Shown piece after piece: positions 1-64,000 of a DNA stretch of 64,000 bases. Position numbers and translations under genes: made by a program. Every line of letters starts with the position of its first letter. The stretch's first letter is position 1. This stretch comes from Volvox africanus (Eukaryota > Chlorophyta > Chlorophyceae > Chlamydomonadales > Volvocaceae): NCBI GenBank assembly GCA_030268105.1, contig BSDZ01000021.1, positions 682,001 to 746,000 of the forward strand, read 5' to 3'. Below the pieces are notes generated by a model. That model did no database searches. It saw nothing but the letters and a program-made list of their open reading frames with translations, and was not told the origin of the DNA.

Positions 1-366
1 TGGAAACTGGTGAAGACATCATGGGGGGAGGTTCGCAGTGTCCCGTTGTGTCTTCCATCGAGATGGCGGAAGAAGGACTGTCAGTTGAACCCTCATGTCC
101 ACCAACAAGCTTAGGGAGAGAAGGAGGGAGGGAGGGAGGAGGTGATTCCCCCAGGGGATTGAGCTAGGTCCGCATTAATCATGCGCCCCACCGCGCGGGT
201 TCGTTGGTTAGGCATTCCCCTCCCTGGACAGACTTTCACATACGGCCCCCCTATGAACATGCACATACACATCACCCTTTCACGACATCGGTGGCATCCA
301 GTGACCCGTGAGTCCGTGGTTCATGCTCCTTCCCACCCCCTCCCTCTGCACCCAGCTGCTAGTTAC

Positions 367-2190
367 CTGAACATCAGGTGGACTGAGGCCAGGATGTAAA
401 AAGGCTCCGCAAGCAGCTCCAGGACCGCAGCGATGCCTACAGGAATGGAGGTGAAAACGTGGTGTGTATTGACGTGCATTGGTGAGTCTTGGCTTGCCTT
501 GGCTTGCCTTGGCTTGTCTTGGCTTGTCTTGGCTTGTTTTTAGCTTGTATTAGCTTGTACTGTTGAGTCCTGGCTTGTATTGGCGTGTATTGGTGTGCAG
601 GAGCCAAGACGTGTCAGAAGCGCAAGACACTCGCCCTTGTGGTATTCACAGGAATGCGCACCCCTGGCGTCATCCTCCCGACCTCACAGCAGTCACACAC
701 CTACCGTTCATAACCTACGGCTAGTGAGCAGCCCGCGAGGAGGGCACCATGATTTGGCCAGGTCTGCCGGAAGGAGAGCTTCCAGGATCCCAGCTCACCG
801 TGCATTAGGACAGCTTCTCGGTAGTACGGCACTTCAGGCTCGTCAGATGATGCAGTGGTGCCAGCTGTGTGCTGCCAAAGTGCAATGCCGCAAACGCCGG
901 CTGTGATGACCACTCCCCAGGGCACCGTCAGCGCCGCCGCTCTCAAGACACTGCGATTGTTGATGCCGCCACTGCCGGCACCACCCTTGCGGCTGCCACT
1001 GCCGTTGCTTCCGCCAGCATTGCCACGGTCATCAGCCTGGCCGGGGACAAGCAGGGTGCATATATATATCGGAAGACGAGGCGGGTACAGATCGGCGCCA
1101 TCCTCTTCTCGCTGGCAGCGTCGGTATTGCAATACTCGGCATATGGTGAATGACGCCGACGCTGTCTTCGATTTCCGTAAATTACCCTGAATGGTTTCCT
1201 TCTTTGTTTCCGTACATTCATATTCATATTCTGGCGCAGCTTTGGCTTTGGCAATGCCGCTTATTGGGAATGCACCGCCCGGGTGTCATCGGACCCTTCG
1301 TGGACCGCACCACCCAAAGATACTCTCTCTCTCTCATGCCCACCTCTTTGGCTTCTGCGCCAGGGGTTCCAGCATCATCACCCCCTGCTCCAACTCCCGC
1401 AGCTCCGAAACGCAGACAGCCCCGCCGGAAGCCCTCCCGGCTAATGAACAGCGCCGTGGTGGTTAGCAAGTGAAACTGGACAGAAGCCAGCTGCGAGCGG
1501 ATAAGGTCGTGCGTGGGGTTAGTTAAGATGGGGTTGGTGGGGTACGGATGGATGGGTACGAAGGGGAGAGGGCATGTGAGCTGCATGGGTAAGTTGGAGA
1601 CCGAGCCTCGCAGTATATACTGGGGAAGTGGAGGAGGGGTGGGGGAGAGGGAGGAGGGGCAAATTTGTGGAAAAGGAATTCAGGAATGATGTCAAACACG
1701 TCCGTGTCTTATCTGCTGGTGCTTCTCCAGCCTGGAAAAGTGAACATCATGGCTTTGGAGTATGGGTTCTGACCGGCACCTGCAAGATGCGGCGGTTCTT
1801 GAGGCTGCAAGAACGGTAACGTAGAATGAGACTGACCCCCGGTCCAAAGTTTGGGAAGACTGGAGAGTGGGGGATCAAGGTGCTAACCCGAGCGGAAGAT
1901 TCACTGGAGTGAACTGGAGAGGCCTTATATATATGTAGGACTTGCAGTGGAGCCCGAGAACGGCTCGAGGACGGCGCGAACAGCAGTATACCCACCCCGT
2001 ATGCACCGGGTGTCAGAAGTCGTGCGATAAACAAGTTGATGACGAAGGTGACGATACGGGTGCCGATCTGTGAGGCTGTGGGCGAGCGGGCCGTGTATCG
2101 GCATCTGTGCGTACACAATACACCAAAGATGCCCTCACCCAATAACGTGAGAAAACCTGAAGCAACAACTTGCGCCTGACCATTCTCCAT
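367..2190 (-). CDS. RFT1: RFT1-family lipid-linked oligosaccharide translocation protein, 5' part
   Basis: RFT1 is a polytopic ER membrane protein required for Man5GlcNAc2-PP-dolichol to be used in the ER lumen during N-glycosylation; whether it is itself the flippase is debated. Five minus-strand exons fit: 2139-2190, 1996-2075, 1344-1490, 799-1036 and 367-436, about 195 residues. Family signatures appear in order: SQIGTRIVTFVINLFIARLL in the second exon, QFHLLTTTALFISREGFRRG in the third, a hydrophobic segment (AALTVPWGVVITAGVCGIAL) then PEVPYYREAV in the fourth, and LELLAEPFYILA in the fifth. All junctions are GT-AG and keep frame; the first intron is only 63 nt. The ATG at 2190 is chosen because the following residues align with the family's N-terminal ASSGLL-type segment. 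The fourth exon carries a Gly/Ser-rich insertion. The rest of the gene lies beyond the left edge; I found no further exon in 1-366. Confidence 0.85.
486..598. repeat. Minisatellite in an RFT1 intron
   Basis: Imperfect tandem copies of a 10-12 bp unit related to ttggcttgcc / ttggcttgtc drift into tattagcttg and tattggcgtg variants. The array lies in the intron between the fourth and fifth RFT1 exons and has no coding potential. Confidence 0.7.
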
Positions 2191-4780
2191 ACTTCTTCTA
2201 GCAAAGTACTGCCGAATTGAGCACAGTGTACCACAACGAAGCGAGTGACCCTTTAGGCGACCGCAACTTCGTTACAAAGCTCTTAAAAGCAATTAAAATT
2301 CTTTTTCTAATGAAATCCTTATTTGTGTATACCTATGTTGGTAAGTGATCTGACATTCCTTGAAAACATGGCGCACAATTATCCGCGGTATGTACCCGAC
2401 AGCAACCCTGATGTGTGAATGTAGGATCTTGGGATAGCGACTATTACCTCTGAAGCATCTGTGTCCAAATCTGCACTGTTAGAAACTCAATATGGAGACG
2501 GTTACGTCGTATATTAGTACATTCTGATGGTTGACGGCTATTGCCGCAGTTACGCACACCTGAGACCCGACCAGACATCGGCAAACGAATATTTGAAATT
2601 TTAGGAAGGGGCCAATTTCTGTCATCTCTAAAAACATTGGTGCTTAAACCTGCGTTATTCCGATTTTCGAATTGAACATTGTTCATTTTTCTGATGTTCA
2701 ACATAACTTCAAATAGTATGGTTCTCAGATAGTTGTACAAAACGTGCACACATCGGTGAGGTCTATCTGGTGCTGTATGTATGCTCACGATGCATGTTCA
2801 CCCCCCAACACCCGCCCGCCCAAAATATTCCCTCATTCGCCACAACTCCATCCCAAGAATCCCGTACCATACCGAACACACAATTTCCTCGACATACTTT
2901 AATGATACAGGCTGAACACCTCACATCAAAACACATTTCCATGACTTAACATAATAAACCCAATAAGCCACAGCAAGTAAGTGGGTACTCATTATCATTA
3001 CACGCTCCAGCATGCATGGGCGGACCACATATGCCCAAGGGACAACACGCCGCTGCCCTCCACGAGTGCATTATTACGGGCTTAAATCGCAATTGGCATG
3101 CATATTTGGGGGCATCGGAGGGGGTGCGGGTTAGATGCAGGTGGCAATAGAGCGCCAGGCAGGTGGGGTCATGGCATTGCATGCACGTAAGGGGGTGATA
3201 TGCTATATTCAGTTATGATAGCCTTAAAATACATCAGGCCAGGCGGTCCGACTGGACCTATCAAGCCGGTGTACGCATTAATGCGTTCACCACAATATTA
3301 TGTGCGTGGTGGCGCACGCGCGGGGTTTGTTCGTTAGCGGATGGACGCTCTGCATGCCCCTTCGAATAATAATGCCCCCTCCCCTCCCCTCCCCTCCCCT
3401 CCGGATGCACAATCAATACGTTCAGAGAACAGCGTATCCATACACGGCCACACACAAACACACATACACACACAAACGTACGCACAGGGAATACACACGC
3501 ACGGAACCAGGTGCGGTGAAGGTCTTCGGAGCACGGCGGCGCTGGATCGAGCGGCAGCACGCAGGGATCCGCAGGCACGGGGAAGGTACCCATGCATGCA
3601 TGCAACCATGGTACCACGCAAGTGCGTGGAGACCTGCACGCAGAAAGCATTACTCGTTGATGAGGTGTTGGAAACCATCACTCCTGGATCTTACTTTGTT
3701 GCCGTAGTATCATGTATAGTAACTAACATATATAATAACCTACATACATCTGCTGGGTGCGTGTTGGATTTATCTCTGTTATATCGCCTGTATGTTTATT
3801 TTCTATCGACTATATACATAGATAGCTTGCATGATCGTTTTTTATTAGACGACCGGAACCAATAGATGGACTATAGTCGTCATCGACTTTATATAGACAC
3901 CAAGTATCGATAGCTGATATCGACTTAAGGTATCATGCATGGGTGCACGCATCCCCTTGCATGGAGACAACCATGAATTGAGCGCGTCTGCATTGTCCAA
4001 GTTACAACGCAGGTTGCGAGAAGCGCAGTCCTGCTGATCTGCTGATCTGCCGGATCGATAGATGGCAGGGATAGATGATGAGATCTATTAGGACTGATGC
4101 AGTTTGTACGAAGCACTGGTCTGCGTACGCAAAGGTGTTTATGCACCTGGTCATCTCGGATACTAGCTACCCGTAGACACCCCAGCCAGGGTAGACACCC
4201 CATATACTTCAAGTGGCGCCCTTCGGTTTTGGCCTCTACGAGGGGCCCCTTCGTAAGGTGGCAGATGCCCTTGCAGCGAAGTAAGCCTCCTGATGGCATT
4301 CCGCTGACAGTATGCACGTACATGCCTATTATTGCAAGATATCCAGTGTGTATACATTGGCACGGTTTTAGGAGTACAGCAGGGCGGCGGGGTAGGTAGG
4401 TGCGATTTGCCAGAAGATAGAGACAGTCCTAAAATTAATCTTTGATACCACACACATACATACATACACACACAAACATATATATACATATATAATGTGC
4501 AGTATTTAGATAAATAGATAGATAGACAGATACTGCCCTAATTAGATACTAGATACTGCAATCGTCTGCTGACCGCACCGTGGATATTCGTTCTTGCTTT
4601 CCAATCTTATATGCATGCTCATTTTGTATTTAGAAGTTTTGCGATGTATAAAGACTCATATAGATGAAAGTTTTAAAAGTTACATAGTATCATGTTCATT
4701 TTGTAGCGCGAGAATAAGTATATCTTTATCATCAGCTAACTAGCTTATTTATTGATCATCACTCATTATTTGCTATTAGC
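2191..4780. other. Intergenic, simple-sequence rich, no supported gene
   Basis: This is the upstream side of RFT1. I see no reading frame with recognisable protein features or a convincing splice pattern. It holds a CCCCT-type pyrimidine array at about 3375-3402, a CACA/CAAACA-rich stretch at about 3450-3485, ATAC/ATAT-rich stretches around 4445-4495 and an AGAT array near 4508-4530. Confidence 0.5.
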
Positions 4781-4792
4781 TAGCTTAATTAT

Positions 4793-5222
4793 TATTATTA
4801 TTATGGTTTCTCCGCCCTTGCGGGCTGGCGTGTATTATGGGGATCTCCGGGATTTTAACAGGGTGGTCACGCGTACCTCAGCGTCTTCATCTGAGGCCGC
4901 TAGAGATCACCTGTTTTATGGTTACGCAGAGTTTCCTACTCTCTACGGCCCCTATCCATGTGTCAGCCCCTTTCGGACCTACTGGCATTTAGGTGGGTGT
5001 CAAACCACCCCGCACCATTAGCCCAGTTACGAGCCTCAGATGCTCACTTCACGGGCTATGCATTTAACCCTCTGTGGACTCGGACCCAACTCCGTAGGCT
5101 CGGGATATCCAAGCTACATTCCCCCTACGCCATTTTGTCCCGACCCAGATGCGAATTGGCGACTTTGTGGTCACTAGCTCGGATCCTAAGGGAATGGCCT
5201 CGAGAGGCGGATATTAAAATGT
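4793..5222 (-). mobile_element. SINE-like retroposon, family B copy 1, with target-site duplication
   Basis: A 430-bp non-coding segment is flanked by the 12-bp direct repeat tagcttaattat (4781-4792 and 5223-5234), as expected of a target-site duplication. The left end is an ATT/TTA trinucleotide array, so on the minus strand the element ends in a TAA-type microsatellite tail like many SINEs and LINEs. Sequence just inside the tail (ctggcgtgtattatgggg) and an internal block (ctacggcccctatccatgtg) recur at about 6590-6815, 12460-12716 and 17050-17145. No protein is encoded, so mobility would need an unseen LINE. Confidence 0.7.
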
Positions 5223-5264
5223 TAGCTTAATTATGTATTTGTTCGCGAACACACATGAATTCGT

Positions 5265-5322
5265 TATTCAGTCAGTCGGTTAGTCAGTTATTCAGTCAGT
5301 CATCAGTCAGTCATCAAAGACA
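5265..5322. repeat. CAGT-type microsatellite
   Basis: Imperfect cagtcagt/tcagtcat units fill this short stretch directly after family B copy 1. Confidence 0.6.
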
Positions 5323-5776
5323 TAGAGCAACATCGATTGGGAGCAGCAACGGAGTAATGGACCGCTGAACGACCCATGCATGCCTGCTGCTGCTGAGATG
5401 ATAGAATGGTAGAACTCAATCTAAAGAAAGCTTAGTTGAGCTACATTCTTACGATATATTTAGACATTTAGCCGATCAGGGATTTGCGACTGCTAACAGT
5501 CAACGCACGCACGTGACGGTTCGTCTTCATTTGCTTCGTAATAACCTTCCGCCGAAATTGGTCTTCTTACTTTTTCGCTCATGTTTCATTTTTCTGCTGA
5601 TAATTTTTTTAATAAAGTTATGCAGAAAAAGCAGTGCCTATCCAAAAGTCACAAGCAAATAATCATAACATTATTTATTATTTATGGCGATAACAATAAT
5701 AATAAACAAATAAGTAACGTATATATGTAGCAGACAGCGGAGCGCGCGCATCAGCTGCTTCACGCATTGCACTGCT

Positions 5777-5847
5777 TGCAGCAGCAGCAGCAGCAGCACA
5801 CAGCAGCAGCACACAGCAGCAGCACATAGCAGCAGCAGACAGCAGCC
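5777..5847. repeat. Interrupted GCA trinucleotide repeat
   Basis: Runs of gcagcagcag are broken by aca and aga units. In one minus-strand frame it would encode alternating Ala/Leu/Cys runs, but nothing around it looks coding, so it is best treated as a microsatellite. Confidence 0.65.
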
Positions 5848-6589
5848 GGAATAGTGCCAGCAGCAAAATCAAATGGAGACAAAAGGATGGGCAAGCAATT
5901 ACATACGATGAGCTAGATAACAGCAGTAGTATGCATTATTGCCTCACCAGCCAGAGCCAGTTGCTTGCTGCTGTTGCTAATCGTAACAATAATAGCAATA
6001 ATGACAGCGTGATGAAAACGAGCGAAGAGCTGGTGTATATATGTGCAGTAAAGGCGATCGATGCAGCATTTACGCTCCAAAGGTACATCTGCAGGCGTGT
6101 ATTGTTATGTTATGTATTCGGGTGCATGCATGCGTGTATGTGTGCTTGCCTGGTAGTTGCTTTTATAGTTATCAATACTGGCGGTAAGTTGCCTGGATGT
6201 CACCAAGATCACATATTATAGCATGTGTGGTGTGTGTAGTGTAAAATCAAGTCAATCTCAGCAGCAGGTGGTTCGGGTTACATGGATAGAGAAGCGGTGG
6301 CAGGGGTGGCTGGGTCGGTATAGATTCCGGGACGCCGTACCGTACACATTGATATACTTCTATCACTCAAGATAAACCTAATTATGATGCCAAAATTGCT
6401 TGTCCGCGGACGCCAGTTCGATCCAACCTACTGGTAACGGCTTATCTCATGAAGCGAACCGGGGTTGTAGAGGATCTGCGGGGGCCCCAGTGAGAGTATG
6501 AGCAGCAGGGGTAGCATGGTCCTTGTTCGCTCTCACTGGCAGGACTCTTCGAAGGTTGAATGCGCGAAAAAGGAAACCCCTGAATGTGC

Positions 6590-6815
6590 GAACCCATGAT
6601 CCCTCCTAAAGGGGACCATGAGGTGCGGGGTGGCTTAGAAACCCTAAATGCCAGTAGGGGGTCCAATCGGGGCTGGCACATGGATAGGGGCCGCAGAGAG
6701 AATCTGCGAAATCAAACAACCCATTGAACCCTAGCGGCCCCAACAATTGGTTACGCGTGACCAAATGTGTATAATTAACCCCGCCCTGGGGTACGCTATT
6801 ACACACGCCAACCTA
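6590..6815 (+). mobile_element. SINE-like family B, copy 2 (diverged)
   Basis: This is in opposite orientation to copy 1. Shared blocks include ggggctggcacatggatagg, aaaccctaaatgccagtagg and ggttacgcgtgacc, followed by a degenerate form of the family 3' end (ctattacacacgccaacc). Divergence is visibly greater than between some other copies and no clear target duplication remains, so it is an older insertion. The same central block recurs at 17050-17145. Confidence 0.55.
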
Positions 6816-7340
6816 AGGATGTATATATATAGGGTATATGTATATAACCCTAATCATAATATATGTACTACTACATACATAATGACTGGGATAGACATCG
6901 TTATTTGGCTAATTTTAAAGGACGGCAGGTCTGTCCTAAAGGACAGCTACATGCACAAACTGACTATACTACGTGCGTACGATGAAATGGACACAACTAT
7001 ATATAATATATATTGTTTGTTCATACTTGCTTCTTTGCATCCCCCATCCGTGTATGCACACCCGCCCCCAGATACGTACTTCCAGTAACCATCCAGCAAA
7101 CTTCCCCAAGAAGCCAGCAGGAAGCAGCCAGGTGGGTTTCTGTCACTCGCTGACCATGACCATGTGAATGTACGGGTGTACGGGTGTACATGCGTGTATG
7201 TACGGGTAAGCAGGCGAGGAGTGACGGCCGCCTGTGTATTGTGTAGCTGTACATAGCCTCACATATGTATATACGTGCGTAGGGGGGCCAGAAGTGAGTT
7301 TTGTCGCCGGCTGCTGTATCAATACACAGCTGCGGAGCCG

Positions 7341-10300
7341 ATGACGATGAGCGGAAGGAGACTCGGGCGACGGCAACATGTGGCGCTGAGCCCCGCATCA
7401 TCGCGGCGGCCGGTTGTGATCTGTGAACCGAACACTTGCTCCTGCTGCTGCTTGCTGGTGGTGATGATGGTGGTGGCAATACTGCTGGTCCCAGCAGGAA
7501 GGGCGCAAGTAAGTTAACTAGGGAATAAGATAAAATTTAATAAAATGTAGTATAATATAATATAATACTATAATCAATATACAAAAGTGTGTCTGTATTT
7601 CCTGATCATGACTCCCACATTACGACAGCAGTACCGTGCACTAGATTGACTATCTTTATTCTGCTTTAGTGACATAATAATGATTTGGGTATCCAATCCA
7701 GATGTTAACTCACGGGCTCATTGTTTGGAGCATGGATACAACACATTCAATGAACCCATGCCAAACCGGTACCTGCCTGCCTATTCTGCATATACCACAA
7801 CAAATGTCCTGCTAGAATACAAATACATACAATACATATTATATATATACATATCTTTGTATGTGTTATGGTTCTGTACGCACAGAAGCGAGCTCACGCA
7901 CGTATGAAAATATCCGTTCCTACCGTTGTAAGTTTCCCTTTGTTTTTACGTTAATGCTGTCATGTGCAGGGTGGGTCGAGAACCTCTATTTATCTGCCAC
8001 TCTTAAGAGCAAACCCAGTCTTCAATGAATGAAGGTCTGCCACTGTTGATGATAGTAGATTTATACCACTTGTTTGACTGTGAGTTGAATGTATATAGTA
8101 GTTGAATGTAGTAGGTGAGATCCGCAATGGCCTCTCGAGATGCTGACAGGGTGCGTCTGCACCTTGATATTGTGCTGGTGTGTGGGGCGTACATGTAGGA
8201 CTACTATAGTATATGTGTATAAGGCGGTATTTATCCATAAGAAAGGGATGCCTGTCTGTTAGTTTGTGCATGTATACATCTTCGAAAATGATATACATAT
8301 ATGTATGTGTGTAGGATAGGGGGGTACATCACCCGTGGCCACTAACCTGGCAGTCCCTACCTTCCCCGGTGTTTCGGGGCACCCTCATCCAGTCTCCCAT
8401 GCCGACTTCTCCGAAATCAGTGGTTTTCCCAGGTTCAGCACCCACCACCAGCATCCAGCGGAATCTGCCGAATCAACTAAGGCGTCAACTCCGCTACTGG
8501 TCAGCTCGCAGGTCATTTTAATTGGGATCGTCACCGTCCATCGACATGGGGGCACCCTGCCCATAACTATAGGGTCTTTGGCCCGCTCTCGGTCGGGGTA
8601 GAACCTGGAACATATGTATGTCATATAGGGTTTCTGACATATTAGTATGTCATATATATATATACCGCCTGACGTCATTTCCTTATTTATTGTTGTGTAT
8701 TTTTATGAACTGATGGATGCTGTATGTATCTGCACATTAATAATCCATACCAGACTTGAAGCCCTTTGTGGAAATGTGCACCCACGACAAATCAGCGTTC
8801 GTTTTTGCCAACAAATCAGACATGAACCTCGCAGCTGTTTACCCCCTGATGTCCATCGCCGCCTATGGTGAAGAAGTGCTCGAATTCGCTCAGTCTGTGT
8901 ACAACTGCGGGAATGACATCGGTCCGCTGCACGGGGGAATCTCGAAACCATCCGACAGACCCTACTCGGTGGTAGATTTTAGCGGACAGTGGACAGATCC
9001 GAAAATGCGCATCAAGTTCATAAATGTGTGCTGCAGAGGACTCATACCTGGCACTGACCGACGCTATGGCGGCGTCCAACAGATAGCATTCACAACAGCA
9101 AACAACACTGTACTCAGGCTGGGTGCAGCGAATTGCTCTAACGATACCTATCCGGGATCACTCGATAACTCGTCCAGGTACTACTACTTCGTCGGCCTGA
9201 TCACATATTCGCCTGCAGATGGCAGCAGCGCATGGATTCATCGGGTGGGATTCTACATGACCAGTAAGTACGTACAACTAAAAGATTGTTCGACTGCAGT
9301 GGAATGAACTCATCACTCTCATCACTCTCGAGGGAGATGCTGATGGTGGGTGCGTTGTTTTTACAGCTTATATTGACTTATGTGTATGCTGTATGTGCCA
9401 CGTACAGAACGGCTACTACATTAACTCTACCTTCTCTGGAGGGCGCGTTGGGGAGCTCATGTACATGCATATATCGGGCATGTCATGACAGCGTTTGCTT
9501 GCCTCGCTAAATACTGACAAAGGGTTCTCCACGTCACGTCATGCCCTGACAGATATAGCTAAATATTATGCATACCCTCCCGACTACAGGCTGGGCTAAT
9601 TATGGCTGGCAGGCCCGTCAGACCTAATTAGGCTTATGAAACTTAATTAGTCCAGCCAATAGTTGGCAGGGGCATGCATCATATATCTTGACTAGTTCAT
9701 TACTAGGTATCTGTTATACCAGTGTGTTAATATCCGCCAAACTGTTTAGGCCCGATCAGAACATGTCCAGTTTCCCAATCATCCTGGATATTAGCCTTAG
9801 ATTCTCCAGGATACTACAGTAGCTTCATGCAGTACTTACCTAGAGGACAAGGCGCCTGTTTCCAGTTTCGTCACCATAAAAGATGAAATACTTTTATCAT
9901 AAATGAATATATGCACATATAAATGTATGCATTCTGTTGTATCCTTCCTGTTCTATCATGCTCTAAGAAAGAGCTCGCGAGTTAAAATCAGGATTAGACA
10001 TCCTAATAATTATCATGACACGACGCTTTCCCCCTTTTCCCCCGTCCACGCACGTATATGTGCATGCCCCCTACTGCTGCAGCCTATCCCATTGTGCCCA
10101 AATGCACCGCCCCTATGATTCCAAGCCCACCGTCGCCCCCTACACCGCCCTTTACCCCAGAGCTTCCCGGTACGCCCTCTAGTCCGCTACCACCGCCGCG
10201 TCTTCCACCTTCGCCCCCTCTGCCGCCACTAGCAGCCAGTGAAGTTTACGTGAGCCCCTTCTTCTGCGGCTTCTCGACCGGCATCAAGTACAGCACCAAA

Positions 10301-11667
10301 TCCGATGTACGGCTGGGGGTACAATTTCCTGTCTACACCCTTTCGGGATTTGCGGGATGGGTGCTGGACTTTGCTGTGTCAACTTACGACTGCGGACAAC
10401 AGAGGGGTCCGCTGCACGGTGGCCTGTCGGGCGTTGCGTATGTCTCGCTGGACCTGAGATCGCAGCTGTCGGATCCTAAAATGCAGATCACGCAGGCCTC
10501 TGTGTGCTGCTCAGGCAACTCCTGGGGCAATGGCACACAGCGGTTGATGATGCAGACTGCCAATGGCACACTTCTCAGCTTCGGTGGGCTATGCACCCAG
10601 CAGCAGCCATGGCTGAGATTGCCAACGAATTTTACCTTTGCTGGCTTGGTCACGCAGTCTCCCGCGGACGGCAGCAATAGATGGGTACACAGGCTTGCAT
10701 TCGTAGCAATACGTGAGTCGTCACTCGGTTCTTAGATGCATAGCTGGTTGGCTGAGTGGCTGGGTCGGCAGCGAGGAGTACGGATAGCAAGGAGAGGTCC
10801 CAGAATAGAGTGCTTCATACAAACCAGCTTGATGCATGCAAGGCGATCCACGTCGGGTCATGTGAGCGTGTTATCTACTCCTGTACGTGATTTATGCAGG
10901 TTACCCACCCGGCGTGGAGCCTGCAGCCATGTGCCCTCTGTCTCCCCCAAGTTCTCCGCCGCCACCAACTCGCCCTTCATCGTCAGGTTTGTTCGGACAC
11001 ATCATTCAGTTCTGTGTCATATATACGAGCTGCACTGCTGTCCAAGCGCTGTGCATTTATGTATAGGCATGTCATACCACCACTGTTGAAAATTGCTGAT
11101 CGCCGTCCATCCGCACTCACGCAATAACAAATACTAATATTGACGTCTCCCTACCACCGCCCCGACCACCCGTGATCGCAGATATTTACATAAGCCCCAT
11201 GCTCTGCGGTCAGGACTTCGGTATCAAATACGCAACTTCATCAGATGCCAACCCCGCCTCCACATTCCCAATTCAGACCCTGAACGGCCGTGCAGGCTCG
11301 GTTCTGGAGTACGCCATGTCCACATATGACTGCAACGGCCGGTATCAGGGCGCACCTCACGGTGGTGTTTATGCAGCCAGCTCCCCCACTGTCACGCTGG
11401 ATCTAAGCTCGCAGCTTTTGGATCCCGGCTTGCGCATCACGAAGTTCACGGCGTGCTGTGCTGGGACGAACTCAACATGGGCCAACGGGGCCCAACGCAT
11501 CATCATGATGACGGCCGGTGGGATGCAGCTCAACATCGGGAAGCGGTGCGTTGTTCCGCAGCCGTGGATCAATGTCCCTACAGGCTACACGTTCGGTGGG
11601 CTGGTGACGCAATCACCAGCTGATGAAGGACGCAATTGGGTGCACCGGCTAGGATTTATCGCAGTAC
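7341..11667 (+). CDS. Secreted ECM-type protein with three repeated Cys-containing (jacalin-like?) domains and Pro-rich linkers
   Basis: Likely exons are 7341-7508 (hydrophobic signal/anchor segment LLVVMMVVAILLVPAGRAQ, donor gtaagt), 8754-9263, 10083-10712, 10900-10986 (Pro/Ser linker) and 11182-11667. The three large exons encode homologous domains of about 150 residues. Shared features are an early Cys, a Y-(N/D)-C motif, GPLHGG/APHGG, LSDPKM-like, a CC pair, G-x-QR, GGLVTQSPAD and a terminal W-(V/I)-HR-(L/V)-(A/G)-F. Domain exons and the linker exon are bounded by phase-1 introns. Pro-rich linkers (SPPSPPTPP type) precede domains two and three, as in volvocine matrix glycoproteins. The HGG and GF spacing recalls jacalin-type lectins, but that is a guess. 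The signal exon ends in phase 0 whereas the first domain exon needs phase 1, so an exon is missing or the signal exon is wrong. Exon 11182-11667 ends in gtaagt, so the gene continues; a short exon-like piece at about 15835-15862 resembles the linker exon. Confidence 0.65.
8309..8613 (+). mobile_element. Dispersed repeat family A, copy 1
   Basis: About 293 bp match 30712-31004 with only about three differences. The 8-bp atgtatgt occurs at both borders (8301-8308 and 8614-8621), a plausible target duplication. It has no protein-coding features and lies in the intron before the first ECM domain exon. A third, diverged copy is at about 11905-12108. Confidence 0.65.
9726..9817 (+). repeat. 92-bp dispersed repeat family D, copy 1
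   Basis: It starts gttaatatccgccaaactg and ends ccaggatactac. The same ends and much of the middle recur at 13772-13863. It sits in the intron between the first two ECM domain exons and the flanks of the copies are unrelated. Confidence 0.65.
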
Positions 11668-12451
11668 GTAAGTTGTCTTAGTTGGGCCTTGTGATCTCAA
11701 TGTCTGCGTATTAATATATGATTGATGTTGTAGTTGCGTGAGATCCACGCATTCTGTAGTATCATGATAATGATTAGGGTGTTTATCTACTTCTGTTGAC
11801 ATTAACATGAAAACTTTATATTCCTTAGATAGAGCGTGATACAAGACATTCACAAAGATCTTTCACTTTAATCAAGATGTTTGTATGATAGGATGTTTCA
11901 CTGTGGGCGACTTGCCTTGAAAGGACATCCGGCAGATTCCACTGGATGCTGGCAGTGGTTGCTGAAGCCGGGAAAATCACTGATTTTGGAGAAGTCAAGA
12001 TACCTAGGGGTGAACGGATGAGGGTGCTCCGAAATACAGGGAAAGGTAGGGACTGTCAGGTAGTGGCCACGGGTGAAGCAAAGCCCTTCTATCCCACACA
12101 CATCCTTTTTTCAACTACGCTAGTATTCAGTGCTAGCCATGTTTGTCTTGGGTTTCGGGGCACACGAAATCCACAGTTATGCCTGCCTGCCTGCCGACTG
12201 TGAAGGTCAAGCCTGGCTTTATATCTTCACATCTAGATACCTAAGCAGGGGCCCCCTTAGCTGCATCTGGCTACATACAAGTCTCATCTAGATGTCCAGC
12301 AATTGGCAGCCATGTGCCTAAACACATCTGAAGCCCGTTGATGATACCACCTTTCCGGTGCTCAACTACTTAGAGATGCACTTCGATGTAGACATGCACA
12401 TAAAGCATGCATGTGCATACACGTTGCATGCATGCATGCAAGAGTACGGCT
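11668..12451. other. Intron or intergenic sequence with a diverged family A repeat
   Basis: Downstream of the last recognised ECM exon I find no coding exon. The stretch holds the third family A copy and, near 12420-12440, a short CATG array. Confidence 0.45.
11905..12108 (-). mobile_element. Dispersed repeat family A, copy 3 (diverged)
   Basis: The reverse complement shows the family A blocks in order: cacccgtggccacta, cagtccctacct, gcaccctcatcc, cttctccaaaatcagtg, and the cagcatccag(c/t)ggaatctgccg block. It is clearly diverged from the two near-identical copies and shortened at the 3' side, so the family spans old and recent insertions. Confidence 0.55.
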
Positions 12452-12459
12452 TAGATGTT

Positions 12460-12716
12460 CTGTTACCTATTATTATTATTATGGTTACTCCGCCCTTGCG
12501 GGCTGGCGTGTATTATGGGGATCTCCGTGATTTTAACCGAGTGGGCACGCGTACCTCAGCGTCTTCATCTGAGGCCGCTAGAGATCACCTGTTTTATGGT
12601 TACGCAGAGTTTCCTTGCTCTCTACGGCCCCTATCCATGTGCTAGCCCCTTCGGATCTACTGGCATTTAGGTGGGTATCAAGATTGCGGATTAAGTTCTA
12701 GTTCAAGTGAACCATC
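12460..12716 (-). mobile_element. SINE-like family B, copy 3 (5' truncated)
   Basis: It begins with an ATT array and then closely follows copy 1 (ctccgcccttgcgggctggc, gcgtacctcagcgtcttc, gttacgcagagtttcc) to about 12680. The 8-bp tagatgtt occurs at 12452-12459 and 12717-12724, a weak target duplication candidate. Loss of the part far from the tail fits 5' truncation during target-primed insertion. Confidence 0.6.
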
Positions 12717-12810
12717 TAGATGTTTTTGCGGTGGTTGTGGGGGGGCTGCTGGGCCTGCTGCCTCAGTTCCCCGCACTTCCACCATCTTCATCGAGGTGGC
12801 AGAGAGGAAA

Positions 12811-13391
12811 ATTATTATTATTATTACATTACTCCGGCCGAAGCCTGGCGTGTGTTAAGGGGGAGACGGCACTGAGGGGGTATACTCACGGACTCCATAT
12901 ACTCCATATCTCCACCGCTATCCCGGTTGATCGTCCATCTTCTTCGACCAACGTTGAACCATTATCGCTGGCCACACGCCACACTCTCGCTGTGGGACAC
13001 GACCCGTTCTTGCATCTTGCCAGAGTCGGGTGCTCCTGTATACACCAGGCCTCCTGAAATCTGCACCGCCCATGTCACGCACCACCACATGGCACCCTTC
13101 GCTTGCGGCACCCTTGTCCTGGCGGAGGGTACTTAGCCCCCTACGACCTGCTTCAGCCGCTGAGGAATTCTGCACCCCTCGTAGAGGTCACCATCCAAGT
13201 CTCGTGCGAGATTCGGCCAAGCCATGCTTTTTAGTAGCCTCCGATTAATTTATTGTCCAGTTCCAGAGGGGCCTTTATCTCCTCATCCATGGCTCATAGC
13301 CTTCTGGTGATGGGCTTGCCACCATCTACCCACTGTTTGCTGAAAGCCTCGGAGAACCCGTGGTGACAGCGATGGGATTCGAACCCATACC
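12811..13391 (-). mobile_element. Candidate tRNA-headed SINE (family C)
   Basis: On the minus strand the segment begins with a tRNA-like 3' half at about 13361-13391: a 5-bp T-stem around loop TTCGAAT, acceptor-like cgctgtc and an encoded CCA. It ends in a TAA-type tail at 12811-12826. Just inside the tail, aacacacgccaggc resembles the corresponding end of family B and of the fragment at 16083-16160, as expected for SINEs served by one LINE. I see no matching tRNA 5' half or A box, so this is a relic or an unusual head rather than a functional tRNA gene. Target duplications were not found. Confidence 0.4.
13372..13388 (-). other. tRNA-like T-arm (pol III B-box type)
   Basis: The minus strand reads ATGGG-TTCGAAT-CCCAT, a perfect T-arm, followed by a seven-base acceptor-like strand and CCA. 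A class-II-like variable region could precede it, but no anticodon arm pairs. Confidence 0.45.
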
Positions 13392-13620
13392 TCCTGATGG
13401 GATCGATAATGCATAGACAACATTAAGGTAAAGATACATTGTAATTTACACCTGCGTGTAAGCTACAAAAATCCAACAATCCCATGCATCTCGGGGTAGG
13501 TTGATGGGATCTGGTTGAATAGTTTCCTGACCACACGTTATTTGCAAAAATTGGAAGAAATCAACCATCAGCCTGGGCATTTGACATATAAGAAGTCAAA
13601 CACAAACCCTGCCATCTAAA

Positions 13621-13666
13621 GATGTGTTGGACGATGTGTTGGACGCAGCACATCGTCCAACACATC
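13621..13666. repeat. 18-bp perfect inverted repeat (hairpin)
   Basis: Arms gatgtgttggacgatgtg (13621-13638) and its reverse complement (13649-13666) are separated by 10 bp. The left arm itself contains two copies of gatgtg, and the surrounding sequence is non-coding. Confidence 0.7.
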
Positions 13667-13771
13667 GTTAAAGTGATGTCATGCTTTAACAGCATTAACA
13701 AAAAAAGATAAACACCCTGGCAAAAAGCGGCAAGCTGATCTGAGGTGGCCATCCACATGTTGTATCTCTGG

Positions 13772-13863
13772 GTTAATATCCGCCAAACTGTTTAGGCCCG
13801 ATCGGATGATGTCCAGTATCCTGAATATTCTGAATATTAGCCTTAAATACCCCAGGATACTAC
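13772..13863 (+). repeat. 92-bp dispersed repeat family D, copy 2
   Basis: Second copy of the 9726-9817 repeat with identical outer ends and scattered internal substitutions. Flanks differ, which supports a defined mobile unit rather than a segmental duplication. Confidence 0.65.
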
Positions 13864-14262
13864 ACCTCATAAGCCGTTCGCCTTCTTTACCCAGAAGTTA
13901 TTAGGCAAGGGTAGCTAACCATGTGCCATTCAATCATCTTTGCCATGGTAAGGGCAAAAAAACATGCGAAGGAACGTTGCACACTACCACCACCAGAGAG
14001 GGCTGTTTTCTTTTGAGGTACCAAGAGCTGCTTCATCCACCACATTCCCTATATACGCCCCTCCACTAGTTCTTCTTTTCGATGTAGCTCTCTCATATCC
14101 TAATCGCCTTCCATCGTCATGTGAGTCTGTTCGTGATTGGGGAGAGGTCTTGCGTGATGCGGACCCATTCTTGCGTTTATGTTAATATAGTTGTCTATCC
14201 ACCATCATCACAGCCTGTTGCCTACATACGTAGTCAATCGGTTGAGGATAACGACATTGATA

Positions 14263-15351
14263 CTAGGATTCAACTGCTGTATTAATATTTTTGGCCATCT
14301 GAATCAGTAGTGCTGATCTGAAAGATGGTGTTACCAATGAAGGTAATTGCTTCGGCCTTAGTCTTTGGCATCGAGTCCTCAGCAATCTACAAGGCAAGGA
14401 GATTATGCATAGGTTATTAAGCTTTTTACTATAACTTGAAGATTCGTTATACAAGCAATGTGGCAAAGTAGCTTGCAATGCTTATCTAGGCAAAGGCAGG
14501 TAAGGACATAATAACGAAGGTGCGTGTACACCAAAAATGAGCTATGACATCATGCATAAACCTGTTGATCAGAAAGCACGAATACTAGCAGGATCTGGAA
14601 ACATAAGCTTGGTGCGCACTGTGTCGAAGGCGAGGAAACAGATCCACTAAGTCGCGCACATAATACCCAACCATCTGAGTTGGGTAATAAGAATGCTTAC
14701 TAAAAACATTTTTAGTTAACATTGAGACAAGCTGCTATGCTAACTCGCTCTAATGTGATTGAATAATTAACTGACTGATTGATGACTTGCCTTGGCGAGT
14801 AACATTGGCGAAAATGACACCAAAGATGGCGACATTAGTGCGAACGCTGAAGAAGATCAAAGACGCACTTGCGCCGGCGTACGTTGCTGCGAAGGCGAAT
14901 CCTCGGAAGCATTTTGAAAGCATGTGAAAGCTTATCCACTGCATAGCCCGTACACAACGATCAAACTGATTACAACATTACTAAAAGAGCCTTTAAGGTT
15001 GGATGGCGGCCGCAATTCTTACCTTTCGCGAGTAGAACACCAAGCACAGGCGATGCTGACAATTTTGGCTAACTTGTAATAATTGCCAGAAAAAGAGCGC
15101 TTACATAAATAAACTCATCTAAAGCAATCTGATAGTTTTCACATGATTTTCGGGCCATCCTTGGGGTCCAAGATTCGGTCAATGATGACCGCCGTGTACC
15201 CGAAAATGATCGTGCAACAGCTGCTGCTATCACAGCTGCCATCCTTGATGTAATGCGTCATACAAGCAATCATCTGATTGCGTAGGAGGCACCAGCCCAG
15301 TCGGAACCTTTTCCGTTGCTCATTCAGGCTAAGATGAACGATGATGAACAC
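14263..15351 (-). CDS. Weak exon candidates, possible membrane protein, unidentified
   Basis: Three separated minus-strand stretches look more coding than their surroundings. Around 15140-15350 a frame contains FGYTAVIIDRILDPKDGP. Around 14790-14900 there is a hydrophobic segment (ASLIFFSVRTNVAIFGVIF). Around 14290-14390 there is an acidic and polar segment (IAEDSMPKTKAEAITFIGN). Plausible splice acceptors precede some of them. I could not chain them with consistent phases and recognise no family, so this may be a decayed gene or chance reading frames. Confidence 0.2.
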
Positions 15352-16082
15352 CAGACCACCCTAACAGGCTAATATTTAAAACAATTTGGGATGATTGGGT
15401 CGGCTGGCCACTTGCTTCCACTTCGGAGGACCCGCAGCCAAAAGCGAAATTAACAACTTTCGTCTTTCCCGGCCCTCGGCTTTTTTGAGGACAGAAATGG
15501 ACCTCATAAGAGGAGAAACTTTTCGAATCGCCAACTTAAACATCGGCCTAGCTTAGTCTACATTTTTTTAGCTTTTTCGAGGAGGTATATTTGGACAAAT
15601 CGAAGTCACTATCCTCGCACCCTAGCATGCTGAAACAATACTTAAATTTATAGTTAACACATGCTAAATAACCAGCCATACTAAATCAAGCAACGCAAGC
15701 AAGTACTATACATGCGGCAACATATGTTGCAACACATCCTATATAACCGGCCTTGTATCATTCCTTGTAATCAAGTAGATACGAGTGACCAATGCTGCGC
15801 TTCATGCATGCATGTGCATGTCTGCTGTGTGCAGGTTACCGTCCCGGAGTCAAGGTCTGCACGTAAGCTAGGAGCCAGCTGCTGGCACATTATTCATGCA
15901 CGTATGCATCTCATTTGCTTATTCTTCAAGCGACGACTATCTATCTGCTGGACGATGGCGCAAACTCCGTCTCCCTAACATCTCTGTTTGCATCAAGAAC
16001 TTGATTGCCTGACGCAAAGCTGGCATATCTGTCATCACGCCCGGTGGTGCGGGCGTACATACCGGGGATGCAGGTTATGCAA

Positions 16083-16160
16083 CCCCTGCCTCAGTTCCCC
16101 GCCCCCTTAAAACACGCCAGGCTACGGCCGGTGTACTACAACAACTACTATTATTATCGA
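16083..16160 (+). mobile_element. SINE family C 3'-end fragment
   Basis: A plus-oriented piece with tgcctcagttccccgc, then ccccttaaaacacgccaggc and a short ACTATTATTAT tail. It matches the 3' end of the element at 12811-13391 on the opposite strand. Confidence 0.5.
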
Positions 16161-16625
16161 TCATCAAGCAACGAATGTTATGTATATATGTACATACTTA
16201 ATGCAGAGGCAACTTCGTTTCCTTACGAAATTGTTTTTGCTTGGTGCAGTAGTCGTCACTCTATCTATCTTATCGCTCTGAGCACATTGGCGCATGCACG
16301 CACGTTGCCATGAAGGATGTGATGACTTTCTGGGCTCCACTGACGTACACTTTGTTAGATCGTACTTACCTCGCTGTTGTAATCAGATACATACGTGGAA
16401 GCAAGGCATACATTAAAATATTTCTTGGACGGATTGATGGATGGGCACCTGCCCTAGCTGGCAAGGTCGATATAAAATATTCATCTCGTGCACTCACTCG
16501 AGCTTGCGTCAGCTTGCTTTCATTTCATCGTGCATGCAAACCTCTCTTCTTGGACGGTGCCCAGCGCAAAGTGTTGGTCTCCATCATGGCAAGCTCTGTC
16601 ACTCTAAAAAGGCGGGGTTGGGTAT

Positions 16626-16690
16626 GTCCGTCCGTCCGTCCGTCCCTCCGTCCGTCCGTCCGTTCGTCCATCCGTCCGTCCGTCAGTCAG
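16626..16690. repeat. CCGT tetranucleotide microsatellite
   Basis: About fifteen copies of gtcc/ccgt units with a few substitutions, running into cagtcagt. Confidence 0.8.
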
Positions 16691-17049
16691 GGGGATCAGT
16701 CAATCACTCAGTCAGCACGCAGTGCATGACCAGGCAGAAACGTTCCAAGAGTCTTATCTGTATATTGTCGCTGATAATCAAATTATTTAGCAAAGGAAAA
16801 TCATTCAGATATAGTCCGTGCGTTTATATTTGTCACACCCCAACAAAATCTTTCCACACTAGCTAAGATGTGATGTTGATAAAATTAAAACTCCATTGTT
16901 TTTGAATTTTTAACGAGTCAACGGGGTCTGGACAAGTTTCACAAGTTTTGATTGTCTGTGGTTGATTGCTTGCTCATCCGTCCGAGGTCACAACCGCCTC
17001 TTGCGCTAGCTTCTCGCCCTACTTCGCTTGAAACCCACTTAAATGCAAG

Positions 17050-17145
17050 TCCATGGTCCAAACGGGGCTGGCACATGGATAGCGGCCGCAAAGAGCAAGA
17101 GAACCTGCGAAATCAAACAACCCATGGAACCCTAGCGGCCTCATC
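17050..17145 (+). mobile_element. SINE-like family B fragment, copy 4
   Basis: It shares ggggctggcacatggatag, gcggccgc, cctgcgaaatcaaacaaccc and ggaaccctagcggcc with copy 2 at 6590-6815. Only the central block is present. Confidence 0.55.
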
Positions 17146-17149
17146 ATGA

Positions 17150-20100
17150 TGGTGTATATATGCTTACATACCCGACGGTGTATAAAACCTGTCCCGTGCT
17201 TTTACTTAAGCAATCTGCCTGGACGAATGTTGAGCGAGGTTCCCCACCATTTTTCGGCCATCATGAAGCCAACACGCGCTTGTCGGAATGTTGTCCGCAA
17301 AGAGGACTCCCCTTTGGAGGTCCTCACGGGGCCCCACCACTGCCAGGCCAGGCAGCACCAGCAAACCATGTGGGAGTGCAATTCAGTAGTGGAAAGCAAA
17401 GGTGGGACGCATCAGCCTTCTTACACCGGTCCAGGGGGCCCGGCAAAGTGGCATGTGGCATGTGGCATAAAGGCGTGTGGTTGCGTCGGACTCGGTGAAT
17501 AGAAGCAGAGGAAAGAAAAAGGGAAAGGGAGGATTGCCCGTCCTGCCGTGTATGTAAATCATAAAGGCTCTGGGCCAGGCCTATACACGATAACATGGCA
17601 TCCTGGGGCATGCATGGCGGCTGGAAAACCCAAGGCCTTCCAAGTGAGGCCGGATGCACCTATGCGTGTATTGTTCTGCTGTGGGGCAGCAATGTTATTG
17701 CGTGGGAGAATGGTCATTGATGACACCATTCACAAAGGCTGTGTACTTTCAGGATGGATTTATTTTATATACATGTCCAGATCCACGAACGAAACCACAT
17801 ACATACATTAATATGCGCTCTTGAGCACCGGCAAACACAATACACAGTCTCTCTCTCGGCTTTGGACTCATCAAACATGCCTCTGGGCGTCCCTCAAGGT
17901 GTGGTGAATGAAGCTGCCTGCTGGGACCGCAGTGGCGGCGCTGGCACATATACCCTCCATTGAACGCACACCGCGAAACATGTATTGTGACCGCTGCCCT
18001 GTCCACCTGCCATTTGCCGGTCATTTGGGCCGACACCCGTACACAAAGATCCACATACACACATCCTGAGCATCCGTCCGCCAGTCGAGCACAGCTTACC
18101 ACGACCATCAAACCAGCCGCGATGCAACCAGCAACATGCAAGTCGGGAACGATACCCCCTGCGATATTAATTGTTGAAGCGCATTAATAAAAAACACCGG
18201 CGGTTTCAATTCGATGATGTCCAATGATGTCCATACCGAGGTCTGCACAGCCCAGGCGCAGGCCCGCGTATGCATAGCCCCACCACCGCCATGTCATCTG
18301 CTGACAGGACAGGGGGCCCCCACCGGCGGTCTACTCTTGGTGCTCAGCAAAGACATGCAATGACATACACCATAAACAGCGTTGAGCAACGCATACACTG
18401 AACTGAGAACGACTCGTTTGGTTGCATCATGCGCGAAAAGGTTTCTGTTGTGTACAAGGTCGCTGGCTGGTCTTCTCCATCTAGAGCGACCGCACGGTGC
18501 CATCAAAACACAGTTAGGCCCCGCACATAAAACCAACTAAAGAACATCCGCCGCGTCCTCTGGAACCGCAGCACCGCGTCTTCCGGAATGTACGCACACG
18601 CCGCAGAAATTCACCGCCAACCCCAACCTCCCACGTAACCTTGCTACATATGCTCATGAAGGGCAGGAAACGCTCTCCCGCCTGGTGGCGAAAAAGTTGC
18701 AACTGCACGAGGTCGATGTAGATGATCATCAAACAGATAGCCATTAAGATGTGAGTTGCCATCGTACATACATGTGGCGCTTCGTGTAAGGTTACGACCT
18801 GTGAAAGGCGCGGAAGGCAGTGGAGTGTGGCGGACAGCAGCCCGTCGCGGCCTAAATAACGCTGAACCCACCCAACCCCCATGTTCCTTGCAAACGCCGC
18901 GGGATGTGACACCACAACAGCTTCCTCACGTTGGTACAAGCCACACGTAAGCGGAAGGACCACCTTGGAACTCTCCGTACAACTGTTGAAACGAAATTCA
19001 CGACAATGACAACGACAATCGATACCAATATCTCATTATGAGTATGTGAGCAGCTTCTGACCGGTGGCTACAGACTGTTCCCGGCGCGCAACCGCTGAGG
19101 TGCAAGATCCGGCATTTAGCCCCCCTGCGGATTGGGGACCTGTATTTTGAATTCAAAGAAGAGACTGAGCCTCGTGCATTGCCCCCACGCCAAAGCGCAT
19201 TCAGAAATTTAAAGCCGTGGGTGCACACCTTGATTTACGGGACCAGCACCCACAGAGGTCATGTGGGGCAAACCCATGTTCTTCTTCCTACAAGTGGCTT
19301 TCGCGGTGGCTTATGTTTACATTTGGCCGTATGAATACTAGGAAGTGCGAGTTTCCCTGTTATCATCAACAATCGGCATTCGCGGCCAGGTGTACCATAC
19401 ATGCCAGGTGTACCATACACGTACCCTGGCTCAGGGTTAGACGTGATGGGATGCGATGAAGTTTTGACGCGCCGGATACTGGTTTGTGGTTTCTGAGCGA
19501 CGCGGGCCTTATGTCCCAGTTGCCGTCTTCCCCACCTTCAGGACCTGCGTCAGGATTAATGCTGTCTCTGAACACGTCTTTGAGAGCAGTCAACTCTCCA
19601 CTTGCCTCCGGGCCGTCACCGCCTCCCCACCTTATCATGCCCACCGCTCCCCTCAAGTATTATATCCACTCGCAAACACATACGCACATGAAGTCCGCTC
19701 CCTCCACCTCTACCATCTCCACTCTACCCCACCCTGCTCTTCAACTCTCAAGCGCGCATCGCTTGCTTGCTTGCCTGCCTGCCTGGGCACGCTCCGAAAG
19801 GCGCCCCTCGGAAGAATCCTCCGTACCAGACACAAGACACTACCAGCCCCTTGGGACGCCCGTTCCTATTTCTTGATCCCCACACCCTAACACTCCTTTA
19901 CCCCGTTAAGAGTTCCACCGCACCTTCAGGTATTCACAGACCACTGTACAAACGGTGGGAAGCAGTCGTTGCTACTACGGCAGCAGCGGCATTAGCACCG
20001 GCACCATCAGTAACACGCAGGTCCGCAAACGTATCGGCAGCAGCCGAGCTGATCGGCAAACGCCCCTTAATCAGTGCAACCGCGGTGCAGTGGCAGCGGC

Positions 20101-21600
20101 CGATACGACTGCCACCTGAGTCACCCCTGATGTTACCCAAGACGATAGTCCATGTGGCGACTCCTCTTTTTTGTTTTCGTCGTGCCCCCCCTCTTTAGGA
20201 AAACCTTCCATCCTTTTACACACAAAGACACAAAAGCAACACCTAAACGGAGGTCGAGAAGTCGGGCGGGGCAGATGAGCAACCATTCCAGATGGTCCAC
20301 GCCGCCCTCCCTTTTCGACGCCCAGCCACTACTCCATAGTTTCACCGCTTCTTCAAAAATCTCACGCACCCTCATAAGGCTGCTGTCCGCAAGTTTCCCT
20401 CCCTGTTGCCCTTCAGTTTATTTCCCTCCCTTTCCTGCCCGTGTAGCCTGCCCTGCCCCGTTCCTTTCACTCTTAACCATGGCGCGCGATGTCCGTTATT
20501 TCCTTACTGGCGAGCGCGACACATCACTCCGCTACCAGCCATGCAGGATTGCGCAGATGGCCTGATAACAGCCATGAGCATCCGCGTCTCCAGCCTCACC
20601 AAACAGCCCCTATGCACATCGTATAGCAAAAAGCCCGCACATCGTACTGGGCAAGACACCCGAACACTCGAACTTGGCAATATAACAAGTACCATTGCCC
20701 CAACAGCAACGCGAGGGTTCCGCGGCGTTGGGGGGCGCCCTAAGCAGGTGGGCCTTTAAGCATCACATCGTTGCGAGGGCCCCGATGGAAGCAATTTTAG
20801 GGAAGGGGTGATCCATCGCATACACAAACATATGTGCATGCGCGTGCACATAAACACAAGCCCAACCGCCCCATTGGGCTTCACAGCTCCTGACATCCGG
20901 ACCTGTTCCTACCAATCATGACCATCTCCAGTACCCTTTTTATTAACCATCAACCGTTTCCGTTTTTAAGCCATTTGCCGCCCAAATAACGTACTACAGA
21001 GCAGCTTAACACAGCCACGTCGCGCTGGCAACATTTGCACCGGGTGCAGCTTTGCGCCGTGTTACGGAATCTGATTAATTGATGTGATGCGGCAGACCTA
21101 GCGGCTTGCGCCCTTCACCCTTTACCCCTTCTCCTTTCCCAGTCCCACGCCTCGGCAATGATTTTAAGTTTGTTCCCAGCACCCTCAAGGGTCAGCGCAT
21201 CCAAATTACCCACATCGCCCACCTGCCATATGAATTCCGAACTCGCGTATGCAAAATGCGCCAAAATGCACCTCTGCCTGTTTCTAACGATCCGTTCCCA
21301 CATATGTTTTCCGACTGAAGGGTTACACTTTTGCAAAAATCCTTTCGGCGAAAATCAGGAGGGAGTGATGGGCTGGCGGGCCCCAAGGGGATCACCGGAG
21401 GGGTCCCCGGTCAGATGTCACGTGCTGGGATTCCCCGACGACCGCATTGCGTCGCAGCTGGAAGGAGCCCGCAATGTTCCTGGATGGGCGAGATCGCGGT
21501 CCCCACACCCTTCTGTGCGGCCTGTGTGCAAATTCACCACCATCATCATCACCACCATCGTTGCTACGTGCAGTTGCTCTAAAGTCGTCTTCCCCCGGAC
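17150..21600. other. No confident gene; downstream region of the kinase-like gene in its right part
   Basis: Scattered open frames occur on both strands, for example minus-strand hydrophobic stretches near 18700-18790 and 18340-18470, but none shows a recognisable family or a phase-consistent exon chain. The stretch at about 19620-20450 is pyrimidine-rich on the plus strand. A minus-strand TGTAA (21323-21327), the usual chlorophyte poly(A) signal, lies about 350 bases past the kinase-like stop codon. Confidence 0.45.
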
Positions 21601-21672
21601 GGCCTCATTCCCCTCCTGAAAACGCAGTCCGACAAATCGCATCATTAGATATTGTGTGTGCCAACCTATCAA

Positions 21673-24600
21673 TCAGGTGTTGCTATTTCCCGTGCCATGG
21701 CCGCACGGCACAGTGAGACAGCCGAGCGACGCGCTGGTGGCGGAGATCATGGCCGACATCCTGCTGCTGCCACTGCTGGGGCCGCCAACACCACTGCCAC
21801 CAGCAGTGCTACCGTTCGCGGCAGCAGCAGCCGCGGCGGCACATGACCCGCTGCTTTGAGGCTGGGAGAGCCGCAGCCCTGCCCCCGCCGTAGGCGGTGT
21901 CGGCGTTGACCCCGATAAACCGACAAGTGCGCTGCTGCTGGCGCAGCGGCCGCCCATAGAAGCGGCGGCTGCGGCTGTCCCTGGCTGCTTGCCGATGCTT
22001 GCATGTACGGACGCCCTGGCGACAAGTTGTTGCTGATAGGGAGGCGTCCCCGCGGGGCCACTGAAGCTATCGCAGATGTTGGCCCAGGCGGTCGGCGCGT
22101 GGCTCTGACCCGCACCGCAGCGGCTGCCAGTGGCAGCCAGCAGCGCGGCGGGGATTACGCAGCCACCGCCGCTGCGTGCGCTGCCAGCAGTGGACCCAGG
22201 CCGATGGCTCAGGCCGCGAAACATGCGGAAGCTGCGGGCGGCGGCAGTGGCGGTGGAGCGCACCCGCCCGCTGGTGCCGTTGACGACACCGGAACGGCCT
22301 CCTCCAGTCGTACCGCCAGTCGGGGAGCTGTATGCAGTCCCGCCGCCGGATGCCTCGGTGTGTTCGTTGGTGTCGGCATGCTCCGTAAACCGATCGGTGT
22401 CCGAGTAGTTGTCATCGTCATCCATGAGTCCACCGCCACCGCCGCCACTGGCGCGCCGCGGCGCCGTCAGTGCCGTCAGTAGCGCAGCCGGCAGCGACGA
22501 CTTCAGCGGCGGAGGCGGAGGCGGAGGCGCGCTGTTGCACGCTGACAGGTCACCGCCGCCGTCAGCGCCAGCAGCGGATCCCCCCTTTCCACCCGAGGCA
22601 TCGTTGGCTCCGAACGCCAGCTCCAGCGGCGGGCGCACTAGGGAATAGTTGTCATCGCCGTTGCTCAGGTCGCGGCTGGAGAGGGGCAGTGAGAGCGTGA
22701 AGGACAATCGGGAGTCTCCGGTCATCTCGCCCATGCTGCTGCCGCCGTAGCCGAAGCCATGATTGTGGTCACCAGCCAGATCCCGATTCGCGGGCAGCCC
22801 GAACAAGTGGGCGCGCAGGGAGCGCATTTCGGACAACACCACCTGCAGGCGGGTGGGAGTTAGGTGGGGGTTGGGTGTGGAATTTGGAACGAAAGGGGCG
22901 GGGCGAAAGGGTAGGGATAGAACACATTAGGGAAAAGAGCCACACGTCGAGATGCGCCGGTAACTGACTCCATGGCCGAGATGAACAGGCAACATGGATA
23001 TGCCGCTCATACGCTACCACCATATCATATCGGGACTCACACCCCTTCCTATTTCCCCAACCTTCTGGGGCCTTCGGCCCCGTCTGCAGAGCTAGTTCCT
23101 CCTCCCGACCGCCTTACGTTCATGCAGGGCCGCTGCATGGGTAAGGGTGCCCAGCAACGCCGCGCCAACTGTACGTAGCCGGCCGGCAGCTCCGTACTGA
23201 AGGGCAGCTGCTCATCCAGTGAGCCGATCTCCTTGACCCGCAACACCTGCTGCTCAGACGACGCGGTAGGAGGGGGATCGGAACCGGGATGAGGGGACCA
23301 CAATGGGTCAATCGTTGCAAAGCGCTTGATTTGCATCAATTATTGCGACCAGGAAAACGCACAGGAAGAGGTTAAGGACTTGGGGCAATTTGGTAGCGGT
23401 GCCAGATAATGGAGAGGGGGGGAAAGCCACGCACCGTGCGCAAACAAACCACAAATGCACTGCATCCCCCCCTCGATGCACTGCACCACTCTCCACCGGC
23501 TTTATCACATCATTTCCATGCGAGTAGGCATAGTCCTCCTCCCAGATTCGCAGATACTTGACCCCAAACCCTGTCCCCCGACAAAGACTCCTTATCCTAG
23601 CAACCCTGTACCCCCGACCAGGACCTCCAACTCGACCTCGAGCTCCTTCCCCTCCCCCTCCAGGCCCCCCCACTCATCGGGCACCCCAGTGCTCGCAATC
23701 CTTCTTCCCCCGAAGCCCCGGCAGGAGAGGAGCCCAGCTACCCGTCCATTGTCCCTTTGCACTTACGTCCTGCGTAGCCAGGTGCTGAAAAGGCGGCTGT
23801 CCTGAGACCAGGTACCACATCAACATGCCCAGCGAGTACACTGCGCGCATCGCCAGAGGGGAAACGAGATAAAGTTTAGAGATGACCGGGCTTGGATGGC
23901 GATGAGCAAATGTAGGAAACACTTCCGGCTGTGAAACTTCCAGGGAGGCACCTCAATAAGCAACGATAAAGAAAACCACTTTCCCAGCCCCGCAGCTACG
24001 CAGGCATCTGCCAACCCACCGTCACACGAGGGCGTGATGCCATGTGCACTTGCGGTTGTCCCACCCGCGTCCTGCAGCAGAGCGCATCGGAGGGGGAACG
24101 GAGGGGATGAACAGAGCAGAGCTCGTTATGCGGCCAGCTGCGAGGCGGGAAATGCCGGGCGCAAGTGGGCATCAAGATTTCATCGAGAGGAGGAACAGAG
24201 AGCGAGAAATCAAGGCATCGAAAAAGAAAACGAACGAGGGTTTGGATGCACGTTCTCACCTGCCCCATAAGCAACGAAGACGCGCAGCGGAAACGTCTGC
24301 TGTTGCCACCCAGGCTGCCTCCGTAGCTTCCGTCGCCGAAGTGCCGGTTGTGGTGATTTCCAGCTCGCTGACGACTGCCATTGCGGCACCCGACGCTCTG
24401 GTCCAGGGGCCCGAGAGACATGCTGCCACTGCCGTTGCCGCTGCGCCGAGCCAGCACAGGCAGACCCCAGCCCAAACCGCCGCCGTTCAACAATTCGGGG
24501 GCGCACCACAGCATGTGGTCCCGCGGCAGACCCACAAGCCGCGCACGGCCCCAGGTCTGCAGCTGCAGCATTGCGGGGCCGACCGCAGGCAGCGACAGCA

Positions 24601-27419
24601 TCGCCCGAATGCGCCCATCGCGACCCAGCTTCCGGCGGCGAACGGGAAGAGCTGACTTTGGCCGCTTCGGCGACGGGGCCGGCGCGGCTGGCACGACCGG
24701 TTGACGCAGCAAGGTGTCAGAAGCGCCAGCACCAACGGCGCCATCCCCGCCAACAACACCTGAATCCGGTCGTGTATCCACGGCGCCTCCTGTACCGGTG
24801 CCAGTCGCTCCCGTATCATGCTGTGCGGCAGTTTGATTGCTGATTGCTTCTGCTACTTTCTCTCTGGGCCCCCCATCACAACCCTCACCCGCCGCCCCAC
24901 CAGTCACCATCGGGCTTGCCACACTCGTCACGGCGGGGGCAGTGGCCATCTCTTGGGTCTCCACGGGCGCACCATGTTTGGGTACTGCAGCTACTGTGGT
25001 TCCAGATGCAGCATTTGCTGGCGCTGCCACCGCATCACCGCCAGCTGTTGGAGCAGCAATCTCGCCAACGTCGCCGGGTGGCTCAGCCCTGTCTTTGTCC
25101 GCACCTGCACCTATGTTGTCTGGAGATTCAACAGTTGACGTCCCAGGGGCTGAAACCCCGGGATTTCTGTCCACCGGGTCGACACCGGGGATAACGTCCG
25201 GCGCAGGTTGGCTCGAGGACTGAGTCTGTGTCTGCAACGGCGACTGTTGTCGTGATACCGTCTGCGATGTCCCCGCCGATTGCGGCGCCGTAGGACACCT
25301 CCCCTGCTGAGAAGCCGCCTGAGCTTGCTCGCCTTGCTGCTCCGACGCAATCCCCTCGGTAACCGCAGCCGCTGCCTCAACCTCCGCAATCTGCAGCTGG
25401 ATCGTTTTTGGCGTCAAAGACCCATGGGTCAACCCACGACAATGCAAGTTCCGGAGTGCTTCAGCCAGGCAGATGAGCACCTCCAGCGCCTCGGGCAGAG
25501 GCAGTTTTGGCCGCTGGGGTGGGGGTGGCGGCAGCGGGAAGCGCTGTCGGGCTATCCCCAACGTTGCATTTGGGGCTGGCAAGGCCAACCGTCGAGCACC
25601 GCCATTCGCGCCTGTATTCGTGGCTATGCCTGATGGCGGAGGCACCGCCACCGCCCCCCTCGCGGGGGCCACCAAGGCGGATCCGACAAGATCTCCCGGT
25701 GCTGCTTTCCCCCCTTGCTCTGACAGCGGCGTCCCCTGACACACGGAGCCTGCCGATCTGTCGGGCAGCAATGACGGCGGCGGAGGTGGGGCCTCTGCCG
25801 GCGCGAAGCAAAACCTAAAGCAGGGAATGCTAGTTGCCACGGTGTCACCGTCCGTACCATTTCTGGAAGCACGCGGTGCTGTCGCCATGGCAGTGAGCTG
25901 CTCCCCACCCGACCGCACACGGTCTCCAGGGGAGACCCCTTCTGCGATGGGCTGGCTGCCACCTAGGCGACAAGCCGAAGGCCCAATAGCAAAGTTTGCG
26001 CCCTGGCCCATTCCCGGCGCTGCAGTGAGGCTGGTCCCAGTGCCGGCTAGCCTCACTGACTGCACATCGCTGCCGCCGTTAGCACTGGAGACCCCACATG
26101 TCCCCCGTGCTCCCGGGGTAGCTGTGCAGGCCGAGTTGGTTGATGCGGCTAGGCGGTGGCTCCGTGTACCTGGGACAGTGAGCTGCGGGGGCGCTGACGG
26201 CACACCTGTCGCCGATGGCTGCATTGCGCTGCCGCCTCCGTCGCCTGCTGCTGCCGGGGCATTCGCCGGGGCACCGGCGACTGCGTCTGCGTCCGTTGCC
26301 CCGTCCCCGGCGTCATTTATGACTTCGCATTGCGGCCAGCGCTCATGCAGCCATTGCGACAAGGACACCAGTCCTGGCATCCGCGGTGTGACTATGTGCA
26401 CCTCCGCGATAATGCGCTGTGTCACATGTTCGTCGCCTGGGCTGCCGATGTGCGCGCGGCACGTCACCTTGGCGCATGCAAGAACTGGGAGGACCTGGGG
26501 GGAAGACATGTGCCATTTAGTCCGGACGGTCGGCCAGTTCAGAAAATATCGCTGCAAGAGATTATGAAATGCGTTCTAGGGTAAGGTGGATACACGAGAG
26601 GACCGATAAAAGGGCATTGGCGAGAGTTGTTCTCAGAGCTGTACCTATGGCACCCTATCGAATGCCCCACTCCCCATACTTGGAATTTCAGGGGCTTTGC
26701 GAGAAAGTCGAAACATAACCGCACACGTCTGTTGTATTGCTTAAGGCGAGAACGCAAAACTCAGCGCTTAGTGGCGGGGATAAAGGGAATAAATTCTGCG
26801 AATCGACTGGTTAAGGCCTAGATAACGCAGCCGCGCGCTCTTAAAAAAGAGAGTCCGTCAGGACCGTCGCCCCTCAGCCCCGCCAGATCCTAGGCAGCTA
26901 GGGGCACCGGTACATGGGGGTATCAAAGCTAGCTTGCCACCGCTTGACAGCGGCGGCTCCAGTGGCGTTTTCCGCCCCCTTGTCATGCCTATTTCAAGTC
27001 CATAACTATGAGTGTAAATATGTCGAATATCGTACGCTATGGAGTCTAGGTTACGCGTTGTGGTTATGATGAGGCGTACGCACCTGGGGCGTAGGCTCAG
27101 CAATGAGCTGAACCAACGCTGCCTCAACATCGGTTGCAACAGATATCATGTCAGGCTGTGCGAGCATATTCGCCTGAGCGGGAGGCGGTGCGTCCAGCGC
27201 GGCGGCGACCGTAGCATGCGGCGATGTGGGGCCAGGAAGCTGGGCAATGGGATTAGGCCTCTTCACAAAAGTCAGCACGTGAAGATGCACAGGAACTCCA
27301 CACCAGGCGGCTTCGTAAGTACGCTGGCCGGGGTTGCCTTGAAGGACCGAGACTGGCTCGGTCAGTGTGAGGCAAACGTCTATAGGGTTATGTCGTAAGA
27401 TGGAGGCCGGTGCTTTATC
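21673..27419 (-). CDS. TKL-type pseudokinase with long low-complexity insertions
   Basis: Phase-consistent exons are 27084-27419 (N-lobe; start uncertain), 24260-26494, 24020-24071, 23767-23840, 23118-23246 and 21673-22842, about 1,330 residues. Recognisable parts in order are a glycine-loop region and beta-3 strand (WCGVPVHLHVL), an alpha-C-like segment, the hinge and start of helix D (SLSQWLHERW), the catalytic-loop region (LHCRGLTHGSL), the activation-segment end (WCAPELLNGG), helix F (CDVYSLGMLMWYLVSGQPPF) and helix I (RRCWAPLPMQRP). The beta-3 Lys is His, HRD reads HGS and DFG reads TWG, so catalysis is unlikely. About 285 low-complexity residues separate the HGS and TWG motifs, against roughly 20 in normal kinases. 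The Gly/Ser/Pro-rich tail of about 370 residues follows SEMRSLRAHL, typical of the C-terminal end of algal TKL kinases. Because structural motifs are intact and only catalytic ones are lost, a conserved scaffold role is more likely than simple decay. The exon starting at 23246 has a tandem CAGCAG acceptor. Confidence 0.75.
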
Positions 27420-28311
27420 CTGAGAAATTCCAGCAGTACAGTTTGGGCGCGAGAGTCCTGCTGGGTTTGGGCAAGGTCCCGTTGCCAAGGTCCCGTTGCC
27501 ATGTGCCCCGAACCGCTGCGAACCAGCAGTGCTGCCGCTGGAACCCGCCAGACATGATAAAAGACGACATGCCTTACCAAAAAATCCGACATCATCTCCA
27601 GACATGGCAAGGGCGTACCGGGGACGCACTCAGCGAGTTTGTGTCAAGTTCCAGCTTTTGACATTGCTGGTTTGTAAGCAGAGGAGAAATTTAAAACAAA
27701 AATGCCTTCCCGTTACTGCATGAAATGCCTTGATTGATCTCGGGTAACCAGACGTATTCAGCTGCAGCAAGGACCTCAAATGATATAACGGCTTGTTCAA
27801 ACGGCTTGTCCAAATCCTACGAACTCATGTTTCATTTCTGCGGTCTCGTATCTCAGTTCGCAATCGGAACTTGGTGTCGCATACGTACAGTGCACGGAGC
27901 ACGCCATAACCCGGCAAGATACTGAATCCAGCCATGCAAGGTGAGGCGTTATTTATAAAAGTTCAGTATGTCATCTGCTAGTTCAAATTTAAGTTATAAT
28001 TCATGAACCCTTGCCCCGAGGGCAGGTTTGGAGAACAACGCTAGGCATTTATATGTGGAAAAGTCTCCGTTCTTTCAGTCACAGTATAAATCCTTTTGCT
28101 GGCCTTCGACCAGATGAATGAAATCGGTCCTCAACGCCAACACTGATCCTTACGGGTTTCCGACGCTATGAAAACCTGCAGCTCCGGGAGTCCTTGGAGG
28201 GACTGACAGGCTGTGTTTTGTATCCTTGGTGCGTGTTAGCATGTGATGCTAAGGTTACCTGGACGCCGCACAACAACTATGAGCAGCGGACTATTACAAG
28301 AAGTCCAAGAA

Positions 28312-29843
28312 TTAACTCACCTTAGCGAAGGGCCAATTGGGCTTGCAGTGCCAAAAACACCAAGCTCCACGTTTCATGGGTCCTTGTTCGTAGGGATCCA
28401 TGCTGGGAAGCTGGCCCGAAGATACGGTCCTGTACAGCCTGTACGTGCTTGCACTGCTCGTGGATTTCGCAAACAACTGCCAATATGCCTTTTCCCACCG
28501 CTGCAACTGACATGCGATCACAAGCGCAGTTGAAGGGGTACTGTGCCAGGGGATCATCAAGGACAGCTCACGGAACAGTACCCAGCATCACCGTCCATCA
28601 CCAGGCCTAGCTGGCAAGATTGTGCAGAACGCTCGTAACGCCCATGCACCCAGCACCTGGCGGCTGTACGACCCAGTCATCTGAAGATTCGTAACTTTCT
28701 GTGCCCACCACATGCACCCCGCTGATTAAGCTTGCGGTCTCTATATCTGTTACAGTAATGGGATGGAAACAGTGTATGGGAAGTTGCTTGCAAAATGGAA
28801 TAGAAGTGCCAGAATGTGCCCCTCCCCTCCCTCTCCACCCTGCAACGCTTACATAGGGTCGGGGTCGGTTCTGCTTGCGGTAGGTTACCAATAGGGACGT
28901 GTTGGAAAGGTTGAAACCGTTGGGAATCAATATGTGGACAGCTGCGCGCTCCTGCACTGCAAAATCTACTGCTCCAAGTGTCCTAGTGGAACTGCAGCTA
29001 TGCTGAGTGTATCATTTCCTTCTTGAAAGTCCACGGCAATATCTGAAATTTGTCACCCAGGATAGCCCCCGCTTTCTGCTTCTGCTCTACGTACATATTG
29101 CCGCTGCTGCTGCCCCCACTTCGGGTTGCTTGCGTGCCGGTCCTGCTGCCTTCACGACCTCCTAACTCTTCCCGTCGTCAATTAGCAATCTACACGTTGC
29201 GCTCTTGACTGCTCCCTCAGTGCTTCCCATTAGATGTTTCTAATAGTGTATTAGGGACTTACAGGCATAGTTCCTGGTTCGTAAGAAGTGTCTCAAATGT
29301 TATCAGACCACAAACCCGACATACGGGAAATCCATGGCCATCATATGGCTGCCAGGGTTACCACCTGTCGGCCAGCATGCCCATATCCAGCTTGAGTTAG
29401 CAATCTGCGAGACGGCAACACCGCCACGTAGCCTGCTTTCTCCTTAAAGCGTGTGTAGCACACAGATACTTGTCAACACACGCAACGGCCCAGGAAATAC
29501 AACAAGCGCGATTATGTATACCACCATATGAGGGATAACATGGATTGCGGCCGTGGCTCAGCATCATCATCACGCACTTCGCCACTTCTTGTAATGGACT
29601 GGCTGGTGCGTTCTGTTGAACGTGCAGCAAGCATGCCTCTGCGGCATTCTTTGCTTTTGGTCTTGACTTAATTATTACAATAATATGCGCGGCGTTCCCC
29701 AAGATTATATTACGGTAGTGCATTGTGTCCGCTCCGCTGAAATTCAAGACGGATGGCAGATTAGTCATTCCTGTTTTCGGCACGGGGGTGATGCACACAT
29801 CTCTTGGCGGTCGTCCACGGCGGTCATCCTCGTGTACAACCAC
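28312..29843 (-). CDS. Possible upstream (ectodomain) exons of the pseudokinase gene
   Basis: Minus-strand pieces near 29690-29800 (LPSVLNFSGADTMHYRNIIL), 28900-28970 (HILIPNGFNLSNTSLL before gtaacc), 28630-28730 and 28312-28510 resemble the beta-rich extracellular segments found ahead of some volvocine TKL kinases. The 28312-28510 piece ends in frame at AAG|gtgagt in phase 0, matching the next exon at 27419. No clear transmembrane helix was identified and not all junctions could be resolved. A separate gene or chance frames remain possible. Confidence 0.3.
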
Positions 29844-30711
29844 GCTCCGAAAAACGACACCTCGTTAGACGCCTGTTACACCCAATTTCCCCCACGCACC
29901 GCAAAACCACTCACCGAGCACTTCCTGACCCTGACATGTGTATACTCAGTTATACCCATATGCAAGACATGATATGGGAACCATTCAGCTTATATATGTC
30001 TGCACTACACGTGATGCCAGAAGATGCACACAATCATCCTCCTGGCACACATCATGTGCGTGGTGTGTGGCAAACCATGAATGGTTCCGCCTTGCACCAT
30101 TTCCAACGCGCTATATTGCATAATCCTATGCGGCAGAAGCAAGCTCAGCCTGTTGCTGAGGTTGGCATATAAAAAAGATATTGACATCCTGCATGCAGGT
30201 ATGCAGGGAACTGAATGGGAAGGTATCCAGCAAGTCGGTTCCGGTCATCAAGAGGATGATTCTGGCCAGACGGTGCTGTAATTCATAAAAATGCCCCTTG
30301 ACGCACAGCAGCCGTGTCGATAAGCTTGAGCGCATAGGCAGAACCGTGAAAACAGAGCATGGCACTTGCGTGTTGTAAAACAGCTGGCTGAAATTCCTGA
30401 GGGGGAATGAACAGCTGCAGTAGGGGAGCTTGCGGCAGCCGCAAGACAGGCCACAAATTGAGGCAAGGGACAGATATTAGTCATTGGCAGTTTGTACCAG
30501 AAGGACTGTGGTTGCAGCAGCAGCATCAACCCTCACAGGTATAGGGGTCCACTTGTCACACATGTTCCTACAGTTCCTACGGCAGGTTTTCTCCGCGATT
30601 CAGCCTGCAACGGGAGCTGGCTCTACTTGCTTGGTATGGACCATCAGCAGGCGCGCAAGACTAAAAGCCATTACGCGTTCAGATTTGCAATGAATGACAG
30701 CAGCTGTATGT

Positions 30712-31006
30712 GTGTAGGATAGGGGGGTACATCACCCGTGGCCACTAACCTGGCAGTCCCTACCTTCCCCGGTGTTTCGGGGCACCCTCATCCAGTCTCC
30801 CATGCCGACTTCTCCGAAATCAGTGGTTTTCCCAGGTTCAGCACCCACCACCAGCATCCAGCGGAATCTGCCGAATCAACTAAGGCGTCAACTCCGCTAC
30901 TGGTCAGCTCGCAGGTCACTTTAATTGGGATCGTCACCGTCCATCGACATGGGGGCACCCTGCCCTTAACTTTAGGGTCTTTGGCCCGCTCTCGGTCGGG
31001 GTAGTA
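30712..31006 (+). mobile_element. Dispersed repeat family A, copy 2
   Basis: Nearly identical to 8309-8601 (about three substitutions over 293 bp). The 8-bp ctgtatgt flanks it at 30704-30711 and 31007-31014, differing from the copy 1 duplication, as expected for independent insertions. The 3' end after ggggtag differs between copies. Confidence 0.65.
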
Positions 31007-31014
31007 CTGTATGT

Positions 31015-34000
31015 ATATGCTCGTTTGCATTACATATATAACATTTGTAGGCAGCAGTTTAGTTGGGCTTCATGCCTACTCTTTATGGGCAAACACAATA
31101 GCAACAAAAAATTCTTCAGCAGCAACTTGAATTCCGTATAGAAAAGGTACTGTCTATCACGTCTTCTAGCTACTCGAGTTCCTATGCGCAATAGCAGAAC
31201 CAGACTGCCTGCAAAAACCTGCTAAGACAGGTTAGGTTTAGACGCTAGATCCATAACCGTTTGCCACCAAGCCACACCACACCTTAACTTGAAACAGGGG
31301 AGGCTAGGCGGGAGTTCATACCATTAAATAAGGGGCAATGCACCAGATATCACAACATCAGCAGATACCAGCGGGACAGACCCAGTAAATACACTGAAAA
31401 AAACTGCGGAGAAAGCTTTAGCTGAAGGCAACTGCCGCTACCTGCCTGCGAACACGCGCAACAATCATGTAACAAACTAATTCCACCATTCGTCGCCAGT
31501 AGCCAACTTCTCTCTCAATCCTACGATGCCGCAATGTATTTCAGCAGGAGTTATGGGAAGATGAGCCAAACATACGGATATTAGACATCTTGGCACCTGC
31601 CATAGCAGCAGGTGCACGCAGAGCACATTAGCACCAGCAGCAGCTTCGGCAGATGTTCTGGCAAGCGGCAGGTGCTGACTCAGGTTGTATGAGCCTGGAA
31701 TCTCTACATCAACGTAAACGAGTAAGATACAATTCGATACAACGGGATCTAACATAGCCAATTCACTTTTGTGCAAATTGCAGGAGGTCGATCAGGCGAT
31801 GCCCAACGTGCAGCAGCTCAAACCGCATCAGCCATTAACGCAGTAAGACCGCACAACTGACACCTCGCACAGGGCGGCAGCAACGGCTTATGAAGCCAAG
31901 CAAGATACGAAGTAGACAGAGATCGAGGATATGGCAGCGTCAGGTTGTATATCAGCCAAATATTAGGAATCAGCAAATTTCTACCAATACCATCGACCGT
32001 ACAAATCAACCTTAACTTCAAGATGGATAACAGCAACCCAATTGCTGCCGATTGTATGAGCAGCAAGCATGTTAACACTGTCGGCTTAGACTTCTCTGCG
32101 ACTATGTGGCATCGTTACCCATGCCTAACTTGAGCATACATACGCGAATCAATGAACAAGTGTCCAACCTGAACTTCTGGCCACGAGACCTTCATATTCA
32201 ACAAGCCTGTAAGGGTGGTCAGTAAGAGGGTTCAGTATATGGTACATACCGCGAGCCTAACCCAACATTCACAGCCCTTTCACATAACTTGAAGTGTTGA
32301 TGCAGACCGACAGCTACAGCGCATTGTAATGGATAGTTAGCTAAGCTGATTCAGTTGCCTGACATTTTAGCCTGGGTGTGTGGAGCTGCTTTGAGCGGCC
32401 GAGCAACCAAGTACCAACCTAAAACAACTTCAAAAATCTGAGTAGTTGTCACAGCCCTACATAGATATGCCTGCAATGCTTGGGGAATGCATTCAACAAA
32501 GATACCAAATTGGCTTGGAATGCTCAGGAAGGATAGAGATTCATAACATGCTCAGGATGGAGAGGGTTGGAATGTAATGTAGGCTACTCAGGGCTTGACG
32601 ATTATAGTAAATCCCACGGCAACTTTGCACACATTTGGCTGAAATTGATGTCCAGTTCCTCAGGCGCGATGGTTACTGAATCCAACGGGAAGAGCTGCTG
32701 TGTGAGCACTGATAAGTAAAGGACAGGCAAAGTAGCTTAGGAGAGTGGGATGTCTCTTGCTGGATGATAAGACAAATAATAGCGGAAAAGCAACGCTGTG
32801 CCGACAGTAAAACGTTGGGAAACTCCCTGGTATGGAGCTTGTTACGGAGCTTGCAACTACGAAGATGAATCCATAACCCACCTAGCTGCTGTAGGTGTAG
32901 CTGTCAGGTATTCGTGAACTCCTATGTATACTTCGATGTATAGGATCTATCGCAACTGTTGCCCATGTTTAGAAGGCCGCTGAGGTCCACATACATGAAG
33001 CGGAAACGCTGGATCACCGAACGGATAAGCAAATATACTCTACCAGAATCTAGGCGGAAAATTAGGATTTACCCATTACCGCATTACATCCCCAATACAC
33101 CCGCTACTCCACAAACCGCTTTACCCTGTCCCAGAAAACAGTCAGCCTTGCTTGTGCATCATAAGCTTTGTGGCGGCACTAGGCGATACCAAGTGCGCAG
33201 TCACAACTGAAGCAGCAAGTACCGATCCGATGTAATTTCATGGTTGCACTACGGAGTAACAAATGGGCGTTATAGAAGGATACTTCGCTCCAGCAGCAAT
33301 AAGACCACGTCACGAGATTGGCCTGAACCAACGGCCATGTTGCGTGTGGCAAGATCGGTGTGTTGCTTAGCCGATAGCATGGGTAGGCCCCGCAACGAGC
33401 CCATTCTCCAGAGGACAACAAGGGCCTGAGCATTCGAGTGGACTCGCAACGTTATCACTATGACCCAACACAACAGCACTGTGCAACCCAAGAAAGGCTC
33501 AACACGGCTTTCAGTCCCACCGAGCAGGGCATAACACTTTTGGCATCCATATCCAACACCGCAGCGAAGGAGCGTGAAAAGCCAAGAACACAATACTTCC
33601 ATGAGGTAGCGCGGGAAAGGCACAAGAAGGGAGCATACCAGGGGCCTCGCGCCCACGGAACGTGGCCTCGTCAAATGCCGATCACACTGCTACGAGTATA
33701 GCCAGTGACAGACAGGACACCAGGAGGTGCAGTAATGGTATGGGGTCCAGCCGCAAGTTGCCAAGGAAGGCTGCTGAAAGCCTCGGGAAAGGCCACTAGC
33801 ACAACAGAATCTACACCGAGCCCCGGGGCCCGGCATCACGGATCGACGCTTAGCACATCTGAGACAAGACAAGGCCACGATTCCGTTAAGACGGTGAGAC
33901 CAGCAGCAGCACACGGCCAAGTCATTCAACGGCAGCCTGCGCTGAGTCCACATCAGTAAGCAGCGCGGGCCAGCATAGCTGCAGTTCACAGCAGTGCGAA

Positions 34001-34260
34001 CGCCTGTGCAGGGAGCCGAGCAGGATGCTGGGAGCATGCCAACGGCAGTTAGAGTGGAGAGGTAAATGGAAAGAGATAGAAAGGACAAAGCGCTATCGCA
34101 GCACCATCCTGCAGGCTACGCGGACCAACCAGGAGCCGACGAAGCTGGGCCGTGGCAACCCATGACGAGTTGCAACAGCTGCAACCGCAGCAAGAGTCAT
34201 CCGCGTGATGGTAAGGCAACACTGCATCTGGCGGTGCGCTGAAAAGCGGTGCATTGACCT
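31015..34260. other. Intergenic between the repeat and the KH-gene 3' end
   Basis: No exon could be supported. It is unique-looking and moderately AT-rich up to about 33,000, with no array or palindrome worth listing. Confidence 0.45.
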
Positions 34261-34265
34261 TTACA
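34261..34265 (-). terminator. TGTAA poly(A) signal of the KH gene
   Basis: The minus strand reads TGTAA about 86 nt past the KH gene stop codon. TGTAA is the standard chlorophyte polyadenylation signal. Confidence 0.5.
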
Positions 34266-34350
34266 CAAACTGCCTGCAGGAAGACGACACCCGCACGTGG
34301 GAACAACTCCTGAACTCCTGCTTTTTTGAACCCAAACTATGGAGCACAAC

Positions 34351-37300
34351 CTACTGTGGCCCTGGTGCTGACGAGGTCCCATAACTATACCCATAAACAG
34401 CCGGCGGGTAAGGTGTGCTGGCGGTGGCAGCAGCAACGGCGGCTGCCTGGTACGCGGCGTACTGCTGCTGCATGTGCATATAGTACTGATCATGAGCCGA
34501 CGGCGCACCCGGCTGCTGCGGCTGTTGCTGTGGCGGCGCTTGTGACGATTGCTGATAGTAAGCATGGCTCGCCGTCGGTGTTGTGTGGTACCCAGCAGCG
34601 CCGTAGCCTGGATAAGGCTGCTGCTGCGACTGCGGTCCAAATGGGCTCGTGGTCGAAGTGGCACCTGGGGCAGGACCGGCTGCCGGAGCCCCAGTGGGCG
34701 GCGTCTGCGTCTGCACCGTCGCTGCCGCATGGGCATACTGGCCATCATACGTGGTCGCGGCACCCTGGCTTCCGGGTTGCACTGGAGCTGCAGCTGGCGC
34801 CTGAGCGATGCCGTTCGTGCTGCTGTAACCAGCTGAGCCATACGTTGGAAAAGGGTTAGCACCCTGGGCCAGTGTTTGCTGTGCTTGTGACGTTTGTTGG
34901 CCATAATAAGCATGCTGCTGGGTCTGCGCTTCCTGCGTGTATGGTTGCCCGTACTGCTGGCTATACACAGACTGTTGCGCCTGGCTTTGTGGTGCCGGAG
35001 CGTACTGCTGCGGTTGCAGTGTGGCCGCAGGCGTTGCAGCATTTTGCGGATAGGTGGACGCTTGCGAGACCGACGGCTGCTGCTGTGTCTGTGCCTGCTG
35101 CTGGTACGGCGCCGATGTCACCGCAGCCGGCTGTGGCGCTGGCTGCTGCTGCTGCGCCGGCGGCTGTGACTGCGCTGGCGGTTGCGCAGGGTAGGGTTGC
35201 TGCTGAGTCTGTGCCTGCCGTTGCACGGGAGCCTCTTGTTGCGCGGTTACAGCCAGCTCAGAATTGTAGGGATATTGCTGGGGCCGCTGCTGCTGTCCCT
35301 GCTGCTGCTGTTGCGGGACGCCTTGGCTAGGTTGTTGTAAAGGCCGCTGTTGCTGTACCTGCTGCTGTACCTGTGCCTGCTGCTGCTGCAATGGCACTTG
35401 CTGTCGTTGCTGCTGCTGCTGCTGCTGCTGAGGAATTTGCTGACCTGCGCCCGAGAACGCTGCCGGGGGCTGGGACGGGACAGCCTGAGCAGATGTCGGC
35501 GCCGCCTGAGCTTGGGCTGCTGGCTGTGGGACCGGCTGCTGAGATTGCTGCTGCTGCTGCGTCGGCTGTGGAGCTCCTTGCTGGGGATGCACGGGCGATT
35601 GTATCGCAGCGGGCTGCTGCTGTTGTGGCGGCGGCTGCGTCGCAATAACAACCCCTTGGTTTGGTTGCACCACCACCTGGTGCTGCGCTCCGCTGGCAGT
35701 TGTCACCGGTGCCGTCGCAGTCACTGCACTTGGCTGTCCAGACCCACCGGCGCCACCACCGACCGCACCCACGGCTGAGGTTGGCGCTTGCTGCGGCGCA
35801 AGCTGGGGCTTCTGCTGCAGGATGGCTCCGATTGTCATAATGTTCGATAGCAGTGTGTGCGCCTGCATAACCTGTCCGGATCAGCAGGATGGGCCCGGGA
35901 AATGGCGCTGGCTCCATGTCACTACACTGGCCAATGAGTGTGGGGTCGGAGACTCAGGCCCGGTAATTGCAGAGCTAAACCGCTTATCCGTGTAGCGGTC
36001 TTATGATGTTTCACAACCCGACCATCGTACGACATACGTAGCAGTCTCAGGCCGACCAGCAGACAGTAGACAATATACGTGCTGCTGCCTGCTGCTGTAC
36101 CTGAAGGTTCAACCCTAGTTAAACAGGACATAATAACACCGGCCGTCTTTCCACGGCGTTGACTGCTCACCTGCGCGATTGTCCCCGTGATATCCAGTTC
36201 GTAGTCGCCGCTGACGACCGGTTGCCGCAAGGTCACCACGGTATTGGTCACCTGCACGAAAATGGAGCGGCGGTAGGACCGACCAAGAGTAATTAAGACC
36301 AGGCGCAATCCGGAGATGCACCAGGGTAATGACATTGTAAAAGCTACCTCAAGGCGAATGGCTTTGGCGGCATGGGTATCGGCGGATCATCATACAGGTC
36401 AGACGTCCACAGTGCCTGCCGAAACCGGCTCATCTGTACCCCATAGACCACGAAACCACGACGTACCGCTTGGACTTGTTGAACGTTGGTGCCATTGATC
36501 CCCTCCGGTGCATTCACTAGCGCGGCCGCGACGAAGATAGTCAGCCGCACGTCATTAGGGCCCAGAGGTGGAAGCCCAGCGATTACCGATCCGCTCTGCG
36601 AACCCACTGTGCTCTGTCCAGCTGAGGTACCGGCACCCAGTTGGGGTGGCTTTTGTAGCGGCGGCTTTTGCAAATGTGGCGGCAGCTGCTGCTGCTGCAG
36701 CTGCGGTTGTGGATCACTGGCCTGCACGTGCCCCTGCGGCTGGGTTGGCGTCGGTATGTACCGCTCCTCATGTAGTTGCTGCTGCGGACGTTGTTGCTGC
36801 TGCGGGGGATATTGCTGCTGCGGTATTTGCTGCAGCTGCCGCTGCTGTGATGGCGGCGGCATCGAAGGTTGACTGGCCCCTGCCGGTCCGATATGCCCCA
36901 TCGCTACACCGTCTGACGGTGCGACAGGCATCATCGGGCCCATGGGCGCGAACGGCCCGTGCGGGCCACCGCCACCTCCGCAGGACCCGCGCACCAGGTC
37001 GAACTCTGGGGTGCCCATCGTTTCCCGCACGGAGATACCTTGCCGCCGCAACTCGCAGCCGCGAATGATAGCTGCCACCATCCGAATGGCCTGTGTGTTC
37101 GTGTAACCGGGCAAGGAACAGGGTCAACAATAACTGAGATAGCACAGGAACGGTGTGCATACCCATTAATTGGACGCTCAAAAGACTATATTCGACCCCA
37201 GACCTGGTAGCACGCCAGGGATCACCCAAAAGGCCCGGCTGGGATAGCAGACACATTCCGAATACTCAAGACATTGAGCGATGCAATCCAGGTTACGGCG

Positions 37301-40300
37301 TATCTAATGGCCACAGCTCATCGCCAATCAGGTTCTAAATAGCCGCCCATCGTTCCCCTTGCGTCATCTTTCACTGGATCCGCGCTTCCCACTGGAATCG
37401 TCATTTTCGTCACAGTTGGTTCCTTCCCTTGATCGACTCTCCATAGCAAATGCAGCCGCCGGTTTTCCTAAGGCTATCGAGCAACACATACCCAGTGAAC
37501 AAACATTCGGAGGCCGTTTCTAGTGAATTGTACTCACTGAAGCCGTCTGCTCATGGCCTGTCAGGCAGACAGGTAATGTGTAGCAGCATGTTGCTTTGCT
37601 TCTGTTACTTCCTGGAGTCCACATTGCAATGCAGTGCACTTGGTGAACCCCATGGACTCCTCCAGTCTTCTGTCATTATCATTCTCATGCGTTTGGACTT
37701 GATATTTTGACCAATTGCACTGTCCGCCCCGCCCCGGTCTCACCTCCATCACGTTTGGTGGGTCACCCTCTGCCTCCAGCTCCTGCTCGTCCGGCGCACC
37801 ATAAGGCGGCATGTCACCCTTCTTGTGAACGACGCAACTAGCGTTGGTAAGGGCGCTAACCTGTGATGTCGGCGGGTATGGCGGAAATACATAAAGAGCA
37901 GAGAGAAAACGCTGAGTTTCATATTAGTGCCTGTATGTCACTTTCTCGGCCACAGGTGCGCTGACATGCGTACCCTAAAGCTTAACACTCGCATATGATG
38001 CAAATGGCGTCATAAACTTGCCCCTTGCTTAGTCGGATGGTTGGAAATGCTGGGAACATCAATTCCACATTTGAAGGTTTACCGAAGACAGCATCCAAAC
38101 AAGCTCAGTCCATCTTAAATTAATAAAAAAATTCGGGAGAGAGCAGAAGCGTGAGGAACTTCACGGGCTTAAAGTGGCTTTACATCTGCTTAAAAATTGC
38201 ATTCCTGCAGCACCCTTGACGAACCCACCTGCCGAATGACTGCGGCGCGGGGGCCCACCACAGGTCCGCATTGCTGCTGCTGCAGGAGCATCTTGACTGT
38301 GAAGCGGCCACGGTTATTCGCATTCGCGTTCTGAGGCGCACTCATGCCCAACCTGTATCACCAAGCACACAAGCATGAAGTACACGCCATCAACTGAAGA
38401 TTTAGGATTTTACACCTGGCTATGAGGCAAACAGCAGCCTTGGCTCACTGCAAGACTTCCAAGGCGTGGCAATGAACTCAGCCAAGGCTGCCTTGCTTTA
38501 AGTAAACCGCTTCACACGCGGGGACGGCCCAGTGTCGAATATCAAGTCTGTGTGTGTAGTGCGGCACGTAACAGTGACTCTACACAGGGCACACTTTCCC
38601 GCTCAGCGAGCTTACCTCGCATCCATACAGAGAGACCTAGACCCCAGCTCATACCGCTCCCTTGGCTCTTTTACTAATCCCCAGCTCACCTGTCCACGTA
38701 GTAAAGCAGCGCCTCAACTGCAGCACAGCGCTTGGAGCCTGCGGGTTCGGTGGAGGTCACCTCCAGCACGCGAACGGCCGTCTCCTTCACTGCCGGATGC
38801 ACCTTGAGCGTGCTTAACCCCAGAGCAAGACGGATATCCCTCAAGTTCTGCAAAGCAGAGAGTTGCAAAACCACATGCGCAAGCAGCTAATGATAAGCAC
38901 CATATCCTGCACATATGCACCAGATGTTAAAATATTGCATGAAGACCAGGCCCTTCCGTTTAGGCTCGAGGATAAGCACACCAAAACGCTTCTCAGGATG
39001 TGGCTCTGTCCATAGAGGCAGCTGCCCCGAAAGCCTTTGGCAGAGGTTGCCACTTCCAAGAACTGCAATCAAACTGAAGTGGCTTACAAGGCGAATTAAC
39101 ACACATGTGCATCTGTGCAAATCAGCCCACAGTACCCAGCGAGCGATGGCAGATAGAGCACACCTTCAGACCAAGTACGCAGCACGACTACCAAGTGTAG
39201 CTGTGCTGCAGCACATAAACATACATAAGGTACTCAAAAGTGATGACCACCCATGGCAACCGGAGCGGGGTCCAGGAATTACGCTGGCCGGGAATTGAAT
39301 TCCGAGTAGGGGCCGTGCAATCAACGCTGGCCTGTGCCCCAAGGATATCCCTCCACGCACAGAACCACCACTCACCTCGCCACCCTTGCCAATGAACCTG
39401 CCCGCCTTGTTCTCCGGCACAACCAGTTTAAATGTGACGGTCACCGGCGTGGACGCCTCTGCAGAGCTCCGAAACTCAGGGATAAGACCCGAAATGCTCA
39501 AATCCCCGCCATGGGGTACCGACAACCCGCTGCCAGAACCACCACCCGGCAAGGGCGCATTTCCATGTACAGGTCCGGCCAGAGGTGGGCCCGCCACCCC
39601 CGCCGCCACGGCCATTTCCATGCCAAGACCAATGCCTAGCTGCATTGCTTCAAGAGGATCGAACGGACCTAGCGGAGGCCCCATGGGAGGCCCACCAGGA
39701 AAGCCAAATGCGGCCGGGGGTGGCCCAAGAGGCGGCTCTGCAAGGGGTTCTCGCAGCTCGAAGAACTGACGGCGGACCTCGTCCGCGACCATGCCAAGAG
39801 CCGCGTAAACCGCGGGCCAGGGACCGCGAAGCTGCGGCAAAGTGCACGTTTGTGCATATGGTTTATGTAAAGGTCGCATCCCGCATGGGGCAAGACGTAG
39901 GCAGCATAGACGAAACAACAAGGAACACAGGCTAGGTGAAGGAGGAAAGATATACAAGCGGTGAGAGCGCCTGAGCGGTGGAACGAAACACACGGTGTTG
40001 AGCGAAGAAGTCAAAAGATGACGGATAGACAGAATGTTTCAGCAACTATAGAGCGTCCATCACCAGCCATTCCCACGACATGGCTTAAATACAAACCAGG
40101 GAGGATTGCCAGGAACAAAATGAATCCAATTAAGGCTTCTCATTAAAGCTTGAAATCGGGCAGAAAGGGGAGAACGGAGCGATTCCCGCAGAGCCTCCGG
40201 GCCAAAGTACCGCAGCAAAATCAAACGGAAAGACATTTATTTGCTGCAAAATGCCGATAGGTAAGGACTGAAATTACAACGCACAAGGAAGTAGTGAAGG

Positions 40301-41894
40301 CACGTTTTCCAAGGCAGCATCAATGCGAACCCAGTCCTCATGCCGGGGGGGAACAACCCCTTAAAATTGGCCATCCCGTCGCCATCAACACGCCAAGCAA
40401 ATGGCGTGTAACAAAATGAGGCAGAAAGCGGATGCTTGCCTCGCAACAAGTGCGGGAAGAATGCAAGTTCTGCTACCGCACTACATAGCCTTACCAGTAG
40501 ATATTCCTCCCCCGACTCCGCCAGCTTAGGGCGGTCGGAGTCTGGCGGCATTATTACGTTGGCCCCACACCGGGCCGAAATGTCACCCGCGGTCAGACTG
40601 CCGAGTGAGTGCTTCAAACCTAGCAAACCAGTCGCGAGATCGGATTGAACCAGCAAACGGACCTCCACCTGCGGTGCATAAAGAGACAAATGCAGAACGG
40701 TTTCACCCTAGACAAGCACGGAGGTAAGGGAAGGCAAAAGCCTGGAAGAGGCAAGGCCCGATGAAAGGCACAAGACGCCAGGCCTTCAGGCAGCCGTACA
40801 CGAGTGCAAATTTAGATGATAGACGCTTACATTTATAGTATCCTACGACTTCATCTTCTAAACTACAAACTGAAGAAGGCCGACGTGAAACTGAGAACAC
40901 CGTTGAATATATCCTTGTGACGGCAGGGGCACACGAGGAGGCATCCATCACCGCGCTCCGCTATGAGCGCTGGCAGCAATAATGTCCAGAACGCCAGTGG
41001 TACAACACAGCTTACAATAGCAGCGACAACGTGGGTCGGCTCACCATCTTTGAGGGGTCCGGGGCAGTGAGGGGCTGGTCGCCCTCAACGGTTAGAGTGG
41101 AGCAGGTGAGCAAGGCCTCCTTCGCCGGATAGGACATCGCGGCGCGGTTCCTGTAAGGGACAAGCAGACGGCAGTGTCATTAGGAGCTCTACGGATGGAT
41201 CCCTGGTGGCGATATGCTGTCCTTACCCTGGTGGAGAGTCAATAGCTATGACTCGGAGGCGATGGCCCTGGATGGGCGGCAGAACAGAAACCTCAGCATT
41301 GGAGGTCTTCCGGATGTTGCGCACCGTTTCTCCGCCCTGCCGCATGGAAAGCATAAGAAGGGGATCATCAGCGCCTGTGGATAAAAGCGAGACGCGCAAA
41401 GAATCCCGCAGTAGCGTGATGATGCACTTAAGCGTGTAACTATAAATATATTTCGTAGCAAATATTTTGTCGTTATGGATACCAACATGATGCTGTGCTC
41501 GTTTGACGGGCGCAGGCCTATGTCGGGACAGGCTTGATGATAACCGTCCTCCCGATCCATATTTATATTAAGTCCTTCAATACACCTACCTTGCCGATGA
41601 CAGCGCCAGCTTGTCCCTCATAGCAGAGGAGTCGAAAATGGATCCCCTTCACGGCGGCAGGCTTGTCTGCCCGCCGGCGCTTGTTCTTCTGCAGGGTAAA
41701 TATTCAGAGTCATAACAATACAAGTATAACGAGCTTTTACCAACTGGATGAACCAATACCTCCTTGTAATCCTTGTCCTGAGGTTTGCGCTTGCCCGCTC
41801 CTTGGTTCAAACCATCTCCCTGCTCCTTTTCGCCTGCCTGCTTTTGTGCATCCTGCGTTTTCTGCGCCTGCTGGGGCTTAGTATCCCCTCCCAT
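34351..41894 (-). CDS. Five-KH-domain RNA-binding protein with Gln-rich regions (HEN4/RCF3-like)
   Basis: Twelve exons join with GT-AG borders and consistent phases: 41760-41894, 41590-41688, 41227-41336, 41045-41150, 40495-40668, 39376-39831, 38690-38847, 38229-38352, 37744-37860, 36467-37090, 36171-36251 and 34351-35871, giving 1,234 residues. KH1 (about residues 57-115) has FRLLCYEGQAGAVIGK-GGE. KH2 (about 151-230) begins VEVRLLVQSDLATGLLG and lacks a clear GxxG. KH3 (about 338-413) has VPENKAGRFIGKGGE. KH4 (about 424-505) has a degenerate loop, CGPVVGPRAAVI. KH5 (about 670-745) has EGINGTNVQQVQAVTNTVV. Introns fall at or just after the GxxG region in KH1, KH3 and KH4. A Gln-rich linker lies between KH4 and KH5, and the last 490 residues are Gln/Ala/Pro/Tyr-rich and prion-like. 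Plant five-KH proteins act in nuclear pre-mRNA processing; that role here is inferred. The ATG at 41894 opens a Lys/Gln-rich N-terminus. Confidence 0.85.
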
Positions 41895-43393
41895 TGGTCC
41901 GGATCCACAGAGTTATTAAAGGTCTTCACTGGCAACTTATAGCCTTGCTGGTCTGACGCAAATTTCCTTACGAAGTATTAATGCAAGGCTGAATCAAATG
42001 TCCCTTCTAACGTTGGGTCCACCTGCCGGACTAACCATCGCAACCGCCGGGGACATACTCCGTTCAATTTCGTATCCAAAACGTAACTTTACAAATAGTT
42101 CTCTTCACGTACATTGGCATAGATTCTCATTTTCATGAAGAAAGAGCGCCCCTTCGGAAGCGAGAAGTTTCCCATTCGATGCCGTGCAAACCTTTTTGTC
42201 CTTATATGGAGGATTATTGAGCTCTGAAATATTCACAGCACACTGTTTATTGCAATAAACAAGATTGAAAACGATTCGTCAGCGTGATCCCTTCATTTCT
42301 TGGTCCTGGGCCCACACCACCAGTCTCCCTAACTTCAAGCTTCCGTGTCCGTCATGTAAACAACTGTCTGTGGAGGAACTCATGACAGAGCATACCAGTC
42401 CTTGTCCCTGTCAGCACCCAATATCCAAAATCAAGCGCAACATCCACTAAAATCTTACTCGGTCCCGTACCCTAGCTACCTGGTAAAAGTATGGTTCACA
42501 TAAGATATGCACATTTCATCAGCCATGCCACTCGTGCATGAAGGTACATCTTAACAAGGGAATTATAGTCCCCCGCTCCAGCAGGCTGACAAGCACCGAA
42601 AAGGGAAGGCAACTCGACACAACCTACGAAAAGGGAGTGATAACTGGAGCTGGGTCGCCAGCACACACTGGTTGCCGGACGAGGGCTACCACCAGCAAGC
42701 TGCGAGGGAATCTGCGAGGGCCCGCGTCAGCGGGCGTCCCGCATTGGACACCCTCTGCCCCCGCCTCCAGGACCTCCATAGCCCTCAGCTGAACCTAATA
42801 TAGCCTTGCACGCCTTCTTAACTCTACCGGCCATGCCCCTTTATGGCATCTACACTGACCTTGCATTCGCAGCGGCATTTGTTCCTCCCACCGTACAAGC
42901 CGTGGGCTGAAAATCCTCTCAGAAAACTGAGAGACACGAGGCCCGTCTCTTGCATTTCCGGTGACAGGTGCCACAGGCAGGCTGTGAAGCAGTCGCTGTA
43001 CCAAGCTCGCCCTCGAACGGAGCGAGGGAACTCGGTGAGGAATCAATAGTCCGAATAGAACTCAGCCAGCTGATCTGCCTTGCTCTGGTAACGCCGCAGC
43101 TTCCTCTTCTGCTGCAGACGACAAATTCTCGAGACACAGCTCACCAAGCTCACTTTGACGTTATCCAGATACTAGATATGAAAAATAACAAACTCATAAA
43201 AAAATATCATATCAATAACTCCACCTGTTTGAACAATTGTAAATAAGACTTGAGTGCAAGAGTTCTAATATATCTTATCTAAACGTGATAAGTCGTGGGC
43301 GCGCTGTAAAACGGCCCGCAACGCCGAACGTTGCTAGTAACATGTGAGCCTTTCATTCAGGGCTTGATGCGACGCAATTTAACATAACTCTCC
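41895..43393. other. 5' flank of the KH gene and intergenic sequence
   Basis: Sequence just upstream of the KH start (about 41895-41990) is homologous to 52741-52830 beside the KH relic, so the duplication included the 5' flank. No other gene was supported. Confidence 0.45.
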
Positions 43394-43487
43394 TAGCGAA
43401 CGATTCAGACCTGCACCTGGCTCGCTGGGCAGCAAGTGAAGTCGGCATTGTTAAGTGAGAACACGCAGCTGCTGCCGTAACAAAGTT
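43394..43487 (-). pseudogene. Duplicated tail of the pherophorin last exon
   Basis: The 94 bp match 44411-44504 with about five differences. On the minus strand they encode the pherophorin end (CYGSSCVFSLNNADFTCCPA...), a stop codon and a few bases of 3' flank. The rest of the exon is absent, so this is the remnant of a tandem paralogue or a partial duplication. Confidence 0.75.
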
Positions 43488-44410
43488 GTATATTTTAGTA
43501 CCTTACTGATAGAGCAGTTAGGTAATAAGCTGAGATCTCTTGTGAGAAGCAAGACTGCAAGCAAGCAGGACCTTACACCTCAGAGTGACAAAAAGTGTAC
43601 ACATTACCCACCAACCTCAGTCACTAGCTGATTGCTATAAACTGACAGATTGAGTAGGGCATAATAATATACATGACAAAATCATGCTGCCCCAAAACCG
43701 ATCAACAAGCATGTGACCGCATGTGTCAGCACACTTTTGAGTTTTGTTAATGTGTGTGATAAAGACAAAGATTTGCACTGCAAATTTAATTACAATGTGA
43801 CCGCTTAGATAACCTTACTTATCCTTACTTATCCTGCAGATAGACCTGCCGTATTAATAAATCCATCCATGCGGCATGGCTTCCAGCAGCAATCATATTA
43901 ATTCTGAATGTTATTTACCATTACTCAGGAAATTCAAACACCTATGCATGATGTATACCTACATCAAGAGCTTCCTGAGGTACTATGTAAGTGGCCATAT
44001 TCACATATTTTTGTGCACATTCCCCCAATCGGCCCCAATATGAAAACACTCCCACCAGCCAATGTCGACAGCGTTACCACCTCGGTAACTAATTGTATGG
44101 AACAGTGAACGGCTTTGGTAACCAGCCGGTTACTGGGGTGCACCCTAGTTACCCTCGCGAAGGCTGCCGTAAGGAGGTACATCAATCCTCCAGCAGAAAG
44201 ATTAATCAACAATCAAGGTACATGCAAAACAAGCAAAAAGGCATGACCTTACTTACAGGTAATGCAGTTCGACCATTATATGTAACCACTTCAAATATAT
44301 CATACCCAATACAAATATATAAGGAATGTAGCATTGTACAATCAGGATAATGATTAAGGTTCGTGATGATCTGACGTAAATTCAATAACAGCATGATACA
44401 GCAGCACTCA
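43488..44410. other. Spacer between the two pherophorin tails
   Basis: AT-rich, no coding signal. A minus-strand TGTAA occurs near 44254 and could serve the pherophorin exon. Confidence 0.45.
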
Positions 44411-44421
44411 TAGCGAACGAT

Positions 44422-44720
44422 TCAGGCCTGCACCTGGCTCGCTGGGCAGCACGTGAAGTCGGCATTGTTAAGTGAGAACACGCAGCTGCTGCCGTAACAC
44501 AGTTTCACGGGAGCACTGCAGGCGCTGGCTTGGTGTATCTCCAGGCACATGTATAGCCCGCTGGCAGGGGTCACAGGGAAGGTGTCGGCCAAACGGCTAA
44601 CGGTCATGAGGCCGTACGTCTCCCCCCGCCATGTCTTGACACTGTAGAAAGGATAGACGGACACACCGTTGATGGTGGCTGAACGAACGGCCTTCGGAAC
44701 CTCCTCCACACAGGCGCGGT
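44422..44720 (-). CDS. Pherophorin, last exon (C-terminal domain)
   Basis: Pherophorins are secreted hydroxyproline-rich glycoproteins of the volvocine extracellular matrix. This exon of about 99 residues starts after a gtgcag acceptor in phase 1 and ends at a stop codon. It has the C-terminal pherophorin-domain pattern: RACVEEVPKAVRSATINGV, an aromatic segment with VYPFY, GLYMCLEI, LCYGSSC and the terminal TCCPAS with paired Cys. No upstream exon, Pro-rich spacer or N-terminal domain was found before rickettsial-like DNA begins at about 44,873. The gene is either truncated or interrupted by that insertion, or has a long intron containing it. Confidence 0.75.
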
Positions 44721-44869
44721 CTGCACGCACCACATGGAATCCGTGGGCATTCGTGTGTGAAAGGCTGGGTGTGGGGTGTACGGCCGTCCGTAAGTGTCAA
44801 GTGGGATTTCGAAACCAGTCAGTGTGCGGAATAACACGGCTCTATGTATACGCCGAGCATACTGTATGC

Positions 44870-45325
44870 TCAGTCAGCTGTTGCATTTAATATGCTATCT
44901 GCCGTAGACATGGCCATGGCTATAATACCTATTGTTATCAAGCCTTTAAAACCGCTGTAGCTATATTTATCTATTATAAATCCTAGTAATTGATCAGCCC
45001 TTAGGTTATCGTTCATACTCAATGCTAAAAAAGCAATCCAACACGTCGTTAACATAACAAATGTGAGAAGAAAAGCGGATATAGTAAATGCTTTTTTTAC
45101 TTGGCTTATACTACTGCCTATTAAAATTCTTTGAAACGCCGCTGGACGCAACGATGGAATAGTGAAGTAAAAAATTAGACTAACCATAGCCCAGAATTTA
45201 GGATTGTCAGTATTGGTTAACTCACTAAACTTAAAATTATTAGAGATAAAAACGTGGCTTACAGAATGATTGGTATAATACATCTGATTCCACATAGTTA
45301 CTGCAATAATCGGTATTACTGTCAT
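44870..45325 (-). pseudogene. Sodium:solute symporter (SSS family) fragment, Rickettsiales-like
   Basis: About 150 residues of a polytopic transporter with several hydrophobic helices (YFTIPSLRPAAFQRIL, FLLTFVMLTTCWIAFLAL, GLITIGIIAMAMSTADSILN). The AMSTADSxLN motif is typical of PutP-like sodium/solute symporters. The N-terminal half is missing because an IS21-type end abuts it at 45326. The C-terminal part stops right after the motif, where algal sequence resumes. AT-rich codon use contrasts with neighbouring exons. In bacteria the protein imports proline or other solutes; here it is a non-functional relic. Confidence 0.75.
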
Positions 45326-45600
45326 TGTCAACTAAAAAGGGACCACGTATTTGCACCAAAAAGGGACCACTTATCTCAAAAATTTTTAGCTCACGGTAAC
45401 CTCACTTTTTTGATTCTTAGTTCTATAACTTGGTCCAGTAATTTTAATTACTTTTCCATGATGTCTTAACCTATCCGTATATCTGTATATCCTGTATATC
45501 TCTGAAACTATCGTTAAATCTGTGATACCTCCATACTGCATGGCTAATTATTGATATTGGAAATCTGTGTCCTTTTGGTGCGCGGTGTATATACATACAA
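45326..45600 (-). mobile_element. IS21-family insertion sequence end (truncated)
   Basis: The segment starts at 45326 with tgtcaac, followed by two 13-bp direct repeats aaaaagggaccac (45334-45346 and 45358-45370). Multiple terminal repeats of this kind are characteristic of IS21-family ends. The istB-like coding tail follows immediately inside. The other end and istA are missing; the inner border is only approximate. Confidence 0.7.
45386..45541 (-). pseudogene. istB: istB C-terminal remnant (IS21 helper ATPase)
   Basis: A 51-residue open frame ends in a stop codon just inside the terminal repeats. It contains DRLRHHGKVIKITGPSYR, matching the conserved end of IstB (D-R-x-x-H-H-x-x-x-I-x-I-x-G-x-S-Y-R). 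IstB is the AAA+ helper of the IstA transposase. The ATPase core is absent and the first 20 residues, rich in repeated I-Y-R, look degraded. Confidence 0.7.
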
Positions 45601-45655
45601 TCACTAAAATAATATTGCTTAAACTATAATAAAATATTACTTATTCCCCTTCACT

Positions 45656-45841
45656 TCAATATACTAATTCCCTTCCAATATTAACTTGACGGTGCCCTTC
45701 CGAATTGGCGTGGCAATCGAACCACGTTGTTACTTTCTGCTCTTTACCCTCAGTTACAAAGTTTGGATACTCCTGAGGTTTTGGAACTATCAGGTTTTTT
45801 CCAACATAACCTATTACTTCCATTTCCGCTGTAGTTATCAT
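45656..45841 (-). pseudogene. SSB-like single-stranded DNA-binding protein fragment
   Basis: A 61-residue frame begins TTAEMEVIGYVGKNL, includes KVTTWFDCHA and ends at a stop soon after. The start and the TTW-F motif match short phage/plasmid-type SSB proteins, which are usually over 100 residues, so it is truncated. It lies 20 bp downstream of the recT remnant in the same orientation, the usual recombination-module order, which supports the call. Confidence 0.5.
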
Positions 45842-45861
45842 TTTTATCTTCTCAAATATTT

Positions 45862-46316
45862 TTAATTTAGTAAGTTAGAATCCTCGTCATAATCTTCAAC
45901 TCTTAGCGGTAAGCCTAAATTCTTTCCCAGTTTCCGAATAGTTACCACTAATGCCATCGCCTCAAAATGAGTTCCCCACGGTGAATCAGGTTTGTGTGAG
46001 CTACGGGAACTTGCCATGCTCTCGTTAATCTCATCCCTGAAACACACTTTTATTTGCACCTCACCTGATTTTAGCTTTACCATACCATAAGTTGCAATAA
46101 GATTATCCTTATGCTGCTTCTCTTTTGACGGGACATGTTTAATATTAGGATTCATCCCAAATTCATAATCAAAAAAGTCATCCTTATAAACCCCGTAAGA
46201 GTAAACATTAGACACTAATGGATTGTTAAATAGCAGTTTAAGCTATCCTCTATAGCCTATTTGCAAGTCAATTGCCTGTCCGAGTGACACAGCAGGATCA
46301 AGTCCATGCTTCGTTT
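45862..46316 (-). pseudogene. recT: recT remnant (phage-type single-strand annealing protein)
   Basis: The intact part (45862-46215) shows the RecT central and C-terminal pattern: VYSYGVYKDDFFDYEFG, PNIKHVPSKE, LIATYGMVKLKSGEVQ, SPWGTHFEAMA, then a basic VTIRKLGKNL stretch. Upstream in the same frame, KHGLDPAVSLGQA and LQIGYRG are recognisable. Residues normally lying between those two motifs are missing, and an in-frame TAG (46243-46245) follows the GYRG motif. The N-terminal region is absent, replaced by AsmA-like sequence. RecT anneals single strands in phage recombination; this copy is dead. Confidence 0.75.
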
Positions 46317-46525
46317 TTTTCAATATTGTAATTGGAACTACCTTTAGCAATTAATTCTCCAAAATTAATCTCGATATCAGTAACTTTTACTAAGTTTTTA
46401 TCGGCATTAATATTTAAAGCAAGTTTGTGTTTTACGTTATCCTCAATATTAAGGTTGGGTATCAAATTTTTAAGATTTTTAGCATCTCCCTCTAGCTGCA
46501 ATTTACCGATAAAAGAGCCGTGTCA
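46298..46525 (-). pseudogene. AsmA-like membrane-biogenesis protein fragment, Rickettsiales-like
   Basis: About 75 residues with KLQLEGDAKNLKNLIPNLNI, HKLALNINAD and VTDIEINFGELIAKGSSNYN. Alternating beta-strand repeats of this style occur in AsmA/TamB-like proteins of alphaproteobacteria. It fuses out of frame with the recT remnant near 46316, and its 5' side ends near 46525 where algal-looking sequence resumes. Identification is by style and phrases only. Confidence 0.5.
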
Positions 46526-46575
46526 TAATTATGTCATAAGGGTTGTTTGAGGTCACTAAATCGGACAAAACCATA

Positions 46576-47172
46576 TTAAGTGAACGGCTGGCATGGCGCT
46601 GCAGCACTCAGGATAGCCTGCAATATCCCGCCAGCGTTTAATTCAGAGACGATGGCTGTATTTAAGGGAGTAGGAATCGGAAACGGCACCAGGAAATTGG
46701 GCGCTGTGCATCCCGGGGCGCCGTTGTACCGGGCTTTAAAGTCGGCCTCCAAGAGGAAGCCCACAGTTGGGACGGCAACCGCGAATGCCTCTTGACGAAT
46801 GACAGCGTTGCCGGTGCCGTTGACTGTGGTGCCGTTATTGACGGGGAACGGTAGAGCTCCCACCTCCATAAGTAATGCTGAGGAATTTCCCACTACGGCG
46901 CCCGTTTGCGCGTTGTAAAGGGGTAACCTAATTTCATTGACTGGGACGCCCTTGCTGTAGAGCTGTATGCTGTCACCACATGAGACTGCTGCTGCCGAAT
47001 GCGACGTCAGCAATACGTACAGCATTACTATTAAGATGGAGGATAGTGTTAAGTTGTTCCATGTAATTTTGTTCAAGTGATTTTGGCGGCTTGGCATTCG
47101 TAATTGCACCTGCCGCGAGCTGCGGTATGTTGCTGCCTCCCACGGACGATTCCTATTGAGACCCATCTTCAT
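46576..47172 (-). CDS. Secreted protein exon, unidentified, algal
   Basis: A frame of up to 198 residues; starting at the internal Met at 47097 gives about 173 residues with a hydrophobic signal segment (LTLSSILIVMLYVLLTSHSA) and an Ala-rich cleavage area. The mature part has three Cys, several NGT/NSS glycosylation-type sequons and blocks such as NEIRLPLYNAQTGAVVG and FLLEADFKARYNGAPGC. I do not recognise the family; it is not a standard pherophorin domain. It could be the N-terminal part of a larger matrix gene whose 3' side was displaced, since its stop lies only about 45 bp from rickettsial-like DNA. It reads toward the pherophorin exon. Confidence 0.5.
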   Translation of the reverse strand: MKMGLNRNRPWEAATYRSSRQVQLRMPSRQNHLNKITWNNLTLSSILIVMLYVLLTSHSAAAVSCGDSIQLYSKGVPVNEIRLPLYNAQTGAVVGNSSALLMEVGALPFPVNNGTTVNGTGNAVIRQEAFAVAVPTVGFLLEADFKARYNGAPGCTAPNFLVPFPIPTPLNTAIVSELNAGGILQAILSAAAPCQPFT

Positions 47173-47373
47173 TCGGCAGCAACAGCACTGTGTGCGATGA
47201 AACTTGTATTGTCACTGAAGATCCCGCAACCTTGCTCGTTACAGCTCTCAGCAACCTCCCCGTTCGCCCGTGGGATGTCAATAGGAGGCTGGCGCCTACG
47301 CAGAAAAAGGCAAAACTGAGCACGGCTGTATGAGTAGTCATGTGGCATTCATAACATTGATTATTTTACTCGC

Positions 47374-47466
47374 TGTGGTTTTGGCAGATGTGCTTTTGGC
47401 AGATATGGTTTTGCAAGATATGGTTTTGGCAGGTACAGTTCTGGCAGGTACCGTTTTGGCAGGTAA
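47374..47466. repeat. 17-18 bp tandem repeat
   Basis: Five to six imperfect copies of a tggttttggcagatatgg / ggttttggcaggtaccg type unit. Confidence 0.7.
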
Positions 47467-49175
47467 TATGTAAATTAGGCTGATGATGATGGGTTTCCCA
47501 AGCTGGTCCATCGTTCGTGGTAGGGATGGCTGGACTGCCTGCGTTAGACGGTCAAACTGCCAAAAGCCTCATCATGACTACATAATAAGTCCACACTCTG
47601 ATGATGCCGCCGGGCAGCAAAGTTGCAGGCACGTACGAGGCAAGTAAGCACATGAGATTTGGACGACAATGTTGGAAGCAGGGCATGCACATCGGTCATC
47701 ATAATGACAGGTCCTGCGTCTATTGCGCCAGATTCGGACACACCCACACCCACCCTTTCAGGCGCTGGTAGCAAGACTGTGAAACCTCCGACACCGCCAA
47801 CCTTTGACCTCTTGTTGTCCCGTCTCTCCTCAAGTAAAGGCGATGTTTGATGGGTAGAGAACACTCCGGGATGGCGGAGGAAAAAACAACGCTCCCAGAA
47901 AAAAAATAGTTTTCACTCAAGTCACTAAATAATGAACGCCGACATGCATGTATTCATAAAGTGCGACATAAGTGTCTGGCCGTCTAAGCTAACTGCCGTG
48001 GAAAGCAGCAGGCCAGGAGCGCCAGGGTACAGCGCGCACTATCTCACTATGTATTTGAACACCCCTTATTATTAAGGGTTCGAGTCAGTGTGAAACCGTA
48101 TAACAAAAAAGGCATGTTGACGGCCTCCGTACTCCGCATTACTACGAGAATGTCGATTTCCGATTGATCCATCGATGCATGGCTTGCTTGGCAAAGTTCA
48201 CACTTGCATATTAATACCTCAAATACCGCACCCTTCTCACCCAATCACAGCTACAGATCATAGTTGCAACTCCACAAATAGGCTGTGTTCTCCTGTATGT
48301 GTATAGCTAGCTAGCGAAAACGGTATTATTGCCGCAGGCCGGCCTTTGCTTTCTTCCTTGTATATGATTAATTTATTAGGCATGCAAAATGATTGGCCAC
48401 TGGAAGGATTGAAGAGAAGTTCCGATAGTTGGCTTAATCTTTCGTAACTGGTTTTTCAGGTCATATGGACCTCTTTCGACGGATTCGGAAATGCTGTCCC
48501 ATGCTCATGCAGTCCCTGCTGTCCTTGCGATAGCGAGCTCAAGAAGCCGTAAAATGGGGCTCCACCAATTTATGCTCAGATATTCTGTTTCATCTGTTCG
48601 GAAAGATACAAAGAGACCAGGCCGAAACCGATAAAATAACGAAGATAAGTTGCTTGGGTTTTCAGATATGTTTATACGGTCATTACAAGGACACAAGGGA
48701 AATAAAGCTTCATTTAATCCAAGATACAATTGAGCCGCATTGCCACTAACTGAAGTACCGAATAACATAGGTCCACCTACCATATAATGATGGCTGAAAT
48801 GCGCTTGAAGTAATAGGAGGGATTAGCTGCCTCTACCTTTAATCTAACCACTGCTGTGTCGGTCGACATTCGCACGTGATTACTGTGGCACCGCTGAGCT
48901 AGGACCTGCCAGATAAATAGTAGGGCTTTTATTCCATTGGTGGCGCCTCAGTATCCTAATATTCGATGCAAATATATCGCATATCAATCTGTGTGAGACG
49001 TGTAAGGAGTGAGAGTGAGGTGCACTTTAAGTTATCTGCACTGTGCGGCAATATGCACTGCTGGTACCTCGGCTCCTGCCACTGGAATAAACCCGCTACA
49101 TCATGCATGGTGAAGTCATGTACCCGAAATATCCTATAAATCGTTCGACAGGGTACAGCTCTCTGCTGCTGAACT

Positions 49176-49290
49176 GGCTCGCTCGCTCGTCCTTTGGCCC
49201 TCACTCACTGCTCGCTCGTCCTTCGGCCCTCACTCACTGCTCGCTCGTCCTTCGGCCCTCACTCACTGCTCGCTCGCTCGTCCAGCACAG
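49176..49290. repeat. 29-bp tandem repeat
   Basis: Roughly three copies of a unit containing tcgtccttcggccctcac and tcactgctcgc, with a single t/c difference between copies. It is bounded by extra ctcg units. Confidence 0.75.
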
Positions 49291-49986
49291 AGATAGCGCC
49301 GTACCCTGTCTCACTCTTGGCAGTATGTTTCTCATAGATTGCCTGAACCCTGAGATGATTGCTCCATAGATACAAGAAAGGGCCTGCAGCAATCCCGGTT
49401 TTGCTGAAAAAAACAGAATGTGCTGCACCGAAGGGCCTCGGGTCACACCCTGGCACGTATGGTAGTTTTTAATACTGTTGAAGTCAGCAAAGCGCCCGGC
49501 CCCTCGTGGGCCGTATTATTTGCTCTGACATTCTTTCGTATATGAGTGTTGCTCACATTCCAACAAATACCATACTAACCCGGGTCCGACGACGTACTTT
49601 CATCCCTAAGATTAATGTAGACAAACATCCCTCCCCAAACCAACCACGCTGGTTTCGCGGAAGATATGACCCCCCATTCCCCTTGAATGGGCAGTAGCCA
49701 TCACCAGATTGATTTCCCTATTTGTGCGACGTCCGCAAAGCAAGTTATCTGTAACAATCCAAGATCGCCCAAGGGCTACCCGTGGTCCTTTTTATGATCG
49801 CGTCTTGAAAACGTTTCTTTACTTAAAAATGTATTCCTCATTTTGGGCTTGACCTACTTCTGGTGACAGCTGGCACCTGGCAAGACCAAAGCCTGGCAGT
49901 TGGAGTCATGCGGCAGTTGTTAATTGCCGAGTTGCACACCCTTCTCCCTCAGTGCGCCTCAGCTCGATCACCAGCAAAGATAAAGG

Positions 49987-50047
49987 TAGACATAGACATA
50001 GACATAGACATAGACATAGACATACACATACACATACACATACACAT
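49987..50047. repeat. Hexanucleotide array, acatag then acatac
   Basis: Six-base units switch abruptly from acatag to acatac part way through, which suggests two expansion phases. Confidence 0.8.
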
Positions 50048-50545
50048 ATTTGGGAGGGGTCAGCGAGAGAGGTCTTTCCTTCTTGTGCAGTGCAGGTGTT
50101 TGCGGGGCCAGCTTTGGGTGGGGCTGGAAGGCTTTCTAGGGGGGCGCCAGTTTGGCTTGTCATCCCCCCCTCCGCCTCATGTTGGGTTCTTCCGGCTTGG
50201 CTGTGTAAGAGTGTCCTTTCCTGCTGGTGTTTCTCCTCTGAGGGGATCTGTGTGTGTCTGTCAGGCTCTTGTCAGGTCAATTTCGGGTTAGAGGAGAGGG
50301 GTCCCCGTCCTTTGAGCAGCTAGGTATCCCCCGTTTTCTGTTGGGCCCTTCTGTGGTTTCTTGGTGGCTCTGAGTGCTCTGTAAGTGGCCAGGCGTGAGC
50401 CTCTGAGGTTTTGCTGGCCCGAGTGAGAGGGGGAGCACGTGGCAAGACAGACAGACAAAGCCACGTGCTCCTCCCCTGCGCTGTGGCTCGGTCCGGTCAG
50501 GACCCCCGGTGCTCGTCTTTGGAGGGCGAGTCGCCCACAGTGTAA
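50048..50545 (+). mobile_element. Retroposon-like non-coding segment between two CATA-rich arrays
   Basis: A G/T-rich, protein-less stretch of about 500 bp sits between hexanucleotide arrays of related sequence and ends gtgtaacaccc directly before an ATACAT tail. It contains a 12-bp stem (ggagcacgtggc at 50432-50443 with its complement at 50460-50471). A LINE 3' end with a microsatellite tail would look like this, but no reverse transcriptase or second copy is present in the window. Confidence 0.35.
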
Positions 50546-50622
50546 CACCCATAAATATACATATACATATATATACACATATACATATACATATACATAC
50601 ACATATACATATACATATATAT
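50546..50622. repeat. ATACAT-type microsatellite
   Basis: Repeated atacat/acatat units with short interruptions, following the segment above. Confidence 0.75.
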
Positions 50623-51766
50623 GACGCGTACTGATCAAGCAGCCCTGTTAGCAAGCAAGCAACTTCAGGATGAAATAAACGATGGATCGCGAATATATAC
50701 ATATACAATAAGTTCATTCGTCACCGTATCTATATATCACTACCTAACGAGGGAACTGCACACCGGTCACCGATAGTCAATCAGTAACACAGAATAGACA
50801 GCATGCAGGACCAGGCGGTGAGGTGCGGAGTTATGTAGATATGTACATAAGGAAGCACTATACATGTATGCGTGTGTTGCCTCATGCATGCGATACTGCA
50901 GTGTCTGGAACATACCCAATGCATGCACACACGTCCATAGAGGTGGGTATACCTTGATATATACCTGTCCCCTGCTGCGTTCTATGCTGCTGGTGCATCT
51001 ATCTTTTATGTATTTGTTTGGTGTATTTGCATTTGTATGCACTTGCTCGATTTGCTTTGTGCACGTCGCCTTCCTGCATACACACGCACACAGAAATCCC
51101 ACAGACGAGTCAACACTAATCTTGGAACACATGGATATTGGATCTTGGCATGCTGCCAATGGCCTGGCTGCTTTGCACGACTCTGGAGCCATAACAATCC
51201 CATTAGATGTGCAACAGGGGCAGAAGGAGAGCCACCTTAGCCTGGGGTTACACGACAGCGCGCCTGGATGGGATGCACCACGGGATCCTTGCCAATCTAA
51301 GAGTACGCTAAGCGTGTCCGTGATGGATAGTTGTATAGGAATACGCAGCCTGATTACATGTAACTACTAAGGCGCACGCTTAGATGGTTTCGCGATGGAC
51401 AGGCACAGCAGGTGAGGGTTAAGGTCCTGATTGTGATCGCGGGGTAGCGCGACATTGCAAGGCAACCCACACTGCCCAACACAAAGAAACGCCCCAACAA
51501 TAAACAAAGCCCCGAACGCTGGCAGGGCCTTACAGCCAAACAGATCACTGACGCGCGCCGTCTCTCCTTGTGCGGCTCAAAATCTATTTTAACTGCGGCT
51601 ATAGGACACCTTCAAGTTGAAGACTACTCACCGCGTTTAATGTGCCATCCTCCGTCTTTAAGGCAATAAATGTTATTCATAGAGAAGATGCATGCATGCA
51701 TGCCCCGCCTATCTGCAAGCAAAAGACCACAAGCCTCTATCTTCGAGACCAAACGCTGCTTCCGGG

Positions 51767-51767
51767 C

Positions 51768-51803
<36 letters not shown>

Positions 51804-51806
51804 CAG
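51767..51806. repeat. CAG/CAA trinucleotide repeat
   Basis: About ten cag units then caa units. No surrounding frame looks coding. Confidence 0.75.
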
Positions 51807-52614
51807 TAGCATGAGGTTCATATGGTGTGAAACAGGCCGCTGCTTCGGTGGCTGGTGAACCAGCTCTGCATCGGCACCCTCCTCATCAAAACCCTCATAT
51901 GGCAGCAGGTCCTGCCCAGATAATGCTTCGACAAGGCCGCCTTACCCTTCAAGGTAGCTGCCAAGGTGATACCTGGCCTCCTCGAAAATAAATTAATGAT
52001 GCCGCAAGTGTTCATGTTGCACTGCCTTCAGGCGGCGGAAGATACAATCTAGCAGCAGGACCTAAAAAGCCTCTATTCCGCGCTCATCCAATTACTCCGC
52101 CTTACAAGGCTGTTCAACAGGTTAGACATATTTAACAGAGCAAGGTTTAGAAGAAAATTCGTATCAGGGAATCGCTGATCAAGATAACTTAATCAGGTTA
52201 TCCACGTGCTCCATAATCAAGACGTGCACGACAAACCATGACGGCAACGCTCCAGTGACAATGGGGAGTAATACGTATGCAAGGGATGGTCGTGGGCTTA
52301 GATACTACTCTCCTGACATGTGGACATTACTGTGTATCGATCCAATTGCACATGGGGAATCATGACAGATCCCTTCGATGAACACTGAACAGCCCCAAGA
52401 AATAGGGCTAGCGATATTCGAGCAGTTAAACTGTTACGCTTGCATCAACGCCGCATCAATCAGTCTGCACAAACACATCGCAGACCTTCCAACGCTCGAA
52501 AATCCGCCAGTTACTCGGGTAAGTTGCCAGGCGCCTTCTTGTCGGCCCCGGGGATCATCATCGTCGTCCTTCCTCGCCATAAATTTCTGCCGCGGTGAGA
52601 ACTTTACGACATAC

Positions 52615-52740
52615 CCCCTCGTTATCCTTGCCCATAAGAGGTTTGCGCTTGCCCGCTCCTTGGTTCGAGCCTCGCGCCTTCTTCCCGCTTCCTTTCTAGG
52701 GTGGATCCTGAGGTTCCGATGCCAGCGCGGGCTTGGTCAT
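52615..52740 (-). pseudogene. Relic copy of the first exon of the five-KH gene
   Basis: It is homologous to 41760-41894: both carry NQGAGKRKP near the exon end and stop at a GT donor after an acidic-basic KDN/KDY segment. The reading frame from its ATG at 52740 is broken by TAG at 52696-52698. The 5' flank is also conserved (agccttgctcgcgtgacg-like block near 52800, matching about 41945). Later KH exons were not found nearby, so this is a partial segmental duplication or a decayed paralogue. Confidence 0.65.
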
Positions 52741-52829
52741 CGCCCGTGGTCGAGTCGAAATTCTGGGAGTTACTTAGGATCATGATTTTCTGTTTACAGC
52801 CTTGCTCGCGTGACGGGAAATCCTTAACT

Positions 52830-54080
52830 TAAGAAAGGCTAGTACTCGGCCTGACATAATGCTCTGTCAATTCTGTCCACTTATACCGTAGCGTCCATAT
52901 ACCGCAGTCGTCGGTTCAGACTACAATCCACTCATCTACAACCGATCAAAACTGGCTGACAACATCCCAGGATAAAATTCAACTATAAAACGCAACCCTA
53001 CTTAAAGTACATTCGCCAAATCTTCTGTTTGATCGTACTAATACACACAATTGACGTAAATGCCGGCCGGTTCGCATACTATCGGAAAATGCGACCGCCA
53101 AAACATTCAAAATATGAAAATCGTACACGATGCAACATCATAACTTTTCCAATCGGGAAGGCGTTGGTCCCGGGACGAAAGAATCCCGGCAGAATTACGC
53201 CGCTAGGTAGCATATATCCTGCCCACTGTCAACCTTATGTGCATCAAGATTTGTATGTTGAACATTTATCTGCTTGCCAACTCAAGCTGCGTCAGCAACC
53301 GGCCAGCAAAGTACGTGGCAAAAGGCCAGCTGAAAAAGCGTCTTTAGTCAAACGCTGAGTAACGCTTAAAAGATCGCTGAAAGCAACTCAAGCCAAGCTC
53401 AAGTGAGCTTCTACGCAGCACCGGCGAGGACTCCTCAAATGAACTCCGAGGCAAGGGGTCCTCGCCGTGACTGCTGACGCGATGAGGCTCGGACACACCA
53501 CTCGAACGCACCATGCTTGACCAAGTTGACGTTGGCGATGAGCCCAAAAAGCTCGTATCCTGCGGCGACGTGCAGGCAGGACTTGGTGACGTTGTCATAC
53601 GCGGAGATCGTTCCCGCGCGGCGAGATGCGCCATGTCCATGATGTCCATCGTGCAAAAGATATATGTATCCAAGCTTTTCACGCGTTCACGATAATGTTA
53701 TTGCAAAATATCGGCATCAATTGACAGAGTGAAAGCAGCGGCGACTTTGAAGATAGGGCGAGGATGCTTCAAGTATCGTTATACGAATTATACCTGTAAT
53801 GGTAACTAACGTAAAGCTTCAACCTATTTCAATCCACGTTGCAGGAGTAGTACGGCGCGATTGCGATCGACCGATCGAACGGCACGAAGGACAATAAACG
53901 ATGTACGAAAGTAGGGTACGATACAGCCCAGTTAAATCCTGGAATTAGATAACGCTTTTACCTTATGCCCATGTACATGATTAACAAAGCGCCAGCCACC
54001 CAAACCGTTGCTCGTTATTCCAACAGGTACAGTCACCCCGCCAGCTGGGAAGTGTCATGCTTAAGAGTGACGACATGTAC
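52830..54080. other. Intergenic, no supported gene
   Basis: Minus-strand frames around 53435-53680 (for example HVAAGYELFGLIANVNLV) have some coding flavour but no recognisable family and no consistent exon chain. Confidence 0.4.
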
Positions 54081-54083
54081 GTC

Positions 54084-54246
54084 ATTATGGTTCACGACGA
54101 TGGACAATAATGGACAATATCTATGAATCCATTAAACCTCGAACGAAGTCTTATACGCGAGGTCGCGCGCAAAAATTCGAAGAGGACAAGCACAGGACCG
54201 TCGTTTAGGACCAATTCCATTATTGTCCATCGTCGTGAACCACAAT
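54084..54246. repeat. Inverted repeat with 30-bp arms (MITE-like)
   Basis: Arms at 54084-54113 and 54217-54246 are reverse complements with one mismatch and share ggttcacgacgatggacaat. The spacer is 103 bp and non-coding. No target duplication is evident. Confidence 0.75.
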
Positions 54247-54780
54247 AACCTACACCTTTCACCCTGCACGGCCTTAAGCCGCGCAAATACACCTACACGT
54301 CACCATAGGGTACATTACAGACTATCTGACGCAACTCCGTCCCCCAAAAACTTCTTCGCAAGTTGGTCAAGGCAACGCGACCACATTTGCAGTGTCCGCG
54401 TTCAACCTGAAATCCATCTAATACAGAAGTACCCAGCCCATCGCGGTTTGAATTAATGTGTGAATACCAAGCAGCTTAGTTCAAACATCCTGGACCCACC
54501 CCAAATGGCAAAATAACCATACCATCTATCTACGAATTGCCTGCTTGACACTCCCCAGGGGCCTCCAGGGGCCTCCATGTTACTCCCAAAGCCGTCTTTG
54601 CGGGTTCGCTTAAAATGTGGATCAGGACGGTAAAGCTGTCTACGCCGCATCCATCCAAGTGGCTTAGTGCCATATTAGTGCCATTATTTTGCGCTGCACG
54701 CCCTCCCCCCAGGTCACACATCCCCAGCGATCAGAAGCAGCAGAAGATTTTCTTCATCCTCCTGCTATAAAGTAGCTCAA
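54247..54780. other. 3' flank of the acyltransferase gene
   Basis: No coding signal. A minus-strand TGTAA at 54315-54319 is a possible poly(A) signal about 460 bp past the stop codon. Confidence 0.4.
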
Positions 54781-56596
54781 TCAAGAAGCCGAACGAAATT
54801 TGGTCGCTCCCGTCGCCACGGGCTCCTTGCGATGGCGAATGCCGTATACCGCTGCCCGTGCCTCTACCTCCAATTTTGAACATGCTTTGTTTGCTGCAGT
54901 GGTTGTCCCGTCCACCAAGGGTCCCCTGTGGCCTTTCTTGTCCTGCTGGTCCATCTGCTCTATGATATACTTAAAAAACGCCAGCTTATCGGCGTACGTG
55001 TCATCACAGGCAGGGATCTCGCTGTATTTCACCATCATCTGTCGTACGTTCTCTGCGTACAGTGCCGGGTCCGCCTTCTCGGCCTCCGACGGCTCATACA
55101 GCGGCAACACGTAGCAGGTTACTCTATAGGAGAACTCCGTCATTGCCAAGAATATGTGCAGATGGCCGGGCATGCTATCCCATGTGGGCGAAAAGCGGCC
55201 AGAGGTATCGTACTTCAGCACAAGTGGCTGAACCGGAACACCGGCGACAAATGCGCCCCGTTTGAACGGCATAATATACTGGTTGTTTGTGGTTGTGCCT
55301 TCTGGAAAGAGAAGCATGGGAAGCTCCGCAGATGGCTCATCGTATTTTCGACGCATACGATCACGCACCAGCTGCATGCAGCCAGTGGGAAAACGTGGAC
55401 CGCAGGCAGCATGGCCGGTCAAGAGCGTCAGGCCGAGATATTAAGTATGTACAGACTTGCACGGCGATTTGTAAGCTTCCCAGGATGTGGTAAATGAAGT
55501 GCACGAGACCAGCCTAAGCCACCCCGACACAATGAAGGCTTACGCAGGCAGGAACGTCAGTACACCTATCAAGCAGTTATTCAAACGTAGCCCTAGCTTG
55601 GCCCTCACGTTATCACCCACGGAAACAGTCTCAAACATGCGGCTTCAATCGCCATTCCCTTACAATTATACCTGCGACGTGCCTTGCCCGGCGCTTCCAC
55701 TATCGACCCGTGGCGTCGCCAGCCGCGCCTCCCGGTCAACGAATAGGCATTGCATGGATTTGCTGATTGGGCCGATGAGAGGTAAAGTTGACACATCCTT
55801 CTTCGCGACAAAGCTAGGGAACAGACGGGACATGTACAGCAGGATGTCCACCCAACTGGGGAAATAGAGGGGCCAGAGGCTGGGTGTGACCAGTGAGTGA
55901 GATATAAAGGGCTAGGGACCGTGGCAAGCAAAGCATGCAAGGAGCTCGTCCATGTATGGACACCACACAACGCGTAACTTGCAAACAACGTGCGCCGGTG
56001 AGCTGGGTCACACTTCTTGGGCAGGCCCTCCCTGTAAATATACACTCAGTAACGCAACCTAATATTTTTTATGAGATGTCTTAAGCACATCAGTTAGTGC
56101 AGACCAAGTACCTGCAGTGGTTGGAAACATAGCCACCAAAGTGCCGTTCTTCCACGCCAGCTGGGTGCCCGTTGCTCACGCTCCCATCGGCGTTAATGTA
56201 TAACCATTTAATAGACCAAAATCCCAGGCAATAAAGCACCAAGCGCGTCCAGAACTTGCCCCAAAAGGCCATGTACTTGGTCTTAAAGGGCTCACGGAAA
56301 GCGATGTTTCCAAATAACACGACCAAGAAATATGATATCACGCAAATTAAGCAAGCGAAGAGCTTCAGTGGAAATAATGTGACACTGAGCACGACAAGCC
56401 GAAGCTGAGCAAGACGGGGTATCGAATTATTGAAATAAGAACCATATATGTCTCTCCGGATAAAAGCCTTAGCCTTGATGTCTGGAGGCAGATTGCCAAG
56501 CCAACCGTTCGACTGTGCCATCAATCTTGCTGTCGTTCGCGCCTCTAAGTCCCTGCCACCGTCACTTAAAACTTTATTCGAATATATATCTTGCAT
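54781..56596 (-). CDS. Lysophospholipid acyltransferase (LPCAT/LPEAT type, PlsC domain)
   Basis: The enzyme transfers acyl groups from acyl-CoA to lysophospholipids at the ER membrane (Lands-cycle remodelling). Exons 56112-56596, 55672-55855 and 54781-55371 join in phases 2 and 0 to give 419 residues. The N-terminal part has RRDIYGSYF and a membrane segment (LSVTLFPLKLFACLICVISY). The catalytic HX4D box is formed across the first intron as NHCSWVD near residue 160, followed by PSFVAKKDVSTLPLIG and, near residue 243, FPEGTTTNN, FKRGAF and VPVQPLVLKY. LYEPSEAEKADPALYAENVR is typical of the LPCAT1/LPEAT branch. There are no EF-hands, unlike animal LPCAT1/2 and plant LPEAT2. Substrate preference cannot be read from sequence. 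Confidence 0.85.
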
Positions 56597-59454
56597 ATAT
56601 TACACCTACAACATCATAAGCACTTCCCATGACAAGTGTATGTATAAGATTGCGGCGTTGGATCCCATACCATATTCTCGTACCGTGGATTACGGGAGCG
56701 CTGTGGTAAAAGTTTAAAATGTTACAACCCCATATTCATGACGCAATGTTTACTGGCAAGAGATTTTTTCTCAAGGGCACCCATATTATCGAGGCATGTC
56801 TTATGTGGTAATAAACTGCGTCATTGTGCCACCAAGCGCTGAATAATGCGGCAGCCATTTTCGGTACATACCCAGCTGCATATGCAACTTTGTATAAGAA
56901 TCTTGGGCAAAATGCTTGCGCCCTCCAATCCCCTGGATGTATCCAGCACCCAGTATGGTGCCTCCCTTTGCCTGTGGATTCGGGGCTGGGAATGCACGTA
57001 GTAACAAGGCCGTGCTTGGTCATTGTTGGAAACATAACCTCCATTGATAACTGTGAAATGCGATCGGGAAACCCTATGCGAGGGCCCCCACCCACTATCA
57101 CGCCGTCGCCGATATATAGCTGATGTTAGGCTAGCAGGAAAGGCAGGAATAGACCTATCGGGAATGGGGTTTTCTCGCATAGGGCATGTTGACTGCCATC
57201 GGGATACAGCTAGCACCAGGCTGCAGCACATTCAAGCAATGAGTTTGTCAGGTCCACCACCGTCGGACACGATCGCTCATGATCTCATGCGGTTGGACCA
57301 AGAGCTAAAACGAGGGCTTGGCCAGCCGTCCTTGAATTGGTCCAGGTGCTCATGATGGAACCGATAAAAATCTATCTAGAGGTTAAGAAACTCACGCGAA
57401 CCTAAAGGGCTAAGTGTGCCTAGGTCAGCAGGCAGATCAGGGCAGATCTGGCCAATGACCCTTGTGGAACCACAACGAACCGTAACGAACAATCGAAGAT
57501 CAGGTAGATCCAGACAAACGAACAAGAGGGCAGTACGAATGTGTATTGGAAACACATTGTGAAAGATGATGCATCTGCGCCTGTAAATATTGTGGAAATT
57601 GTTGCAATGTTCACAAGGAGGGTGGGTCACAAGGAGGGTCAGGAATGGTCACCAAATCTTGTGCTTCCCAAATCCTAACTGGTGTGTACCGCAATTTACA
57701 TACCGCCAGCTAGGATCATTTAAGTCCCGGGGTCCGTGCCCAATATAACCCTATTTTTATTCTCCGGTATGGACCAGACGAGCTGCCGGGGCTAAAAATA
57801 GTCAAGACCTAATGATCGATTCGTGCAAATGAGGCGCAAACTTTGCCACGGTTCCGTAAGTGTACAGCGATATATTTTTCTGGGATGTTTTCTCTCTGGA
57901 TCTTAACGGCTAACCATCCTGACGGTTAGATACATCGCCAATTCGTCAACGGAAGCTCTGAAATGTTGTGGAATTGTGGAGTCGTGGCGAAGTGATGGAT
58001 ATTGTTCCTTGTTGTTTCCTGTATGAAACCGTGCCCCATTTTGCATGTGTTATGCTTTTGCAGCTTGGACTGACAATTGTAACTTTCTACCTGAGTATAA
58101 CCAAACCCTTACAGTGCGACGAATCATGTAGACTTAATGATTGAACAATTACTGTTTATTTTCTATTCTCTACTTTTGTTGTTCGAAGTCTCCTTTCTAT
58201 TCTACAGTATCACGCCAGATTGCGGGGTCAGCGTGTGCTAGGGCGGGCTGCTTTTCGATTTCATTTCCAGTGTCGTCGAGCTACCTAGATGGACCATGGT
58301 TTACGGAATTGATAGCATGCGAAACTCGAACGGGTATTCCAAGTGCAGCAAGGATAAACACCCAGTCGGCGCTGTTCGCGCCGATTTGCACGACTTAATC
58401 GCCATGCGCATATGAAGATTTCAACCTGATGGAAGAATACAGTAATATAATTACTATGCAAGCATATGGGTTTCCCATTGCACGCACTATGGAAAGCAGC
58501 GACCCTTTGGTCAGATGTCAAGTTAGATTCCAATGAATGTTTGGCTGGAACAGCTGGAACGTCTGCATATTTACAAAGCTGTATTCTAATTCTTGAGCTT
58601 TATAATTCCTAGTTAATACCTCTTTCCTGCCCGGCTGGTGGCACACACCTGAACGTGCGAAAGACGCCCATGTCAATGCCGTCCAAGTTCTGATGGCCTA
58701 ATTTTGTTGTCATTTAGTAGATGACATAGCAAGATAACATGGTGAACTATAATGTGCGAATCACATTTGCTGTCAGAATCACCGATGGCATTGCCACAGG
58801 CATTTGGGCCTCAAGCGTATTAAGCACTTACATTAATGTGCTAGAGGGTGATGATGATCGAGCAAATGAGGTGCGGTCGTTTTAAAGCATGGTGCACGTG
58901 GGGAAAGCGTCACATGGCAGCCAACACCGACACCAGTATGCCGGCGGCTTTATGTGCAGAGAGTCGGATACGCGCAGGCAATCCAAGGTACCTTCCTTGC
59001 AGCGGCGGCTATCCCAGGTAGGACGCGTTAACATTGTGCAACCCCGTGCTGTTATCCCCACCTGAAGTCCACTGCCCAGCGACACTGTCCCCATGAGATA
59101 CCACTCCATGGGTCTGTGCGCATGCTCCAGCTTCCTTTCCCTCAGCTACGAATAGCCTTGGTTTTAGCCCTCAGCCGCGCCGTCATGACAAACCCAGATC
59201 CACCTTACAAACATCGTGGAAAGGCCATCTCAGCACTGTCCGACCGCACGGCCTCCTCAGGACCCAGCTTAGGTGTTGATAGTATTCCGAAATTCCCAAA
59301 ATTTGATTAAGAAATCAAATGGTGATTTCGGATGCGGTAGGTTTCCGTCGGTCCGTAGTGCTCGCCCTGCGTGTAAGGATGAAACGGCGCCGTGAAATTG
59401 GCTCATCCATCTTCCTATCTTATCCTCTTTCCCCACCTCTTTCACTTTTGGCAG
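56597..59454. other. Intergenic; presumably holds unrecognised 5' exon(s) of the transporter gene
   Basis: No exon could be supported. Frames around 56740-57230 (-) contain a GGYVSN phrase that recurs by chance in the acyltransferase. The first transporter exon should lie in the right part, but I could not identify it. Confidence 0.35.
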
Positions 59455-62400
59455 CTGGCTGGTTGGCGATCAAGCACCGACGAGACTCCATCCTCAAGGT
59501 ATTAGGCCTGGTGGCTTTCGCGGCAATCGCCATTACCTCCGCGGCACTCGTACTCGACGTTCCGTACAAGTACAGTCTTTTGTGCTGCGGTCTGGCACTT
59601 TGGGGCGTCGCGCAGGTGTGTGAATCAATGATTACGGCGAAGGTTTATTTTTGTATTGAGGGACACATCTGATTTGAACTAGAAATGCTGGGATGGGGCA
59701 GGTTTTGGTAATGTGATGTGTCATGTATGTTGGGATGAAGCTTGGGATTTTGAGAAAGGTAGCGGCACGCTGCACTGTACATGTTAATGGAAGCGGGAGA
59801 TGAACCATTTGGCACTTGTGTGGTCCAGATAAGGCGCGTCTAGTGCTGTTTCATATAGGCAATATGTCCACATAGGGCCCACAGTCGGGCCTTGATGGCC
59901 GGAGGGAGCCTTTGCTAAAGACAGACACAAACACACGTGCAAACCTACCAGGAGATGGGAGGGAGTCACAGGAGACGGAGTCGAAGTCACAATTCGGTCT
60001 CGACAAGAAGCACATCACTGTCACGCAGTGCACCGTGCTGTTCAACTAAAAATGAACCCTTCAACGCCGTGCTCCTCGACATGTTCCGTTCCGCCCCGCC
60101 TATGTTCCGTTCTCTTGAACCTCCCAAGACTGGGTCATCCATGCCTGCACTAAGTATCCCAGAAGGCGACAGTTCACATCTCGCATGTTGCTCTGTTGTT
60201 CACCTCCCGGATTCCGTACGACATATATCAAACCCCGTCCAGGCCAACGCCCCGGTTCTGGATGCCCTCTTCGCTGATTCCGTACCCACTGGCAACCGCT
60301 CCAAGCTGTACACCTGGCTGCACATGTACGGCAGTAAGGCTGCTCCTAAAATTATGGGCAAATCTGTATTAGCATTTCGGGCACATTTCATGATTTTGAT
60401 TTTGCGAAAATCATTGTCAATTGTTTTGCGGAGGAAGATAGCATTTTTTATGGTAGTCCTGTTAAGTTGTACTGGACTTGTAAACCATCCTTGACAGCGC
60501 GAGTAGGGGGAGCGTGTGTATTGTGTCCGCGAAACAATACACACGGCTGGCTGTGAGGCTGGCTGCGCTGGGGCTGCATGTGGGCTATATGTACTGGGTT
60601 AGGCTCCCGGCAGGGGCATTTTAGGTCTTTCCGTTCGCTCTCATACGGCGGACAGACAGAGAAGATGGACTGATAAACGGACGCAGCGGGTGCCAGGGCG
60701 CCTTACAGCCCGTTACCAGTCAGTTGTCTGTCCATTTATCCTGCTCGCCACGGCTAGCCTCGCCGCGGGGCCCTAACCACCAACACTTTTCTACCAGCCG
60801 CGTATCCGGATGGCCAGATGGCCAGGTGGCCAGCGCCTTGAACCTCTCGCGCTTGCTGCCCTAAGAACTCCGCAATCCCCCTCCTCCAACCCAACCCATG
60901 CGTATGCAGGTCCTATATCGTGGCACAGGGCATCGGTCCGGGTGTGGGTGCCGCCGTGTTTGCGCTCAACGGCAATGTCTGGAAACTGGAGGTCCTGCAG
61001 GTACCGACGGGTCGGGGCCTGGCTAGGGCAGAAGGGGGCCGGTACGGACAGCCTGAACTTGGGGCGGCGGACTGGAAGACGGGTGCGGCCTAGGATGAAT
61101 GAGGAGAAGGGAGGGAGGAAAATGGGGAGGACCGGGAAGGGTCTGGCCGGCTGCGGATGTACCGAGGTGACACAGGACAGGACGTGCCAGACTTAAGGAC
61201 ACAGGACGTGCCAGACTTAAGGGCTGGAATTGCCGGTTGCCGGGGAATGGCGCGTCGGTGTGAAGGTACGTGAAGCCCAGAGAATGATGCTTACGGGTTG
61301 GCTGGACTGTGAAATACCCGGCATCTTTTCTTCTCGTACGGGCAGCACCGCGTCACATCACGCCCGCGGGATCTCCTACTGCAAACGCTCATCGTGCTAG
61401 GAGAGATGATGTGCTTCGCGATCGGGACTAGGCGGGTGAGCTAGCACGTTCACATCGCGCCTTTCCTGCCACCTAAACCTTCCGCAGCATGTGATGCTGT
61501 TGGGGATGGCGCTGGCAATTATTCCGGCGCTGTTGATGTTGTGCTTCGACGACGACATGGCGCTGGGGGCGGAGAGCGAAGGGCTGCTTCGCGTGGCGCT
61601 GCTGCGGCCAACGAATGAAGAGGAAGGCCGGGAAGAGGGGGTGGAGGTAAGGCAGGGGATAGAGGGACTGGTGCTTGGATGGTTGGAAGTTTGAAATGAT
61701 GCTGTGCGGGAGGTGGTGCGGGAGGTGGTGCGGGATTACGAGCAAGGAAAGGTTTTAACAAGTGGCGTACGCTATAACGGACAGGGTACGGCGAGATGAC
61801 TCTGATGAACAGGCATTCATATTGCCTTCATCGAGCCCTTCTCATGCCTTTTTCAAGCCTTCCTCAAGCCCTTCTCAAGCCCTTCTCAAGCCCTCCTCGA
61901 GCCCTCCTCGAGCCACTACCACCATTCGTTTCATGCCATAACAACACAACACAGCAATGTCCAGTGAACAGGGAAAGATAACGTACTCATTCATCCGCTT
62001 TCCGCTTACCTTCATTATCTATCACCGCGAAAGCTTTGTCTGACTCGAGCAGCTGCATCATGGAACCGGCACTCCGCAGGGATCCGGTGGCAGCAGGCGG
62101 CACGATGCCTACAACTCCCTGGCCGGTTCGCGGTCTCAGTCCCGTACTGGCGCAGAAGCGGACTATCGGCGGCCGTTCCTGGAGGGATGGTGTTCCGATG
62201 CGGAGCGGGACTACCGCAACCAGGTGGGCAGGTGCTTGGCGCCCATTGGCCCTGCGCCAATGTCTGCGCCACCCCGCATTGCGTAGGTGTCTTGTCTATT
62301 CTCTGTGTGCGCGCGGTTGCTAGGGACCAAGGCTCATACACAAAAATGATAAACAAAAGCAGCAAGAAGATATCCGTAATCTACGGTATGGCCTAATCGC

Positions 62401-63545
62401 CTTAGGGTACTTATCGCTCGATTTTACATTATTCCTTGGATCCTGAATCCTGGATGCTGTCTAGATACCGCCAGTGAGAAATACCTCCGTACCTCCATCA
62501 ACGGTGAAAGGGGGCGGGCTAAGGGTCACGTGACTGAGTTGCCGTCCTTCCGAGAAGCGCTCCGGTAGGTGCTTTCATGCGGTGTTGACACTGACATCTG
62601 ACGCACCCACGTGCAGGTCAGTGGAGCTTGTAGCCCCGCCCGCCCGGTCTTCCCCACCATCGCAGCGGCAGCCCACTGCTACAACCCTCCGAACGTCGTG
62701 CCGATATCAAGCGGTGGAGCATACGGCAGTCGCAATGTCGGCTTTGCCGCCGTCAATAAATCGACCAGCAGCAGTGCAGGGATGGCAGTCCTTACGTCGC
62801 CCAGGGTATCGGATACCCAAGCAGCTACAGCCGCTATGCACGGTGCTCAGCCAGCAGTAGCACCAGCGCAAGCGCAAGCGCCGGTATTGGTCCCGCAGAT
62901 CCTCAGTCACACGCTGCTGTTGTCTCCCAACACGTCTCCCACTATTGACCTCTCCGGGATTGCGACCAGGGTATTCAACTCCCCGACGCCGCCGTCAGCC
63001 GCCATCGCTATCGGCAGCAGCAGCCGCAGCAGCAGCGCCAGCGGAGGAGGAGGAGCAGGATTCTTGAATGCTGCGATTGGCGGCGCGGCAGTAGCTGAGG
63101 CGGCGGTTGGGCTCGGAGAGCTACTGCAGTCGGGGGATCGTGGGGAGGTGCCTCTGGGGAGATGCAGCGCTGGCGGAGACGGTCCGGTCCAGGGGAAAGA
63201 TGTACGCATGGGTGGGGCAGGGGCTTCTGTCACGTCGGCGGCCGTGGCGGAGCGGTTCCATACTGTACGTGAAGCCGTCGATGAAGCCGCGGTGGCTGCA
63301 GCGGAAGGGCCATCCAGTGGTGCAGATAACGTATCCTCTTACGAGAGCTTCTGTAACATGAGCATCAGGGTCAGAGTAATGCCAAGAGTGGACTTCAACT
63401 CGGGCGGCGACGGCGCCGCTGGCATGATCGCCCTGGATGTCGATGACGGCGGCGCCGGAAGCAGCCGGGAACCCTCCCTTATGGCGGACTCCGTGCGTTC
63501 CGAGTTGTCCTTCCACAGCCTGCTCACCCCGGGAAGCTTTAAATC
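59455..63545 (+). CDS. Major facilitator superfamily transporter, partial
   Basis: Likely exons are 59455-59615, 60243-60333, 60910-61000, 61346-61435, 61488-61646, 62053-62223 and 62617-63545. The first encodes AGWLAIKHRRDSILKVLGL (degenerate MFS loop motif) and two helices ending in KYSLLCCGLALWGVAQ. The next has ANAPVLDALFADSVPTGNRS, characteristic of a family of volvocine MFS proteins, then GIGPGVGAAVFALNGNVWKL, RPRDLLLQTLIVLGEMMCF and MLLGMALAIIPALLMLCF. After about six helices comes an acidic and Ser/Gly-rich central loop of over 300 residues. The last exon ends at a gtaagt donor (the frame would stop just inside the intron), so the second half of the gene lies beyond the right edge. 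The 60333/60910 junction does not keep phase, so an exon is missing between them or the gene is damaged. The substrate is unknown. Confidence 0.7.
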
Positions 63546-64000
63546 GTAAGTTAGCACTTTTATGTCTGCGCCGGTTTTTTTTATGTATGCATTGACATGA
63601 GGTTGTGTGTGTGTGATGTATGTGTATGTTTGTGTTTAGGCCCCAACGTCGGTGTCGCGTCGGCTTTCCGGAGCTTGTTTTCTTTTGCCCTCAAGTCGGA
63701 GGGACTTAGGTTGGTCTTATGGTCTTAGTCAAGGTTTGCGAGGTAGGGAATGAATCGGATGTTTCCGTCACAGCTCTCTAAGTGTCCGTTTGAAAGGCTG
63801 TGCTACAACACGATTCGTGCGTGCGGTTGAGGCCGACGGGAGGACGTGGCGGCTGGGTTTGTAAGCGGTTCAAAGGCGCTCTTGCTGCCTCGTTCGCGCA
63901 TACGGCGATAGTTGACTTCAGCGAGATCTTATCGCAGTAATGCGTAATCCTCATGTTTGACTGTTTCTACGGATTCTGCATGCCCCGATAGGGTCCAGTC

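Follow-up and report, generated by a model that had tools for sequence, protein, structure and literature searches.

Rickettsial DNA has been published from the nuclear genome of Volvox carteri (Kawafune 2015, PMC4324946), and the available portion of a later paper cites the V. carteri inserts as partial Megaira inserts (PMC9098888). Judged from the available portions of the former report, the locus described here resembles the V. carteri insert in its Megaera-type (hydra group) donor, volvocine host and truncated genes, and in having an apparently non-contiguous joint (16S beside murB in V. carteri) in an alga without the symbiont. The two differ in gene content and position, the V. carteri insert carrying 16S, murB, ddlB and ftsQ at another locus, whereas our block is without murB; a MurB_C domain was not found in our genome, in a search for which none of the named controls (14 genomes) belongs to Rickettsiaceae and which may therefore miss a Megaera murB. 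In addition, those portions describe neither a replaced host exon nor a templated filler. Complex numts and nupts and mosaic organelle insertions, in the portions available of PMC6215612 and PMC2820518, represent, as our block probably does, several fragments taken up at breaks through end joining, but their donor is an organelle, whereas that of our block appears to be an endosymbiont; more than half of the numt events in human and chimpanzee occurred without deletion and the rest with very small ones (PMC2820518, same portions), whereas 1.13 kb of host DNA was lost here. The Wolbachia fossils of Dictyocaulus viviparus (PMC4046930, in the part available) also represent fragmented Rickettsiales DNA in the nucleus of a host that has lost the symbiont; they carry many inactivating mutations, whereas our block shows slight point decay. 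Endosymbiont transfer to the nucleus is thus already on record for V. carteri (PMC4324946), as are organelle inserts made of several fragments (PMC6215612), and the insert described here adds another case.

The window analysed, 64,000 nucleotides of Volvox africanus (G000:C21:682001-746000), comes from an assembly of 141 Mb in 126 contigs. We found that a block of rickettsial DNA of about 1.7 kb lies inside this volvocine-type algal contig, with algal host DNA flanking it on both sides on the one contig and the GC content falling from 0.59 in the flank to 0.29-0.42 within the block (200-bp windows). A reading made from the sequence only had placed the block at 44873-46530; the block itself stands, with its edges moved to 44850-46534 by homology of the flanks to paralogs on contig C5 (Table 1). 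The window insert is distinguished by the empty-site comparison, by a replaced host segment with apparently templated fillers and by the company it has in this genome, and its break-repair scars are unusually readable, giving a base-resolved record (empty site, host deletion, joints and fillers) of what appears to be the entry of endosymbiont DNA into a nucleus. Volvocine algae are also close to the genetic model Chlamydomonas.

Table 1. Features of the inserted block and of its host gene (window coordinates)
Feature	Position	Strand	Basis
Last pherophorin exon, second part of DUF3707	44422..44733	-	PF12499 E=3e-9; 95-99% to four C5 copies
Whole bacterial block, replacing 1,133 bp of host gene	44850..46534		L067 homology stops at 46535, resumes at 44849
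25-bp filler, host junction J2, hairpin with 8-bp arms	44850..44874		Fits neither donor nor host edge
Sodium:solute symporter gene, internal fragment	44875..45319	-	96% over 445 bp to G002:C202
IS21-family right end and istB 3' tail (160 bp)	45320..45479	-	96% to two G001 copies
Illegitimate joint istB/IS6, ambiguous bases, TATATC-type repeats	45480..45489		istB similarity ends at 45479; IS6 rows start at 45478-45496
Presumed IS6-family transposase, 5' part, ~200 bp	45490..45696	-	68-81% rows in G021, G029, G030, G037, G073, G084
ssb 5' part, cut by IS6 end, 12-residue in-frame gap	45697..45841	-	tblastn to pPCS148 SSB residues 1-65, 57%
recT 3' half, one in-frame stop, 24-bp in-frame gap	45874..46307	-	Pfam RecT E=3.7e-11
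AsmA-like gene, internal fragment (208 bp)	46308..46515	-	93% to G001:C1:466693-466900, ORF at least 810 aa
19-bp filler, host junction J1	46516..46534		With 2 AsmA bases: 10-bp inverted copy of host 44834-44843
Pherophorin copy, 5' part, stop at 46576-46578 before break	46535..48688	-	94.7% to L067 6-2138

The block was compared with its own genome, with plasmids, phages and further loci, and with 85 genomes from the family to which the Mesostigma Megaira belongs, a set that includes two genomes matched beforehand (G001 and G002); some part of the block was matched in 29 of the 85. The closest relatives found by the DNA search, which among algae covered this genome only, were Rickettsiaceae, the nearest being Candidatus Megaera/Megaira and a Rickettsiales MAG from lake Erken (G002), with identities of 96% for the symporter, 96% for IS21, 93% for AsmA and 88% for recT. 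Since the E-values of the symporter, ssb-recT, AsmA and IS21 pieces range from 2e-207 to 3e-70, chance is excluded for these; the best E-value of the IS6 piece is 2.7e-18. Each of the five fragments named from the sequence only (symporter, IS21 end with istB tail, SSB-like, recT and AsmA-like) was traced to Rickettsiaceae DNA, and to that list should be added the omitted 5' part of a transposase, at ~45490-45696 with a terminal repeat, which we take to be of the IS6 family. Within this alga, the block's own DNA matches are more rickettsial pieces; elsewhere in the window, comparison with a limited set of bacterial loci gave no additional rickettsial match. A phage origin was rejected, as the block found no match by blastn among 50,697 phage records and the symporter found no relative in a scan of viral contigs. 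Scanned against genome contigs, the recT fragment found no relative; a FadB-like ORF of contig C36 used as bait found two donor relatives. Matches of the fragments to the Pfam families TPR_28, Ribosomal_S24e and DUF1405 were under the cut-off and were taken as chance.

All coding pieces of the block read on the minus strand. The symporter fragment alone had no SSF match in Pfam, and the intact donor ORF matches PF00474 and TIGR00813; in G002 this gene lies on a 14-kb contig beside a frame that reads as UvrB-like. The IS21/istB piece, with a weak Pfam IstB match (E=0.0027), is 96% identical to CP084576 (Megaira endosymbiont of Mesostigma) and 94-100% identical in nine rows to contig C36 of its own genome, and an intact istB is present in L011. 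The terminal repeat of the IS6 piece, TTAACTTGACGGTGCC, is located at 45681-45696 and occurs in both orientations in L051 and L057. The DNA of ssb and recT (~45697-46307) is 79-82% identical to Megaera plasmid AP017966 and, for recT only, 88% identical to CP113871, the recT piece corresponding to residues 131-287 of the pPCS148 RecT (78%) and 111-267 of the NDG2 RecT (82%). The AsmA-like name was assigned by reading of the ORF.

The relatives of these pieces are found on different replicons. Plasmid pPCS148 (AP017966) of M. polyxenophila PCS carries ssb-recT next to tra genes, and in strain NDG2 recT is on a 56-kb plasmid; AsmA is on chromosome contig C1 in G001 and is also chromosomal in G022, which is taken to be PCS. 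Distant relatives of the symporter (~40% protein identity) occur on three Megaera plasmids, so that the symporter piece could be plasmid DNA as well. The block appears to be a mosaic of three or more fragments, namely symporter with IS21 end, IS6 with ssb and recT (plasmid type), and AsmA, and these pieces seem to derive from more than one donor place, judged on relatives of the true donor. It had been proposed that several of the pieces are fused. This holds for two internal joints, istB/IS6 and recT/AsmA, which are illegitimate because they lie inside elements and genes; the symporter/IS21 boundary, at or within a few bases of the end of the IS21 element, and the ssb/IS6 boundary, at the end of the IS6 element, are what ordinary bacterial IS insertion leaves and can predate the transfer.

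The flanks, described earlier as two algal secreted-protein exons, are algal, but both belong to one pherophorin (DUF3707) gene copy that lacks 1,133 bp. Other pherophorin copies lie on C5 at ~1.68-1.73 Mb. With one of them, L067 (C5:1709802-1713395), homology of the window copy covers positions 48688-46535 (94.7%) and 44849-44527 (99.4%, the last position being the fetched end), and L067 2139-3271 is missing. The same two breakpoints were obtained with L068; L070 agrees at one of them and lies within 5 bp at the other, and the 46535 edge recurs in L069 and L071. L067 aligns unbroken through the lost stretch to L068 and L070, showing the empty-site state. The lost segment comprises a proline-rich hinge, the first part of DUF3707 (parent ORF residues 550-612) and the start of an intron. 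PF12499 (pherophorin) was detected in both the last exon and the parent gene, and the N-terminal ORF of the window copy, with no Pfam match alone, shares 67-89% identity with four of the gene copies on C5. Because of the stop codon besides the lost segment, the C21 pherophorin copy is predicted to be dead. At the protein level, the parent gene was matched best in Volvox reticuliferus, with 71-72% identity over 31% of the query (in a search that scored the 7,958 candidates with the most shared words) and, in a second search, 73% of the region.

Both host junctions contain short fillers. The J1 filler and the two bases adjoining it hold AGAGCCGTGT, the reverse complement of host positions 44834-44843, the source lying six bases from the opposite break edge. 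Calculated for only two short fillers and by single-base shuffles, P was 0.00045 for this match (20,000 shuffles) and, since it is the best of 16 comparisons, ~0.7% after correction, with the other 15 unremarkable (P >=0.25); the 8-bp hairpin of the J2 filler had P ~0.0012 (5,000 shuffles). Templated and hairpin fillers are a mark of polymerase-theta-type joining. Such filler insertions are reported by one study in yeast, so that the scar does not settle the enzyme. The junctions nevertheless appear to carry templated filler as Pol-theta-type end joining predicts, and the presence of fillers at both points to double-strand-break repair by Pol-theta-like end joining; in Chlamydomonas, POLQ is the main contributor to random transgene integration, according to the available part of PMC8495919.

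The block had also been described as decayed. Its pieces are indeed truncated, and the damage inside them consists of one in-frame stop in recT and in-frame gaps of 24 bp in recT and of 12 residues in ssb, but point decay is slight. Differences from the nearest donor at codon positions 1/2/3 numbered 4/0/15 in the symporter (445 bp), 3/2/9 in AsmA (208 bp) and 8/6/33 in recT (391 bp). Because neutral nuclear decay would spread evenly over codon positions, most of the differences would have arisen in bacteria, so the transfer appears recent relative to the divergence of the donors.

The earlier proposal of a transfer from a Rickettsiales endosymbiont to the nucleus is the best reading of the Megaera-type matches, the algal flanks and the empty site in the host paralogs. 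We consider it highly probable that pieces of Megaera-type endosymbiont DNA were end-joined into a broken pherophorin copy in one event. An algal ancestor would have harboured a Megaera-type Rickettsiaceae endosymbiont, and a double-strand break in a duplicated pherophorin gene, at which ~1.13 kb of the gene was lost, would have been mended by end joining. At least three endosymbiont pieces would have been joined into the gap, AsmA (chromosomal in relatives), IS6-ssb-recT (plasmid type) and symporter-IS21, with short templated fillers added at both host junctions, as in polymerase-theta-type alternative end joining. The resulting insert would be inert, consisting of gene fragments in a dead pherophorin copy. 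Alternatively, one longer contiguous endosymbiont piece may have entered, and later deletions juxtaposed the fragments; this would still be a nuclear transfer, with the mosaic formed afterwards. The minus-strand orientation of all coding pieces is also what a contiguous donor with internal deletions would give, and small in-frame gaps are present in recT and ssb. However, ssb-recT in PCS and recT in NDG2 are plasmid-borne and AsmA in G001 and G022 is chromosomal, and an array on C5 of the same genome tiles into 87 short matches in mixed order, suggesting that multi-fragment joining occurs in this genome; we therefore regard later deletion as unlikely.

It seems improbable that rickettsial DNA resident in the nucleus, for example that of C36, served as the source of the fragments in place of a living endosymbiont: although the IS21 tail has its nine rows of matches in C36, at 94-100%, neither symporter, recT nor AsmA was found in C36 among the matches listed, the C17 symporter (85%) and C10 AsmA (76%) are more distant than those of outside bacteria (96% and 93%), and on C5 recT is matched over 79 bp with 87% identity. 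We consider an assembly chimera, or contamination from a co-cultured bacterium, very unlikely. The junctions are known here from the assembly alone, but host sequence from one junction is copied in the filler of the other, rickettsial pieces occur in several more contigs, and a Copia element flanked by a 5-bp target duplication interrupts an istB on C36; moreover, neither a full 16S nor a MurB_C domain was found (14 control genomes, none named as Rickettsiaceae). Finally, the symporter and recT stretches are mostly open in frame, as might be expected of a working, domesticated gene transfer, yet every matched gene is truncated, a stop interrupts recT, and the host gene likewise contains a stop besides lacking the first part of its DUF3707 domain, making domestication extremely improbable. 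Tentatively, and with slightly less than even confidence, we suggest that a dying Megaera symbiont released DNA of all sizes, that end joining used this pool for chromosome repair and that the whole size range was recorded, from ~60-bp shards to tens or hundreds of kilobases, as represented by the three-piece window patch, the dozens of shards on C5 and the ~300 kb on C36. With the C36 block and the C5 array, arrival of symbiont DNA intact or pre-cut becomes testable in a volvocine alga. A search of titles and the opening lines of abstracts, with limited subscription coverage, found no report of such a shard array, or of a block the size of that on C36 in a volvocine alga.

Contig C36 (695 kb) contains roughly 300 kb of rickettsial-type DNA, with algal-type DNA on both sides and between, this size being an estimate because sampling was sparse (1.5 kb at each of 14 points, 400 bp at each of 20 and six longer stretches of 5-10 kb) and the bacterial label comes partly from composition and ORF look. 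Among the rickettsial-type loci (L010-L015, L021-L025 and L080-L086), the label is based on DNA matches for L010-L015 and on family matches for L021, L023, L025 and L080, the others being labelled by their composition and the look of their ORFs. Samples taken between 40 and 275 kb and at 335-399 kb showed AT-rich bacterial-type DNA, and those at 1-32 kb, at 283-325 kb and from 402 kb onwards showed algal-type DNA or repeats. Composition was ambiguous at 115, 275 and 362 kb, and low-GC repeats were present at 660 and 693 kb. A Copia-type element (L013:3476-9167), with Retrotran_gag_2, rve and RVT_2 domains and 283-bp LTRs 98.6% alike, sits in a rickettsial istB between copies of the target duplication CTTAG, indicating that this rickettsial DNA lies in a nucleus. 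L010 and L014 (335-345 kb and 382-392 kb) are inverted copies, ~99.3% identical over several kilobases, and in L021 (C36:40001-41500) part of an MFS transporter and part of a RecD-type helicase share a single open frame, perhaps another scrambled joint.

The shard array at C5:743047-751307 (L096 and L017) can be divided into 87 tiles of rickettsial matches, with a median length of 62 bp (32-154) and a median identity of 93%, which cover 5,716 of its 8,261 bp and leave 2,545 bp uncovered; tiles were picked greedily, from 114 of 215 rows, and tiles of multi-copy elements were given one copy each, so the count of shards is approximate. Of the 86 neighbouring pairs, 41 abut to within -4 to +2 bp. 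Tile origins are scattered over both strands and over chromosome contigs and contigs taken as plasmids, and the left end of the array is diffuse, near 739-741 kb by GC samples.

The assembly yielded no rickettsial 16S of full length, by which measure it contains no complete endosymbiont genome. The Megaira 16S query gave 13 partial matches on 11 contigs (C76 and C91 twice). Four of them are longer, located at C76:4636403, C11:304329, C86:1730863 and C91:2708187; lengths among these four are 498, 425, 423 and 213 bp and identities 94-99%. For the other nine, with lengths of 42-103 bp and 77-100% identity, an organellar origin or chance may be part of the explanation. Smaller rickettsial pieces were observed on other contigs. 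On C17, a second rickettsial insert (L009:4421-6231) contains the same symporter gene, 84% identical to G002:C202, followed by multi-copy rickettsial DNA, and is interrupted by a ~94 bp repeat also present at window 49473-49565 (90%). An AsmA fragment (79%) is located on C10 (L018:3731-4088), C91 has a stretch 90% identical to G001 and an IS21 stretch of 81-85% (L016:1814-2425 and 3933-4228), and C27 carries a 48-bp IS21 piece of 96% identity (L019:3034-3081).
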